This document shows, in pieces, positions 1 through 42,967 of a DNA stretch of 42,967 bases (position 1 is the stretch's first letter; the number at the start of each line of letters is the position of its first letter). Origin of the DNA: an uncultured Chloroflexota bacterium (GTDB taxonomy: Bacteria > Chloroflexota > Dehalococcoidia > GIF9 > AB-539-J10); NCBI GenBank assembly GCA_903884455.1, contig CAISEW010000055.1, forward strand, positions 1-42,967, in the 5' to 3' direction. The position numbers and the translations under genes were made by a program. The notes under the pieces were generated by a model. That model saw nothing but the letters and a program-made list of their open reading frames with translations, did no database searches and had not been told where the DNA came from.

Positions 1-432
1 GACCCCTTTGAGTTCAGGGCACCACGTCTTGCTAAGAAAGTGGCAGCGGGGACAGATTTCATCCAGACACAGATTGTTTACAATGTGGATAAGTTCGCTG
101 AATGGATGAAAATGGTGAGGGATAGAGGATTACATGAAAAGGTAAAGATACTTGCTGGTGTTGCTCCCATCAAATCGGTGGGTGCCGCAAAGTATATGAA
201 GACCAGAGTCCCCGGAATGGATGTACCCGATAGCATTGTTACACGGCTTCAAGGAGTGCCTAAGGAACAAGTATCTAAAGAAGGCATCAAGCTTTGTATT
301 GATATTATCAATCAAGTACGTGGAATTGAGGGTGTGGCTGGTATTCATCTTATGGCTATCGAGTGGGAAGAAGCTGTGCCTGAGATAGTAGAGGCAGCAG
401 GTCTTTTGCCTCGCCCCAAGTTGGTAACATGA
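1..432 (+). CDS. metF: Methylenetetrahydrofolate reductase MetF, C-terminal part (5' truncated by window)
   Basis: The reading frame is open from base 1, so the gene starts upstream of the window; the GTG at 40 is internal. It encodes the C-terminal ~143 residues of a MetF TIM-barrel flavoprotein, which reduces methylene-THF to methyl-THF in the Wood-Ljungdahl methyl branch. The visible family signature is GTDFIQTQIVYN, followed by a KILAGVAPI strand and a GVAGIHLMAI strand near the end. It closely resembles the metF on the minus strand at 5226-6149 and is more distant from the metF next to metV at 12258. The last four bases (ATGA) overlap the start of the DUF3786 gene, so the two are probably translationally coupled. 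Family assignment is secure; which electron donor it uses cannot be seen. Confidence 0.9.
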   Translation, partial: DPFEFRAPRLAKKVAAGTDFIQTQIVYNVDKFAEWMKMVRDRGLHEKVKILAGVAPIKSVGAAKYMKTRVPGMDVPDSIVTRLQGVPKEQVSKEGIKLCIDIINQVRGIEGVAGIHLMAIEWEEAVPEIVEAAGLLPRPKLVT

Positions 433-1079
433 CGCAAGGTCGCAGTCCTTTATCAGGTAGTCCTTGGGAAAAGGGTTTTAACCTCTCTTACAAGTTTGCT
501 TGTGAAAAGCTGGCCCAAATTAGTGATATAGAAGAACAATGTCGTACAAGTGGTGCTAGGTACCTAGAACCCCATGAAATAGTCATTAATTATCTGAATC
601 AGCCGTATCACATCATGCTTCCTGAATGCAATATTTTGTTGGAAAATAGCGGCGTAGAGGCTCCCTTGAGAGACAAAATCCTGATACTTCACTACTTCAC
701 TGGGGCGAAGGGCACCTCGGCTACCGGTAAATTGATTGCCTATAAACAGCTATCAGGAGGCGTTAGCTATTTCCCGACATTTTCTCAAAGAGCGGTAGCC
801 CCTTTAGTACAAAACTTTGGCAAAAGTCCCGAGCTGTTGATGAAGATAGCGGCCAAGTTGGGAGGCCATGCGGCAGACTATGGGGATATGTCTGTAACTG
901 TTGATGCCTTTCCCCACGTGTCCATAACTCTGGTGCTATGGAGGGGTGACGAGGAGCTTGCTCCCAATGGGAATATATTGTTCGATGCCAATATTTCCGA
1001 TTATCTTTCCACTGAGGATGTAACTGTGCTTTGTGAGACTATCGTTTGGAAGCTGGTTAAAGATATTTCCTCAAGTTAA
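429..1079 (+). CDS. DUF3786 family protein
   Basis: This 216-residue protein has the features I associate with the DUF3786 family of anaerobes: an N-terminal FACEKLAQ-type helix, a central LHYF segment and the late LWRGDEELAPNG motif. The family is of unknown biochemical function and is often found beside corrinoid, CODH or methyl-branch genes. Here the start ATG overlaps the metF stop by four bases, placing it in a methylene-THF reductase operon and hinting at a role in maturing or assisting C1 enzymes. There are no membrane segments or signal peptide. Only a few cysteines are present and they do not form a ferredoxin motif. The family call is from memory of its signature; the function is not inferred further. 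Confidence 0.75.
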   Translation: MTQGRSPLSGSPWEKGFNLSYKFACEKLAQISDIEEQCRTSGARYLEPHEIVINYLNQPYHIMLPECNILLENSGVEAPLRDKILILHYFTGAKGTSATGKLIAYKQLSGGVSYFPTFSQRAVAPLVQNFGKSPELLMKIAAKLGGHAADYGDMSVTVDAFPHVSITLVLWRGDEELAPNGNILFDANISDYLSTEDVTVLCETIVWKLVKDISSS

Positions 1080-1144
1080 TCGTTTTGGACATAAAGTGTG
1101 AGGGGGTTGAGCATGCCAAAAGAAGCTTGTGAAAGGAGCCGGCA

Positions 1145-4100
1145 ATGGTTAAACAAGACATTATTACAGTGAATGTTGATGGCAAAGAGGTAAAAGCCAG
1201 GCAAGGGCAGACGATATTGGAGGCTGCCAGATGCTCAGGGATTTACATTCCCAGTCTTTGCTATTATCCCGACTTAAAACCGCTACCTCAAGTAATCCCT
1301 GATGAGGCTTGCCAGCTTTGTGTAGTGGAGGCAAATGGCAATATTGTTCTCTCCTGTGTCACTCCCGTCTCTAGGCGAATGGTAATTAAGACGAAGACGC
1401 CAAAGGTACAAGAGCTTCGGCAAAAAAAATTGCTTGCCATTTTAGCTAGACAGCCCGCGGATATCTGCTTTGAAAAAAAGGAATGCGAACTTCAGGAAGC
1501 TATTGACTATAGCGGTTTAAGTGAGATACCTGTTCATGTACCTAGGTCTTTACCTCTGTTAGAGGACAATCCTTTCTTCGTTCGTAATTCTAGCTTTTGC
1601 ATTTTATGCCGTCGTTGTCTTCGGGTCTGTGACGAGATAAGGTGCAATAGCGTAATTGAGATTGCCTTTCCGTGTTACAAAGCTTGTCCTGCTGGTATAG
1701 ACATTCCTCGTTATATTCGCCTTATTGCCAGAGGGAGACCAAGCACGGCCTTGGCAGTGATAAGGGAGAAAGTTCCCTTTCCTGCTGTATTAGGTAGAGT
1801 ATGTGCTGCCCCCTGTCAAGAGGAATGCCGGCGTGGCCAAGATGTGGATAAGGCATTACACATAAGGATGCTCAAGCGCTTTGCCGCTGATAATGGTGAT
1901 GATAGCTGGAAAAAACAGGTGAAGGTTCTCCCGTCAACAGGGAAAAGCGTAGCGATAGTGGGGGCGGGGCCGGCAGGGCTCACTTGTGCTTACTATCTGG
2001 CCAAGCTGGGACACAAGGTAACTGTATTTGAAGCTCTCCCCGAGCCAGGCGGGATGATGAGGGTAGGAATCCCTGAATATCGCCTTCCGCGGAATATACT
2101 TCGCGAGGAGATTAGAGAAATTGAGATGGCGGGGGTGGAAATCAAACTGAACGCCCGAATCGGGTCCTTAGATTCTCTTTTTAAACAAGGATACCAGGCA
2201 ATCTTTCTTGCCATCGGTGCTCACAGGGAAATGAAGCTGGGGGTTGATGGAGAAGACTTGCCTGGGGTAATCGGCTGTGTGGAATTCCTTCGTCGGTTTA
2301 ATCTCGGAGAGAAGGTGAAGGTAGGAAATAGGGTAGGGGTGATTGGTGGAGGGAACGTTGCCATAGATTCTGCTCGTGCTGCTTTGCGGCTCGGTGCTAA
2401 GAGGGTAACTATCTTTTACCGGAGGACGAAGAGCGAAATGCCAGCCCAATCGGAGGAGGTAGAACAAGCGTTGGAGGAAGGAGTTGAAATCATCTTTCTC
2501 GTCGCTCCTTCCAAGATTTTCAAGGAGAATGATAACCTGAAGCTGGAGTTAATCCGTATGGAGCTGGGAGAGCCTGATTCCAGCGGCAGGCGCCGCCCTG
2601 TTCCTATCAAGGGAAGCGAGTTTACTGCCGAGCTTGATACTTTGATTGCTGCCATTGGCGAACAGCCAGAAGTTCCTGCGGGCTTTCGGGTCGAAGTAGG
2701 GCGGGGAAACATAGTGAAGGTCAATGAAGACTTAAGCACGAGTCGAGAGAGCGTTTTTGCTGGGGGCGATTGCGAGAGTGGACCAGCTTTGGTCATCAAT
2801 GCTATTGCTGCGGGAAGGAAGGCAGCTCAGTCCATTGATCGTTATCTTGGTGGCAGGGGGGATATTACAGAGTATCTTGTTCCTGCCGAGGAGGCTATGG
2901 CCTGGTTAGATGAAGTACCTACAGGAGAAAGATTAGCTACCATTTCTTATCTTGCGCCCCAGGCACGCATTGATGGTCTTTCCGAAGTGGAGCAGGGAAT
3001 GAATTGGGAGACAGCAGTCGCTGAAGCTCAACGTTGCCTCCAGTGCCATGCTATTGCCCCCTTAAACGGGCTAACGCTTTACGAGGTTGGCTGCAAGTTC
3101 TGCGGTGCCTGTGTTGATTCCTGTCCCACAGGTGCCCTTACTGATTTGGCTACCCGCGGGCTGGCGAAGCCCGATCGTGTAGTTATCACAATCTGTCCCT
3201 ATTGTGGTGTTGGCTGTCAACTCAAACTGGAGGTGAAGGATGAAAGGATAATAGCTTCCATTCCTGATCCAGATGGTGCGGCTAATCATGGGCAGGCATG
3301 TGTCAAAGGACGGTTCGGCATTGCCGAGTTTGTCCATCATCCTGAGAGATTGACCATTCCTTTGGTAAGAAAAAATGGGGAATTAAAAGAGGCATCCTGG
3401 GACGAAGCGCTGGACTTGATGGCAAGTAAATTGAGAGGTTATACGCCGCGTGAAATAGGCGTCATCGCCTCAGCCAAGTGTGTCAACGAAGAGAACTATG
3501 TCATGCAGAAATTCGCGCGAGCAGTGCTGGGCACCAACAATGTTGACCACTGTGCCCGGCTGTGTCATGCCCCCACTGTAGCTGGCTTGGCGCAAAGCTT
3601 TGGCAGTGGAGCTATGACTAATTCCATCAGCGAAATTGGCGACGCCGCCTGTATTTTGGCTATTGGCACCAATACTACAGAAGCCCACCCTGTGATTGGG
3701 CTTGAGATGATAAGAGCAGTAAAAGGCGGGGGCAAGCTCATTGTAGCTAATCCCATGGAAATTGACCTCTGTCGCTTTGCTAGCCTCTGGCTACGGCATA
3801 GCCCTGGCACAAATGTTGCTTTGCTCATGGGAATGATGCGGGTTATAGTGGATGAGGAACTATTTGACTCGGTCTTTATCAAGGATAGATGTGAGAACTT
3901 CGATGCTTTCAAGGAATCATTAAAGGACTTTGACCTTGATTTTGTGGAGCAGGTTACCAGGGTGCCGAAAGACCAAATAGTAGAAGCTGCCCGTATGTTT
4001 GCTGGCAATAGTCCTGCTACCATCATCTATTCCATGGGCATTACCCAGCATTCTCATGGCACCGACAATGTACTGGCTACTGCCAATCTGGCAATGCTCA

Positions 4101-5194
4101 CCGGGAACATAGGTAAGCCCTCAACTGGGGTCAATCCCCTTAGAGGCCAAAACAATGTACAGGGTGCTTGCGATATGGGTGCCCTGCCTAATGTCTACCC
4201 CGGCTATCAGACGGTAAGCGATCCAGCTATTAGAGAGAAATTTGAGACCGCCTGGGGGTGTTCTTTGCCTCCTTCTCCAGGGCTGACCTTGATTGAGATG
4301 GTTGAAGCTGCCTACCGTAAAGATATAAAGGTGCTATATCTGATGGGTGAGAACCCGGCATTAAGCGATCCTGATGTTCAACATGTCCTGAAGGCGTTGG
4401 CTCAACTTGAGTTTTTTGTTGTCCAGGACATATTCCTTTCTGAGACAGCGAAGTTTGCTCATGTTGTTCTGCCCGCGGCCAGCTTTGCCGAAAAGGATGG
4501 CACCTTCACTAACACTGAGCGTCGAGTGCAGCGAGTAAGAAAAGCTATTGAGCCAATCGGCAAATCTAAGCCTGATTGGTGGATTATCTGTCAGATAGCT
4601 CAAAGGTTAGGGGCTAAAGGCTTTGACTACAGCCACCCATCTGACATAATGGAGGAAATCCGTAGACTTACTCCTAGCTATGGTGGCATAAGTTGCCAGC
4701 GATTAGAGAATGGGGGACTCCAGTGGCCTTGTCCTGTTGACGACCATCCGGGCACACCGATATTACACACGAATACTTTTGTCAGGGGAAAAGGCCGATT
4801 TATCCCGCTAAAGTATATTCCTCCGGGAGAAATGCCGGATGAGGACTATCCTCTGATTCTCACCACGGGGCGCAGCTTGTATCACTTCCACACGGGAACA
4901 ATGACTCGTAAAGTAGCTGGGCTTAATATCATAGAGCCTGAAGGTGTGGTGGAAATCAGCGCCAAAGATGCTTCGCAGATTGGTATAGCCCAGGGTGATA
5001 AGGTTAAGGTCAGTTCCCGGCGAGGGGAAGTTACTGCTAAGGCTAAAGTAACTGGTGCATTGCCCTCAGGAGTGGTGTTTATGACTTTTCATTTTGCCGA
5101 AAGCGCTGCTAATATCCTTACCAATCCCAAGCTCGATCCGGTAGCCAAAATTCCTGAGTACAAAGTTGCAGCAGTGAAAGTGGAGAAAGTTTGA
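1145..5194 (+). CDS. fdhA: Molybdopterin formate dehydrogenase with inserted GltD-like NADPH/FAD module
   Basis: A 1349-residue fusion. Residues 1-80 are a NuoG-like [2Fe-2S] domain (Cys39, 56, 59, 71). Near residue 150 comes the cluster motif FCILCRRCLRVC. Residues ~170-630 are a glutamate-synthase-small-subunit-like module with GAGPAGL (FAD) and GGGNVAID (NAD(P)H). The second ferredoxin motif CKFCGACVDSCP (~650-662) follows. From ~680 to the end lies a formate-dehydrogenase-type molybdopterin subunit: CPYCGVGC cluster, NVDHCARLCHAP active-site segment (~796-807), FAEKDGTFTNTERRVQ, and a C-terminal molybdopterin-dinucleotide fold. The position that is selenocysteine in many homologues is cysteine. 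It would oxidise formate or reduce CO2, with the GltD module offering NADPH access. The RBS AAAGGAG lies a few bases before the ATG. The gene ends 30 bp from the convergent metF. Confidence 0.9.
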   Translation: MVKQDIITVNVDGKEVKARQGQTILEAARCSGIYIPSLCYYPDLKPLPQVIPDEACQLCVVEANGNIVLSCVTPVSRRMVIKTKTPKVQELRQKKLLAILARQPADICFEKKECELQEAIDYSGLSEIPVHVPRSLPLLEDNPFFVRNSSFCILCRRCLRVCDEIRCNSVIEIAFPCYKACPAGIDIPRYIRLIARGRPSTALAVIREKVPFPAVLGRVCAAPCQEECRRGQDVDKALHIRMLKRFAADNGDDSWKKQVKVLPSTGKSVAIVGAGPAGLTCAYYLAKLGHKVTVFEALPEPGGMMRVGIPEYRLPRNILREEIREIEMAGVEIKLNARIGSLDSLFKQGYQAIFLAIGAHREMKLGVDGEDLPGVIGCVEFLRRFNLGEKVKVGNRVGVIGGGNVAIDSARAALRLGAKRVTIFYRRTKSEMPAQSEEVEQALEEGVEIIFLVAPSKIFKENDNLKLELIRMELGEPDSSGRRRPVPIKGSEFTAELDTLIAAIGEQPEVPAGFRVEVGRGNIVKVNEDLSTSRESVFAGGDCESGPALVINAIAAGRKAAQSIDRYLGGRGDITEYLVPAEEAMAWLDEVPTGERLATISYLAPQARIDGLSEVEQGMNWETAVAEAQRCLQCHAIAPLNGLTLYEVGCKFCGACVDSCPTGALTDLATRGLAKPDRVVITICPYCGVGCQLKLEVKDERIIASIPDPDGAANHGQACVKGRFGIAEFVHHPERLTIPLVRKNGELKEASWDEALDLMASKLRGYTPREIGVIASAKCVNEENYVMQKFARAVLGTNNVDHCARLCHAPTVAGLAQSFGSGAMTNSISEIGDAACILAIGTNTTEAHPVIGLEMIRAVKGGGKLIVANPMEIDLCRFASLWLRHSPGTNVALLMGMMRVIVDEELFDSVFIKDRCENFDAFKESLKDFDLDFVEQVTRVPKDQIVEAARMFAGNSPATIIYSMGITQHSHGTDNVLATANLAMLTGNIGKPSTGVNPLRGQNNVQGACDMGALPNVYPGYQTVSDPAIREKFETAWGCSLPPSPGLTLIEMVEAAYRKDIKVLYLMGENPALSDPDVQHVLKALAQLEFFVVQDIFLSETAKFAHVVLPAASFAEKDGTFTNTERRVQRVRKAIEPIGKSKPDWWIICQIAQRLGAKGFDYSHPSDIMEEIRRLTPSYGGISCQRLENGGLQWPCPVDDHPGTPILHTNTFVRGKGRFIPLKYIPPGEMPDEDYPLILTTGRSLYHFHTGTMTRKVAGLNIIEPEGVVEISAKDASQIGIAQGDKVKVSSRRGEVTAKAKVTGALPSGVVFMTFHFAESAANILTNPKLDPVAKIPEYKVAAVKVEKV

Positions 5195-5225
5195 GCACGT
5201 TATAGGAAATGAACTCCTCTATTAC

Positions 5226-6149
5226 TCAGGGCCGAGGGTAAAGGCTGGCTGCGTTGCAGATCTTGGGAATAAGTTCCTCACGCTGTAGAGTCATGATATG
5301 AACACCAGCTACTCCCTCGATTTGCTTTAATTGATTTATTGTTTCCACGGCAATCTTTATCCCCTCTTCTGCCGCCTCATCCTTATTACGAACATTTTTA
5401 AGGCGTTCAATAATTCTATCAGGAATATCCATATTGGGGACTTTTGTTTTCATATACCTTGCTGCTGCGAGGGATGTTATAGGAGTAATGCCAGCAATAA
5501 TTTTTACATCTTTATGTAATCCTTTTTCTCGGACCAGTTCCATCCATTTCTTGAATCCCTCAATGTTATATATGGGCTGGGTCTGGACAAAATCTGCCCC
5601 AGCAGTAACCTTGTCTTTAAGGTGATTTACAGCGGCCTCTAATGGTTGGGCAGAAGGGTTCATAGCTGCCCCGATGAAAAGTCTGGGCTCTGTTCCTACT
5701 ATGAGCTCTCCATTATCAAATTTTTTTTCATCTCTTAGTTGTTTGACCATTCTGATAAGCTGGAGAGAATCGAGGTCAAAGACGGGCTTTGTCTTGGGAT
5801 GGTTTCCAAAGTAGATGGGGTCCCCGGATAGACAGAGTATATTGTTAACACCAAAAGCGGAGACTGCCAGGATATCCATTTGAAGGGCAATTCGATTTTG
5901 ATCTCGACAGGTCATATGGACTATGGCGTCAAGACCCTCCTCTATTCCCACAAGACAGACTGCCCAGCTTGCCATAGCCACCACCGCTGCCTGTCCATCA
6001 GGGGCATTAAAGGCATCGACATAACCTTTGATAAGGTTGACATTCTTCTTGATCGTATCGAACTGCGTATTTTGAGGAGGGCTGATTTCAGCAGTGACCG
6101 CAAATTGTCCGATATCCAATATCCTCGCTAGATTGCTTTTCGTCTTCAT
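5226..6149 (-). CDS. metF: Methylenetetrahydrofolate reductase MetF
   Basis: A full-length 307-residue MetF, close to the usual ~290-310 for the short bacterial form. The N-terminal strand VTAEISPPQNT carries the conserved glutamate region. CLSGDP and the ADFVQTQPIYN signature mark the flavin/folate TIM barrel. It is transcribed opposite to its neighbours, convergent with the formate dehydrogenase and divergent from the sensor kinase. A GGGAG ribosome site lies about 10 bases upstream of the ATG. It is a close paralogue of the truncated metF at the left edge, so it may be a recent duplicate. It has no adjacent metV. Confidence 0.92.
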   Translation of the reverse strand: MKTKSNLARILDIGQFAVTAEISPPQNTQFDTIKKNVNLIKGYVDAFNAPDGQAAVVAMASWAVCLVGIEEGLDAIVHMTCRDQNRIALQMDILAVSAFGVNNILCLSGDPIYFGNHPKTKPVFDLDSLQLIRMVKQLRDEKKFDNGELIVGTEPRLFIGAAMNPSAQPLEAAVNHLKDKVTAGADFVQTQPIYNIEGFKKWMELVREKGLHKDVKIIAGITPITSLAAARYMKTKVPNMDIPDRIIERLKNVRNKDEAAEEGIKIAVETINQLKQIEGVAGVHIMTLQREELIPKICNAASLYPRP

Positions 6150-6235
6150 TTTTGAACTCCCGGCATAATTTTAGCACAGTATGCCAGAATGCCACATTTA
6201 GAGCAACATTGCAAAATCACCCTCTCTTCAATTTT

Positions 6236-6264
6236 TTGCAATAATCTCTAGAAGTGTTTATAAT
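6236..6264 (+). promoter_or_regulatory. Sigma70-type promoter, leaderless architecture
   Basis: TTGCAA (6236-6241), a 17-bp spacer and a perfect TATAAT (6259-6264). Transcription should begin near 6271. The GTG at 6265 lies directly after the -10 box and would not be in the RNA, so the ATG at 6277 is the likely start, with a 5' leader of only about 6 nt. This is a start decided by promoter position. Confidence 0.75.
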
Positions 6265-6276
6265 GTGCAGCGACCA

Positions 6277-7422
6277 ATGAAAGCAACAACAGAATTAAAC
6301 TCAATTAAAGAAGCACTGAAATCTTCAGAGATATTCCAGGGCTTGACTGACGAAGAGTTAGATAAGCTGCTCCCGCTTTGCCAGGAGCAGTCCTATGAAG
6401 CAGGGGCAGTCATGTTCTGCGAAGGCGAGCAGTGTAACTATGTCCAGACTCTCAAATCGGGCAAGGTAGCTTTGGAGACAGAGCTTGCTATAAGCCGTGG
6501 CGCAGCTGAAAGGGCCACAATCGACGTGTTATCCGACGGTAGCAGTTTTTGTTGGTCAGCACTGATGGAACCTCACATTCTTACCTCTTCGGGTCGGTGT
6601 CTGGAGAAGACTGAGATTATCGCCCTGGACGGAGAAAAGCTTAAAGCCCTGCTGGATGAAAACCCTCAAATGGGTTACAAGGTGGCAAACAACCTTGTGA
6701 AAGTAGTTGCTTCGAGGCTGCAGCATACTAAGCAAACGATGGAGCGTATTCTGTCCGTCATTTTCCATGACTTGAAGGCCCCCCTGGCTGCAGCGGAAAG
6801 CTACAACCGGCTCTTGCTTGATGGCTTCGTTGGAGAACTGAGTGAAGAACAAAAAAACATAATTCAAAGGAGTAGCAAGAGACTCTCTGACCTGCTCAAT
6901 TTAATAAGTAACATGATTGATTTCTCCCGTGTTGATGTCGGAAAATTTGTGACAGAAGAAGTTTCCCTGACGAAAGTGATAGAAGATTGCACTGAGACCA
7001 TGCAACCCTTAGCTGTGGAAAAGGGGTTGCAACTGGTTGTTGCACTACCTCGAGAACTTCCTACAGTTCTCGGGAACGCTGGTCGGCTTAAGCAAGTAAT
7101 GACAAACTTGTTATCCAATGCTATCAAGTTTACTCTCTCCGGTGGAATAACGGTTAGAGCAAAAGACGAGAAAGATCATGTGCGGGTTGATGTAATAGAC
7201 ACAGGAATTGGAATCCCTACCGAGGACTTACCCAAAGTGTTTGATGGTTTCTATAAGGGTCTGGATGTGGAACACAGGGGGGCTGGCTTGGGTCTTTCTA
7301 TAAGCAAGAGGATAATTGAAGGGCATGGTGGTAAAATATGGGCAACAAGTCCTTGTCCTGAGACTGGCAAGGGAAGTAAGTTCACATTTATTTTGCCCAA
7401 AAGTCCAAAACAAGCGGAGTAA
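6277..7422 (+). CDS. Sensor histidine kinase with N-terminal CRP-like (cNMP-binding) domain
   Basis: About 381 residues from the ATG at 6277; an in-frame GTG at 6265 would add four residues but abuts the -10 box. Residues ~5-140 form a cyclic-nucleotide-binding-like beta-roll typical of the CRP/FNR sensor fold (EIFQGLTDEELDKLLPLC, then a glycine-rich barrel). A HisKA dimerisation helix follows with phosphoacceptor SVIFHDLKAPL (~His164). The HATPase domain has an NLLSNAIKF N-box, DTGIGIP G1 and GAGLGLSI G2. No membrane segment is present, so it senses a cytoplasmic signal. Two receiver-only genes follow directly. Its place between formate dehydrogenase and Hdr genes suggests control of that metabolism, which is inference. 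Confidence 0.88.
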   Translation: MKATTELNSIKEALKSSEIFQGLTDEELDKLLPLCQEQSYEAGAVMFCEGEQCNYVQTLKSGKVALETELAISRGAAERATIDVLSDGSSFCWSALMEPHILTSSGRCLEKTEIIALDGEKLKALLDENPQMGYKVANNLVKVVASRLQHTKQTMERILSVIFHDLKAPLAAAESYNRLLLDGFVGELSEEQKNIIQRSSKRLSDLLNLISNMIDFSRVDVGKFVTEEVSLTKVIEDCTETMQPLAVEKGLQLVVALPRELPTVLGNAGRLKQVMTNLLSNAIKFTLSGGITVRAKDEKDHVRVDVIDTGIGIPTEDLPKVFDGFYKGLDVEHRGAGLGLSISKRIIEGHGGKIWATSPCPETGKGSKFTFILPKSPKQAE

Positions 7423-7427
7423 AGTAG

Positions 7428-7838
7428 ATGCCGAGGGTTTTGATAGTGGATGATGACCCCGATATGAGGCTGGCAATTGCTAGTGTGCTAAAGTCCCGTG
7501 CTTATCAGGTAATTGAGGCTTGTGATGGGTTTGAGGCATTAAAAAAGTTAAAAGAAGAAAAACCTGACATAATGCTTTTAGACCTCTTAATGCCAGGGAT
7601 GGATGGCTTTGCTGTGATTAGGCAATTAGAAGATTGTCAGAAGAAGGGATATCCTGATATCCCTGTCCTTGTCATAAGTTCAGTAAGGGAGGAAGCTAGT
7701 CAGCGGCGCTATGAGTTAGAGCTAGGCCGTAAACTTGCTGTTGATGATTACATAGAAAAACCCATCGAGCCCTTTGTGTTGCTCCAGCGAGTAGAGAAGC
7801 TTTTGTCTAAAGGAGGTAAGGATGCCAAAACAGACTAA
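7428..7838 (+). CDS. Single-domain response regulator (receiver)
   Basis: A 136-residue stand-alone CheY-like receiver. The acidic pair is in VDDDPD (residues 8-12), the phosphoacceptor is Asp52 in LLDLLMPGMDG, and the conserved lysine is in YIEKP near residue 111. There is no output domain. It begins five bases after the kinase stop and its end overlaps the next receiver by 17 bp, so kinase and both receivers form one operon. It may relay phosphate or act by protein binding rather than on DNA. Confidence 0.88.
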   Translation: MPRVLIVDDDPDMRLAIASVLKSRAYQVIEACDGFEALKKLKEEKPDIMLLDLLMPGMDGFAVIRQLEDCQKKGYPDIPVLVISSVREEASQRRYELELGRKLAVDDYIEKPIEPFVLLQRVEKLLSKGGKDAKTD

Positions 7839-8220
7839 GATTTTGGTTATTGATGATGACCCTGATGTGCACACAGTGGTGAAAAAAATCCTTGAGCCCC
7901 AGTCCTATAAAGTGTTGTCTGCGTATGACGGGTTCGAAGGTTTACGCAAGGTGGTGGATGAAAGGCCTGACTTAATCATCCTGGACGTGATAATGCCTGG
8001 TAAGCACGGATTTGAGGTTGTTCATGAGCTCAAAACCGACGAAAAATACCATTTTTTCTCTAATATCCCTGTGTTGATGCTCACTGTTTACCCTGAAGAT
8101 AGAGAAAAAATGCATCTTTCCATGCGTGAGGGAATGATGATGGAGGCAGAGGATTATCTTCAAAAGCCAGTTGACGCTAAGGAATTAGTTAAGAGAGTGG
8201 AGGACTTGCTAAAAAAATAA
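7822..8220 (+). CDS. Single-domain response regulator (receiver)
   Basis: A 132-residue receiver-only protein with IDDDPD, phosphoacceptor Asp55 in IILDVIMPGKHGFE, and the switch lysine in YLQKP. It resembles its upstream neighbour, but the segment before the lysine contains a methionine-rich insertion (MHLSMREGMMME). A strong GGAGGT ribosome site at ~7811-7816 lies inside the preceding gene. The genes overlap by 17 bp, suggesting coupled expression. No DNA-binding output domain is present. Confidence 0.88.
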   Translation: MPKQTKILVIDDDPDVHTVVKKILEPQSYKVLSAYDGFEGLRKVVDERPDLIILDVIMPGKHGFEVVHELKTDEKYHFFSNIPVLMLTVYPEDREKMHLSMREGMMMEAEDYLQKPVDAKELVKRVEDLLKK

Positions 8221-8264
8221 AAAAGGTATAAAATGACACGATTTTTGGAATTTAAGGAACGAGC

Positions 8265-9542
8265 TTGGAGAACAAAAATGTTTTGGTTGTTGGGTCGGGC
8301 ATATCGGGAGTAGCTTCAGCGTTAGAGTTAGCTAATGCTGGTGTAAATGTATATTTGCTGGAGAAGGAGGCGGTGGTTGGTGGGCACGGTGCCTCTTTTT
8401 GTTGTAAGGCAACAGATATCTGCTCCAGGTGTTCTGCCTGTGTAGTTTTCGATAAGATTAAAGAAGCGGTAATTCATCCTCGAATTAAGCTCCTGACCAA
8501 TTCCACGATAAAGAAACTCAGCGGCGAGCTGGGCAATTTTCGTGTTGAGACAATTCAACAACCCAGGTATGTCGATGAAGAGAAATGCATAGCTTGTGGT
8601 CTTTGCACTGAAGTCTGCCCTGCTGACCCCAAGGCTATCTATCCACCTTTTGCTGAAGCGACACCTTTTTCCTATATTCTCGATAAAGGACGTTGTCTGC
8701 GCTTTAAAGGGGAGAGATGTGATCTCTGCTGGAGGAGCTGCCCTACTAAAGCTATTGAGTTCGAGCTCAAGCCAAAGGAGCAAGAGTTGAGCGTCGGTGC
8801 CATCATTGTCGCCACTGGTTTTGATGTTTTTGATGCTAGAAAGAAAGGTTCCCTGGGTTATGGTAGATATCCTGATGTCTTAACTGGTCTTGACCTGGAG
8901 CAGGTTTTCACTCGTGAAGGCTATCTTAGACTTCCCACAAATGGTAAGGAGCCTCGAAACATTGCCTTTATTCAATGTATTGGCTCCAGGGACGAAAGTC
9001 ATGGGTATTGTTCACAGGTGTGCTGCAAATATGCTATGAAACTTGCCGGGCTTATCAAATATCAGAATCCTGATACCCGGGTGACCATCTTTTATATCGA
9101 TCTGCAGACTGCCGGGAAGGGCTTTGCTCAATTCTATGAAAAATACAAAGAAAGTATACGATTTGTCAGGGGAGTGCCAGTCGAGATTTTACAAACTGTA
9201 TCCGGCGAGCTTGAAGTGAAATTCGAGGATATCTCTCAAGGAAAAGTCTGTCGGGATACCTTTGACCTTGTAGTCCTTTCCGTTGGTATTTCTCCTGGAA
9301 AGAACTCCTGGGATTTAGCCAGGATTCTGGGCATAAATTTGGCTGACGACGGATTCTTTGATAAAAAGGACTCCTTGAGTTCTAATGAAACCAATGTTGA
9401 TGGCGTTTTCATCGCCGGAACTTGTCAGGGCCCCAGGGATATACCCGATTCCTTCGCTCATGGGATAGCAGCAGCGTCCAAGGCAATGCAAGCACTGGGC
9501 AAAGTTGGGAGCCAAAGGCGAGGTCATCAAGGAAGACATTGA
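8265..9542 (+). CDS. hdrA: HdrA-like FAD iron-sulfur protein, N-terminal half module
   Basis: A 425-residue protein matching the first half of heterodisulfide reductase subunit A. The FAD motif is GSGISG (residues 10-15). The Hdr-specific cysteines are Cys46/47 and Cys53/56/59. A ferredoxin motif uses Cys108/111/114/118, and a second is built around Cys144/152/155/159. The IQCIGS...YCSQVCC motif spans residues 237-254. HdrA is the flavin-bifurcating subunit of Hdr complexes. The start is a TTG preceded by AAGGA about 9 bases upstream; no in-frame ATG allows the N-terminal FAD strand. The next gene begins at the base after its stop and supplies the second half, so the two act as a split HdrA. 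A weak TATAAA box lies at 8227-8232. Confidence 0.87.
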   Translation: MENKNVLVVGSGISGVASALELANAGVNVYLLEKEAVVGGHGASFCCKATDICSRCSACVVFDKIKEAVIHPRIKLLTNSTIKKLSGELGNFRVETIQQPRYVDEEKCIACGLCTEVCPADPKAIYPPFAEATPFSYILDKGRCLRFKGERCDLCWRSCPTKAIEFELKPKEQELSVGAIIVATGFDVFDARKKGSLGYGRYPDVLTGLDLEQVFTREGYLRLPTNGKEPRNIAFIQCIGSRDESHGYCSQVCCKYAMKLAGLIKYQNPDTRVTIFYIDLQTAGKGFAQFYEKYKESIRFVRGVPVEILQTVSGELEVKFEDISQGKVCRDTFDLVVLSVGISPGKNSWDLARILGINLADDGFFDKKDSLSSNETNVDGVFIAGTCQGPRDIPDSFAHGIAAASKAMQALGKVGSQRRGHQGRH

Positions 9543-11585
9543 ATGGAAACAAAAATAGGCGTTTTTCTCTGCAATTGCGGCGGGGCTCTAAAAAATATTG
9601 ATTTTGATGCCGCTGTCAAAAAGGTAGAGAAATTCCCCGATGTCACCTCTGTCGACTTGAGTTCCAACCTTTGTCTTGAAGAGGGCAGAAAAAAGATGAT
9701 TTCCCGTATCAGGGAAGAGAATATAGAGAGGGTTGTTGTTGCAGGTTGTTCTCCTGAGTTCAATGAACAGGAACATATTTTTCGGCTGGCATTAGAAGAT
9801 GCTGGGCTGAATGGCCATCTATTTTCTATAGCAAATATCAGGGAGCAATGCTCCTGGGCTCATGAAGGGGATGTCACCAAGAAGGCTGTGGAGCTCATAA
9901 AGATGGCGGTAAACAGAGTTCGGTTGCTCCAGCCGGTAGAGAAGAAAGAGTTGCCCGTGAACAGAGAGGTTCTCGTGGTCGGTGGCGGATTCTCGGCAGT
10001 TAACGCGGCTCTCCAGCTTTCCCGAGTTGGCTTGCGGACAACCCTGTTGGAGAAAGAGGCGGTTTTGGGAGCTGGGACTGGAGAACTGGAAAGCTTCTAT
10101 GGTTTTGACCCAGGTTCAATGATAAGTGCAGTAGAGGGAGATGAAAACATCGAGGTCCTCACTTCTGCCCGGGTGATGGCAGTGGAGGGGAAGATAGGGG
10201 ATTTCAGCGTCAGGATAAGAAAAAAGGGAGAGGAAATTTTCCGCAAGTATGGGGCGATAGTTATTGCCACAGGGTATCAGACCGAGCTTGCTTTAGATTC
10301 TGAGCCAAAGTTGCGAGCCGAAGGCGAAGCAATCTCTGGTCTGAACATTGTGTCACAAGAGCAGTTCTGCAGTATGCTTCGAAACTCGAGTCTGGAGACA
10401 GAACCAAAAACCATAGGTTTCGTGTTTGATTTTTCTGATGAAAATTCTCGCTTTCCCACACTGGCTACTCTGAATAATGCTTTGATAGCCAGGAAAAAAT
10501 GGGGCAGCGAGGTTTACGTCTTTTACAAAAGCGTCAAAGTGGATAGCGAAGGAACGGAAAAACTTTACCAGGAGGCGAGAGACTGTGGGGTGGTGTTCTT
10601 GAAGTCTGAGGTCCCGCCGAGGGTCACTGTGGAGAATGGACGGGTGAAAATCGAGGCTAAAGATGTTTTTCTCGGGGAAGATGTAATGCTGGCCTGTGAC
10701 GTTCTGGTTGCTGAGGAGCTTTATCTCCCTGTCGAAGGAACTGAAAACTTGAGTTCCTTGCTAAACGTCAGGAGAGACTCCAGAGGCTTTTTCCAGGATG
10801 AAAATGTGCACCTCTATCCCGTTACCTCGGAGAAGAAGGGGATATTCTTTATCGGGGGATGTCGGGGTGACTTAGACCTTGGGCGGGTGTTGACAGATAT
10901 TTCCAGCGTGGTCATGAACGTCCATGGACTCTTGTCTTCGGGAAAAATTCTGGTGGATGTGGAGAGAGTAAAGGCTGATCCTCAAAAGTGTGTGGCATGC
11001 CTTACTTGCATTCGTGTCTGTCCGCATGGCGCTATCCAATTAGTTCGAGCAGATAATAGTAAGGAGGTGGCTGGAATTTCAGACCTCGCTTGCTATGCTT
11101 GCGGTATTTGTGCCGCTATATGTCCGGCTAAGGCCATAAAATTTCAAGGTTATAGAGATGAGGAGATTCTGGCCCAGATTGAAGCCGTAGGAGAATCATT
11201 GAATGGGCGCAATGTAGCTTTTTGTTGTGAACATTCTGCCTATCCTGCTGCTGATTTAGCAGGAAAATTAAGGCTTCATTACCCGGAGAACATACGGATA
11301 ATCCGGGTTCCCTGCGCTGGTCAAGTGGATGTGTTTCATATCCTGAAAGCTTTTGAAAAAGGCGCTGCAGCAGTGCTGGTGATGGGATGTGAGGATGGAG
11401 CTTGCCATCACATCACCGGAAATACAAGAGCAAAGGAAAGGGTGAAATATTCCGGAATGCTCTTGAAAGAGGTCAATGTAGATGGTGGACGTGTGAAAAT
11501 GTTCAACCTTAGCCCCAATGCGCCTCACAAGTTCGTCAGAGCAGTAAATGAGATAACCAGGATAATAAAAGAGTCCGGGAGGTAA
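9543..11585 (+). CDS. hdrA: HdrA-like second half fused to MvhD
   Basis: A 680-residue protein. Residues 1-130 are the HdrA domain that begins GVFLCNCGG (Cys10, 12, 44, 69, 103) with NIREQCSW. A second Rossmann/FAD fold starts at VLVVGGGF (~143-150). Two C-terminal ferredoxin motifs follow, CVACLTCIRVCP (~483) and CYACGICAAICP (~520). The last ~120 residues are an MvhD/FrhD [2Fe-2S] electron-transfer domain. Compared with the other HdrA in this window, the Cys-rich QCVGCR...YCSRVCC segment is replaced by cysteine-free sequence. In the MvhD part CCNWCAY has become CCEHSAY, losing one cysteine. It follows the split HdrA gene without a gap and would pass electrons to or from MetVF. Confidence 0.85.
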   Translation: METKIGVFLCNCGGALKNIDFDAAVKKVEKFPDVTSVDLSSNLCLEEGRKKMISRIREENIERVVVAGCSPEFNEQEHIFRLALEDAGLNGHLFSIANIREQCSWAHEGDVTKKAVELIKMAVNRVRLLQPVEKKELPVNREVLVVGGGFSAVNAALQLSRVGLRTTLLEKEAVLGAGTGELESFYGFDPGSMISAVEGDENIEVLTSARVMAVEGKIGDFSVRIRKKGEEIFRKYGAIVIATGYQTELALDSEPKLRAEGEAISGLNIVSQEQFCSMLRNSSLETEPKTIGFVFDFSDENSRFPTLATLNNALIARKKWGSEVYVFYKSVKVDSEGTEKLYQEARDCGVVFLKSEVPPRVTVENGRVKIEAKDVFLGEDVMLACDVLVAEELYLPVEGTENLSSLLNVRRDSRGFFQDENVHLYPVTSEKKGIFFIGGCRGDLDLGRVLTDISSVVMNVHGLLSSGKILVDVERVKADPQKCVACLTCIRVCPHGAIQLVRADNSKEVAGISDLACYACGICAAICPAKAIKFQGYRDEEILAQIEAVGESLNGRNVAFCCEHSAYPAADLAGKLRLHYPENIRIIRVPCAGQVDVFHILKAFEKGAAAVLVMGCEDGACHHITGNTRAKERVKYSGMLLKEVNVDGGRVKMFNLSPNAPHKFVRAVNEITRIIKESGR

Positions 11586-11586
11586 G

Positions 11587-12246
11587 ATGATAATAGCCGA
11601 ACGAAAACCGATGGAAGAGATCAAGCAGTTAATTGCTCCCTATAAAAAAGTGCTTGTGGCGGGTTGTGAGACCTGCGTCGCTGTTTGTTGGGCTGGTGGG
11701 GAGAAAGAAGTAGGAATACTTGCCTCGCAACTCAGGCTGGCTCGAAGTGCAGAGAGGAGTGAGATTTCGGTTCTTGAAGCTACGGTAGAGAGACAATGTG
11801 AAAGAGAGATGGTGGCAGAGATTAAGGATAAGGTTGCCGGAGCTGAAGCAGTTATCTCTTTAGCCTGTGGGTCGGGAGTGCAAACTATGGCTGAGATGTT
11901 TGAGGACAAGCCCGTGTTCCCGGGAGTTAACACTACCTTTATCGGGATGCCAGAAAAAGAAGGGCTTTGGGTGGAAATGTGTGGTGCTTGCGGTGATTGT
12001 TTTCTGGACCGAACGGGAGGGGTTTGCCCTATAGTTCGTTGTGCCAAAGGGCTTCTTAATGGCCCCTGTGGCGGTACGAGAAAGGGAGGAAAGTGCGAGA
12101 TAGACCCGGAGAAGGATTGTGCCTGGGTTCTGATTTATCGCAGGCTGGAAAAGCAAGGTAGACTTGATCTGATGCGGAAATACTATCCGCCTAAGAATGC
12201 TCGGGCGGTGAAAAGACCCGGCAAAGTCCAGGCGGCAAAAGCTTAA
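11587..12246 (+). CDS. metV: MetV, methylene-THF reductase zinc/iron-sulfur partner
   Basis: A 219-residue protein resembling MetV, the accessory subunit of MetVF reductases in acetogens. It has an N-terminal CETCVAVC motif (Cys27/30/34), a Rossmann-like middle, and a C-terminal cysteine cluster (Cys132/135/138/147/152/161/170/178) in which GLLNGPCGGTRKGGKCE is the diagnostic signature. It starts one base after the preceding stop and is followed by metF 11 bp downstream. In the family MetV lets MetF accept electrons from an iron-sulfur chain instead of directly from NAD(P)H. Coupling to the Hdr genes is inferred from gene order. Confidence 0.88.
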   Translation: MIIAERKPMEEIKQLIAPYKKVLVAGCETCVAVCWAGGEKEVGILASQLRLARSAERSEISVLEATVERQCEREMVAEIKDKVAGAEAVISLACGSGVQTMAEMFEDKPVFPGVNTTFIGMPEKEGLWVEMCGACGDCFLDRTGGVCPIVRCAKGLLNGPCGGTRKGGKCEIDPEKDCAWVLIYRRLEKQGRLDLMRKYYPPKNARAVKRPGKVQAAKA

Positions 12247-12257
12247 GGGGGTGAAGG

Positions 12258-13151
12258 ATGGCAAAACCTTTTAGGGAAATTCTTAAGACAAAAGACTTCG
12301 TTGTAACAGCCGAGGTGGGGCCGGTGAAAGGCTCCAACGTGTCAAAAGCCATAGAGCATATTGGGCTTCTCAAGGATAAGGTGGATGGTCTAAATGTGAC
12401 TGATAATCAAAGCTCCGTGATGCGCTATCCTTCCCTGGGAATTTGCCTCTTGATTAAGGAACATGGTGGCGAGCCAGTATTTCAAGTAACTTGCCGGGAC
12501 AGGAACCGCCTGGCAATTCAAGCCGATCTATTGTTCGCTTACTCCCGGGGAATAAGTAATGTTCTGTGCCTTACCGGTGATTCCATTGATGTTGGTGACC
12601 ATAAAGAAGCCAAGCAAGTGTTCGACCTCGATTCGGTGCAGCTCATCCACCTTGTTCACACCTTGAACTCCGGCAAGGACATGGCCGGCAATGAACTTGA
12701 TGGAGGTATCGACTTCTGTATTGGAACAACAGCTACTCCTTCAGCCGATCCCCTCGAGCCACAGCTTATCAAGGTTGAGAAGAAGCTCAAGGCAGGGGTG
12801 GATTTCATTCAGACACAGGCGGTTTATGAACTTGATGAATTAAAGAGATTTACAAAATTCGTCCGCAGTATAGATGGGAAAGTTAAAATCCTTGCCGGCA
12901 TAGTACCTGTTATCGGCGCGAAGATGGCTGCGTATATGAATGAGAACGTACCGGGTATTTTTATCCCTCAACATCTAATTGACGAGCTGGCTCAAGCTCC
13001 GAAGGGAACAGGGGTTGCCAAGGGAATAGAAATAGCTGCCCGGATGATAAAGCAAATAAAAGAAGAGAAAGTCTGTGATGGAGTGCATATCATGTTTATC
13101 GGACGGGAGGAAAAAGTTCCCGATATACTGAAAGCTGCTGGATTATTATAA
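12258..13151 (+). CDS. metF: MetF of the MetVF complex
   Basis: A 297-residue methylene-THF reductase: VTAEVGPVKGSN at the N-terminus, CLTGDSIDVGDH, and GVDFIQTQAVYEL before the KILAGIVPV strand. It is clearly diverged from the two other metF copies in the window, which resemble one another. Its metV-metF pairing and position before hdrC mark it as the subunit of a MetVF-Hdr complex. A ribosome site GGGGGTG lies ~8 bases upstream of the ATG. Confidence 0.92.
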   Translation: MAKPFREILKTKDFVVTAEVGPVKGSNVSKAIEHIGLLKDKVDGLNVTDNQSSVMRYPSLGICLLIKEHGGEPVFQVTCRDRNRLAIQADLLFAYSRGISNVLCLTGDSIDVGDHKEAKQVFDLDSVQLIHLVHTLNSGKDMAGNELDGGIDFCIGTTATPSADPLEPQLIKVEKKLKAGVDFIQTQAVYELDELKRFTKFVRSIDGKVKILAGIVPVIGAKMAAYMNENVPGIFIPQHLIDELAQAPKGTGVAKGIEIAARMIKQIKEEKVCDGVHIMFIGREEKVPDILKAAGLL

Positions 13152-13186
13152 GATTCCTTCCCCGAGTGGGAATTAAGGAGGCGAAA

Positions 13187-13654
13187 ATGACTGTAGCTTT
13201 GAATGAGCTGGATACCAGGTTCAAGTACGATGTTGCCAATGAGCCAGGCGGAGAAAATATTAAGCTTTGTTTCGCCTGTGGCCTCTGCACTGCAAGTTGC
13301 CCTGTTGCTGATATCGACCAGAAATTCAATCCCCGCCGGATAATCCGTATGGTGCTTTTGGGGATGAGGAAAGAAGTCCTTTCTTCAGACACTATCTGGT
13401 TCTGCATCCAGTGCTATAACTGTCAGGGACACTGTCCTCAGAATGTTGATTTTGCCGATATCATGAAGGCTCTAAGAAGCATAGCAGTTAGAGAAGGATA
13501 TGTTGCCCCGTCTTTTGTTGCCAAGATAAAGGAAATCGATGTCTTCTGCCAGAGATTACGCCATGAGATGGTGAGCGCAATTGTTGACTCGCGGTCTCGA
13601 GGAACGGATGTAGAGCCTTCCGGGCTTGCTAAGGAGGCATTGCAGAGATTGTAA
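13187..13654 (+). CDS. hdrC: HdrC-like 2[4Fe-4S] protein
   Basis: About 155 residues from the ATG at 13187, which has a clear AAGGAGG site at 13175-13181. An upstream GTG at 13166 precedes that site and is unlikely to be used. Two cluster motifs are visible, Cys28/31/34/38 (CFACGLCTASCP) and Cys73/76/79/83 (CIQCYNCQGHCP), typical of the C subunit of heterodisulfide reductase. HdrC normally passes electrons from HdrA to HdrB, but no HdrB gene with CCG motifs is visible here, so the partner is unclear. The next gene starts 15 bp after the stop. Confidence 0.88.
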   Translation: MTVALNELDTRFKYDVANEPGGENIKLCFACGLCTASCPVADIDQKFNPRRIIRMVLLGMRKEVLSSDTIWFCIQCYNCQGHCPQNVDFADIMKALRSIAVREGYVAPSFVAKIKEIDVFCQRLRHEMVSAIVDSRSRGTDVEPSGLAKEALQRL

Positions 13655-13669
13655 TATAAAGGTGTCATT

Positions 13670-16600
13670 ATGGAAAAGCAAAGTGGAAACGGCAAAATAG
13701 GGGCGGTTCTTGTCATAGGTGGGGGTGTAGGAGGGATTCAAGCAGCTTTGGACCTTGCTGAATCCGGATATTACGTCTACCTTGTAGAGAAGTCGCCTTC
13801 TATTGGGGGCGTAATGGCCCAGCTTGATAAGACTTTCCCCACCAATGATTGTTCCATGTGCATTCTTTCTCCGAAATTGGTGGAGGTTGCCTCGCATCAG
13901 AACGTCAGTCTCCTTACTTATACGGAGATAGAGAGCATTAATGGTGAGGCGGGAAACTTCAATGTGAAGCTGCGCAAAAAGGCAACTTACGTTGATTGGG
14001 AGAAGTGTACTGGCTGTGGGGTATGTAGTGAATGGTGTCCCGTAGTGATGAAAAGCGAATTCAACACGGGACTCGGGCCCCGCCGTGCCATCTACACACC
14101 CTTTCCTCAGGCAGTTCCTAAAAAGTGTGTGATTGACAAAGAAGAAGAGCGCCTTTGTCATGCCGCCTGTCGTGATGCCTGCCCCCTCCATATGAACGTT
14201 CCTGGCTACATTAAGCTGATAGCTGAAGGGCAAAATGAAGAAGCCTACAAGCTCATCAGGGCAACGAATCCGCTCCCCGGTATTTGTGGGCGAATATGCT
14301 ACGCTCCCTGTCAGGAAGCTTGTAATCGTGGCCAGCTTGATGAGCCACTAGCCATACGAGACCTCAAGAGATTTGCGACTGACGATTTCGATATAGAGAA
14401 GCTTGAGGTACCTGCTGTTGAACCCACGGGAAAGAGCGTTGCCATAATAGGGGCAGGACCGGCAGGACTGGTTGCAGCTCATGACCTCGCGCTTAAGGGA
14501 CATAAAGCAGTTATCTTCGAAGCTCTTCCCAAGCCGGGCGGAATGCTCCAGGTTGGAATACCCGAATATCGCCTTCCTAAAGAAGTTGTCCGTAAGGAGA
14601 TTGAATATATAACAAAACTCGGCGTTGAAATAAAGACCGGTGTCGAGGTCGGTAAGCATATTTCTCTAGGCGAGCTTAGAGGAGAATTCAACGCTATCTT
14701 TATTGGTATTGGTGCTCATCAAGGGATGGAGCTAAAAGTTCCCGGGGAAGACCTTCCCGGCGTCGTGCAAGGGGTTGAGTTTTTACGCAATGTGAACCTT
14801 GGTAAGAAAGTAAGAGTGGGCCGAAAAGTCGCTGTCATCGGTGGCGGGAACACGGCGCTCGACTGTGCCCGGACAGCTAAACGCCAGGGGGCTGAAGAAG
14901 TTACCATCCTCTATCGCCGTACCAGAGCAGAGATGCCGGCGTCTGTAGAAGAGATTGATGCTGCAGAGGCAGAGGGCATCAAGATTGAATTTCTTGTTGC
15001 TCCTAGCCGTTTTATCGGGGATAAAAGGCTCTCCAAAGTTGAGCTTATCAGGATGAAGCTTGGCGCTCCCGATGCTTCGGGACGCCCTCGACCGGTACCT
15101 GTTGAAGGCTCTGAATTTGAACTTCCTGTAAATACCGTCATAGCTGCGCTGGGACAGGCGGCGAAAACGGATTTTGTTAAGGAACTGGGCGTTTCACTCT
15201 CCAAGCGTGGGACCATAGAAGTGAACCCTGGTACCGGTGCCACCAATATCGACGGTATTTTTGCCGGCGGTGATGCGGTGACCGGTCCAGCCTTCGTAGT
15301 GGACGCAATGGCAGCAGGCAGGCGAGCTGCCCGCTCGATAGATGCATTCCTGCGTGGCATGCCTTTGCCTGTAGAGGAAAGATCGGAACCTCAGAAACTG
15401 ACAGCTGAGGAAGTCCAGAGGTTGAAGAATCGGTTTGCTGAGCAGCCGCAGCATAAAATGGCGGAAATCCCTGTGGAGCAGAGGAAAGGTTTTGAAGAAG
15501 TTACTTTGGGTTATCCGATATCGGAAGCATGTGAGGAGGCCAACCGGTGTCTTGCCGGGCAGGTCACGGGATGCATCCAATGTCTGGAATGTGTTGACAG
15601 ATGTGAAGCCAAGGCTATTGACCATTCCATGAAAGACACGTTTGAGGAAGTGAAAGTGGGAGCAGTTGTCTTCGCCGGAGGATATGAATGCTATAACCCG
15701 ACTGAACTTTACGAGCTTGGCTATGGCAGACTTCCCAACGTGGTTACCAGTATCGAATTCGAGCGTATATTAAGTGCTTCCGGACCTTTCCAGGGCGTCT
15801 TACAACGGCTTTCTGACGGGGTTCCTCCACAGAAAATAGCTTTCATTCAATGTGTAGGCTCGAGAGATGCCAAGCATAACAGACCTTATTGCTCTTCCGT
15901 CTGCTGTACGTATGCCATTAAGGAAGCTATGATTGCTAAGGAGCATAGTACTGTTCCTCTGGATGTAACTATCTTCTTCATGGATCTCAGGACTTACGGC
16001 AAAGATTTTGATAGATACTATGAACGTGCCAGGGAAGAAATCGGCATACAGTTCGTCAGGTCGAAGGTTTACAGCGTTGAAGCAGTAGATAGCACAGGTG
16101 ACCTGGTAGTCAGATTTACCACCGAGGATGGCTTAACAAAGACTGAGAAATTCAGTATGGTGGTTCTTTCTGTAGGGTTCCAGTCTTCTCCGGAATTAGT
16201 TAAGCTCGCTAAGCAGGTTGGAATCCAGCTTAATCCTTATGGATTTTGTCAAACCAAGCCTTTCTCACCGGTGGAGACTTCCAAGCCCGGAATATTCGTC
16301 TGCGGGGCTTTTTCGGCGCCTAAGGACATTCCCGAGACAGTGATGCAGGCGAGTGGTGCTGCAGGTGAGATTTCTGCTTTTCTGGCCTCGGCAAGGAATA
16401 CTCTGACCAAAGAAAGAGTGTACCCGCCGGAAAAAGATGTGCTGGGAGAAGAGCCAAGAATCGGCGTCTTCATCTGCCACTGCGGAATCAATATCGGCGG
16501 GTATGTAAATGTCCCTGATGCCACTGAATTTGCTAAGACCTTGCCCAATGTAGTCTATGCTGAGAGAAATCTCTTTACTTGTTCTCAAGATACTCAAGAG

Positions 16601-18142
16601 AAAATAAAGAAAGTAATTGAAGAGTACAAGCTTAATCGGGTTGTTGTGGCGTCTTGTACCCCGAGGACTCACGAACCTTTGTTCCGGGAAACAATCAGAA
16701 AGGCCGGGCTCAATCCGTATCTTTTCGAGATGGCGAATATTCGAGACCAGTGCTCCTGGGTACATATGCGTGAGCCGGATAAGGCAACTGAGAAGGCAAA
16801 AGACCTAATAAGAATGGCGGTAGCCAAAGCCAGGCTGATTGAGGCTCTGAAGCCTTTATCTCTTCCGGTCAACCGTGCGGCATTGGTTATTGGAGGAGGG
16901 GTGGCGGGAATGACCGGCGCCTTAACATTAGCGGAACAGGGATTCGAGGTTCATCTTATCGAGAAAAGCAACATGCTTGGTGGAGTAGCCAGAAGGATAC
17001 ATTACAATATTGACGGTGATGACGTCCAGCAATTTCTTGGCCAGCTTATTAAGAAAGTCCAGGAACACCCCAAGATTAGAGTATATACTGATACCTGGAT
17101 TGTGGACGTCCATGGGTATGTCGGCAACTTCACAACAGAAATAATGAGGTATAGAGGTAGGGTTATAGAAAAGATAGACCATGGTGTCACCATAATTGCC
17201 ACCGGAGCCGAAGAATATAAGCCGGATGAATATCTCTACGGAAGAGACCCCAGGGTGCTTACTCAACTTGAACTTGAAGAAGAAATAGTAAAGAAAAACC
17301 CGGACATCATCAACTGTGACAATCTGGTAATGATTCAGTGCGTGGGTTGTCGAAATGACGAACGGCCTTATTGCTCCAGGGTATGCTGCAACGAGGCAAT
17401 TAAGAACGCCTTGAAACTTAAAGAGATGAAACCTGAGATGAATATTTATGTCCTTTACCGGGATATAAGGACATACGGATTCTACGAGGAGTATTATGAA
17501 GAGGCGAGGCGGAAAGGGATTATCTTTTTGCATTACGATTTGGAAGATAAACCTCGGGTAAGGCAGGAGAGAAAAGGTAGTCAGCTTCTGCTCAGGATTC
17601 AGGTTAAGGATAAAGTGCTTGGCGATGAGGTAGCTATTGATGCTGACATCCTTGCCCTGAGTGTAGCGATGGCCTCTTCACCGGATGTGAGGGAGCTTGC
17701 CATGCTCTACAAGGTGCCCGTGAATCAAGATGGCTTCTTCCTGGAAGCGCATGTCAAACTTCGTCCTGTTGACTTTGCCACAGACGGGGTCTTTGTCTGC
17801 GGGCTGGCTCACGCGCCGAAATCCATTGAGGAAAGCATTGCCCAGGCGAAAGCTGCTGCCTCTCGTGCTACTACCATACTGGTTAAGGATGCCATAATTG
17901 GTGAAGGAATCGTTGCCTTCGTGAACGAGGCACTATGTAGTGGTTGTGGCGTATGCGAGGTCCTCTGCCCTTATGGAGCAATAGCTGTGGATCGAGAAAA
18001 GGGAGTTTCTGTTGTAAACGAAGCTCTGTGCAAGGGCTGTGGCACTTGTTGTGCTGCCTGTCCCTCCGGCGCTGTTCAGCAGCGAGGATTTACCAGACAA
18101 GAAATCTCGGCAATGCTTAGCGCTGCTTTGGCAGGAGTGTAA
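13670..18142 (+). CDS. hdrA: Giant double HdrA with inserted GltD-like module
   Basis: A 1490-residue fusion. The first HdrA begins at residue ~12 (VLVIGGGVGG) with ferredoxin Cys113/116/119/123. At ~163-570 it is interrupted by a GltD-like module (GAGPAGL, GIPEYRLP, GGGNTALD, YRRTRAEMPA). HdrA then resumes with CIQCLECVDRC (~632) and QCVGSRDAKHNRPYCSSVCC. A second HdrA starts at ~927 (GVFICHCG) with its own FAD fold (~1071), QCVGCRNDERPYCSRVCC and two terminal ferredoxins (~1422 and ~1453). The length is about twice that of normal HdrA. It should combine flavin bifurcation with NAD(P)H exchange. The module is very similar to that in the formate dehydrogenase at 1145. It follows hdrC by 15 bp. 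Confidence 0.9.
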   Translation: MEKQSGNGKIGAVLVIGGGVGGIQAALDLAESGYYVYLVEKSPSIGGVMAQLDKTFPTNDCSMCILSPKLVEVASHQNVSLLTYTEIESINGEAGNFNVKLRKKATYVDWEKCTGCGVCSEWCPVVMKSEFNTGLGPRRAIYTPFPQAVPKKCVIDKEEERLCHAACRDACPLHMNVPGYIKLIAEGQNEEAYKLIRATNPLPGICGRICYAPCQEACNRGQLDEPLAIRDLKRFATDDFDIEKLEVPAVEPTGKSVAIIGAGPAGLVAAHDLALKGHKAVIFEALPKPGGMLQVGIPEYRLPKEVVRKEIEYITKLGVEIKTGVEVGKHISLGELRGEFNAIFIGIGAHQGMELKVPGEDLPGVVQGVEFLRNVNLGKKVRVGRKVAVIGGGNTALDCARTAKRQGAEEVTILYRRTRAEMPASVEEIDAAEAEGIKIEFLVAPSRFIGDKRLSKVELIRMKLGAPDASGRPRPVPVEGSEFELPVNTVIAALGQAAKTDFVKELGVSLSKRGTIEVNPGTGATNIDGIFAGGDAVTGPAFVVDAMAAGRRAARSIDAFLRGMPLPVEERSEPQKLTAEEVQRLKNRFAEQPQHKMAEIPVEQRKGFEEVTLGYPISEACEEANRCLAGQVTGCIQCLECVDRCEAKAIDHSMKDTFEEVKVGAVVFAGGYECYNPTELYELGYGRLPNVVTSIEFERILSASGPFQGVLQRLSDGVPPQKIAFIQCVGSRDAKHNRPYCSSVCCTYAIKEAMIAKEHSTVPLDVTIFFMDLRTYGKDFDRYYERAREEIGIQFVRSKVYSVEAVDSTGDLVVRFTTEDGLTKTEKFSMVVLSVGFQSSPELVKLAKQVGIQLNPYGFCQTKPFSPVETSKPGIFVCGAFSAPKDIPETVMQASGAAGEISAFLASARNTLTKERVYPPEKDVLGEEPRIGVFICHCGINIGGYVNVPDATEFAKTLPNVVYAERNLFTCSQDTQEKIKKVIEEYKLNRVVVASCTPRTHEPLFRETIRKAGLNPYLFEMANIRDQCSWVHMREPDKATEKAKDLIRMAVAKARLIEALKPLSLPVNRAALVIGGGVAGMTGALTLAEQGFEVHLIEKSNMLGGVARRIHYNIDGDDVQQFLGQLIKKVQEHPKIRVYTDTWIVDVHGYVGNFTTEIMRYRGRVIEKIDHGVTIIATGAEEYKPDEYLYGRDPRVLTQLELEEEIVKKNPDIINCDNLVMIQCVGCRNDERPYCSRVCCNEAIKNALKLKEMKPEMNIYVLYRDIRTYGFYEEYYEEARRKGIIFLHYDLEDKPRVRQERKGSQLLLRIQVKDKVLGDEVAIDADILALSVAMASSPDVRELAMLYKVPVNQDGFFLEAHVKLRPVDFATDGVFVCGLAHAPKSIEESIAQAKAAASRATTILVKDAIIGEGIVAFVNEALCSGCGVCEVLCPYGAIAVDREKGVSVVNEALCKGCGTCCAACPSGAVQQRGFTRQEISAMLSAALAGV

Positions 18143-18293
18143 AAAATGCTAAGCACTAAATACCAAATGCTAAACAATACCAAAGCACTAATGTCCAAAA
18201 TTCAAAATAAAAAAGTTTTGGTATTTGAAATTAGAGATTTGAATTTGTTTAGAGCTTGGAATTTGGAATTTAGGATTTCTCCGAAGGAGTTAG
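18143..18293. repeat. A-rich CAAATGCTAAA / TTTGGAATTT word-repeat spacer
   Basis: This 150-bp gap between hdrA and mvhD is made of short degenerate words such as CTAAGCACTAAATACC, CCAAAATTCAAAATA and GGAATTTGGAATTTAGG. The left half is the A-rich strand and the right half the T-rich complement, so it can fold on itself. The same word style recurs at ~19510-19740 and ~31310-31380. Downstream lies the AAGGAGT site of mvhD. Confidence 0.6.
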
Positions 18294-18767
18294 ATGGATA
18301 ACTTTGAGCCCAGGATTGTTGGCTTCTGTTGCAATTGGTGTGCCTATGCCGGTGCTGATCTTGCCGGGATAAGCCGGTTCCAATATCCACCGAATTTAAG
18401 AATGATAAGGCTAATGTGTTCTGGAGCGGTAGCTCCTGTGTATATCCTGGAAGCCTTTAAGCTAGGAGCTGATGGTGTTTTTATCGGAGGATGTCACCCT
18501 AGAGATTGTCACTATCTGGAGGGGAACTACAAAACATTGAGGAGGATTTTGCTTCTCAAAAAGCTTTTGCCCCAGTTTGGAATCGAGCCAGAGCGGCTAA
18601 AGCTGGAGTGGGTCTCCGCTGCCGAGGGGCAGAGATTTGCTCAGGTTGTCACTGATTTTATTTCAGAAATCAAGAAGCTCGGCCCCGGTCCCTTGAAGGG
18701 GGACGCTCATGAGCTAGCCAAAGTTGCCCATCAGGCTGAAGCATCCAGTGTCCAGGCTCATAAATAA
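18294..18767 (+). CDS. mvhD: MvhD/FrhD-like [2Fe-2S] electron-transfer protein
   Basis: A 157-residue stand-alone MvhD. The motif FCCNWCAYAGADLAG carries Cys12/13/16, with further cysteines at 42, 67 and 72 (GGCHPRDCHY). In methanogens this subunit connects HdrA to hydrogenase or formate dehydrogenase. Here no hydrogenase is nearby and formate dehydrogenase is the natural partner, which is inference. A good AAGGAG site precedes the ATG. It is the free counterpart of the MvhD domain fused to the protein at 9543. Its stop is three bases from the stop of convergent mobA. Confidence 0.88.
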   Translation: MDNFEPRIVGFCCNWCAYAGADLAGISRFQYPPNLRMIRLMCSGAVAPVYILEAFKLGADGVFIGGCHPRDCHYLEGNYKTLRRILLLKKLLPQFGIEPERLKLEWVSAAEGQRFAQVVTDFISEIKKLGPGPLKGDAHELAKVAHQAEASSVQAHK

Positions 18768-18770
18768 CTT

Positions 18771-19385
18771 TTAGTTATCTTTGGGCAGCCACCCTCTCTC
18801 GGCTGCCAGTTTTCTTGCCTTATTCAGATCAGCCTGGCTATTTATATTGAAAAAGCTTAAGTGCTCCGGGTCAAAGCTGTTCATCTCGGCCTCTTCAACG
18901 TATTTCACCTTGACCATACTAAAGAGTTTGATAATCTGTCGCTCATCTTGCTCCAGCAATTCCTGGATGGGGGCTAAACAATTCTTAGAATAAACTGCGC
19001 ACAGGGGCTCTACTTTCTTTTTTATCCGGGGAACAACAACATCCAATGTTGAAGAGAGCTGAGTCATATACTCAAGCAAGCTCACGCTCAGAAACGGTGT
19101 ATCACAGCCAACAACGATGGCCCGCGAACTTGATGAAGCCATTAAACCTGAGTAAATGCCCCCCAGCGGGCCCTTCCCCGGATAAATGTCGGCTACCGTT
19201 TTTATCCTTACAGCCGAGGAGCAAGGAATCGCTTCGCCATGGGCAGTCGCTATGATGATTTCTGTGCTGAGGATAGTAAGGCAGTCAACTACCCACTGGA
19301 TAAGACTCTTACCCCCGATAGACTGAAGAGCCTTGCTCCGACCAAGCCTCGAACTTTTGCCACCGGCGAGAATAATAGAAGTCAT
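18771..19385 (-). CDS. mobA: Molybdenum cofactor guanylyltransferase MobA
   Basis: About 204 residues with the nucleotidyltransferase signature ILAGGKSSRLGRSKA at the N-terminus and the metal-binding VGCDTPF in the middle. MobA joins GMP to molybdopterin to form the MGD cofactor used by enzymes such as formate dehydrogenase at 1145-5194, which explains its presence near this cluster. The ATG at 19385 is preferred; a TTG six bases upstream is an alternative. It is convergent with mvhD. Confidence 0.88.
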   Translation of the reverse strand: MTSIILAGGKSSRLGRSKALQSIGGKSLIQWVVDCLTILSTEIIIATAHGEAIPCSSAVRIKTVADIYPGKGPLGGIYSGLMASSSSRAIVVGCDTPFLSVSLLEYMTQLSSTLDVVVPRIKKKVEPLCAVYSKNCLAPIQELLEQDERQIIKLFSMVKVKYVEEAEMNSFDPEHLSFFNINSQADLNKARKLAAERGWLPKDN

Positions 19386-19391
19386 GCTCAA

Positions 19392-19723
19392 AACGCCTGA
19401 AATACAAAGCTACGTTAGCATACTGGACAAAGCCAGGCAACCCCTCTACCTCCCTGTCATTGCGAGCCCCGACTTGTCGGGGCGTGGCAATCTCATTGGC
19501 TAAATCCTAAATAATGTCAAATTACAAAGCTCAAATGTCAAATCAAGTCCAAAATTCAAAGGACAAATCGGCATACATAGTTTTGGCATTTAGCCTGCCC
19601 GCTTGCCTTCGCTGAAGCTTTAGCGCAAGCAGGCCGAACAAATTCTTTGGCAGGCGGGACATTTGGATTTCAATTGTCATTTGGATTTTGATATTTGGGT
19701 TTGTTCAATTTTTGGGTTTTGAT
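19392..19723. repeat. Composite intergenic repeat region
   Basis: No gene is seen in ~330 bp between mobA and tsaD. 19457-19496 is a TCATTGCGAG unit with a perfect internal hairpin CCCCGAC-TT-GTCGGGG (19467-19482). 19500-19585 is A-rich CAAATGTCAAA words. ~19598-19640 is a hairpin-forming GCCTGC...GCAGGC unit containing CGCTGAAGCTTTAGCG. ~19660-19735 is the T-rich CATTTGGATTT word family, the inverse of the A-rich part. Confidence 0.65.
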
Positions 19724-19751
19724 TTGGCATTATGCCAAGAATTGCTATAAA
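19724..19751 (+). promoter_or_regulatory. Probable tsaD promoter with overlapping palindrome
   Basis: TTGGCA (19724-19729), a 16-bp spacer and TATAAA (19746-19751) would start RNA about five bases before the tsaD ATG. The -35 box lies in the palindrome TTGGCAT-T-ATGCCAA (19724-19738). The palindrome may simply come from the TTTGGCATT repeat word. Confidence 0.45.
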
Positions 19752-19762
19752 GTTAGCAGGAT

Positions 19763-20749
19763 ATGAAAATCCTGGGTATTGAAACCTCTTGTGATGAAAC
19801 TGCCGCTGCCGTGGTGGAGGACGGCAGCAGAATTATCTCCAATATTGTCGCTTCACAGATAGACATTCATGCTCGCTATGGCGGCGTAGTGCCCGAAGTT
19901 GCCGCAAGGCAGCATCTCCTCACTATTATCCCGGTTATCAGCCAGACAATGACTGAAGTCTCCTGGCAGGATATCAACGGCATTGCCGTGACCTTTGGCC
20001 CGGGGCTGGCCGGGTCGCTGTTGGTCGGCGTCAACGTGGCTAAGGCAATTGCCTTAGCCAAAAAATTACCTCTTATCGGGGTTAATCATCTTGAGGCACA
20101 TATCTATGCTAATTGGCTGGACTCCTCTCCACCTGGGGAAAAGGATAGAGTGAAATTCCCTTGCCTCTGTCTTGTTGTCTCCGGTGGACATAGTGATTTA
20201 GTATTGATGAAGGGGCACGGGCAATTTGAGAAGTTAGGGCGGACCCGTGATGACGCTGCCGGCGAAGCCTTTGACAAAGCAGCTAGAATCCTGGGCCTGG
20301 GCTACCCTGGGGGTCCGGCTATTGAGCAGGCCAGCCGCTCTGGAACCCCTTGCTTGCCTCTCCCCCGGGCCTGGCTCAAGGAAAGCCATGATTTCAGCTT
20401 CAGTGGCCTAAAAACGGCCTTGTGGCATCTTGTTCACAAGGGAGAAATCTCAGTGGCTGATGCCGCAGCCAGTTTCCAGTTGGCTGTAGTCGATGTGTTA
20501 GTTATCAAAACAATTGAGGCTGCCAGGCAATTGAAGGTGGAGCAAATTTTGCTGAGCGGTGGAGTGGCAGCCAATAAGATGTTAACCCAGCATTTCCTTG
20601 CCAACTCGCCAGTGTCGGTTCTTATTCCCCCTCCCCACTTATGTACTGACAATGCTGCTATGGTGGCTGCCTGTGGCTATTATCATTTACAAGCCGGCAA
20701 GATAAGCGGTTATGACCTGGATGTAGTGCCCAGTCTCAGTCTTGGCTAA
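19763..20749 (+). CDS. tsaD: tRNA N6-threonylcarbamoyladenosine transferase TsaD
   Basis: A 328-residue TsaD (Kae1/YgjD), the conserved enzyme that transfers threonylcarbamoyl to A37 of ANN-decoding tRNAs. It begins [10 protein letters not shown], carries the metal ligands His109 and His113 in NHLEAHIYA, has SGGHSDL and the [18 protein letters not shown] segment, and ends with [11 protein letters not shown] and DNAAM. Length and motifs are typical. A short GCAGG site lies just before the ATG. Upstream are only repeats, so it is probably its own transcription unit. Confidence 0.96.
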
Positions 20750-20759
20750 TCTATTAGCC
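20744..20759 (+). terminator. Weak terminator-like hairpin at tsaD end
   Basis: GGCTAA-TCTA-TTAGCC overlaps the tsaD stop codon and is followed by TTTG. The six-base stem and short T tract make it weak. Confidence 0.35.
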
Positions 20760-20782
20760 TTTGTTATGAGATCATCGGAATG

Positions 20783-20953
20783 CTACCCATAAATTTGAAG
20801 TAACAAAACAGGCAAATGTATGATGAGGTTAATAATCTCCGAAAGTTGCTCGTTGACAATTTGTCTATACGCATCCCGCTGCCAGTCTATAATTCGTTCA
20901 ATACTCACAAGCTTGCCTGAACCTGCTGGCGAGATTGAAAAAATCGGGGTCAT
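20783..20953 (-). CDS. Small ORF overlapping the HD-GYP gene stop (56 aa)
   Basis: A 56-codon frame begins with an ATG that overlaps the TGA stop of the HD-GYP gene (ATGA arrangement), the classic sign of translational coupling. The product starts MTPIFSISPAGSGK, has a charged middle (IERIIDWQRDAYRQ) and a hydrophobic C-terminal stretch (INLIIHLPVLLL) that could be a membrane or amphipathic helix. I do not recognise a family. Its coding status rests only on the overlap, the amino-acid composition and the absence of another explanation for this gap. Confidence 0.4.
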   Translation of the reverse strand: MTPIFSISPAGSGKLVSIERIIDWQRDAYRQIVNEQLSEIINLIIHLPVLLLQIYG

Positions 20954-22149
20954 GACCGTTGCGCACCGTGGTAGATTTTATCAAGCGAAGTTCCTACCTG
21001 CGTATGTGGCTCAAACTCAAACCTTTTGTTTCTAAAGAGCGTCAAACATGCGTCCACCGCCTTGGAGTCATACAGCACACCCTTGTTTTGTGATATTTCC
21101 TCTAACGCCTTGTCTATGCCTAGAGCTGCCCGGTAAGGCCGGTGAGAAGCCATAGCATCGACAACATCAGCTATGGCCAATATCCTCGCCTCCATGATGA
21201 TGTCTTCGCCTGATAGGCCTGAGGGATATCCGGAACCATCCATCCTTTCGTGGTGTTGAAGCACAATCTGGGCAACTGGCCACGGAAAGTCGATGGTCCT
21301 TAATATTTCGTAGCCGAGTCGTGGGTGTGCTTTAATCATCATAAATTCGGGTTCAGATAACCCATCGGGATTCATGAGGATTTCAGCAGGTACACGGACT
21401 TTGCCAATATCATGAATGAGTCCAGCTAGGCGGAGCCCACCAATCTGCTCTTTAGAAAGGCCCATTTCCTTCGCTATGGCACAGGCAAGCTGAGTTGCCC
21501 GTTGCTGATGACCTGCGGTATGAGGGTCCCTCATCTCGACTACGATGGTCATGGCCTGTATGGCGTGCTCCATGGCCCTTATTAGCCTCTCAGTGTTCTG
21601 CTTGGCTTCTTCCTGCGCCTGTTTTTGCTCGCTGATATCGCGAGCTATCGCCAGAACCTCGACAGGCCGTGCTTGGACGTCATGCAGGAAGGTATACTTA
21701 ACCTCGACTGGGACTAACGAGCCATCCTTGCGAATCAATTCTAGCTCTAACGTCCGCGACCTGGCGAGGTCCTTCTGGTCCCTATTGTCTATGCCCAGTT
21801 CCTCTTTCAGAAGCCCCGTTACAAGCTTGAATGAAACAGGAGTAAAGATTTCTTGCATGGGCCTAGCCATTGCTTCCTGAACACTATAGCCCAGCAGGCG
21901 CGTTATAGAGGGACTCATGTATGTGGGCCGCATGTTCATATCCACGGTCCACATGGCATCTGCGGCGTGCTCGACTATTAGACGGTAGCGTTCCTTACTG
22001 TCAAAAACTGCCCTTTCCACTCGCCTGCGTGTCCGTTTTGACATCAGCGGTTCGGTCGCCGCCTCATCCAGATCTACTTGCCGGTGAACTACGTTTCTGA
22101 CTAGTCCCGCACCCCTATCTTGTGCTTTTCTACGTGGTTTGGCCATCAT
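20950..22149 (-). CDS. PAS domain HD-GYP phosphodiesterase-type signalling protein
   Basis: 399 residues. After a basic N-terminus, a PAS domain runs from ~55 to 170 (RYRLIVEHAADAMWTVD, then PVEVLAIARDISEQ). A short coiled linker joins it to an HD-GYP domain from ~205 with LIHDIGKVRVP, HHERMDGSGYP (the GYP loop) and ADVVDAMASHRPYR. HD-GYP proteins hydrolyse cyclic di-GMP or related dinucleotides, with metal bound by the HD residues, all of which appear intact. There are no membrane segments, so it is cytoplasmic. A promoter lies ~170 bp upstream and a small ORF overlaps the stop. Confidence 0.9.
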   Translation of the reverse strand: MMAKPRRKAQDRGAGLVRNVVHRQVDLDEAATEPLMSKRTRRRVERAVFDSKERYRLIVEHAADAMWTVDMNMRPTYMSPSITRLLGYSVQEAMARPMQEIFTPVSFKLVTGLLKEELGIDNRDQKDLARSRTLELELIRKDGSLVPVEVKYTFLHDVQARPVEVLAIARDISEQKQAQEEAKQNTERLIRAMEHAIQAMTIVVEMRDPHTAGHQQRATQLACAIAKEMGLSKEQIGGLRLAGLIHDIGKVRVPAEILMNPDGLSEPEFMMIKAHPRLGYEILRTIDFPWPVAQIVLQHHERMDGSGYPSGLSGEDIIMEARILAIADVVDAMASHRPYRAALGIDKALEEISQNKGVLYDSKAVDACLTLFRNKRFEFEPHTQVGTSLDKIYHGAQRS

Positions 22150-22652
22150 ATACCTTCACTTAGCTATACTTAGTACTCACATTGTGGGCTCACCAGCAGG
22201 AACACAGAGCCCAGTTCACACGTCTACATATGCTCCATGAGTATTATGCGGACTATCGCAACTTTTTGACGCGCATACTCGACTATCATATTTATGTTAG
22301 TCTAAAATCAGTATTTCCTATGGAAACTATTATACTGCTACGCAAGAAATAGTCAATAGTTCTTTTGTGGGGCGCCTAGAACATGCCATACAGTTAGGAG
22401 TCACAAACGCTAGATTGTGACTTACTTATCAAAACAAGCTCCAGGTTGAAATTTTTGTGCCAGGACTATTTAGCCTGCAACCTTTTTCAATTAGAAGCAT
22501 TCTATCTATAGAGTGAAAAATTCCTCTCCTGGTACTTTTAGGCTATAGCCAGAAGATTTCGGTGTCCAGGTGTAGGACTTTTTGGTGATAGACAGGCTAT
22601 GCAGCTATTGTTAACATTATTCAAGGTGATAGTCAATCGAGGGAGTAAGAAA
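22150..22652. other. Gene-poor upstream region with leader hairpins
   Basis: No convincing gene. It contains the HD-GYP promoter and leader (to ~22322). GGGCTC (22186-22191) pairs with GAGCCC (22207-22212), forming a hairpin in the leader. AGTCACAA (22399-22406) pairs with TTGTGACT (22415-22422). I saw no match to a cyclic di-GMP riboswitch. Confidence 0.4.
22329..22356 (-). promoter_or_regulatory. Promoter for the HD-GYP gene
   Basis: On the minus strand, TTGACT (22351-22356), a 16-bp spacer and TATAAT (22329-22334). RNA would start near 22322, giving an unusually long ~170-nt leader before the ATG at 22149. Confidence 0.6.
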
Positions 22653-22850
22653 TTGGAAATGGAAGTAAAATGCCTCCAGGACGAGTTCGTGACTCTTAAA
22701 ACGGCAATCGAGGAGGCGATAATAAAGGGGCAAAAATCCGTAGCCGTCCTTAGTGACATTCCAGAGTCAGACCTGGTTTCCGATGAGGACTTTGCCCTCA
22801 CCGGCGTGAACGCAGGTTCGGGGGTTGTCGGCTGGGTCAACGATTTTTGA
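22653..22850 (+). CDS. Possible small acidic protein (65 aa)
   Basis: An open frame starting at TTG 22653 or ATG 22659. GGGAG at 22641-22645 is seven bases before the TTG, which favours that start. The product is acidic and mostly helical by appearance (LQDEFVTLKTAIEEAI), then SDIPESDLVSDEDFALTG, and ends GVVGWVNDF. I recognise no family and see no operon partner; the opposite strand is also open, so this may be chance. Confidence 0.3.
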   Translation: MEMEVKCLQDEFVTLKTAIEEAIIKGQKSVAVLSDIPESDLVSDEDFALTGVNAGSGVVGWVNDF

Positions 22851-23007
22851 GCTTACGCCTCAGTATTCCTTAACTAGCTAGAGGACACTGTGAACATCTT
22901 CCCTCTCGGCCTACCTTCCGGGCGATGGCAGTTGTATATCGTATCTCTTGACTTGCACAAAATGGCGATTTGTTACCTTTAGCCAGCTTCTCCAAAATGG
23001 TTATGTA

Positions 23008-23036
23008 TTGTTCACTCTCGTATATGGATGTATAAT
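23008..23036 (+). promoter_or_regulatory. Promoter of the PLD-helicase/methylase row
   Basis: TTGTTC (23008-23013), a 17-bp spacer and a perfect TATAAT (23031-23036). RNA would start near 23043, leaving a 46-nt leader before the helicase ATG. Confidence 0.6.
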
Positions 23037-23088
23037 TCCCATAACCAGAAAGATTTCCTAATGGATAGGTAAATAGCGAGACTATCTA

Positions 23089-26000
23089 ATGAGTAAATCT
23101 AAGAGAAGTAAGAAGAATCAACTTGGCTTAGGGGATGAGCTATATGGGACCAGACTTGGAGAGTTCCGTGATCGTTCGCCAAAGAAATCTGGTACTGACC
23201 TATTTATCATAGATAACAGTGATGAAGACTGGAAAGTAAGAGATTATCTCCATGATTGGTGCCAGCTTTCTCAATCGATTGATATAGCAACAGGGTTTTT
23301 CGAAATTGGCTCTTTGCTTGCTTTAGACGGTGAATGGCAAAAAGTTGATAGATTCCGGATATTAATGGGTGATGAGGTTTCTTTACGTACAAAGAAAGTC
23401 TTTGATCAAGGACTAGAAAATATCACTCGCAGATTGGATAGTAGCATAGAGATTGAAAAGGAAAATAATGACTTTTTAGTAGGTGTACCGGCGATAGTAG
23501 AAGCAATTAAAGCTAAAAAGATTGAATGTAAAGTCTATCGAGAGAACAAGTTTCACGCAAAAGCCTATATTACTAGAGCTCGTCAAGAAGTAATCGGCTC
23601 TTTCGGTCTGGTAGGCTCATCTAATTTCACCCTGCCTGGTTTGTCAAAAAACGTCGAACTGAATGTTCAAATTACTGGCAGGCAAGTTGGCGCTCTACAA
23701 GAATGGTATGAAGAATACTGGAAGCATGCTGAAGATGTGTCCCCTGAGATACTCCGTGTTATCGAAAGACATACACGTGAATATCAGCCCTTTGAAATAT
23801 ATGTTAAAGCGCTTCAAGAGTTTTTCCGCGGTCACGAAATTACCGAATCTGAATGGGAACTGACCGAATCGAAAATGCTTCCCGTACTTGACCAGTACCA
23901 AAAGGAAGGCTACTGGTCTATGGTGAAAATTGCAAGGCAATACGGCGGAGCTTTCATGTGTGATGGAGTCGGTCTTGGTAAAACCTTTATCGGGTTAATG
24001 CTTATCGAACGATTGATTATGCATGAGAGGAAACGAGTTGTCTTATTCGTCCCGAAAGCTATCCGGAAAGATGTTTGGGAAAGGGATATTCGTCGATACC
24101 TTCCCGATTTATGGGGAGATTTCAGTAATTTGGCAATTTTTAATCACACTGATCTGAGTAGAGAAGGTGAATTTCCTCGAAGATTCGAAAAAATAACAGA
24201 AATGGCTGATGCTATCGTCATTGATGAAGCACATCATTTTCGGAATCCAGGAATCAAAGGCACTGGCGAAAAAAAGCCTTCCCGCTACTGGAAGCTGTTT
24301 GACCTCATCGGTGGTTCTCATGGCACCAAACAGGTCTATATGTTGACAGCCACTCCGATTAATAACCAGCTTGACGATCTCCGACATATGATTGAGTTAT
24401 TTTCACGACAAAGAGAGGATTACTTTAAATCCACGCTGGGTATCCATTCCTTGAAGGGACGCTTTATCATGATGGAGCGTGAACTTAAGAAAAAAACAGA
24501 AACGAAGCAAACGGACGATGAACCGATGAGCACAGATACTAGTGAAGCTGAGAAGGTTCTCAGTTCTGATAATTTATTTAATGCCCTGGTTGTGCAGAGG
24601 AGTAGGGCCTATGTTAAGCAGAGCCAAATACAAGAAGGCGGCAGGATTACCAGTTTCCCAGAGCGAAAGCCCCCGCAAGTTGCACAATATTCAGTAAGAA
24701 AAACCTACGGCAAACTGCTCGATGATGTCGACAAGGCTTTTAAGAAAGAAAAGGCTCTTTTCGTCCTCGGCATTTATTACCCTCTCTATTACTACAAAGG
24801 ACCTGACACCACAATTGATCCCATGCTCCATGGTCGACAGAGACAGGTCGTTAGTCTGATACGGACCCAGTTTCTCAAGCGCTTCGAAAGCTCAGCAAGT
24901 GCTTTTGAAAGTTCCTGTGATAGGTTGTTTATTAAGCTATTAGCCTGGGCAACGAAGCATAGTGAAACCGAAAGCGAGCGCCGGAGACTGGAACGCTGGA
25001 AAGAAATGCATTCAGACCTGGTTCACTATGTGCACTCGCGCCAGCTTGAACTATGGGGTAGTGATAAGGAAATCGAAGAACTGGAGGAAGACGTTATTAC
25101 CGATGAGATGTTAGAAGATATCGAGTATCTTTCCCGTGATAAGTACAAAGTTGAAGAAATACTGAATGATACAATCCTTGACCTCGACCAGATAGCTTTC
25201 TTTCTTGAGGAACTGCATAAATTTAAACCGGCAAATGATGACAAGCTGCAAGCCCTAATTAAATTATTAACGACAGACCCAGTGCTGAAAACAAACAAGG
25301 TCATTATTTTCTCTGAATTCGCTGATACGGCACGTTATCTGAGAAAGCAATTGCAAGCAGCCGGTATCGAAGGAGTTGAGCAAATTGACAGCGGTACAAA
25401 GGGAGACAGGAGCGCAATAATCAGGCGCTTCGCTCCATATTACAACGATTCATCAAGTTCTCAGTTGAAAACGAATGGCAGTAAAGAGATAAGGATTATT
25501 ATATCCACAGATATTCTTTCGGAGGGTCTCAATCTCCAGGATGCAACTCGGCTGATTAACTATGATCTACACTGGAACCCTGTTCGACTTATGCAACGCA
25601 TTGGCCGTCTTGACCGCAGATTGAATCCAGAGAATGAAGCCCGGATTATTGCAGACCATCCGGAACAAAAAGAACTGCGTGGCAATATGTCTTACTGGAA
25701 TTTCCTGCCTCCGGAAGATCTGGATGTACTTCTCCACCTATACCAGCTTGTCTCCCATAAAACTCTGCGTATTTCCAAGACCTTCGGTATAGAAGGCAAG
25801 AAACTCCTGACAGAAAAAGATGATTACGCAGCTCTTAAGAATTTCAATGAAACCTATGAAGGTAAAACGACCCTGATTGAAGACATGCATCTGGAATACC
25901 AGCGGATTCTAAAAGAACACCCCGAGCTTGCTGATAGGCTTAAAATGTTGCCAGGGCGTGTCTTCACGGGTAAAGAGCATCCCTCAAAGAAAACTCAGGC

Positions 26001-26322
26001 AGTCTTTTTCTGCTATCGGATACCGAGACCCGACTATTCTCTTGCCAGTGACGATGACGAGCATCCCTGGACCGAAGAAGCCGGCGAAACCAAGTGGTAT
26101 CTCTACGACCTGGCTACTGAAGCGATATATGAAGACCCCGCGGAAATCGTCGATATTATCCGTTCCACTCCGGAAACGCAGCGAGTATGCCGGATTGAAA
26201 AACAAACCCTGACCGATATCAGAAAACAAGTAGAAAAGCACATTAAGAACACATATCTTAAACGAGTGCAAGCCCCGGTAGGCATTCAACCTAAACTGAA
26301 AGCCTGGATGGAATTAGCATAG
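23089..26322 (+). CDS. PLD-like nuclease/SNF2-family helicase fusion
   Basis: 1077 residues. The N-terminal ~215 residues form a phospholipase-D-like nuclease domain: FHAKAYI (His155/Lys157) followed by GSSNFTLPG. A SNF2/RapA-like helicase follows: Walker A GVGLGKTF (~293), Walker B IDEAHHF (~377), TATPINNQLDDL (~420), and the C-terminal lobe with IIFSEFADTARYL (~738), STDILSEGLNLQ (~806) and QRIGRLDR (~835). Between the lobes lies a long charged, helical insertion. Such fusions occur in restriction and defence loci, where the helicase translocates on DNA and the PLD domain may cut. The methylase starts 11 bp downstream. The ribosome site before the ATG is weak. Helicase assignment is firm; the defence role is inferred from context. 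Confidence 0.85.
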   Translation: MSKSKRSKKNQLGLGDELYGTRLGEFRDRSPKKSGTDLFIIDNSDEDWKVRDYLHDWCQLSQSIDIATGFFEIGSLLALDGEWQKVDRFRILMGDEVSLRTKKVFDQGLENITRRLDSSIEIEKENNDFLVGVPAIVEAIKAKKIECKVYRENKFHAKAYITRARQEVIGSFGLVGSSNFTLPGLSKNVELNVQITGRQVGALQEWYEEYWKHAEDVSPEILRVIERHTREYQPFEIYVKALQEFFRGHEITESEWELTESKMLPVLDQYQKEGYWSMVKIARQYGGAFMCDGVGLGKTFIGLMLIERLIMHERKRVVLFVPKAIRKDVWERDIRRYLPDLWGDFSNLAIFNHTDLSREGEFPRRFEKITEMADAIVIDEAHHFRNPGIKGTGEKKPSRYWKLFDLIGGSHGTKQVYMLTATPINNQLDDLRHMIELFSRQREDYFKSTLGIHSLKGRFIMMERELKKKTETKQTDDEPMSTDTSEAEKVLSSDNLFNALVVQRSRAYVKQSQIQEGGRITSFPERKPPQVAQYSVRKTYGKLLDDVDKAFKKEKALFVLGIYYPLYYYKGPDTTIDPMLHGRQRQVVSLIRTQFLKRFESSASAFESSCDRLFIKLLAWATKHSETESERRRLERWKEMHSDLVHYVHSRQLELWGSDKEIEELEEDVITDEMLEDIEYLSRDKYKVEEILNDTILDLDQIAFFLEELHKFKPANDDKLQALIKLLTTDPVLKTNKVIIFSEFADTARYLRKQLQAAGIEGVEQIDSGTKGDRSAIIRRFAPYYNDSSSSQLKTNGSKEIRIIISTDILSEGLNLQDATRLINYDLHWNPVRLMQRIGRLDRRLNPENEARIIADHPEQKELRGNMSYWNFLPPEDLDVLLHLYQLVSHKTLRISKTFGIEGKKLLTEKDDYAALKNFNETYEGKTTLIEDMHLEYQRILKEHPELADRLKMLPGRVFTGKEHPSKKTQAVFFCYRIPRPDYSLASDDDEHPWTEEAGETKWYLYDLATEAIYEDPAEIVDIIRSTPETQRVCRIEKQTLTDIRKQVEKHIKNTYLKRVQAPVGIQPKLKAWMELA

Positions 26323-26332
26323 AGGTAATGGC

Positions 26333-29300
26333 ATGATAGAGCAGCAAAGAGTCTATCGTATCAAAGACTTGGATTCTTTGTTAGGTTTCCTGCGAGAAGA
26401 TTTGTGCTGGGATTTACCGGAAGCTAGTATTGATGATGTTTCCTTCGAATGGACCGGACTGGATCTGAACCTATCAGAAGATGTCAATGAAAAGCTTAAG
26501 GATGGGTTGATACGTCAGTTACAGCCTTTTGCCACTGATCAACCCTGGGGAATCTTCGTCGTTGAGTTCGTCACCCGTGAAGTCTCAATCATAACCTTGC
26601 GGCAAATACTCCGGTGCTTTGTAGCCAAAAGGCGCAGTGCCCGGCCTGATCTCCCTGCCTGGCAATGCGAGAACCTTTTGTTCATCTGCGTCTATGGCGA
26701 GAACGGTTTCACCTTTGCCCATTTCAAGGGAGATAACCCCTATTCCTCGAAGTTGACCACATTCAGCTGGCATCCTGGGGAGCCTATCCGGACGGTCTGC
26801 GAATTTAACTTGCCAGCGCTTGTCTACGATTACACCTGGACACCTGAGACCTGGGTTGAAGAATGGCAGAAAGCCTTCGATGTCGAAAAGGTCAATAAAG
26901 ATTTCTACCGGCAAATCGCCCGGTTCTTCTATCGCCTTACTGGCAAAGAGGGACACCCGCGGGAACTCGTGCTGCCATACGTCGGGGATGATTTGGGTAG
27001 CATCAATATCTACGAAGAGTTTGCGATACGGCTCATCGGCCGGTCTATCTTCTGCTGGTTCCTTAAGCACAAGGTGTCCGAAGAATCCAATGTGCCACTG
27101 ATTCCTCCGGAAGCGCTATCGCTGGCTGCCGCCCGAGAGACGGAAGACTTCTATCACTCTATGCTGGAACCTCTTTTCTTCGAAGTGATGAACAAGCCGT
27201 TCAAAGACAGAAAATCCCTTCTGGTTCCCCGGTCGGAGATAATTCCGTTCCTCAATGGCGGCCTCTTTGAACCCCACTCCAACGACTTCTATCCAGGCGT
27301 CGCGAATTACGGGTTGAAGATATCATCTGCATGGTTCATCGACTTCTTCAGCCTCCTCGAGAGGTACAACTTCACCATCACGGAGAACAGTAGCATCGAT
27401 GTTGATGTGGCGGTTGACCCGGAAATGCTCGGCAGAATATTCGAAAACCTGCTGGCCGAGTTGGTGCCGGAGACTGGAGAGACTGCACGAAAGGCTACTG
27501 GGAGCTATTACACCCCGCGTGCCATCGTGAATTATATGGTGCAGGAATCGCTAAAGCAGTATTTGCTCACCAACACCACTCTCGCCGAGGAAAAGGTCAG
27601 CCGGCTACTCGGTTACGGCGGGGATGTCGAGGACTTTTCCACAGAGGAAAAATTGGCGACGGTAACTGCCCTGAGGGACATAAAGGTTATCGATCCGGCC
27701 TGTGGCTCGGGTGCTTTCCCCATGGGCGTACTGCACCGTATGCTGGCGATGCTGGAAAAGGTAGATCCGAGGCTTGAGTTATGGAGAGCGCAGTATTTGA
27801 AATCGCTCGATGGTATCGTGCGACAGACCGTGGAGAAAAACATCAGCCGTGAAAACTGGGCTTATATTCGCAAGCTGATGATAATCAGGGACTCTATTTA
27901 CGGAGTGGATATCCAGCCGGTTGCCGTGGAGATTGCCAAGCTGCGGTGCTTCCTGTCTCTGGTTGTGGATGAAATCATTATTGACTATGAGGAAAATCGC
28001 GGCGTTGAGCCACTGCCTAACCTAGAGTTCAAATTCGTGGCCGCGAACACGCTTGTGGGCTTGCCCTCCGGCGTAAGCCAGAGCGCCTTTGGGGTTACGG
28101 CTACAGTGAATAAGCTCAAAGGATTAAGAGAAGATTACCTACGTAGTTTTGGGGCAGAGAAGTCGCAGATTGAAGAAGAATTCCGGGCCACCCAACAAAA
28201 ACTGTTCGCGGAAAACGTACAGTGGGCAGTTGCGGATACACTTGTGAAACGGCTAACCGAATGGGATCCGTTCTCCTACGAATCCTGTAGCTGGTTTGAC
28301 CCGGAGTGGATGTTTGGTGTGAAAGGTGGGTTTGACACAGTGATTGGAAACCCGCCCTACCTCGAAGCTAGGCACCCGACCTTCTCGGAACAGCGAAAGC
28401 AAGAGTGCCGGACCGGAATCAATCAACGGTGGGGATCATTGGCATCAGGCATAACGCGCGGGTCAGACTTACTGGTGTACTTCATTGAAACGAGCGTGCA
28501 TATGCTTGCGGAGAAAGGCACCGGTGTCCTACTAACCCAGAACGCATGGCTGGATACTCTGTACGGCAAAGCCCTGCAGGAATTCCTGATGAAGACCACA
28601 AATGTGATTGCGATAGTTGATAGCGACTTCAAGTATTTTGACAGCAAGGTAGGGCCCAATATAAATACAATCATTTGTGTTTTCCATGGTAGATCTCCAC
28701 AGCCATCCCGTACTCTTAAATTCTTACGCTTCCACGAAAGTTTCGACGCATTACCAGTTAGCCACGACTTTGAGATTCTTAAGGGCTTAGGAAAAGTTGA
28801 TTATTCCCAGTATAGGTATTCTGACAGCCTTCTTCACGATGCTAAATGGGGGATACTATCAGGCATAGAAGATTGCCTTCTGCAGGTGTTAAAGGTTCTT
28901 CAACGGAATGGGAGCCAAATAGAGCGTATTCCGCGGCGAACCATTACGATCGGGCAGGGACTGAATCTTTCCTCCGCTCATATAGTGCATGCTGAAACTG
29001 CTAGTGATTATCCATACTTGGAATCTGCCCTGATTCCTTTCATGACCGAGGGCGCGCCGTATGTACTAGACCATGTCGGCAGTTTTCTGGTTGATGGATC
29101 CAAATTGAACACGCGAGAAAAGGCCGCACTTAGAGCTGCCGGAATTCTCCCGTTTGACGTAAAGTCAACAACAAAAGAACGCCCAGCACTCATCATGCCC
29201 CGTGGTGTGAGCCGTCACTTCTGTGCATTAAATCAAGTACACGCATTCTCCTCTAGCTTTGTTGATATTTATGACATTAATAGAGAAGAATTACTGAATT

Positions 29301-29653
29301 CAGATGTAATCCTAAACTTGTGGTTGATATTGAATTCGTCCCTAGCATGGCTCCTTCGGGAGGCCGGTGGTCGTAAGAACTTGGGCGGTGGCCTGTTGAA
29401 AGCTGAAGCTGCAGATCTAAAGCAATTTCCCATCTATTTTGACGTTGGCAACCTCAGGGCTATCCAAGCGATTTGCGATAGGGTTGCGGGCAGAGAGGTA
29501 TTGGAGACACCAGAAGAACTGGACACACCAGAGCATAATGCCATCGATGACTTGGTATTTCGGAAGCTGAATATCACTGAAAAGCTAAGGCACGAAATTG
29601 TTGACTGTTTGAAGAGAAGGATATCGGTACGCTCTTCAAAATCGACCACTTGA
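26333..29653 (+). CDS. Eco57I/COG1002-like adenine-N6 DNA methylase
   Basis: 1106 residues. SAM-binding motif I is VIDPACGSGAFPMG (~452-465), catalytic motif IV is VIGNPPYLEA (~670-679), and a pre-motif segment TGSYYTPRAIVNYMV precedes them. These are the hallmarks of gamma-class adenine methylases in type IIG, type I-like, BREX and DISARM systems. The C-terminal third resembles a target-recognition domain (GLNLSSAHI, then KNLGGGLLKAEAADLKQFP). The first ~350 residues are not recognised; I saw no clear PD-(D/E)XK motif, so nuclease activity may lie in the PLD domain upstream. A GAGGT site precedes the ATG. It starts 10 bp after the helicase stop and the next gene follows 10 bp after its own. 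Confidence 0.85.
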   Translation: MIEQQRVYRIKDLDSLLGFLREDLCWDLPEASIDDVSFEWTGLDLNLSEDVNEKLKDGLIRQLQPFATDQPWGIFVVEFVTREVSIITLRQILRCFVAKRRSARPDLPAWQCENLLFICVYGENGFTFAHFKGDNPYSSKLTTFSWHPGEPIRTVCEFNLPALVYDYTWTPETWVEEWQKAFDVEKVNKDFYRQIARFFYRLTGKEGHPRELVLPYVGDDLGSINIYEEFAIRLIGRSIFCWFLKHKVSEESNVPLIPPEALSLAAARETEDFYHSMLEPLFFEVMNKPFKDRKSLLVPRSEIIPFLNGGLFEPHSNDFYPGVANYGLKISSAWFIDFFSLLERYNFTITENSSIDVDVAVDPEMLGRIFENLLAELVPETGETARKATGSYYTPRAIVNYMVQESLKQYLLTNTTLAEEKVSRLLGYGGDVEDFSTEEKLATVTALRDIKVIDPACGSGAFPMGVLHRMLAMLEKVDPRLELWRAQYLKSLDGIVRQTVEKNISRENWAYIRKLMIIRDSIYGVDIQPVAVEIAKLRCFLSLVVDEIIIDYEENRGVEPLPNLEFKFVAANTLVGLPSGVSQSAFGVTATVNKLKGLREDYLRSFGAEKSQIEEEFRATQQKLFAENVQWAVADTLVKRLTEWDPFSYESCSWFDPEWMFGVKGGFDTVIGNPPYLEARHPTFSEQRKQECRTGINQRWGSLASGITRGSDLLVYFIETSVHMLAEKGTGVLLTQNAWLDTLYGKALQEFLMKTTNVIAIVDSDFKYFDSKVGPNINTIICVFHGRSPQPSRTLKFLRFHESFDALPVSHDFEILKGLGKVDYSQYRYSDSLLHDAKWGILSGIEDCLLQVLKVLQRNGSQIERIPRRTITIGQGLNLSSAHIVHAETASDYPYLESALIPFMTEGAPYVLDHVGSFLVDGSKLNTREKAALRAAGILPFDVKSTTKERPALIMPRGVSRHFCALNQVHAFSSSFVDIYDINREELLNSDVILNLWLILNSSLAWLLREAGGRKNLGGGLLKAEAADLKQFPIYFDVGNLRAIQAICDRVAGREVLETPEELDTPEHNAIDDLVFRKLNITEKLRHEIVDCLKRRISVRSSKSTT

Positions 29654-29663
29654 TGATGGAGAC

Positions 29664-30275
29664 ATGCCTATGGAAATCGAATATACCATTTGTCAAATTC
29701 AGTCCGGCGAGATTTCACTAGCGGCCAAGACTCATAGACGACTGGATGGCGACCCACGTTTAGAGGTAAGGCTCACTCGAGGTCGGGTTACTTGGAGACT
29801 GCTTAATCTCGTGGACGGCACGCCAGAGACTTTGGTAGGAATGCCACGCCGAAACCATGTTGACTTCTATTTTCTTTATGAGAATCTGAAGAGCTTACTT
29901 GCGGGGTTTCCTCGTCCAACTGTGCCAGCAAATCCTGATTTGCGACTATCCGCCGTTAGTTCAGCCGGCACGGAGCGTCAGGGAGGTAAGCGAGTACGCA
30001 TTGTTGTGCCGGTACATCGCTACCCCTTGCTCTCGGTAGAACTGCATGTGGTACAAGCTCCATCCTTTTCTGCTACAGGAATCGAACCATATATGCACAT
30101 GGATGTCGAAAGCACCCCGACTGGCTTGTACGGTGGAGAAACCTTTGAGATCCATTTTGGCATTCAGGCTAACTTTGAGATAACAGGACCATTTTCGGGT
30201 AGTATGAGTAGTGCACTCATCCAGATGCAGCCGGACGTATATGCTACCGTACATAGTGACATGAGGTATCTATAG
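29664..30275 (+). CDS. Unrecognised protein in methylase/helicase row (203 aa)
   Basis: I do not recognise a family. The 203-residue product appears largely beta-stranded, with alternating hydrophobic stretches such as RVRIVVPVHRYPLLSVELHV and FEIHFGIQANFEITGP, and no cysteine cluster, membrane segment or nucleotide motif. A GGAGA site lies just before the ATG. It begins 10 bp after the methylase stop, so it is almost certainly cotranscribed and a candidate component of the same system. An in-frame ATG six bases downstream is an alternative start. Confidence 0.65.
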   Translation: MPMEIEYTICQIQSGEISLAAKTHRRLDGDPRLEVRLTRGRVTWRLLNLVDGTPETLVGMPRRNHVDFYFLYENLKSLLAGFPRPTVPANPDLRLSAVSSAGTERQGGKRVRIVVPVHRYPLLSVELHVVQAPSFSATGIEPYMHMDVESTPTGLYGGETFEIHFGIQANFEITGPFSGSMSSALIQMQPDVYATVHSDMRYL

Positions 30276-30399
30276 ATACTGCCAGGGCATTTGGAACCAT
30301 CCTTCAGTTTGAAATAATCCTTATGAGGGAATCCCAACAGACGCCGTGCTAACTAATCCGCTAGAAATCGCGTAATATAGTTTTTGGAGGTTCTCACAA

Positions 30400-31110
30400 A
30401 TGAATATCAAGGACGTCACGCTGAGTAAGATAGCGATGGCCGGGTTCTTGTTCAACTCTCTCACCCCTTATAACACTTCGCTCGTGAATTTCAGATCTGC
30501 TATCGGCGATCGATTGGACCTCTCCATTCAAGAGCATCGCGCCGCCCTGATGAACTGGTTGAACGACTGGGGGTGTAGACACCTTTCGAAAGGTCAACAC
30601 CAAGTTGCGTCTAAAAATATTTCGGAGTGGTATAAACAGGATTGCGCTACTTTGTTTAGCGATAAGACCCCTCTTTGGCAACTTAAAGATCAAGAAACTG
30701 AGGCTGCTGCTAATGCTTACGGTTCCCTTAAGGACAGGATAGGGGCACGGCGGTCTCGCTATGGCAATGAATCAGAGGTCCATATTGGCCCAACCGCAGC
30801 CTCCAAAATCCTCTTCGCCATCAGGCCGAAGGCGTTGATGCCCTGGGATGAGGCAATGCGGGAAAGCTTCAAATGTGATGGTAGTCCTAAATCGTATTTC
30901 AAGTACCTGAAGATAATCAGAGATCTTACTTTACACATCGGCGACCTATGCAGGAATAAAGGGTTCCAAATTGACGACCTTCCCCAAAAACTGGGGCGAC
31001 CAAATTCCACAGTGCTGGCACTTGTCAACGAGTATATCTGGATCACCGAGACAAGGAAGATTGAACTGCCTTCATCGGAAACACTCACGCAATGGGCATC
31101 GCTCGGTTAA
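30400..31110 (+). CDS. Unrecognised protein at end of methylase/helicase row (236 aa)
   Basis: The 236-residue product is basic and helical in appearance. A central motif IGPTAASKILFAIRPKALMP is followed by WDEAMRESF, loosely reminiscent of helix-hairpin-helix segments in DNA-repair-like proteins; that resemblance is weak and not a family call. A strong TTGGAGG site (ending 30390) precedes the ATG by nine bases. It is separated from the 203-residue gene by 124 bp containing a TAATAT box, so it may have its own promoter. The stop codon is two bases before a hairpin-forming repeat. Confidence 0.65.
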   Translation: MNIKDVTLSKIAMAGFLFNSLTPYNTSLVNFRSAIGDRLDLSIQEHRAALMNWLNDWGCRHLSKGQHQVASKNISEWYKQDCATLFSDKTPLWQLKDQETEAAANAYGSLKDRIGARRSRYGNESEVHIGPTAASKILFAIRPKALMPWDEAMRESFKCDGSPKSYFKYLKIIRDLTLHIGDLCRNKGFQIDDLPQKLGRPNSTVLALVNEYIWITETRKIELPSSETLTQWASLG

Positions 31111-31112
31111 CA

Positions 31113-31173
31113 CCGCGAATTCCAGGGACATCATACTAATCAGGCCTGCTACAAATCAGGCATTATGCCGCGG
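31113..31173. repeat. CGCGAATTCC hairpin repeat, copy 1
   Basis: It begins CCGCGAATTCC and ends CCGCGG, with an inner hairpin GCCTG (31144-31148), loop CTACAAAT, CAGGC (31157-31161). It is about 85% identical over ~53 bp to the copy at 32143. The outer arms CCGCG (31113-31117) and CGCGG (31169-31173) also pair. It sits two bases after the 236-residue gene. Confidence 0.7.
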
Positions 31174-31490
31174 AGTCTTGTACCTAAAGTAATGCTTCAT
31201 TCACTTGCTCATTTTGGGGTGGCTGCGCAGGTTTGCGATTATTTGAACGATAAATAACCCGAGCATAGTGAGCCCCCTCTCTAGTCTCTAGCCTCCAGCC
31301 TCCAGCCCCTAGGCTGTTTGGCATTTAGGCATTTGGGCTTCGTTTGTCATTTGAGCTTTCGCATTTGAATTTCGTCTATTAGTCGAGCTCTTCTACTGAC
31401 TACTGGCTCCTGACTACTGTCTACTGTCCACTACGCGCCAATTTCCCCTTGTTCGAATAAACAATTCATGTTAATCTCTGCTTAGAACTC
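31174..31490. repeat. Low-complexity word repeats
   Basis: Nothing coding is seen. It holds CCTCCAGCCTCCAGCCCC-type words (~31270-31312), TTTGGCATTTAGGCATTTGG-type words (~31316-31375) and ACTGACTACTGGCTCCTGAC-type words (~31393-31432). These look like degenerate short tandem words rather than a defined element. Confidence 0.55.
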
Positions 31491-31907
31491 GTGTGTTGCC
31501 CTGATAAATCAAATCCCGCGGGTGAGGTTTCTCAAAACCTGACTGCAAATCAAACACAGATTAAAAGGAAGCGCGGTGGCCAGAAAGGCAACCGGAATGC
31601 CCGCAAACATGGCTTCTATTCCGGTACCCTTAGCCCTGCCGAAACATCCCAACTGTGGAACATTACGAATCTGGAAGGCGTTGACCCTGAAGTAGCGTTC
31701 ATTCGCGTCAAGTTACAGTCTTCTCTTCAGTACAACCCTGGTAACCGCCGCGTAATCAGAGAAGCCTCCAGATTACTCGTAAAATGGTATTCTGCAAATT
31801 ACCGGTTGGACCCGACCGACCGCAACTACCTGAAAACTGTTGTCGAGAATCTTTTGGGAATTGCCTCCATGCGTCAGTCCGCCAGCGCCCACGGCTCGCA
31901 AATATAA
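31491..31907 (+). CDS. Small hypothetical protein with GGQxGNxNAxKHGFYS motif
   Basis: A 138-residue basic protein. The diagnostic segment is RGGQKGNRNARKHGFYSG (residues ~28-45), a motif I associate with small hypothetical proteins scattered in anaerobe genomes and resembling the N-terminus of some phage small-terminase-like proteins. The remainder is helical and ends NYLKTVVENLLGIASMRQS. The start is a GTG without a clear ribosome site; no in-frame ATG precedes the motif. It lies between the two copies of the hairpin repeat, which hints at a mobile or repeat-borne gene. Function is unknown. Confidence 0.6.
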   Translation: MCCPDKSNPAGEVSQNLTANQTQIKRKRGGQKGNRNARKHGFYSGTLSPAETSQLWNITNLEGVDPEVAFIRVKLQSSLQYNPGNRRVIREASRLLVKWYSANYRLDPTDRNYLKTVVENLLGIASMRQSASAHGSQI

Positions 31908-32350
31908 AGGGCAAACCGACGAAACGAATCGTGTGTACTTTAACAATTGAATCCGCCGGAGGTAATCGTCTTACGTATGAAAAAGAGCTGTTGAACTCCC
32001 GAAAAAACAGCCATTTTTGCAGAACGAATCATCCCGGCCTCCCCCATGTTCTGCCCCCTATGAGCCAAATGACAACATTCTTCGCATATATGCTCGGAAT
32101 GACAGGAATGGCCGGGGATCTGGCAATGACACGCCGCTAGGACGCGAATTCCGGGGACACCATACCAATCAGACCTGCTACAAATCAGGTATTATGTCCC
32201 CAGAATACCACAAGGACGTAGCTCCCAAATGTGCGTTGCACTTTCCTTACGATTGCGCAAGGCAGAGAAAGGCCTTAGTTAGAGGAAAATGTGTATTCTG
32301 GGTCATTTAAGTAGCAACTGATGCCCATTTGAAGGTTCAAGAACGGAAAT
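31908..32350. other. Gene-free stretch with repeat remnants
   Basis: No credible gene is seen. At ~32090-32130 the words GCTCGGAATGACA and GGCAATGACA resemble the TCATTGCGAG repeat family. The second hairpin repeat lies at 32143-32206. The open frames here run through the repeats. Confidence 0.45.
32143..32206. repeat. CGCGAATTCC hairpin repeat, copy 2
   Basis: This copy keeps long pairing. ATTC (32148-32151) pairs with GAAT (32203-32206), GGGGAC (32153-32158) with GTCCCC (32196-32201), and ACCTG (32173-32177) with CAGGT (32186-32190) around the loop CTACAAAT. The inner stem differs from copy 1 by a paired change (G-C to A-T), so pairing is preserved. Confidence 0.7.
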
Positions 32351-32380
32351 TTGACAAACTATTGACGGATGTGGTAGTAT
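32351..32380 (+). promoter_or_regulatory. Promoter of candidate noncoding RNA
   Basis: Consensus TTGACA (32351-32356), an 18-bp spacer and TAGTAT (32375-32380). RNA would begin near 32387, exactly at the 5' arm of the closing helix of the candidate RNA. Confidence 0.55.
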
Positions 32381-32386
32381 TAAGAT

Positions 32387-32502
32387 TGTCCCAAGCAACC
32401 GAACAGGAAGTTGGTGGACGATGAACCGAGACTGAGTAGGCGGAAGTCGAAAGGATGAGGGGAGGAAGCCAAAGAGAGGGAGGTTGCTTGGAGCACTTTT
32501 TT
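32387..32502 (+). ncRNA. Candidate GGA-rich structured small RNA with terminator
   Basis: CCAAGCAACC (32391-32400) is perfectly complementary to GGTTGCTTGG (32482-32491). Beyond a C/A mismatch, TGT (32387-32389) can pair with GCA (32493-32495), and TTTTTT follows at 32497-32502. Inside, TTGGT/ACCGA (32411-32415, 32425-32429) and GACT/AGTC (32430-32433, 32445-32448) form small hairpins with GGA in or at their loops. About eight GGA triplets occur in ~115 nt. The strand is purine-rich and has no coding frame of note. GGA in loops is typical of CsrA/RsmE-binding RNAs, but no such regulator is visible, so the function is open. Confidence 0.45.
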
Positions 32503-32605
32503 GTGGCATCCATAACCATCTCTGCTTCCTGCGAGCAAGTCTTTACAGATTGCTTCATTCTTCTGACGCGGAACTTTATCCACTCATCGGACTCGCCCGT
32601 TATCG

Positions 32606-33040
32606 TCAGGCCTGGCTCCTGGCTGTGGCGTCTGCTTTTTCTATGAACTTCTCTGCTGAAGCGATAACCGCTTTAGCTCCGGACTGAGAAAATTCAGCCT
32701 CGTAATCGGCAGCTTGACGGAGGTTCATGGCATTGAGTAAGTCCCGAACTAACTGAGCGTCCATTTTACCTTCGTCTACGAATAGCGCCCTCAAGGCTAC
32801 AGCCAGGCAGTAGTGGCTCTTCTCACGGTAACCCTGGGAGTAGACAAGCGCTCTGGCAGCATGAAACATCGCATAATAGCCTTGAATAGTTGACCACTTG
32901 TATCGCTCATTTTCATAACCTGCTTTTGCATCTGCCAGGTCACTTCTGGCGACTGAGAGCTCCTTCTTAACCAGTTTTTTGCCTCTGGCGAAGGAAACAA
33001 TCTTCTTGCTTTCGAGACACTGTTTAAACTCTTGATTCAC
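32606..33040 (-). CDS. HEPN domain protein (toxin-like partner)
   Basis: A 144-residue HEPN-fold protein. The signature is YYAMFHAARALVYSQGY followed by REKSHYCLAVAL, as in HEPN proteins paired with minimal nucleotidyltransferases. Such proteins act as RNases or RNA-binding toxins neutralised by the partner. A clear R-x4-6-H catalytic motif is not obvious (only REKSH), so catalysis is uncertain. Its start overlaps the end of the nucleotidyltransferase gene by 17 bp, so the two are coupled. Confidence 0.8.
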   Translation of the reverse strand: MNQEFKQCLESKKIVSFARGKKLVKKELSVARSDLADAKAGYENERYKWSTIQGYYAMFHAARALVYSQGYREKSHYCLAVALRALFVDEGKMDAQLVRDLLNAMNLRQAADYEAEFSQSGAKAVIASAEKFIEKADATARSQA

Positions 33041-33590
33041 TTCTAGCCCTTTCCCATAATACTATGCCACGCTCAACTTCTTCCATGAAAGTCTGCTCTG
33101 ACTCCCCTCCCTCCAATAGCTCGACAGGCGTTCTAATCACTGACTGAATATTAATATTCTCAAATCCCCTGGGGAATGCGAAATTACTGACAACATTTGA
33201 CACGTCCTTTTTGTTGTTAGATACGACGAATAAATCTAAATCACTCTCCGAATTATCTGTCCCAAGAGCACAACTACCGTACAATATTATGCGGCTTGAC
33301 ATCTTCTTCAGTTCTTCTACTAGCGGTTCAATCAGCATGAGATTTACCATTTTCTTGAACTCTGTAAGGGCGACAGTCGAAGAATCAATAGAATAGAAAT
33401 ACATTTTCCCCTCTCGTCGGCGCTTAATTGCACCGGCAGAATATAAGTCTTTGACGGCACGGTGTGCCGAGCCATAACCTATGCTAAGCTTGCGGGCGAT
33501 TTCTCTTTCATAGAATTCCCTATCCGCGAACTTGGCAAGAAAGCTAAGGACTCTTTGGTTAACCGTAACAATAATATGTGTGCTCAACAT
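33024..33590 (-). CDS. Winged-HTH minimal nucleotidyltransferase (MNT, antitoxin-like)
   Basis: 188 residues. Residues 1-75 are a winged helix (EREIARKLSIGYGSAHRAVK) and ~98-188 are a Pol-beta-like nucleotidyltransferase with the motif YGSCALGTDNSESDLDL (Gly105-Ser106, Asp117, Asp119). MNT partners of HEPN proteins can add nucleotides to the toxin. The attached DNA-binding domain suggests that this one also represses its own promoter, where a palindrome covers the start site. It is followed by the overlapping HEPN gene. The role is inferred from the pair. Confidence 0.82.
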   Translation of the reverse strand: MLSTHIIVTVNQRVLSFLAKFADREFYEREIARKLSIGYGSAHRAVKDLYSAGAIKRRREGKMYFYSIDSSTVALTEFKKMVNLMLIEPLVEELKKMSSRIILYGSCALGTDNSESDLDLFVVSNNKKDVSNVVSNFAFPRGFENINIQSVIRTPVELLEGGESEQTFMEEVERGIVLWERARSESRV

Positions 33591-33611
33591 CAGGCAATCG
33601 CTCCAATAAGG

Positions 33612-33623
33612 GAGTATATACTC
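33612..33623. promoter_or_regulatory. Palindromic operator candidate for MNT/HEPN
   Basis: GAGTATATACTC is a perfect 12-bp palindrome located immediately downstream of the -10 box and covering the expected start of transcription. GGGAGT also recurs at 33610 and 33630, exactly 20 bp (two helical turns) apart. Confidence 0.5.
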
Positions 33624-33652
33624 ATTATAGGGAGTGATAGTAGGGAAGTCAA
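33624..33652 (-). promoter_or_regulatory. Promoter of MNT-HEPN operon
   Basis: On the minus strand, TTGACT (33647-33652), a 17-bp spacer and a perfect TATAAT (33624-33629). The RNA would start near 33617. Confidence 0.7.
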
Positions 33653-33772
33653 GAGCTAGTACACGATTATAGCAATGGCCTAACTATTGCATTCTGGCGG
33701 TTTGTTCAGCCCGGAAGCGCTTGCTGTGTGCTGATAACATCTATCGTAGTTCCGAAGTTATCGTGAGAATAC

Positions 33773-35092
33773 TCAACCAGCCAGAGGACACTGTGAGCAT
33801 CTGCCCTCACGACAGTAGTTCCTGAAGACATGAATGAGCCCTTGCTGATGACAGGCAGTGAAATCAAAGGGTTCTTCGAAGCCAAGTTGCTTCGCCATAT
33901 GCCGTGTTATGCAATTCTCAGCCAATCTGGGATAATTACGGTAAAGCTCTATAGCGTTCTCTGTCAGCTTCGTCTCATCAGCTAATTTCCCCCAGAAAAA
34001 GGCAAAGGGCAATATCACGTTTACTGCAATTTCACCTGCTTTGCTATTTCCCAAAAGAGCCGATATCTTTGTTTTACTTCTGACATCAAAATCGAAATGG
34101 TCCCGCCAGTAGCCATCGCCAGCCACGGTTAAACCGTTCTCCAATGCATGGTGCCCCTTGGGCAGAGGTGCTTCCTTCACTAGCTGCAATATCCCTGCTA
34201 ACAGTTTTCCTTGGCAGTAACGCTCAAGAAGGTAGCTCTGGGCGACAATGCGTCGCACTGGAGAATTGTTGGGGTATATGTGTGAGAAGTTCCAGTCACT
34301 TTCTCTCATAGTTTTAACTTTTTTACCCGCCGACTGCCACATTTGCTCCAATTCCCGGACTTCTTTTTCCATGACAAACTTTCCTTGCCGTCTTTGAGAA
34401 GGTAATAACCCGGCTGTGCCTAACAACAAAGCTTGCTTTAGAGCCAACCCCTCTCTGGATTCGATGGAATTGAGGGGCATTCTGTCAGCAAGGTCTTCAA
34501 AGGGCTTTGTGTTTTTAGCATAACCCAGAGCCCTCATCATGCCCCGGAAAAGCACCTGCCCTGCCTCCTCTTTCTGAGCGAAGCGAAGAATCTCGGCTTG
34601 AAAATGCCTCGCCTTCAGCTTAAACCTTTCTTCACCGGCAGTGTTCAGTAGCTTTTCTAAAGTTTGCCTATCCACGTGGTCCAGCATCTGGAAGCAAGGA
34701 AGCCGGCAAGGCAACAAATAGGCTTGGTGCCGCAATGCCTTCGCCAGACATAGCACGGGAACCGGCTTGCCGCTTTGTAGTAAGGTAGCTGAATTACAAT
34801 CATGCCACATCACGACATGAAGGATGACATTATTATATTCAGCATCAGCATGATGCTCATGGCTATACCAATCGCTGGATTTAACGTGAACCTCTACATC
34901 CCCTTTCGTCAAATGAGATTTATTTACAATAACCGCATCCCGAAAATCGGGGCCGTTATCACCATTAGTCCTTCCCGGATAGATTACACTGACCGGCTCG
35001 TCTTCCGTGGAGGTCAGCTCCTTTCTCAGCACCTGTTGCCATATGAGGGCTGCCTGCTTTTCCGAGAATTTTATCCGATTACGTGTAATCAT
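33773..35092 (-). CDS. DUF2851 family protein
   Basis: A 439-residue protein matching DUF2851 by its N-terminal block YPGRTNGDNGPDFRDAVI and KGDVEVHVKSSDWYSH. The spacing of the aspartate in GPDF and the E-V-H-V-K segment resembles a PD-(D/E)XK nuclease core, which is my inference. The C-terminus has a cysteine pattern (CREGRCSQCPLAG). It starts 16 bp after the XRE gene on the same strand, so they form an operon. The GATTAC-GT-GTAATC inverted repeat (35077-35090) lies across its first codons. Confidence 0.75.
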   Translation of the reverse strand: MITRNRIKFSEKQAALIWQQVLRKELTSTEDEPVSVIYPGRTNGDNGPDFRDAVIVNKSHLTKGDVEVHVKSSDWYSHEHHADAEYNNVILHVVMWHDCNSATLLQSGKPVPVLCLAKALRHQAYLLPCRLPCFQMLDHVDRQTLEKLLNTAGEERFKLKARHFQAEILRFAQKEEAGQVLFRGMMRALGYAKNTKPFEDLADRMPLNSIESREGLALKQALLLGTAGLLPSQRRQGKFVMEKEVRELEQMWQSAGKKVKTMRESDWNFSHIYPNNSPVRRIVAQSYLLERYCQGKLLAGILQLVKEAPLPKGHHALENGLTVAGDGYWRDHFDFDVRSKTKISALLGNSKAGEIAVNVILPFAFFWGKLADETKLTENAIELYRNYPRLAENCITRHMAKQLGFEEPFDFTACHQQGLIHVFRNYCREGRCSQCPLAG

Positions 35093-35108
35093 GGCGTAAA
35101 AAAATTAC

Positions 35109-35354
35109 CTATCGCTTTGATTCATCGTGCTTCTTTCCAGCTTTGTAAGTAAAACCACTGCGCTCGGCAACTATACTGAGCAAGGTAGCCGATGCTCCGC
35201 GAGGGCGATACATCCCCTTTTCCCATTCGCTGATTGTTTGCTGACGCGTGCCTAGTTCCTCGGCTAGTCTTGCTTGAGTTAAGTTCAAATGTTGCCTTAG
35301 CGCCCGGACTTCTTCTTTGCTCCATTGTTTTTTCCCCTTTTTTCTTTGCTCCAT
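35109..35354 (-). CDS. XRE-family HTH regulator
   Basis: 81 residues with a Cro/C1-type helix-turn-helix, LTQARLAEELGTRQQTISEW, followed by EKGMYRPRG. It is a single-domain DNA-binding protein, probably controlling itself and the DUF2851 gene 16 bp downstream. The promoter's -10 box lies only nine bases before the ATG, so the transcript is essentially leaderless; no ribosome site is seen. Confidence 0.85.
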   Translation of the reverse strand: MEQRKKGKKQWSKEEVRALRQHLNLTQARLAEELGTRQQTISEWEKGMYRPRGASATLLSIVAERSGFTYKAGKKHDESKR

Positions 35355-35362
35355 CGCTTAAA

Positions 35363-35391
35363 ATTATACACGGTTTAGTGTAATAATTCAA
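35363..35391 (-). promoter_or_regulatory. XRE promoter with operator-like inverted repeat
   Basis: On the minus strand, TTGAAT (35386-35391), a 17-bp spacer and TATAAT (35363-35368). The spacer carries ACAC-N6-GTGT with A/T-rich flanks, a likely operator. The half-site GTGTAATAAT (plus strand, 35378-35387) recurs as GTGTAATCAT at 35083-35092. Confidence 0.6.
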
Positions 35392-35486
35392 GGCTAAAAT
35401 TTGGCAAATTTTAGTAAAACCCTTTGATCTAGTTCAGATAGATGGGTGACACTTTATATGCTTGTAACATTGGGTAATAACCTTTC

Positions 35487-35645
35487 GTGTCATTGCGAGC
35501 CCCGATTTTGTCGGGGCGTGGCAATCTCATGCCCCCACCGAGATTGCTTCGTCGCCTTCGGCTCCTCGCAATGACAGAAGGGGGATTGCGGAGCCTGTTC
35601 CGAAGCGTAAGCGAGGAATCTCGCTCCTCGCAATGACAAAAAGGA
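35487..35645. repeat. TCATTGCGAG dispersed repeat, composite copy
   Basis: Contains GTCATTGCGAG with CCCCGA-TTTTG-TCGGGG, then the inverted CTCGCAATGACA (35566-35577), and a second CTCCTCGCAATGACA near 35624-35638. The units face each other and could form a large hairpin. No gene lies in 35392-35760. Confidence 0.65.
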
Positions 35646-35674
35646 GTGTCACTAATCATATGAACGAGTAAAAC

Positions 35675-35704
35675 TTGTTGCATTTTGAGTTTTTTTGCTA
35701 TAAT
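35675..35704 (+). promoter_or_regulatory. groES promoter
   Basis: TTGTTG (35675-35680), an 18-bp spacer and a perfect TATAAT (35699-35704), placing the start of RNA at the left arm of CIRCE. Confidence 0.6.
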
Positions 35705-35709
35705 GATGA

Positions 35710-35736
35710 TTAGCAATCTCAAGGGCAGAGTGCTAA
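35710..35736 (+). promoter_or_regulatory. CIRCE element (HrcA operator)
   Basis: TTAGCAATC, nine bases, GAGTGCTAA. The right arm is the perfect CIRCE consensus and the left arm has one mismatch (A for C). It lies directly after the -10 box, as expected for HrcA repression of groESL. Confidence 0.9.
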
Positions 35737-35760
35737 TGTAAATCTAGGAAAGGAGGGAAT

Positions 35761-36051
35761 ATGGCTAAAATTGAACCTTTGGGAGACAGGGTAGCGATAA
35801 AACCCACACCCCAAGAAGAAGTAAGCAAAGGAGGGATAGTCTTACCGGATACAGCCAAAGAGAAGCCCCAGGAGGGGAAAATTATTGCTGTCGGTCCAGG
35901 CAGGTTGACTGAAGAGGGCAAGCGTATTGCCATGGATGTAAAGAAGGGAGATAAGGTTATTTACTCCAAATACGCTGGCGCTGAGTTTAAGTTGGATGGC
36001 GAAGAGCTGATTATCATGCGTGAAGGCGATCTCTTGGCCAAGAAGATTTAA
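35761..36051 (+). CDS. groES: Co-chaperonin GroES
   Basis: A 96-residue GroES beginning [13 protein letters not shown], with the mobile-loop region [15 protein letters not shown] and the conserved [14 protein letters not shown] near the end. It caps the GroEL cage in ATP-driven folding. AAAGGAGG precedes the ATG by six bases. Controlled by CIRCE upstream and followed by groEL after 17 bp. Confidence 0.97.
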
Positions 36052-36068
36052 GAAAAGGAGGTAAGCGA

Positions 36069-37694
36069 ATGGCAAAACAAATTATTTTCGGCGAGGAAGC
36101 AAGGAAAGCCTTGAAGAATGGCGTAGACATTCTAACTAATGCTATCAGGGTGACTCTGGGGCCACGCGGGCGGCCTGTAGCATTGGATAAGAAATGGGGC
36201 GCTCCTTCGGTTCTCAACGACGGCGTTTCTATAGCCAAAGAAATAGATTTGCCTGACCCGTTTGAGAATATGGGGGTGCAGCTAGTAAAGCAGGCAGCCA
36301 CTAAGACCAACGACCAATGTGGCGATGGTACCAGTACATCCACTATTATAGCTCAAGCTATTATTAGTGAGGGCTTCAAGAACATCGCCGCTGGCGCCGA
36401 TTCCATGGCTCTAAAGCGTGGGGTTGAGAAAGGGGTGGAAGCCATAGTTGGGGAGCTCAAGAAAATGTCCATACCGGTAGCTGGTAGAGAACAGGTAGCT
36501 CAGGTAGCCGCTATATCGGCTATTGACCAGGAAATTGGCAACTTGATTGCTGACGTTATGGAAAAAGTAGGCAAGGATGGCGTTATCACCGTCGAAGAAG
36601 GGAAAGGGCTGCAATTCGAGACTGAATTTGTTGAGGGTATGAAGTTCGACCGCGGCTACATCAGCCCTTATTTCATCACCAACGCCGAACAGATGAGGGC
36701 AGAACTAGAAGACCCCTATATCCTCATCACTGATAAGAAAATTTCCGCCATAAACGATATATTGCCGGCTCTGGAGAAGATTGTTCAAGTGTCCAAGAAT
36801 CTGGTCATCATCGCTGAAGATATCGAAGGTGAGTCCCTGGCTACACTGGTGGTTAATAAATTAAGGGGCACTCTATCTCCGCTGGCGATAAAGGCACCTG
36901 GCTTTGGTGACCGGAGAAAGGCCATGCTTCAGGATATAGCCGTTCTTACCGGTGGTGAGGTTATATCTGAAGAGATTGGTAGAAAGCTTGATTCAGTTAC
37001 TGTGGCAGATTTGGGGCAAGCCAGAAAAGTGATTGCCGATAAAGATAACACCACCATTGTTGAGGGTAAGGGTAAAACAAAAGAGATTGAGGCTCGAATC
37101 AAACAAATCAGGTCCGAGATTGATATAAGCACGTCAGATTATGATAAGGAGAAATTACAGGAAAGACTGGCTAAATTAGCAGGCGGCGTGGCAGTGATTA
37201 AGGTAGGTGGGGCTACGGAAACAGAGCTTAAAGAGAAAAAACACCGCGTAGAAGATGCCCTGTCAGCTACTCGAGCTGCTGTGGAAGAGGGTATCCTGCC
37301 TGGTGGTGGTGTTGCCCTGCTCAATGCCTTGCACGCCTTGAAGAAGATCAAGGTGGAAGGCGATGAGGCTACCGGGGTGAATCTCTTGAAACGAGCTCTG
37401 GAAGAGCCTCTGAGGTGTATCGCTACAAATAGCGGCAGAGAAGGCTCAGTGGTGATAAATGCCGTGAAGGAAAGCAAACCCGGCATAGGCTACGATGCCC
37501 TCAAAGATGAACTGGGTGTAAATATGATAGAGAGAGGCATTGTTGACCCGCTCAAGGTCACCAGAAGTGCTCTGCAGAATGCTGCCAGCATTGCCTGCAT
37601 GATTCTAACCACGGAGTCTTTGGTGACTGACATTCCTGAGAAGGAAAAGATGCCGGCGATGCCCGGAGGAGGAGGATACGAGGGCATGATGTAG
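36069..37694 (+). CDS. groEL: Chaperonin GroEL
   Basis: A 541-residue GroEL of typical length: [20 protein letters not shown], apical domain [13 protein letters not shown], the signature [16 protein letters not shown], and C-terminal glycine/methionine tail GGGGYEGMM. The ATP-site loop reads GDGTSTST where most homologues have GDGTTTAT, a conservative Thr-to-Ser change. AAAAGGAGG precedes the ATG. It forms an operon with groES and ends at a strong hairpin. Confidence 0.97.
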
Positions 37695-37732
37695 CCTCTG
37701 GGGCTAGAATTCAACTAAATTCATCAGGAACT

Positions 37733-37760
37733 GGAAGAACCGCCTCAGGGCGGTTCTTCC
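37733..37760 (+). terminator. groESL terminator hairpin
   Basis: A perfect 12-bp stem GGAAGAACCGCC / GGCGGTTCTTCC with loop TCAG, followed by TTTAC. It lies between convergent groEL and the M16 peptidase and may serve both. Confidence 0.75.
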
Positions 37761-37769
37761 TTTACGGCA

Positions 37770-39032
37770 TTAGATCTTAAGCAATTTCCTTAAAGGCTTT
37801 TCTTCCTTAGCTGGCCCTGTTACGGCTAAATTAAGCCCGCTATCGGTTAGAATCTCCTCGGCCACTTCTTTTAGCTCAACTACGGTGATGGCATCCACAA
37901 TAGAAATAACATCGTCTATGTCCAGGATTTGCCGCGTTAATATTTCCTGGCCGCCGTACCATAACGCGACATTTTGGCTATCCTCAAACCGCAAATATAA
38001 TCTTCCTTTTGACAATTCCTTAGCCCTGGTAAGCTCAGTAGTGGTAATCCCTTGTTTAATCTTCGACACCTCTTCAAGGATAGCCGCGAGAGCAATCTCC
38101 ACCTTCGCGGGGTCAATGCCAGCATAAATACCAAATGACCCTGAATCGAGGAAGTGTTCGGTATAACTGTGAATATCATAGGCTAGTCCCCTATTCTCTC
38201 GTATCTCCGTAAATAGGCGGCTGCTCATTCCACCGCCCAGCACTGTGTTAAGCAAGTCAATGGTGAAACGTTGGGGGTGAGAGTGAGAATAGCCGTGAAC
38301 AGCGAGGCAAAGATGCGCTTGCTCGATATCTTTGGGCTCGATACGCAGCCTGGCTTCCCTTTGCTTGTCATTAGTTATGTAGCCAGTCATTAGCTCCCCG
38401 GCAGCCCATTTATTAAACAGGGGCTCGATTTGAGCGATCGCCTCTTCATGCTGGATGTTGCCAGCAATGCTGAGCACAGTGTTATTGGGCATATATCTGC
38501 GAGCAACGTAGTTTAATAAGTGCTCTCTTGTTATCGAAGACACAGTTTCCTTGTATCCGGTGACCTCGCGCCCCAGAGGCTGCTCAGGCCATAGCAGCTC
38601 ATCTATGAGCATGCTTACCCTTTGCTGAGGAAGGTCCAGGTTCATATTGATTTCCTCCATGATGACATGGCGCTCCTGCTCAATATCTTTGTTGTCAAAG
38701 CGGGAATTGAGCAAGAGGTCAGATAACACGTCCAGGGCAATGGAGAAATGAGGGCTAGCGACTTTACACCAGAAGACAGTTATTTCCTTGTCTGTGCCAG
38801 CATTGATTATGCCCCCAACGCCTTCAATATCCTCACTTATCGCTTTAGCTGTAGGCCGCTGCTCTGTGCCTTTAAAAAACAAATGCTCGGCGAAATGGGA
38901 GATGCCCGCCTCCTCTTTACTTTCGTAGCAAGAGCCAGCGCCTACAAAGATAGCAAGGCATACTGAGCGGCTGTGGGGCATAGTGCTGGTGAGAACCCTC
39001 AAGCCATTATCGAGCACAGCTTTGTTGTACAT
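37770..39032 (-). CDS. M16 family zinc peptidase
   Basis: About 420 residues from the ATG at 39032, the usual length for a mitochondrial-processing-peptidase-like M16B protein. A longer frame to 39107 would overlap the crotonase gene, and GGGGA lies eight bases before this ATG. The inverted zinc motif HFAEH (His46, Glu49, His50) and the distal ERHVIMEEI glutamate are intact. The C-terminal half carries the family's RENRGLAYDI segment. It likely cleaves peptides in the cytoplasm; no signal peptide is present. Confidence 0.9.
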   Translation of the reverse strand: MYNKAVLDNGLRVLTSTMPHSRSVCLAIFVGAGSCYESKEEAGISHFAEHLFFKGTEQRPTAKAISEDIEGVGGIINAGTDKEITVFWCKVASPHFSIALDVLSDLLLNSRFDNKDIEQERHVIMEEINMNLDLPQQRVSMLIDELLWPEQPLGREVTGYKETVSSITREHLLNYVARRYMPNNTVLSIAGNIQHEEAIAQIEPLFNKWAAGELMTGYITNDKQREARLRIEPKDIEQAHLCLAVHGYSHSHPQRFTIDLLNTVLGGGMSSRLFTEIRENRGLAYDIHSYTEHFLDSGSFGIYAGIDPAKVEIALAAILEEVSKIKQGITTTELTRAKELSKGRLYLRFEDSQNVALWYGGQEILTRQILDIDDVISIVDAITVVELKEVAEEILTDSGLNLAVTGPAKEEKPLRKLLKI

Positions 39033-39057
39033 TGTTGCATCCCCGAGGCATGTAGGG

Positions 39058-39846
39058 CTACTCTTTCTTAACAAACCCTTGGGCGGCTTCACCCATTGTG
39101 GCACCACTGCCTGAGCTCAGACATACGTCGGTTTCCATGCGCAGCCCTACGTCGAGCGGGGTCGACGCGGCAAGATTGACCGCTCTTTTGGCACCCTGAA
39201 TAAGGTGGGGATTGATTCTAGCTATTTCTTCGGCCAGCTTCTTGGCTTCAACCATTAGCTGGTCTTTGGGGTACACATGATCTATCAGCCTAACCCGGAG
39301 CGCTTCGGCAGCATCAATTCTTCGTCCGGTAATAATCAGCTCCTTAGCTATGCCCGGTCCCACTATCCGGGGTAACCGCTGCGTGCTTCCCAGATCCGGG
39401 ATAACTCCCAACTGAATCTCAGGAAGCCCGAACACGGCAGTATCACAAGCCAGGCGTATATCGCAGCAAAGAATGAGTTCAAAGGCTGCCCCTAAACAGT
39501 ACCCGTTTATGGCAGCGATAACCGGTACGGCCAGCTCTTCGTACATGGTAAATATCATTTTCAAGCTGTATAGGGAATCATAGCCCTGCCGGTAACTGGG
39601 GAAAATGTCCATTGGACCGCTCCCGGAGGCTACCATCTTCAAGTCCAGCCCCGCGCTGAATGCCTTATCACCGGCACCAGTCATGATAACAACTCTGACC
39701 GCAGGTTTTTCCTTGATAGCCTGCGCTATTTGTTGAAGCCCCGATAAGACCTCATGATTAAAGGCATTCAATGCCTTCGGTCGGTTCAGCAGCACTGTGG
39801 CAATACTATCTTCGATATCCAGTTGAACAGCGTCTTGATTTGCCAT
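39058..39846 (-). CDS. Enoyl-CoA hydratase/isomerase family protein
   Basis: A 262-residue crotonase. [11 protein letters not shown] and [10 protein letters not shown] form the oxyanion hole, and both catalytic glutamates of enoyl-CoA hydratase appear kept (Glu123 and Glu143 in FGLPEIQLG). It probably hydrates trans-2-enoyl-CoA, though other crotonase reactions cannot be excluded. AAGGGGAG lies before the ATG. It is upstream of the M16 peptidase gene with 25 bp between them and is likely cotranscribed. Confidence 0.9.
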
Positions 39847-39879
39847 TTGTCTCCCCTTTCATAGATTACTTTCAGGCTG

Positions 39880-39909
39880 ATTTTACATCTCATCTCCGAC
39901 CAAGGTCAA
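39880..39909 (-). promoter_or_regulatory. Promoter of crotonase gene
   Basis: On the minus strand, TTGACC (39904-39909), an 18-bp spacer and TAAAAT (39880-39885), about 33 bp before the ATG. Confidence 0.5.
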
Positions 39910-40025
39910 TTGTCTTTCCCTGTATCCCAACACGAATCAATCTCAAATATCTAGGGTGATTCTCGTCAGCAAGCAGTGGTATAATCAGTATGGGATAAAA
40001 ATCCCGGCGCATTTTCAGAGGAAGC

Positions 40026-40511
40026 ATGGCAATTTTACAGATTCGTACCTTGCCCGACCCTGTGTTGCGGCAAAAGGCCAAAAGAGTAACCAGGATAGAT
40101 ACCTCGATTCGGAAGTTAATCGATGACATGATTGATACGTTACGCGCTGACCCAAACAGAGCCGGCCTCGCTGCCCCGCAGGTAGGAAGATTGCTCCGCG
40201 TAGCAGTCATCGAGCTGCCGGAACAGGAACTTATCATCCTGATTAACCCTGAGATAGTAAAAAAGGAGGGTGAGAGAATAGTTCAAGAAGGCTGCTTATC
40301 CATACCCGGCTACTTTGGGGAAATAAAAAGAGCGGTAACAGTGAAGGTCAAAGCGAAAAACCGAGACGGTAAGGAATTTCGCCTCAAAGCAGAAGGGCTT
40401 CTGGCTCAGGCTCTGGAGCAGGAAATTGAGCATCTCGATGGCATTCTATATATTGACCATCTAGAGAGCTCGGAAAAACTGTTTGAGGCTGTTAAGGAAG
40501 AAGAGGATTAG
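40026..40511 (+). CDS. def: Peptide deformylase with altered metal motif
   Basis: 161 residues with the three deformylase blocks: AGLAAPQVG (46-54), EGCLSIPG (88-95) and EQEIEHLDG (131-139). Deformylase removes the N-formyl group from new proteins; its metal is held by one cysteine and the two histidines of HEXXH. Here Cys90 and His136 are present but the first histidine of HEXXH is Gln132, so the site is QEIEH. The catalytic Glu133 remains. The rest of the fold looks intact. GAGGAAG precedes the ATG; a TATAAT box lies at 39982-39987. Either activity is changed or another deformylase exists elsewhere. Confidence 0.9.
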
Positions 40512-40523
40512 GTAAGCTTTGAC

Positions 40524-41018
40524 CTAGCTATAGTTTCCCGCCCACCAAGTTTTGCAAAGATTTAAAGCGTCCTCTCCGCAAAAAGTGTCCTGGATTGTGT
40601 AGTCGCCTTCGTTAACAACCCCATCACTTGACGGCTCTACCCAGAGCCAATAGTTCTGAGTTTCGTTTTCAATGTGAAACTTAACTACCCAGTGATCTTG
40701 TTCCGTACCCTGCTCCCAGTGCTTTACCCAGACCATGCAAGCCTCCAGCCCTTGCATATAGGCATTCCACCAGAGATCAGCGGCGAAATGTCCACACTCA
40801 TAGACCCCTTTTATCCACAAATTATTGTCTGTGGTGTCCTGAGCGAGAAAATCCAGAACTTCCTGCTCAGTTGCCGGCGAAACTTTAGAGGCATTGTAAA
40901 TCTCAGAGGAATAGGTATAAGGCTCTCTAGTCTGAGCTATAACCGACGTACATCCTGACACGAATGCTGGTAAAGCCACCAGCGAGACAAGAATGACGAG
41001 AACTAATGCGCGCTTCAT
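40524..41018 (-). CDS. Putative lipoprotein with transglutaminase-like Cys-His pattern
   Basis: 164 residues. The N-terminus is a lipoprotein signal (MKRALVLVILVSLVALPAF, lipobox VSGC with Cys23), so it should be membrane-anchored outside the cytoplasm. The mature part has YECGHFAADLW, then DHWVVKF, then YWLWVEPSSD, an order of Cys, His and acidic residues resembling a transglutaminase or papain-like core; this is inference from spacing. It converges with def (12 bp between stops). Confidence 0.7.
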   Translation of the reverse strand: MKRALVLVILVSLVALPAFVSGCTSVIAQTREPYTYSSEIYNASKVSPATEQEVLDFLAQDTTDNNLWIKGVYECGHFAADLWWNAYMQGLEACMVWVKHWEQGTEQDHWVVKFHIENETQNYWLWVEPSSDGVVNEGDYTIQDTFCGEDALNLCKTWWAGNYS

Positions 41019-41519
41019 ATCTGTTGCCCTTATTTCTTCACCAGTTTATCTAACCTCTAGCGAGTGATTACCTTATTAGCTACCAGGATTCATTAACTAG
41101 TACTTTCGTCATATATATAGTCGCTAGAAAAAAGGAAAATCCCTCACTTGCCTAGTACTTTTAGGGGATTTTTGTCCTGGTTTATTTCCTGGGAAGTGAA
41201 GAAAACTGCGAAATAAAGATAACCCCGCTTGCTATCTCACTCCACCTTAGCTTCAGATACGGTTAGGAAGGAGCTTATCCATCTCCCAATCTACTCGCTG
41301 AAGCAATCTCTTGAGATTGCCACGCCCCGACAAGTCGGGGCTCGCAATGACAAGAGAGCCATCCTGAACCTTTTACCCTTTGTCATTCTGAGCCGAAGGC
41401 GAAGAATCTCATAATACTTAAGACAAGCTCTGCGAGGAATTTCACTGATGAGATTACCACGCTTCGCAGGCAATAACGATTCGAGTTGCTAAACGATTTT
41501 GGAAGGGAATCAAATGGAA
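41019..41519. repeat. Intergenic region with dispersed repeats
   Basis: No gene is seen. A hairpin AAAATCCCT...AGGGGATTTT (41136-41172) ends in a T run. TCTAGCGA (41056) and TCGCTAGA (41121) are inverted. 41311-41352 is an inverted copy of the TCATTGCGAG unit with CCCCGACAAGTCGGGG, and diverged relatives lie at ~41380-41410 and ~41448-41479. Confidence 0.55.
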
Positions 41520-41552
41520 GGAGATAACCGAGCCTGAGGCTCGGTTATCTCC
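41520..41552 (-). terminator. Strong hairpin after PKD protein gene
   Basis: A perfect 15-bp stem GGAGATAACCGAGCC / GGCTCGGTTATCTCC with loop TGA. T5 follows on the plus strand. It lies ten bases beyond the stop of the minus-strand gene and may end transcription from either side. Confidence 0.7.
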
Positions 41553-41561
41553 TTTTTATCT

Positions 41562-42967
41562 TTACTCTGCTGCTTGGTGCGCTTTGCGCCTTCTTCTTCT
41601 CCCCCAGACCACTCCCCAGATAATCAAGCCAATCGCGGCTATTATGACAATGATAAGCCACCAGGTGATGGTTCGTGACGTTGTGAATGTGCCGCTCAAC
41701 CCGGCAACGTTCACCTCATACTGCCCGTAATCTAATCCAGACCGGGTGAAACTCACTTGCTGGCTCTGTCCGGCAGCCAGTGTCACCGTCTTGGTATCTA
41801 TGGTTTCGCCATTTAGCTTTAGCTCAACAGTATAAGTGCCTGACTGCCCACCGTCGTTGGCTATGTTGGCGGTAATGGTAACGCTTTCCCCAGTCTTGGT
41901 CACGAAGGTAGTCTTTTCCACGCTGGGCACTATACTCAAGCCACCCGGTATAAAGTGGGCAGGCGGGGTAGGTGTCGGAGCAAGCTCAGCCAGTACGCCA
42001 TAAATACTGAAGTGGTTTATCGGCGCAGATAGGGTCAGCTCGGCTACACCGTTTGGTCCGCCTGCTTCATACTCCAGTGGTACCCAGACTCCGTTAACAT
42101 CATCATAATAAGCCATGGTTACATTTGAAGCATTCGCGGGCAATTGTGTTTGATTCAAGCCCAATGTCAGGAGAATATCCCTATCGAAAACAGCGTCCGC
42201 AGGAGTTATGTTGAAGACCACAATCGCCATGGTATTCACTGGAAGAGCAGGTATTTCCTCGAGCGCTCTGACTACTATGAGATAGTATGTCCTTGCGTCA
42301 ACAACAGGTGCGTGAGTTCCCCGCGCCAGGAACAAGCTGTCACTGCTATCGGGGCTAGGACCAGTCAAGTTCACCGCTAGGCAGTTATTGGCGTAAAGAG
42401 GCTTCGTGGTGTTATTTCCTTCCCAGTCCACCGTAAGGTATTTAAGGGAAGGACAACCACCACCGCCACCGGCAGGCGTAACGGGAGTGCAGTTTTCAGC
42501 TGTTATGTATCCAGTCTTGGTTTCGTCATCCGAGCCGCAGGCATTGCTGACGGTTAAGGTGACGTTGTAAGTGCCAGCGTTTGCATATTGATGGGACGGG
42601 TTCCGGTCTGTGCTCGTGCCGCCATCACCGAAAGTCCAGTTCCAGCTCGTGGGGTTTCCTGTGGATAAATCTGTGAAGACAACAGTTAGAGGAGCACAGC
42701 CGCTGGTTTGATCAGCACTGAAGTTCGCTATGGGACTGGGCTGAACTGCAATGTACTCAATCTTGGTCTCGGTATCATCACCGCAGCCGTTGCTGATGGT
42801 CAGGCTGACGGTGTAAGTGCCGGCGCTGGCGTAGGCATGGGATGGGTTTTGAGCAGTGCTGTTACTGCCATCGCCGAAAGTCCAGAACCAGCTATCGTAG
42901 GTGCCAGTGGAGTCATCGGTGAAGTTAATAGCTACATTGGCACAGGGCTCGGTATTGCTGGCATGGA
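41562..42967 (-). CDS. PKD/CARDB surface protein, C-terminal part (5' truncated by window)
   Basis: The frame stays open to the window edge, so the GTG near 42431 is internal and the start lies outside. From the edge inward there are two PKD repeats with SWFWTFGDGS / SWNWTFGDGG and AGTYTVSLTISNGCGDD / AGTYNVTLTVSNACGSD, then a glycine-rich linker (GGGGGC), an unassigned beta domain (~42430-42000), a CARDB-like domain (TANIANDGGQSGTYTVELKLNG) and a C-terminal membrane helix (WWLIIVIIAAIGLIIWGVVW) with an RRRRRK tail. This is a cell-surface or exported protein anchored by its C-terminus. Ligand or role cannot be told. Confidence 0.85.
   Translation of the reverse strand, partial: HASNTEPCANVAINFTDDSTGTYDSWFWTFGDGSNSTAQNPSHAYASAGTYTVSLTISNGCGDDTETKIEYIAVQPSPIANFSADQTSGCAPLTVVFTDLSTGNPTSWNWTFGDGGTSTDRNPSHQYANAGTYNVTLTVSNACGSDDETKTGYITAENCTPVTPAGGGGGCPSLKYLTVDWEGNNTTKPLYANNCLAVNLTGPSPDSSDSLFLARGTHAPVVDARTYYLIVVRALEEIPALPVNTMAIVVFNITPADAVFDRDILLTLGLNQTQLPANASNVTMAYYDDVNGVWVPLEYEAGGPNGVAELTLSAPINHFSIYGVLAELAPTPTPPAHFIPGGLSIVPSVEKTTFVTKTGESVTITANIANDGGQSGTYTVELKLNGETIDTKTVTLAAGQSQQVSFTRSGLDYGQYEVNVAGLSGTFTTSRTITWWLIIVIIAAIGLIIWGVVWGRRRRRKAHQAAE

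Follow-up and report, generated by a model that had tools for sequence, protein, structure and literature searches.

PLD (HKD) nucleases coupled to SF2 ATPases are found in SauUSI and in CglI/NgoAVII (PMC7913695), and in the CxC-ABC/PbeABCD systems an HKD nuclease is fused to an SF2 helicase, sometimes accompanied by a methylase (PMC10853773). The type 2 BREX-related systems, which are DUF499 centred and Hma-like, combine an N6-adenine methylase with a Swi2/Snf2 motor that carries an HKD (PLD) nuclease at its N terminus (PMC12839542). DISARM class 1 includes an SNF2 motor, DrmD, and an N6-methylase, DrmMI. Type ISP enzymes are single polypeptides with an Mrr-type nuclease.

The window analyzed here, a stretch of 42,967 nucleotides from the genome of an uncultured Chloroflexota bacterium (G000, contig C55), contains a gene for a PLD-SNF2 fusion (gene A) followed by a gene for an N6-adenine methylase (gene B) and two further genes (C and D) (Table 1). 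Genes A and B probably constitute a two-gene, split ATP-dependent restriction-modification system, a reading drawn from sequence. In the open-licence literature searched, neither this pair nor the exchange between two methylase classes reported below was found to be described.

Table 1. Features of the locus and its surroundings, numbered from the first nucleotide of the window
Feature	Position	Strand	Description
40-nt copy of the DUF2851 gene 3' end	22869-22908	-	34/40 match to 33772-33811
Region 5' of gene A	22963-23088	+	Contains promoter-like site; left boundary of the G013-shared block
Block shared with G013 (another genus)	22963-27540	+	4.6 kb, 91% identical
Gene A	23089-26322	+	1,077 aa; PLD/HKD nuclease fused to SNF2-type motor
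Gene B	26333-29653	+	1,106 aa; class I (Eco57I/Type IIG-like) N6-adenine methylase
BN	26333-26902	+	First ~180 to 190 aa of B, common to both methylase classes
Gene C	29664-30275	+	203 aa; orphan, outside the conserved core
Gene D	30400-31110	+	236 aa; separate passenger
Dispersed hairpin repeat copy	31114-31167	+	4 bp past the stop codon of D
HEPN/MNT pair	32606-33590 (HEPN, 32606-33040; MNT, 33024-33590)	-	Within the same probable 10.9-kb insertion

Domain composition of genes A and B

Pfam searches identified PLD (PF13091; E value, 1.8e-7), SNF2-rel (1.3e-9), and Helicase_C (1.1e-17) domains in gene A and Eco57I (PF07669; 2.9e-25) and N6_Mtase (1.7e-8) domains in gene B, and the two genes are separated by 10 bp, which supports the original prediction of a restriction-like operon of motor and methylase in an accessory region. 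The PLD catalytic residues of A are H156, K158, N179, and E190, the motor residues are K298, DEAH at 379 to 382, and R837/R840, and every catalytic residue checked in both parts is invariant (31/31 sequences). The PLD histidine had been placed at residue 155; the histidine is present, but its position is 156 when numbered from the ATG. Gene B of the window contains motif I (DPACGSGAF) at residue 454 and NPPY at residues 673 to 676.

The promoter expected ahead of gene A can be read from the DNA as a promoter-like site, with TTGTTC at 23008 to 23013, a 17-nt spacer, and TATAAT at 23031 to 23036, and this site is retained in the copy in G013. It was not listed by the consensus scan because its -35 element is weak, though its -10 element is perfect; in that scan, promoter and terminator counts were within one standard deviation of those of shuffled sequences.

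Comparison with described systems

A and B have some similarity to DrmD and DrmMI of DISARM class 1, but B matches DrmMI at 1.1e-23 and Type IIG at 1.6e-72, and A reaches 134.6 bits against the DrmD profile, below the cut-off of 610. In contrast to DISARM, the PLD domain is fused to the motor of A, as had been foreseen and as Pfam confirms, and there is no separate DrmC. DrmA and DrmB had likewise been reported absent, and among the eight window proteins scanned DrmB (DUF1998) indeed gave no match and DrmA matched only through the motor of A. Membership in DISARM was rejected because these core genes are missing, and the locus is best treated as the separate system that had been entertained as one option.

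The combination of an HKD-SNF2 fusion with an N6-methylase is shared with the type 2 BREX-related systems, which differ in having a DUF499 ATPase, DUF3780, and a DUF1156 methylase. Neither DUF1156 nor DUF3780 was found in A to D, and DUF3780 was not found among nine window proteins scanned. The DUF499 profile had no matches in the genomes G000, G013, and G054; it had matches, at genome level only, in six other pair-carrying genomes. Membership in the DUF499 BREX-related group therefore also fails, for want of DUF499. A matches PbeA of the CxC-ABC/Pbe systems weakly (6.1e-14), and no CxC-type ABC ATPase or DndE was matched in A to D or the other window proteins scanned. That A and B are what remains of a DISARM, DUF499 BREX-related, or CxC-ABC/Pbe assembly, or form part of one that can dispense with its other subunits, is improbable: although the motor of A matches DrmD (4.2e-39) and PLD-type relatives, and although the BREX-related systems include just such a pair (PMC12839542), DUF499 is absent from the three genomes named and from 11 more of the 20 pair-carrying genomes, the single MZB/DUF1998 match in the window's genome lies on contig C41 and not on C55, and the pair is stable over nine phyla while its neighbors change.

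SauUSI has the same order as A, a PLD nuclease and then a motor (PMC7913695), and A alone might be a modification-dependent Type IV nuclease of that kind, with B a methylase that is merely co-inherited. We regard this as very unlikely, since SauUSI reads 5mC through an SRA domain, for which gene A has no Pfam match at E ≤ 1, and since such tight pairing of A and B over nine phyla is unexpected for an enzyme that acts alone. In CglI/NgoAVII the PLD subunit bears a B3 recognition domain, whereas recognition in the A-B pair would reside in the methylase. Distant relatives of A (26% identity) also occur beside a methylase in HKD-SNF2 loci with DUF4391 and Type III Mod/Res genes (Shewanella and Methanomethylovorans), but there A is followed by the DUF4391 gene, the methylase, and a DEAD/DEAH helicase gene, which is not the A-B pair.

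Conservation of the A-B pair

The conserved unit is A plus B, in which the gene for a PLD(HKD)-SNF2 nuclease-motor precedes that for an N6-adenine methylase. Among 19 relatives in which A is at least 1,000 aa and at least 1.3 kb of downstream sequence is available, 18 carry B, 17 of them as the next gene at a spacing of -143 to +50 bp; one locus with a long A (L058) has no B within the 1.36 kb available downstream. Including the window, 19 pairs were found, distributed over nine phyla. On its right side, the block shared with G013 ends inside B, ahead of motif I and the methylase core.

The original prediction had further proposed a system of four genes and a search for their linkage. Linkage of all four is not conserved, and the four-gene system was rejected because C occurs only in its own genome and the relatives of D lie apart from A and B.

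Two methylase classes share an N-terminal domain

The relatives of B fall into two classes, class I being Eco57I/Type IIG-like, as in the window, and class II being Type ISP-like (PF18135). The Type_ISP_C domain (PF18135) is present in all five class II proteins scanned and absent from B of the window. Beyond residue ~190, scores are 26 to 45 bits between classes and at least 125 within a class, and the two classes have little in common except the methylase motifs and an N-terminal domain of ~180 aa, here named BN. The tree of A requires five changes of B class, a total in which B of L060 is counted as class I (by BLAST), and four of these changes are forced by supported branches.

BN has no Pfam match. 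Its mean identity over 84 cross-class pairs is 31.9%, and when it was used as a probe, gene A was directly upstream in five of the six testable held-out loci; a weak BN match (G573) has no A in the 1.5 kb upstream. BN is associated with A in both methylase classes. Acidic residues are found at position 35 in 19/19 rows and at position 39 in 18/19 rows, and E80-x-K82 is found in 11/12 rows of class II. No nuclease family was detected in BN, and sequence searches of the PDB returned nothing credible. The AlphaFold model of BN is good (pLDDT, 86) and has no Foldseek match at E ≤ 0.001; in structure comparison the best VIA Z score was 4.5, and restriction-endonuclease-like chains (Hjc 1gef and 9y1l) and tRNA-splicing endonuclease chains appeared only at Z 3.0 to 3.4. 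We take this model-based resemblance to endonucleases as a lead, not a result.

The conserved acids and E-x-K suggest that BN might be a cryptic nuclease, and if so, B could cut alone. B would then be an ordinary Type IIG enzyme with BN as its nuclease, and A an auxiliary motor-nuclease for cut or marked DNA. The best PADLOC models of B are indeed Type IIG (1.6e-72 over residues 180 to 792 in the window and 6.6e-213 in L057), and restriction-endonuclease-like chains were retrieved for BN at a nonsignificant Z of 3.1 to 3.3. However, no nuclease family was detected in BN, BN of the window lacks E-x-K, and BN tracks A over two methylase classes, which a stand-alone enzyme would not need. We therefore consider this alternative unlikely, if the least so of those weighed here. 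As differences from Type IIG enzymes, BN would stand in place of their N-terminal nuclease region, and a separate motor-nuclease gene is adjacent.

Class II B proteins share the methylase and specificity domain of the Type ISP enzymes LlaGI and LlaBIII, and B of L057 aligns with the methylase-recognition half of LlaBIII/LlaGI. Cooperation of motor, nuclease, and methylase would be a further likeness. A and B differ from Type ISP in being two proteins, in having a nuclease of the PLD kind, and in the additional domain at the N terminus, and B of the window is not of the ISP type.

Proposed mechanism

In the split restriction-modification system that we favor, B would use its variable C-terminal part to bind its target sequence and would methylate adenine at N6, marking host DNA. 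On foreign DNA that lacks the mark, B may recruit or activate A through the conserved BN, the proposed contact with A; the SNF2 ATPase of A would then translocate on DNA, and its PLD nuclease would cut, probably as a dimer. Because B would recognize and methylate the target and also recruit A, it would be both the modification and the specificity subunit. We infer that A and B form a complex, that this complex cuts unmethylated DNA, and that it defends against phage. A would serve as a general motor-nuclease to which new methylase/recognition modules are repeatedly joined. If true, two proteins alone would make up this ATP-dependent restriction system, and its natural series of specificity swaps would make the coupling of recognition to cleavage testable by exchange of one domain.

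More tentatively, and with slightly less than even confidence, we propose from these comparisons that BN is a portable adapter, such that a methylase/recognition module that gains it becomes the specificity subunit of the shared PLD-SNF2 motor-nuclease. Since BN is joined to at least two dissimilar types of methylase (Type IIG-like and Type ISP-like), some "stand-alone" Type IIG enzymes would each be one half of a split, ATP-dependent system, the nuclease of which was overlooked. Some of the methylases now labelled Type IIG may accordingly have an unnoticed partner.

Genes C and D and the accessory region

The two genes after the methylase had been described as unrecognized, and C and D have no match in Pfam, NCBIfam, or PADLOC. 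C, which begins 10 bp after B with GGAG just 5' of its ATG, is the least secure of the gene calls (coding log-odds of 0.011 per codon, versus 0.076 for D) and was not found outside the window's genome, neither in 400 genomes of the phylum nor in 104 loci. No relatives of C or D were found in viral contigs, and none of C in plasmids. D has relatives in G003 (78%), in G038 (70%), and on a Streptomyces plasmid (28%), the last without a Pfam match worth naming (best E value, 0.089), and none of these relatives lies in any of the near A-B loci. The AlphaFold model of D, built from three sequences, is poor (pLDDT, 55). C and D look like local passengers in a variable accessory slot.

The repeat-rich character attributed to this region is real, with a 54-nt repeat at 31114 and 32143 and a 40-nt repeat at 22869 and 33772. 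The hairpin repeats were considered as an integron, for which no TIGR02249 match above the cut-off was obtained. The 40-nt DUF2851 copy is probably the left end of a 10.9-kb insertion, and the HEPN/MNT pair that had been noted nearby is confirmed (Table 1).

Gene content of the locus

The open reading frames and domains of the original prediction were borne out: gene A encodes PLD and SNF2 domains, gene B an Eco57I-like methylase, and neither of the two genes downstream of them, C and D, has a match in Pfam, NCBIfam, or PADLOC. The top PADLOC model for A is C3a139 (1.6e-57, residues 64 to 854), labelled "HKD+Snf2," a phrase not found in a literature search. The window is one entire contig of a 1.56-Mb genome in 63 contigs, and the named relatives closest to it are MAGs of Dehalococcoidia.

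Features of the contig discussed in the text
Feature	Position	Description
TsaD	19763-20749	flank of island
Copy of DUF2851 3' end	22869-22908	40 nt, corresponding to 33772-33811
DNA block shared with G013	22963-27540	
A	23089-26322	PLD domain at N terminus, then SNF2 motor
B	26333-29653	N6-adenine methylase, Eco57I-like
D	30400-31110	
Hairpin repeat	31114-31167	
Hairpin repeat	32143-32212	
HEPN/MNT gene pair	32606-33590 (-)	beyond D
DUF2851	33773-35092	other flank of island

The proposal that A to D form a four-gene system did not survive the search for co-occurrence. A was matched in 26 of 84 genomes of the order (E ≤ 1e-3), and, its own genome aside, near relatives were found only in G013, a genome of another genus (95%), and G054 (76%). 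In the former, A and B are followed by a gene for a RecF/SMC-type ATPase; in the latter, A is followed by a methylase different from B of the window and then by an Mrr_N-domain protein. C and D are both absent from these two genomes. C was found in its own genome only among 400 Chloroflexota genomes, was not found in plasmids and viral contigs, and across the 104 loci compared matched only the window's own records. D was found in its own genome and G038 among the same 400, with further relatives in G003 (78%) and on one Streptomyces plasmid (28% overall identity), the last keeping a conserved stretch, GPTAASK...MPWDEA. The DNA similarity around D starts 14 to 18 bp before the ATG and stops either where the gene ends or with the repeat that follows, and D therefore travels on its own.

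Linkage of A and B

Scanning a single genome for each species yielded 33 loci, among which L055 and L056 repeat the contigs of G013 and G054; in 21 of the 33, A has at least 1,000 amino acids. After exclusion of two that stop within 0.75 kb past A (L059 and L071), B directly follows A in 17 of the remaining 19; it lies one gene further on in L060, and none was found within 1.36 kb downstream of A in L058. This count does not include the other 12 loci, which are fragments, contig ends, and decayed or distant copies; one of them, L075, has a split A followed at some distance by B. The 19 A+B pairs, window included, span nine phyla. PLD residues H156, K158, N179, and E190 of A and motor residues K298, D379, E380, H382, R837, and R840 are invariant in all 31 sequences, 12 of them distant. 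B carries NPPY or NPPW in 18 of 19 cases, the sole exception being a 388-amino-acid fragment (L066), and the strict motif I pattern in 10 of 19.

Genes following or separating A and B vary between loci. The products encoded in this accessory slot include a RecF/SMC-like ATPase, an Mrr_N protein, an OLD-like TOPRIM protein, NYN, HD phosphohydrolase, PRiA4_ORF3, and Schlafen-AlbA/Fic-like proteins; in the window, C and D fill it.

Two methylase classes on one motor

Past residue ~190, B splits into two classes. Among the 17 pairs scored by BLAST, comparisons between classes gave 26 to 45 bits, those inside class I at least 125 bits, and those inside class II at least 638 bits; L060 and L066 were assigned in a separate comparison. 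Class I (Eco57I/Type IIG-like) comprises the window, L055, L060, L063, L064, L083, and L085, with the Eco57I domain found in the window, L063, and L083. The 12 other B proteins form class II (Type ISP-like); all five scanned contain PF18135, the Type ISP specificity domain, and that of L057 aligns with LlaBIII (898-1522) and LlaGI (734-1194). The identity of A among the 17 pairs is 53 to 76%, with 95% for the window versus G013. A maximum-likelihood tree of the 19 A proteins requires five class changes, four of them forced by supported branches; when the labels were shuffled 500 times, 142 to 149 of the shuffles required equally few. Methylase class is thus nearly independent of the ancestry of A.

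An exchange can be seen in the DNA itself. The block shared with the G013 contig is 91% identical across 4,578 bp (87 to 97% per 250 bp, versus 43 to 65% outside). Its left edge lies 126 bp ahead of A, retaining a promoter-like site, and its right edge falls inside B near codon 400, short of motif I (residue 454). The two genomes share the motor, the N-terminal domain of B (BN), and the region after BN but differ in the methylase core and recognition part.

BN (~180 amino acids) is common to both classes, with a mean identity of 31.9% versus 61.3% for A over 84 cross-class pairs. Pfam gave no credible match for any of the 19 members, and sequence comparison with the PDB returned nothing credible; the predicted alpha/beta structure is good (pLDDT 85.8), and a fold search with it singled out no fold. 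BN is found in association with A in further genomes. With BN as a probe, matches were obtained in 3 of 400 Chloroflexota genomes; apart from the window, these are two outside the profile, both with A (47 to 54%) immediately upstream. Six of 294 Planctomycetota genomes were matched, one already in the profile; three of the five new loci have A upstream, one stops at the start of B, and a weak partial match (1.8e-9) has no A within 1.5 kb upstream. From these sequence comparisons, BN reads as the part that would tie B to A. BN may instead be a cryptic nuclease, given acidic residues at positions 35 (19 of 19 rows) and 39 (18 of 19) and the presence of E80-x-K82 in 11 of the 12 rows from class II, although the window BN has no E-x-K.

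The sequences themselves show the gene content, the motifs, the linkage, the exchange of classes, and the association of BN with A. In the proposed mechanism, B would recognize the target and methylate it, and A would translocate along unmethylated DNA and cut it. SauUSI is an example of a PLD-motor fusion capable of translocation and cutting (PMC7913695). The closest published systems are Type-2 BREX-related, with HKD-SNF2 and an N6-methylase (PMC12839542). Neither a DUF499-free pair nor methylase exchange is described in the portions compared of PMC12839542, PMC3710099, PMC10853773, PMC12458937, PMC7913695, and PMC2292703.

Insertion site and repeats

TsaD and DUF2851 converge on the same contig in 25 of 52 family genomes by our own count, separated by 1 to 75 bp in 10, 135 to 510 bp in 5, and 1.4 to 13.0 kb in 10, the window having a gap of 13.0 kb. 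The copy of the DUF2851 3' end matches at 34 of 40 positions (best among 60 random 40-mers, 30) and still encodes, in frame, the end of the DUF2851 protein. Because this end is duplicated, and extra copies lie 1.2 to 4.8 kb off the main one in G013, G003, and G021 (L118 to L120), A to D and the HEPN/MNT pair are placed inside a 10.9-kb insertion, at a site beside TsaD that the extra copies suggest is recurrent.

A hairpin repeat of ~70 bp occurs in 24 copies in the window's genome, 21 in G038, and 9 in G013 (loci L111 to L117, L040, and L031). The copies form directly oriented series with gene-sized spacing, and 23 of 46 examined (raw count) start at most 60 bp past a same-strand open reading frame of at least 60 amino acids. 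Compared with shuffled sequences, one of the strands folds better (z, -4.1). The repeat is reminiscent of an integron cassette array, but no integron integrase matched above the cutoff, and a canonical attC core was not seen by eye.

An MNT gene is ahead of A in 9 of 20 loci from distant relatives in Dehalococcoidia; a small HEPN-cluster gene usually accompanies it, and the gene ends often overlap. In L044, the two genes match PADLOC candidates PDC-M05A and PDC-M05B. In L035, L037, and L043 to L049, the MNT gene, usually with the HEPN-cluster gene, lies between the methylase and PLD-SNF2 genes, often with overlapping ends, making up a restriction operon that carries its own MNT-HEPN pair. On Shewanella and Methanomethylovorans plasmids (L089 and L090), a distant PLD-SNF2 gene is followed by genes for a DUF4391 protein, a site-specific DNA-methyltransferase, and a DEAD/DEAH helicase. 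The gene order is similar in a phage record (L092), where the annotation names Type III methylation and res subunits.

Follow-up and report, generated by a model that had tools for sequence, protein, structure and literature searches.

The window analysed here, 42,967 nt of contig CAISEW010000055.1 from a Dehalococcoidia MAG, contains one member of what we take, at a probability of roughly 0.6, to be an independently transcribed and highly structured small-RNA family with a home gene convergent to hpt, the window copy being a relocated short-form extra in a defence-type island. That this is a real, conserved RNA gene we hold with high confidence. Comparison of the copies establishes homology, promoter conservation, covariation of the closing helix, distribution, and hpt synteny, and the family combines the marks of an independent structured noncoding RNA gene: a conserved promoter of its own, a terminator-like 3′ end, and a covarying structure. 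Judged from the sequences, the family spans Chloroflexota, with members of about 115 to 200 nt and one of about 245 nt, and it is often multi-copy. The parts of the gene are listed below, where R1 is a covariance model built from the aligned blastn copies and R2 is a class-wide covariance model.

32351-32380, plus strand: promoter, with the −35 box TTGACA at 32351-32356, an 18-nt spacer ending in TGTGG, and the −10 box TAGTAT at 32375-32380.
32387-32502, plus strand: RNA gene body, short form, about 116 nt (R1 match 32378-32504, 132.3 bits; R2 match 103.6 bits).
32388-32400, plus strand: 5′ arm of the closing helix, GUCCCAAGCAACC, from covariation and the inverted-repeat search.
32482-32494, plus strand: 3′ arm of the closing helix, GGUUGCUUGGAGC, from covariation and the inverted-repeat search.
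32411-32415, plus strand: 5′ strand of helix 2, UUGGU, partner of GCCAA at 32468-32472 (CUUGGC/GCCAAG in the long-form homologue).
32468-32472, plus strand: 3′ strand of helix 2, GCCAA, partner of UUGGU at 32411-32415.
32434-32438, plus strand: 5′ strand of an internal loop, GAGUA, opposite 32449-32452 (AGTARG is enriched among copies).
32449-32452, plus strand: 3′ strand of the internal loop, GAAA, opposite GAGUA at 32434-32438.
32439-32448, plus strand: apical hairpin GGC-GGAA-GUC, whose long-form equivalent is a GGAA/GGAA symmetric internal loop.
32497-32502, plus strand: run of six T; other copies also have T-rich 3′ ends.

The TTGACA-18-TAGTAT promoter that an earlier note had read from this DNA is present, with a TG preceding the −10 box in the manner of an extended −10 element, and with 10 of 12 matches it is the best promoter-like site found within 1.2 kb by a promoter scan. 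The RNA would begin about 7 nt past the −10 box, which is the 5′ end of the closing helix because pairing reaches G32388/C32494, so that the predicted start does fall where the note had placed it. Its 10-bp closing arms are likewise found, at 32391-32400 (CCAAGCAACC) and 32482-32491 (GGTTGCTTGG), as are the six T; pairing out to G32388/C32494 contains one C·A mismatch, and the inverted-repeat search of the window returned arms at 32382-32400 and 32482-32500. The closing helix together with the T-run at 32497-32502 is a probable intrinsic terminator, and with a loop of about 80 nt it goes unlisted by a simple scanner for ordinary hairpin terminators.

Taken by itself, the window sequence is weak evidence for an RNA gene. 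The single-sequence fold of the window RNA, with a z-score of −1.16 against shuffles, is not better than chance, and the roughly eight GGA triplets that had been remarked upon, of which we count 8, compare with 5.15 expected, a number that about 8% of shuffles reach; this excess is only slight, an A/G-rich sequence yielding about as many. Unlike the single-sequence fold, the comparative evidence is far beyond chance.

Among 100 genomes, counting the source genome, blastn detected the element in 16, most of which belong to the same genus (a Dehalococcoidia group). With R1, the RNA was found in 49 of 52 family genomes, covering all 15 genera, often in several copies per genome; the source genome has five (C41:91987-92161, the window copy on C55, C4:480-637, and two in C16). 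A covariance search in relatives, which had been proposed as a check, thus gave 132 bits for the window RNA and homologues throughout the family and beyond it. Across class samples, R1 matched 57 of 294 genomes and R2 54 of 197, and of 301 genomes sampled from the phylum R2 matched 30, with 21 of them outside the class; in all of these counts the covariance-model E-values are rough, the genome sets are samples, and many of the genomes are MAGs. The many class genomes lacking a match imply either a patchy distribution or sequences that have diverged too far for R1 and R2 to recognize, and by phylum-wide we mean occurrence in several Chloroflexota classes, not in every genome. A few of the MAGs show visible cross-contamination. 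The case in point is G005:C58 (L042) and G034:C37 (L041), nearly identical stretches in genomes of different assigned genera, a near-identity that suggests MAG cross-contamination or transfer.

The promoter is conserved along with the RNA. Exact TTGACA stands at the expected upstream distance in 62 of 65 copies, outside the model, and these copies usually carry a TGTGN-TANNNT extended −10 element. Among the phylum-search matches, 14 of the 17 places inspected have TTGAC at 23-25 within the 50 nt upstream; these are the main matches, a few of them class members, and they leave out two weak secondary matches and the near-identical copies L146, L149, and L150. Queried with the Hpt domain, tblastn placed hpt near the RNA in 36 of 77 loci, and in 35 of these 36 the two are convergent, mostly within 450 nt of each other; the convergent loci include six from a family in another class. 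Because the −35 box and the hpt gene order both lie outside the models and nevertheless agree, they confirm the homology of the distant matches. The hpt gene encodes a fusion of a GAF domain with a phosphoribosyltransferase (hypoxanthine phosphoribosyltransferase); in the GAF-fused example at L089:8227-9672, the middle region has no Pfam match. Judged by its sequence, the gene that follows hpt in many loci looks like one for a class II ribonucleotide reductase.

Since the convergent gene order has been kept, including in another class, the position beside hpt is likely the ancestral home locus of the RNA. The long-kept convergence may be functional, through a shared terminator or through hpt read-through acting as antisense, or it may be an old accident of gene order. 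The end of the convergent hpt gene often lies within 20-450 nt of the RNA 3′ end, as would suit a purely cis-acting element, either a bidirectional terminator or part of the hpt 3′-UTR, but copies far from hpt, the window copy included, have their own conserved promoter and the interior modules are conserved, and we regard this explanation as very unlikely.

The structure was tested on 27 long-form copies, mostly hpt-locus orthologs, with a rod of 35 pairs. In this set, 93.1% of cells are paired versus 34-44% in slid controls, a margin that is somewhat overstated in that the rod derives partly from the same 27 sequences, and 13 pairs show two-sided changes versus 7.2 in shuffles, with 0 of 500 shuffles reaching 13. 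The closing helix (helix 1) gives the clearest covariation signal. Divergence of its arms without compensation, named beforehand as the observation that would speak against the gene, was not what the relatives showed: 97.4% of the cells in this helix are paired, and compensatory changes occur at 4 pairs (exchanges of C-G with U-A, A-U with G-C, and U-A with C-G). The interior helices are less certain than the closing helix, being short and in some cases poorly paired across species (77.6% for helix 4). The conserved elements of the interior are the G·A-rich modules AGUA/GAAA, GGAA/GGAA, and AAGGUA. The unpaired segments depart from random sequence: over 84 copies, with counts inflated by related sequences, GGNGNRAGYN-type segments occur in 60 versus 8.2 expected from shuffling, AAGGUA in 48 versus 5.7, and AGUARG (AGTARG) in 44 versus 11.3. 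Going by known RNA motifs, the facing strands AGUA and GAA may make a bulged-G/loop-E module, and two facing GGAA strands may make tandem G·A pairs, the GGAA being a tetraloop in the short form and occurring twice in the long form, where it pairs with itself.

The conserved modules bear on two proposals about what the purine-rich interior might bind. The earlier note had likened the RNA to sponges of the CsrA/RsmE type, in which GGA triplets presented in hairpin loops titrate CsrA, and the window RNA does resemble CsrB/RsmY-type sponges in having several GGA triplets, 8 in all with one inside a tetraloop hairpin. The check on CsrA that it had called for went against this idea: PF02599 was found in 0 of 60 relatives, the source genome included, while 3 control genomes were positive. 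The CsrA core ANGGANG occurs in 42 of 84 copies versus 41.5 expected from shuffling, indicating no selection, and in relatives the looped GGAA is replaced by GAGA or GATA without loss of the loop or its flanking helix. In contrast to the known sponges, then, this RNA belongs to a clade lacking CsrA and does not conserve its GGA; barring an unrecognized CsrA-like protein, the sponge is refuted for this clade and scarcely credible overall. The other proposal, that the RNA imitates a Shine-Dalgarno sequence and pairs with the 16S anti-SD or with C-rich parts of mRNAs, would draw on the high purine content (71% on average) and on the presence of GAAAGGAGG in 6 of 84 copies, but GGAGG occurs in 48 of 84 versus 47.2 in shuffled sequences and AGGAGG in 10 versus 18.2, so that neither is selected, and the odds of this reading are slim indeed.

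Comparison with known RNAs agrees with the statement in the note that the element does not resemble SRP RNA, 6S RNA, or tmRNA. Searches with Rfam 15 gave no match for the window RNA, the genus copies, the class copies, or the phylum matches, and neither ARAGORN nor Rfam identified the window RNA as a tRNA or tmRNA. SRP RNA lies elsewhere, RF00169 matching other loci in 28 of 30 genomes searched (C41:157433-157532 in the source genome), though this RNA shares with small SRP RNA a purine-rich rod and, in the short form, a 3-bp stem with a GGAA tetraloop. A weak R2 match of 12.7 bits to a 5S gene beside the real match in L153 was treated as chance, the window RNA having no cmscan match to 5S. PF17209 (Hfq) and PF05731 (TROVE, the Ro60 partner of Y RNA) were each found in 0 of 25 relatives, with positive controls; the absence of Hfq, CsrA, and TROVE from the relatives searched argues against an ordinary Hfq-dependent sRNA, a CsrA sponge, and a Y RNA. 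The raiA-motif (ModT), as described in PMC11706538, is comparable as a structured RNA class recognized by comparative genomics and found clade-wide, and the present RNA differs in its lack of an Rfam match, its rod architecture, its hpt synteny, and its Chloroflexota distribution.

A close analogy is with 6S RNA (RF00013), which is likewise its own transcription unit of about 120-200 nt forming a rod with a closing stem, and for the present RNA a regulatory function would be similarly plausible. Membership in the 6S family is rejected. RF00013 gives neither a gathering-score match nor one at E ≤ 10 to the window RNA. Among 148 class genomes, Rfam 6S turns up in just 4 (G090, G120, G123, and G143, one of them below the cut-off), all of which carry this RNA at a different place, and R2 gives no match at the true 6S loci L129-L132. 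Whether it might be a functional counterpart of 6S and Ms1, one that tunes transcription by binding RNA polymerase as holoenzyme or core, is a separate matter. The similar length, rod, and closing stem, the strong promoter, the phylum-wide and often multi-copy occurrence, and the failure to detect Rfam 6S in 60 of 60 close relatives would all fit such a role; the coexistence of the two RNAs in all four 6S-bearing genomes speaks against it, as do the predicted loops, which are symmetric and purine-rich where 6S has a large asymmetric central bubble. On balance we think a 6S-like role rather unlikely. Ms1 RNA of mycobacteria, as a clade-specific RNA that could fill a 6S-like role (PMC4191392), is likened here by role alone, with no relation seen in sequence or structure.

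In the reading that we prefer, that of an independently transcribed structured RNA, a strong extended −10 promoter would start the transcript at the first base of the conserved 13-bp closing helix, and the closing helix with its U-run would end it. The interior would form an unbranched rod of short helices between purine-rich internal loops of G·A type (AGUA/GAAA, GGAA/GGAA, and AAGGUA), and the resulting abundant and stable RNA could act in trans by offering these loops to protein, serving like 6S or Ms1 as a regulator or scaffold, with the purine loop modules and the conserved helix ends as putative protein-binding surfaces. Action through a protein we consider reasonably probable. RNA polymerase is a first guess at the partner and a doubtful one, given that genomes with true 6S also have this RNA. 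Tentatively, as a whole picture, the RNA might be ancestral to Chloroflexota, its rod forming a dedicated RNP with RNA polymerase, the ribosome, or another core machine, and it may have been linked to hpt since the classes split and duplicated in cassettes that run from promoter to terminator.

The copy in the window is an additional one, the home locus being that next to hpt: similarity to the relatives that have the DUF2851 gene in common with the window ends at about 33772, and the two copies most similar to the window copy, L031 and L032, match it over no more than about 240 bp, beginning at the −35 box. The window copy adjoins a defence-type island at 26333-33590, and the features around it are as follows.

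26333-29653: Eco57I-like methylase of the defence-type island.
32533-32588: downstream segment common to L031 and L032; the other surroundings of the copies differ.
32606-33040 and 33024-33590: HEPN/nucleotidyltransferase pair of the defence-type island.

The 56-bp segment at 32533-32588, downstream of the terminator and conserved in three copies with otherwise different surroundings, is a REP-like candidate. A selfish or mobile RNA repeat, spreading from promoter to terminator as one cassette, could account for the up to five copies per genome, for the clustered copies on G049:C18, for homology of L031 and L032 to the window that runs only from the −35 box to about 32588, and for the position of the window copy beyond the point where synteny with relatives ends. 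Against this, the hpt-convergent home position is stable across classes, no transposase-type gene was recognized in the recurrent neighbour clusters (only part of which are annotated), and 16 IMG/VR viral contigs that carry the 15-nt core motif gave no covariance-model match; we judge such a repeat improbable. No plasmid copies of the RNA were found. Several local arrangements were also seen: three copies cluster within 1 kb at G049:C18:3183-4148, a tandem array of about 66-bp units lies upstream of the copy in G011 (L031:1530-1978), and G016:C20 (L092/L093; the contig also of L015/L016) has two identical mirror-placed copies with identical neighbours, this 47406-bp contig looking like an inverted self-duplication and being probably an assembly artefact.

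The family is apparently undescribed, no description of it having been found in the article text searched on Dehalococcoides and Chloroflexi noncoding RNAs. A 2024 survey of 50 genomes reports a motif from Dehalococcoides (PMC11109978), and an unnamed earlier sighting of this RNA, for example within the motif lists of that survey, is possible. Chloroflexota are poorly served in this respect, with Rfam 6S in 4 of 148 class genomes and with CsrA (n = 60) and Hfq (n = 25) lacking in the near relatives searched. To our knowledge, few noncoding RNAs are conserved at phylum scale, and an RNA that is present in multiple copies, has a promoter close to consensus, and keeps its gene order with hpt across classes offers a concrete handle on RNA-based regulation in Chloroflexota. 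Finally, the class-wide search gave a candidate hpt-convergent ortholog in G130, a single-contig genome of 1.36 Mb that appears Dehalococcoidaceae-like, so that tests of the RNA in a cultured organism may be feasible.
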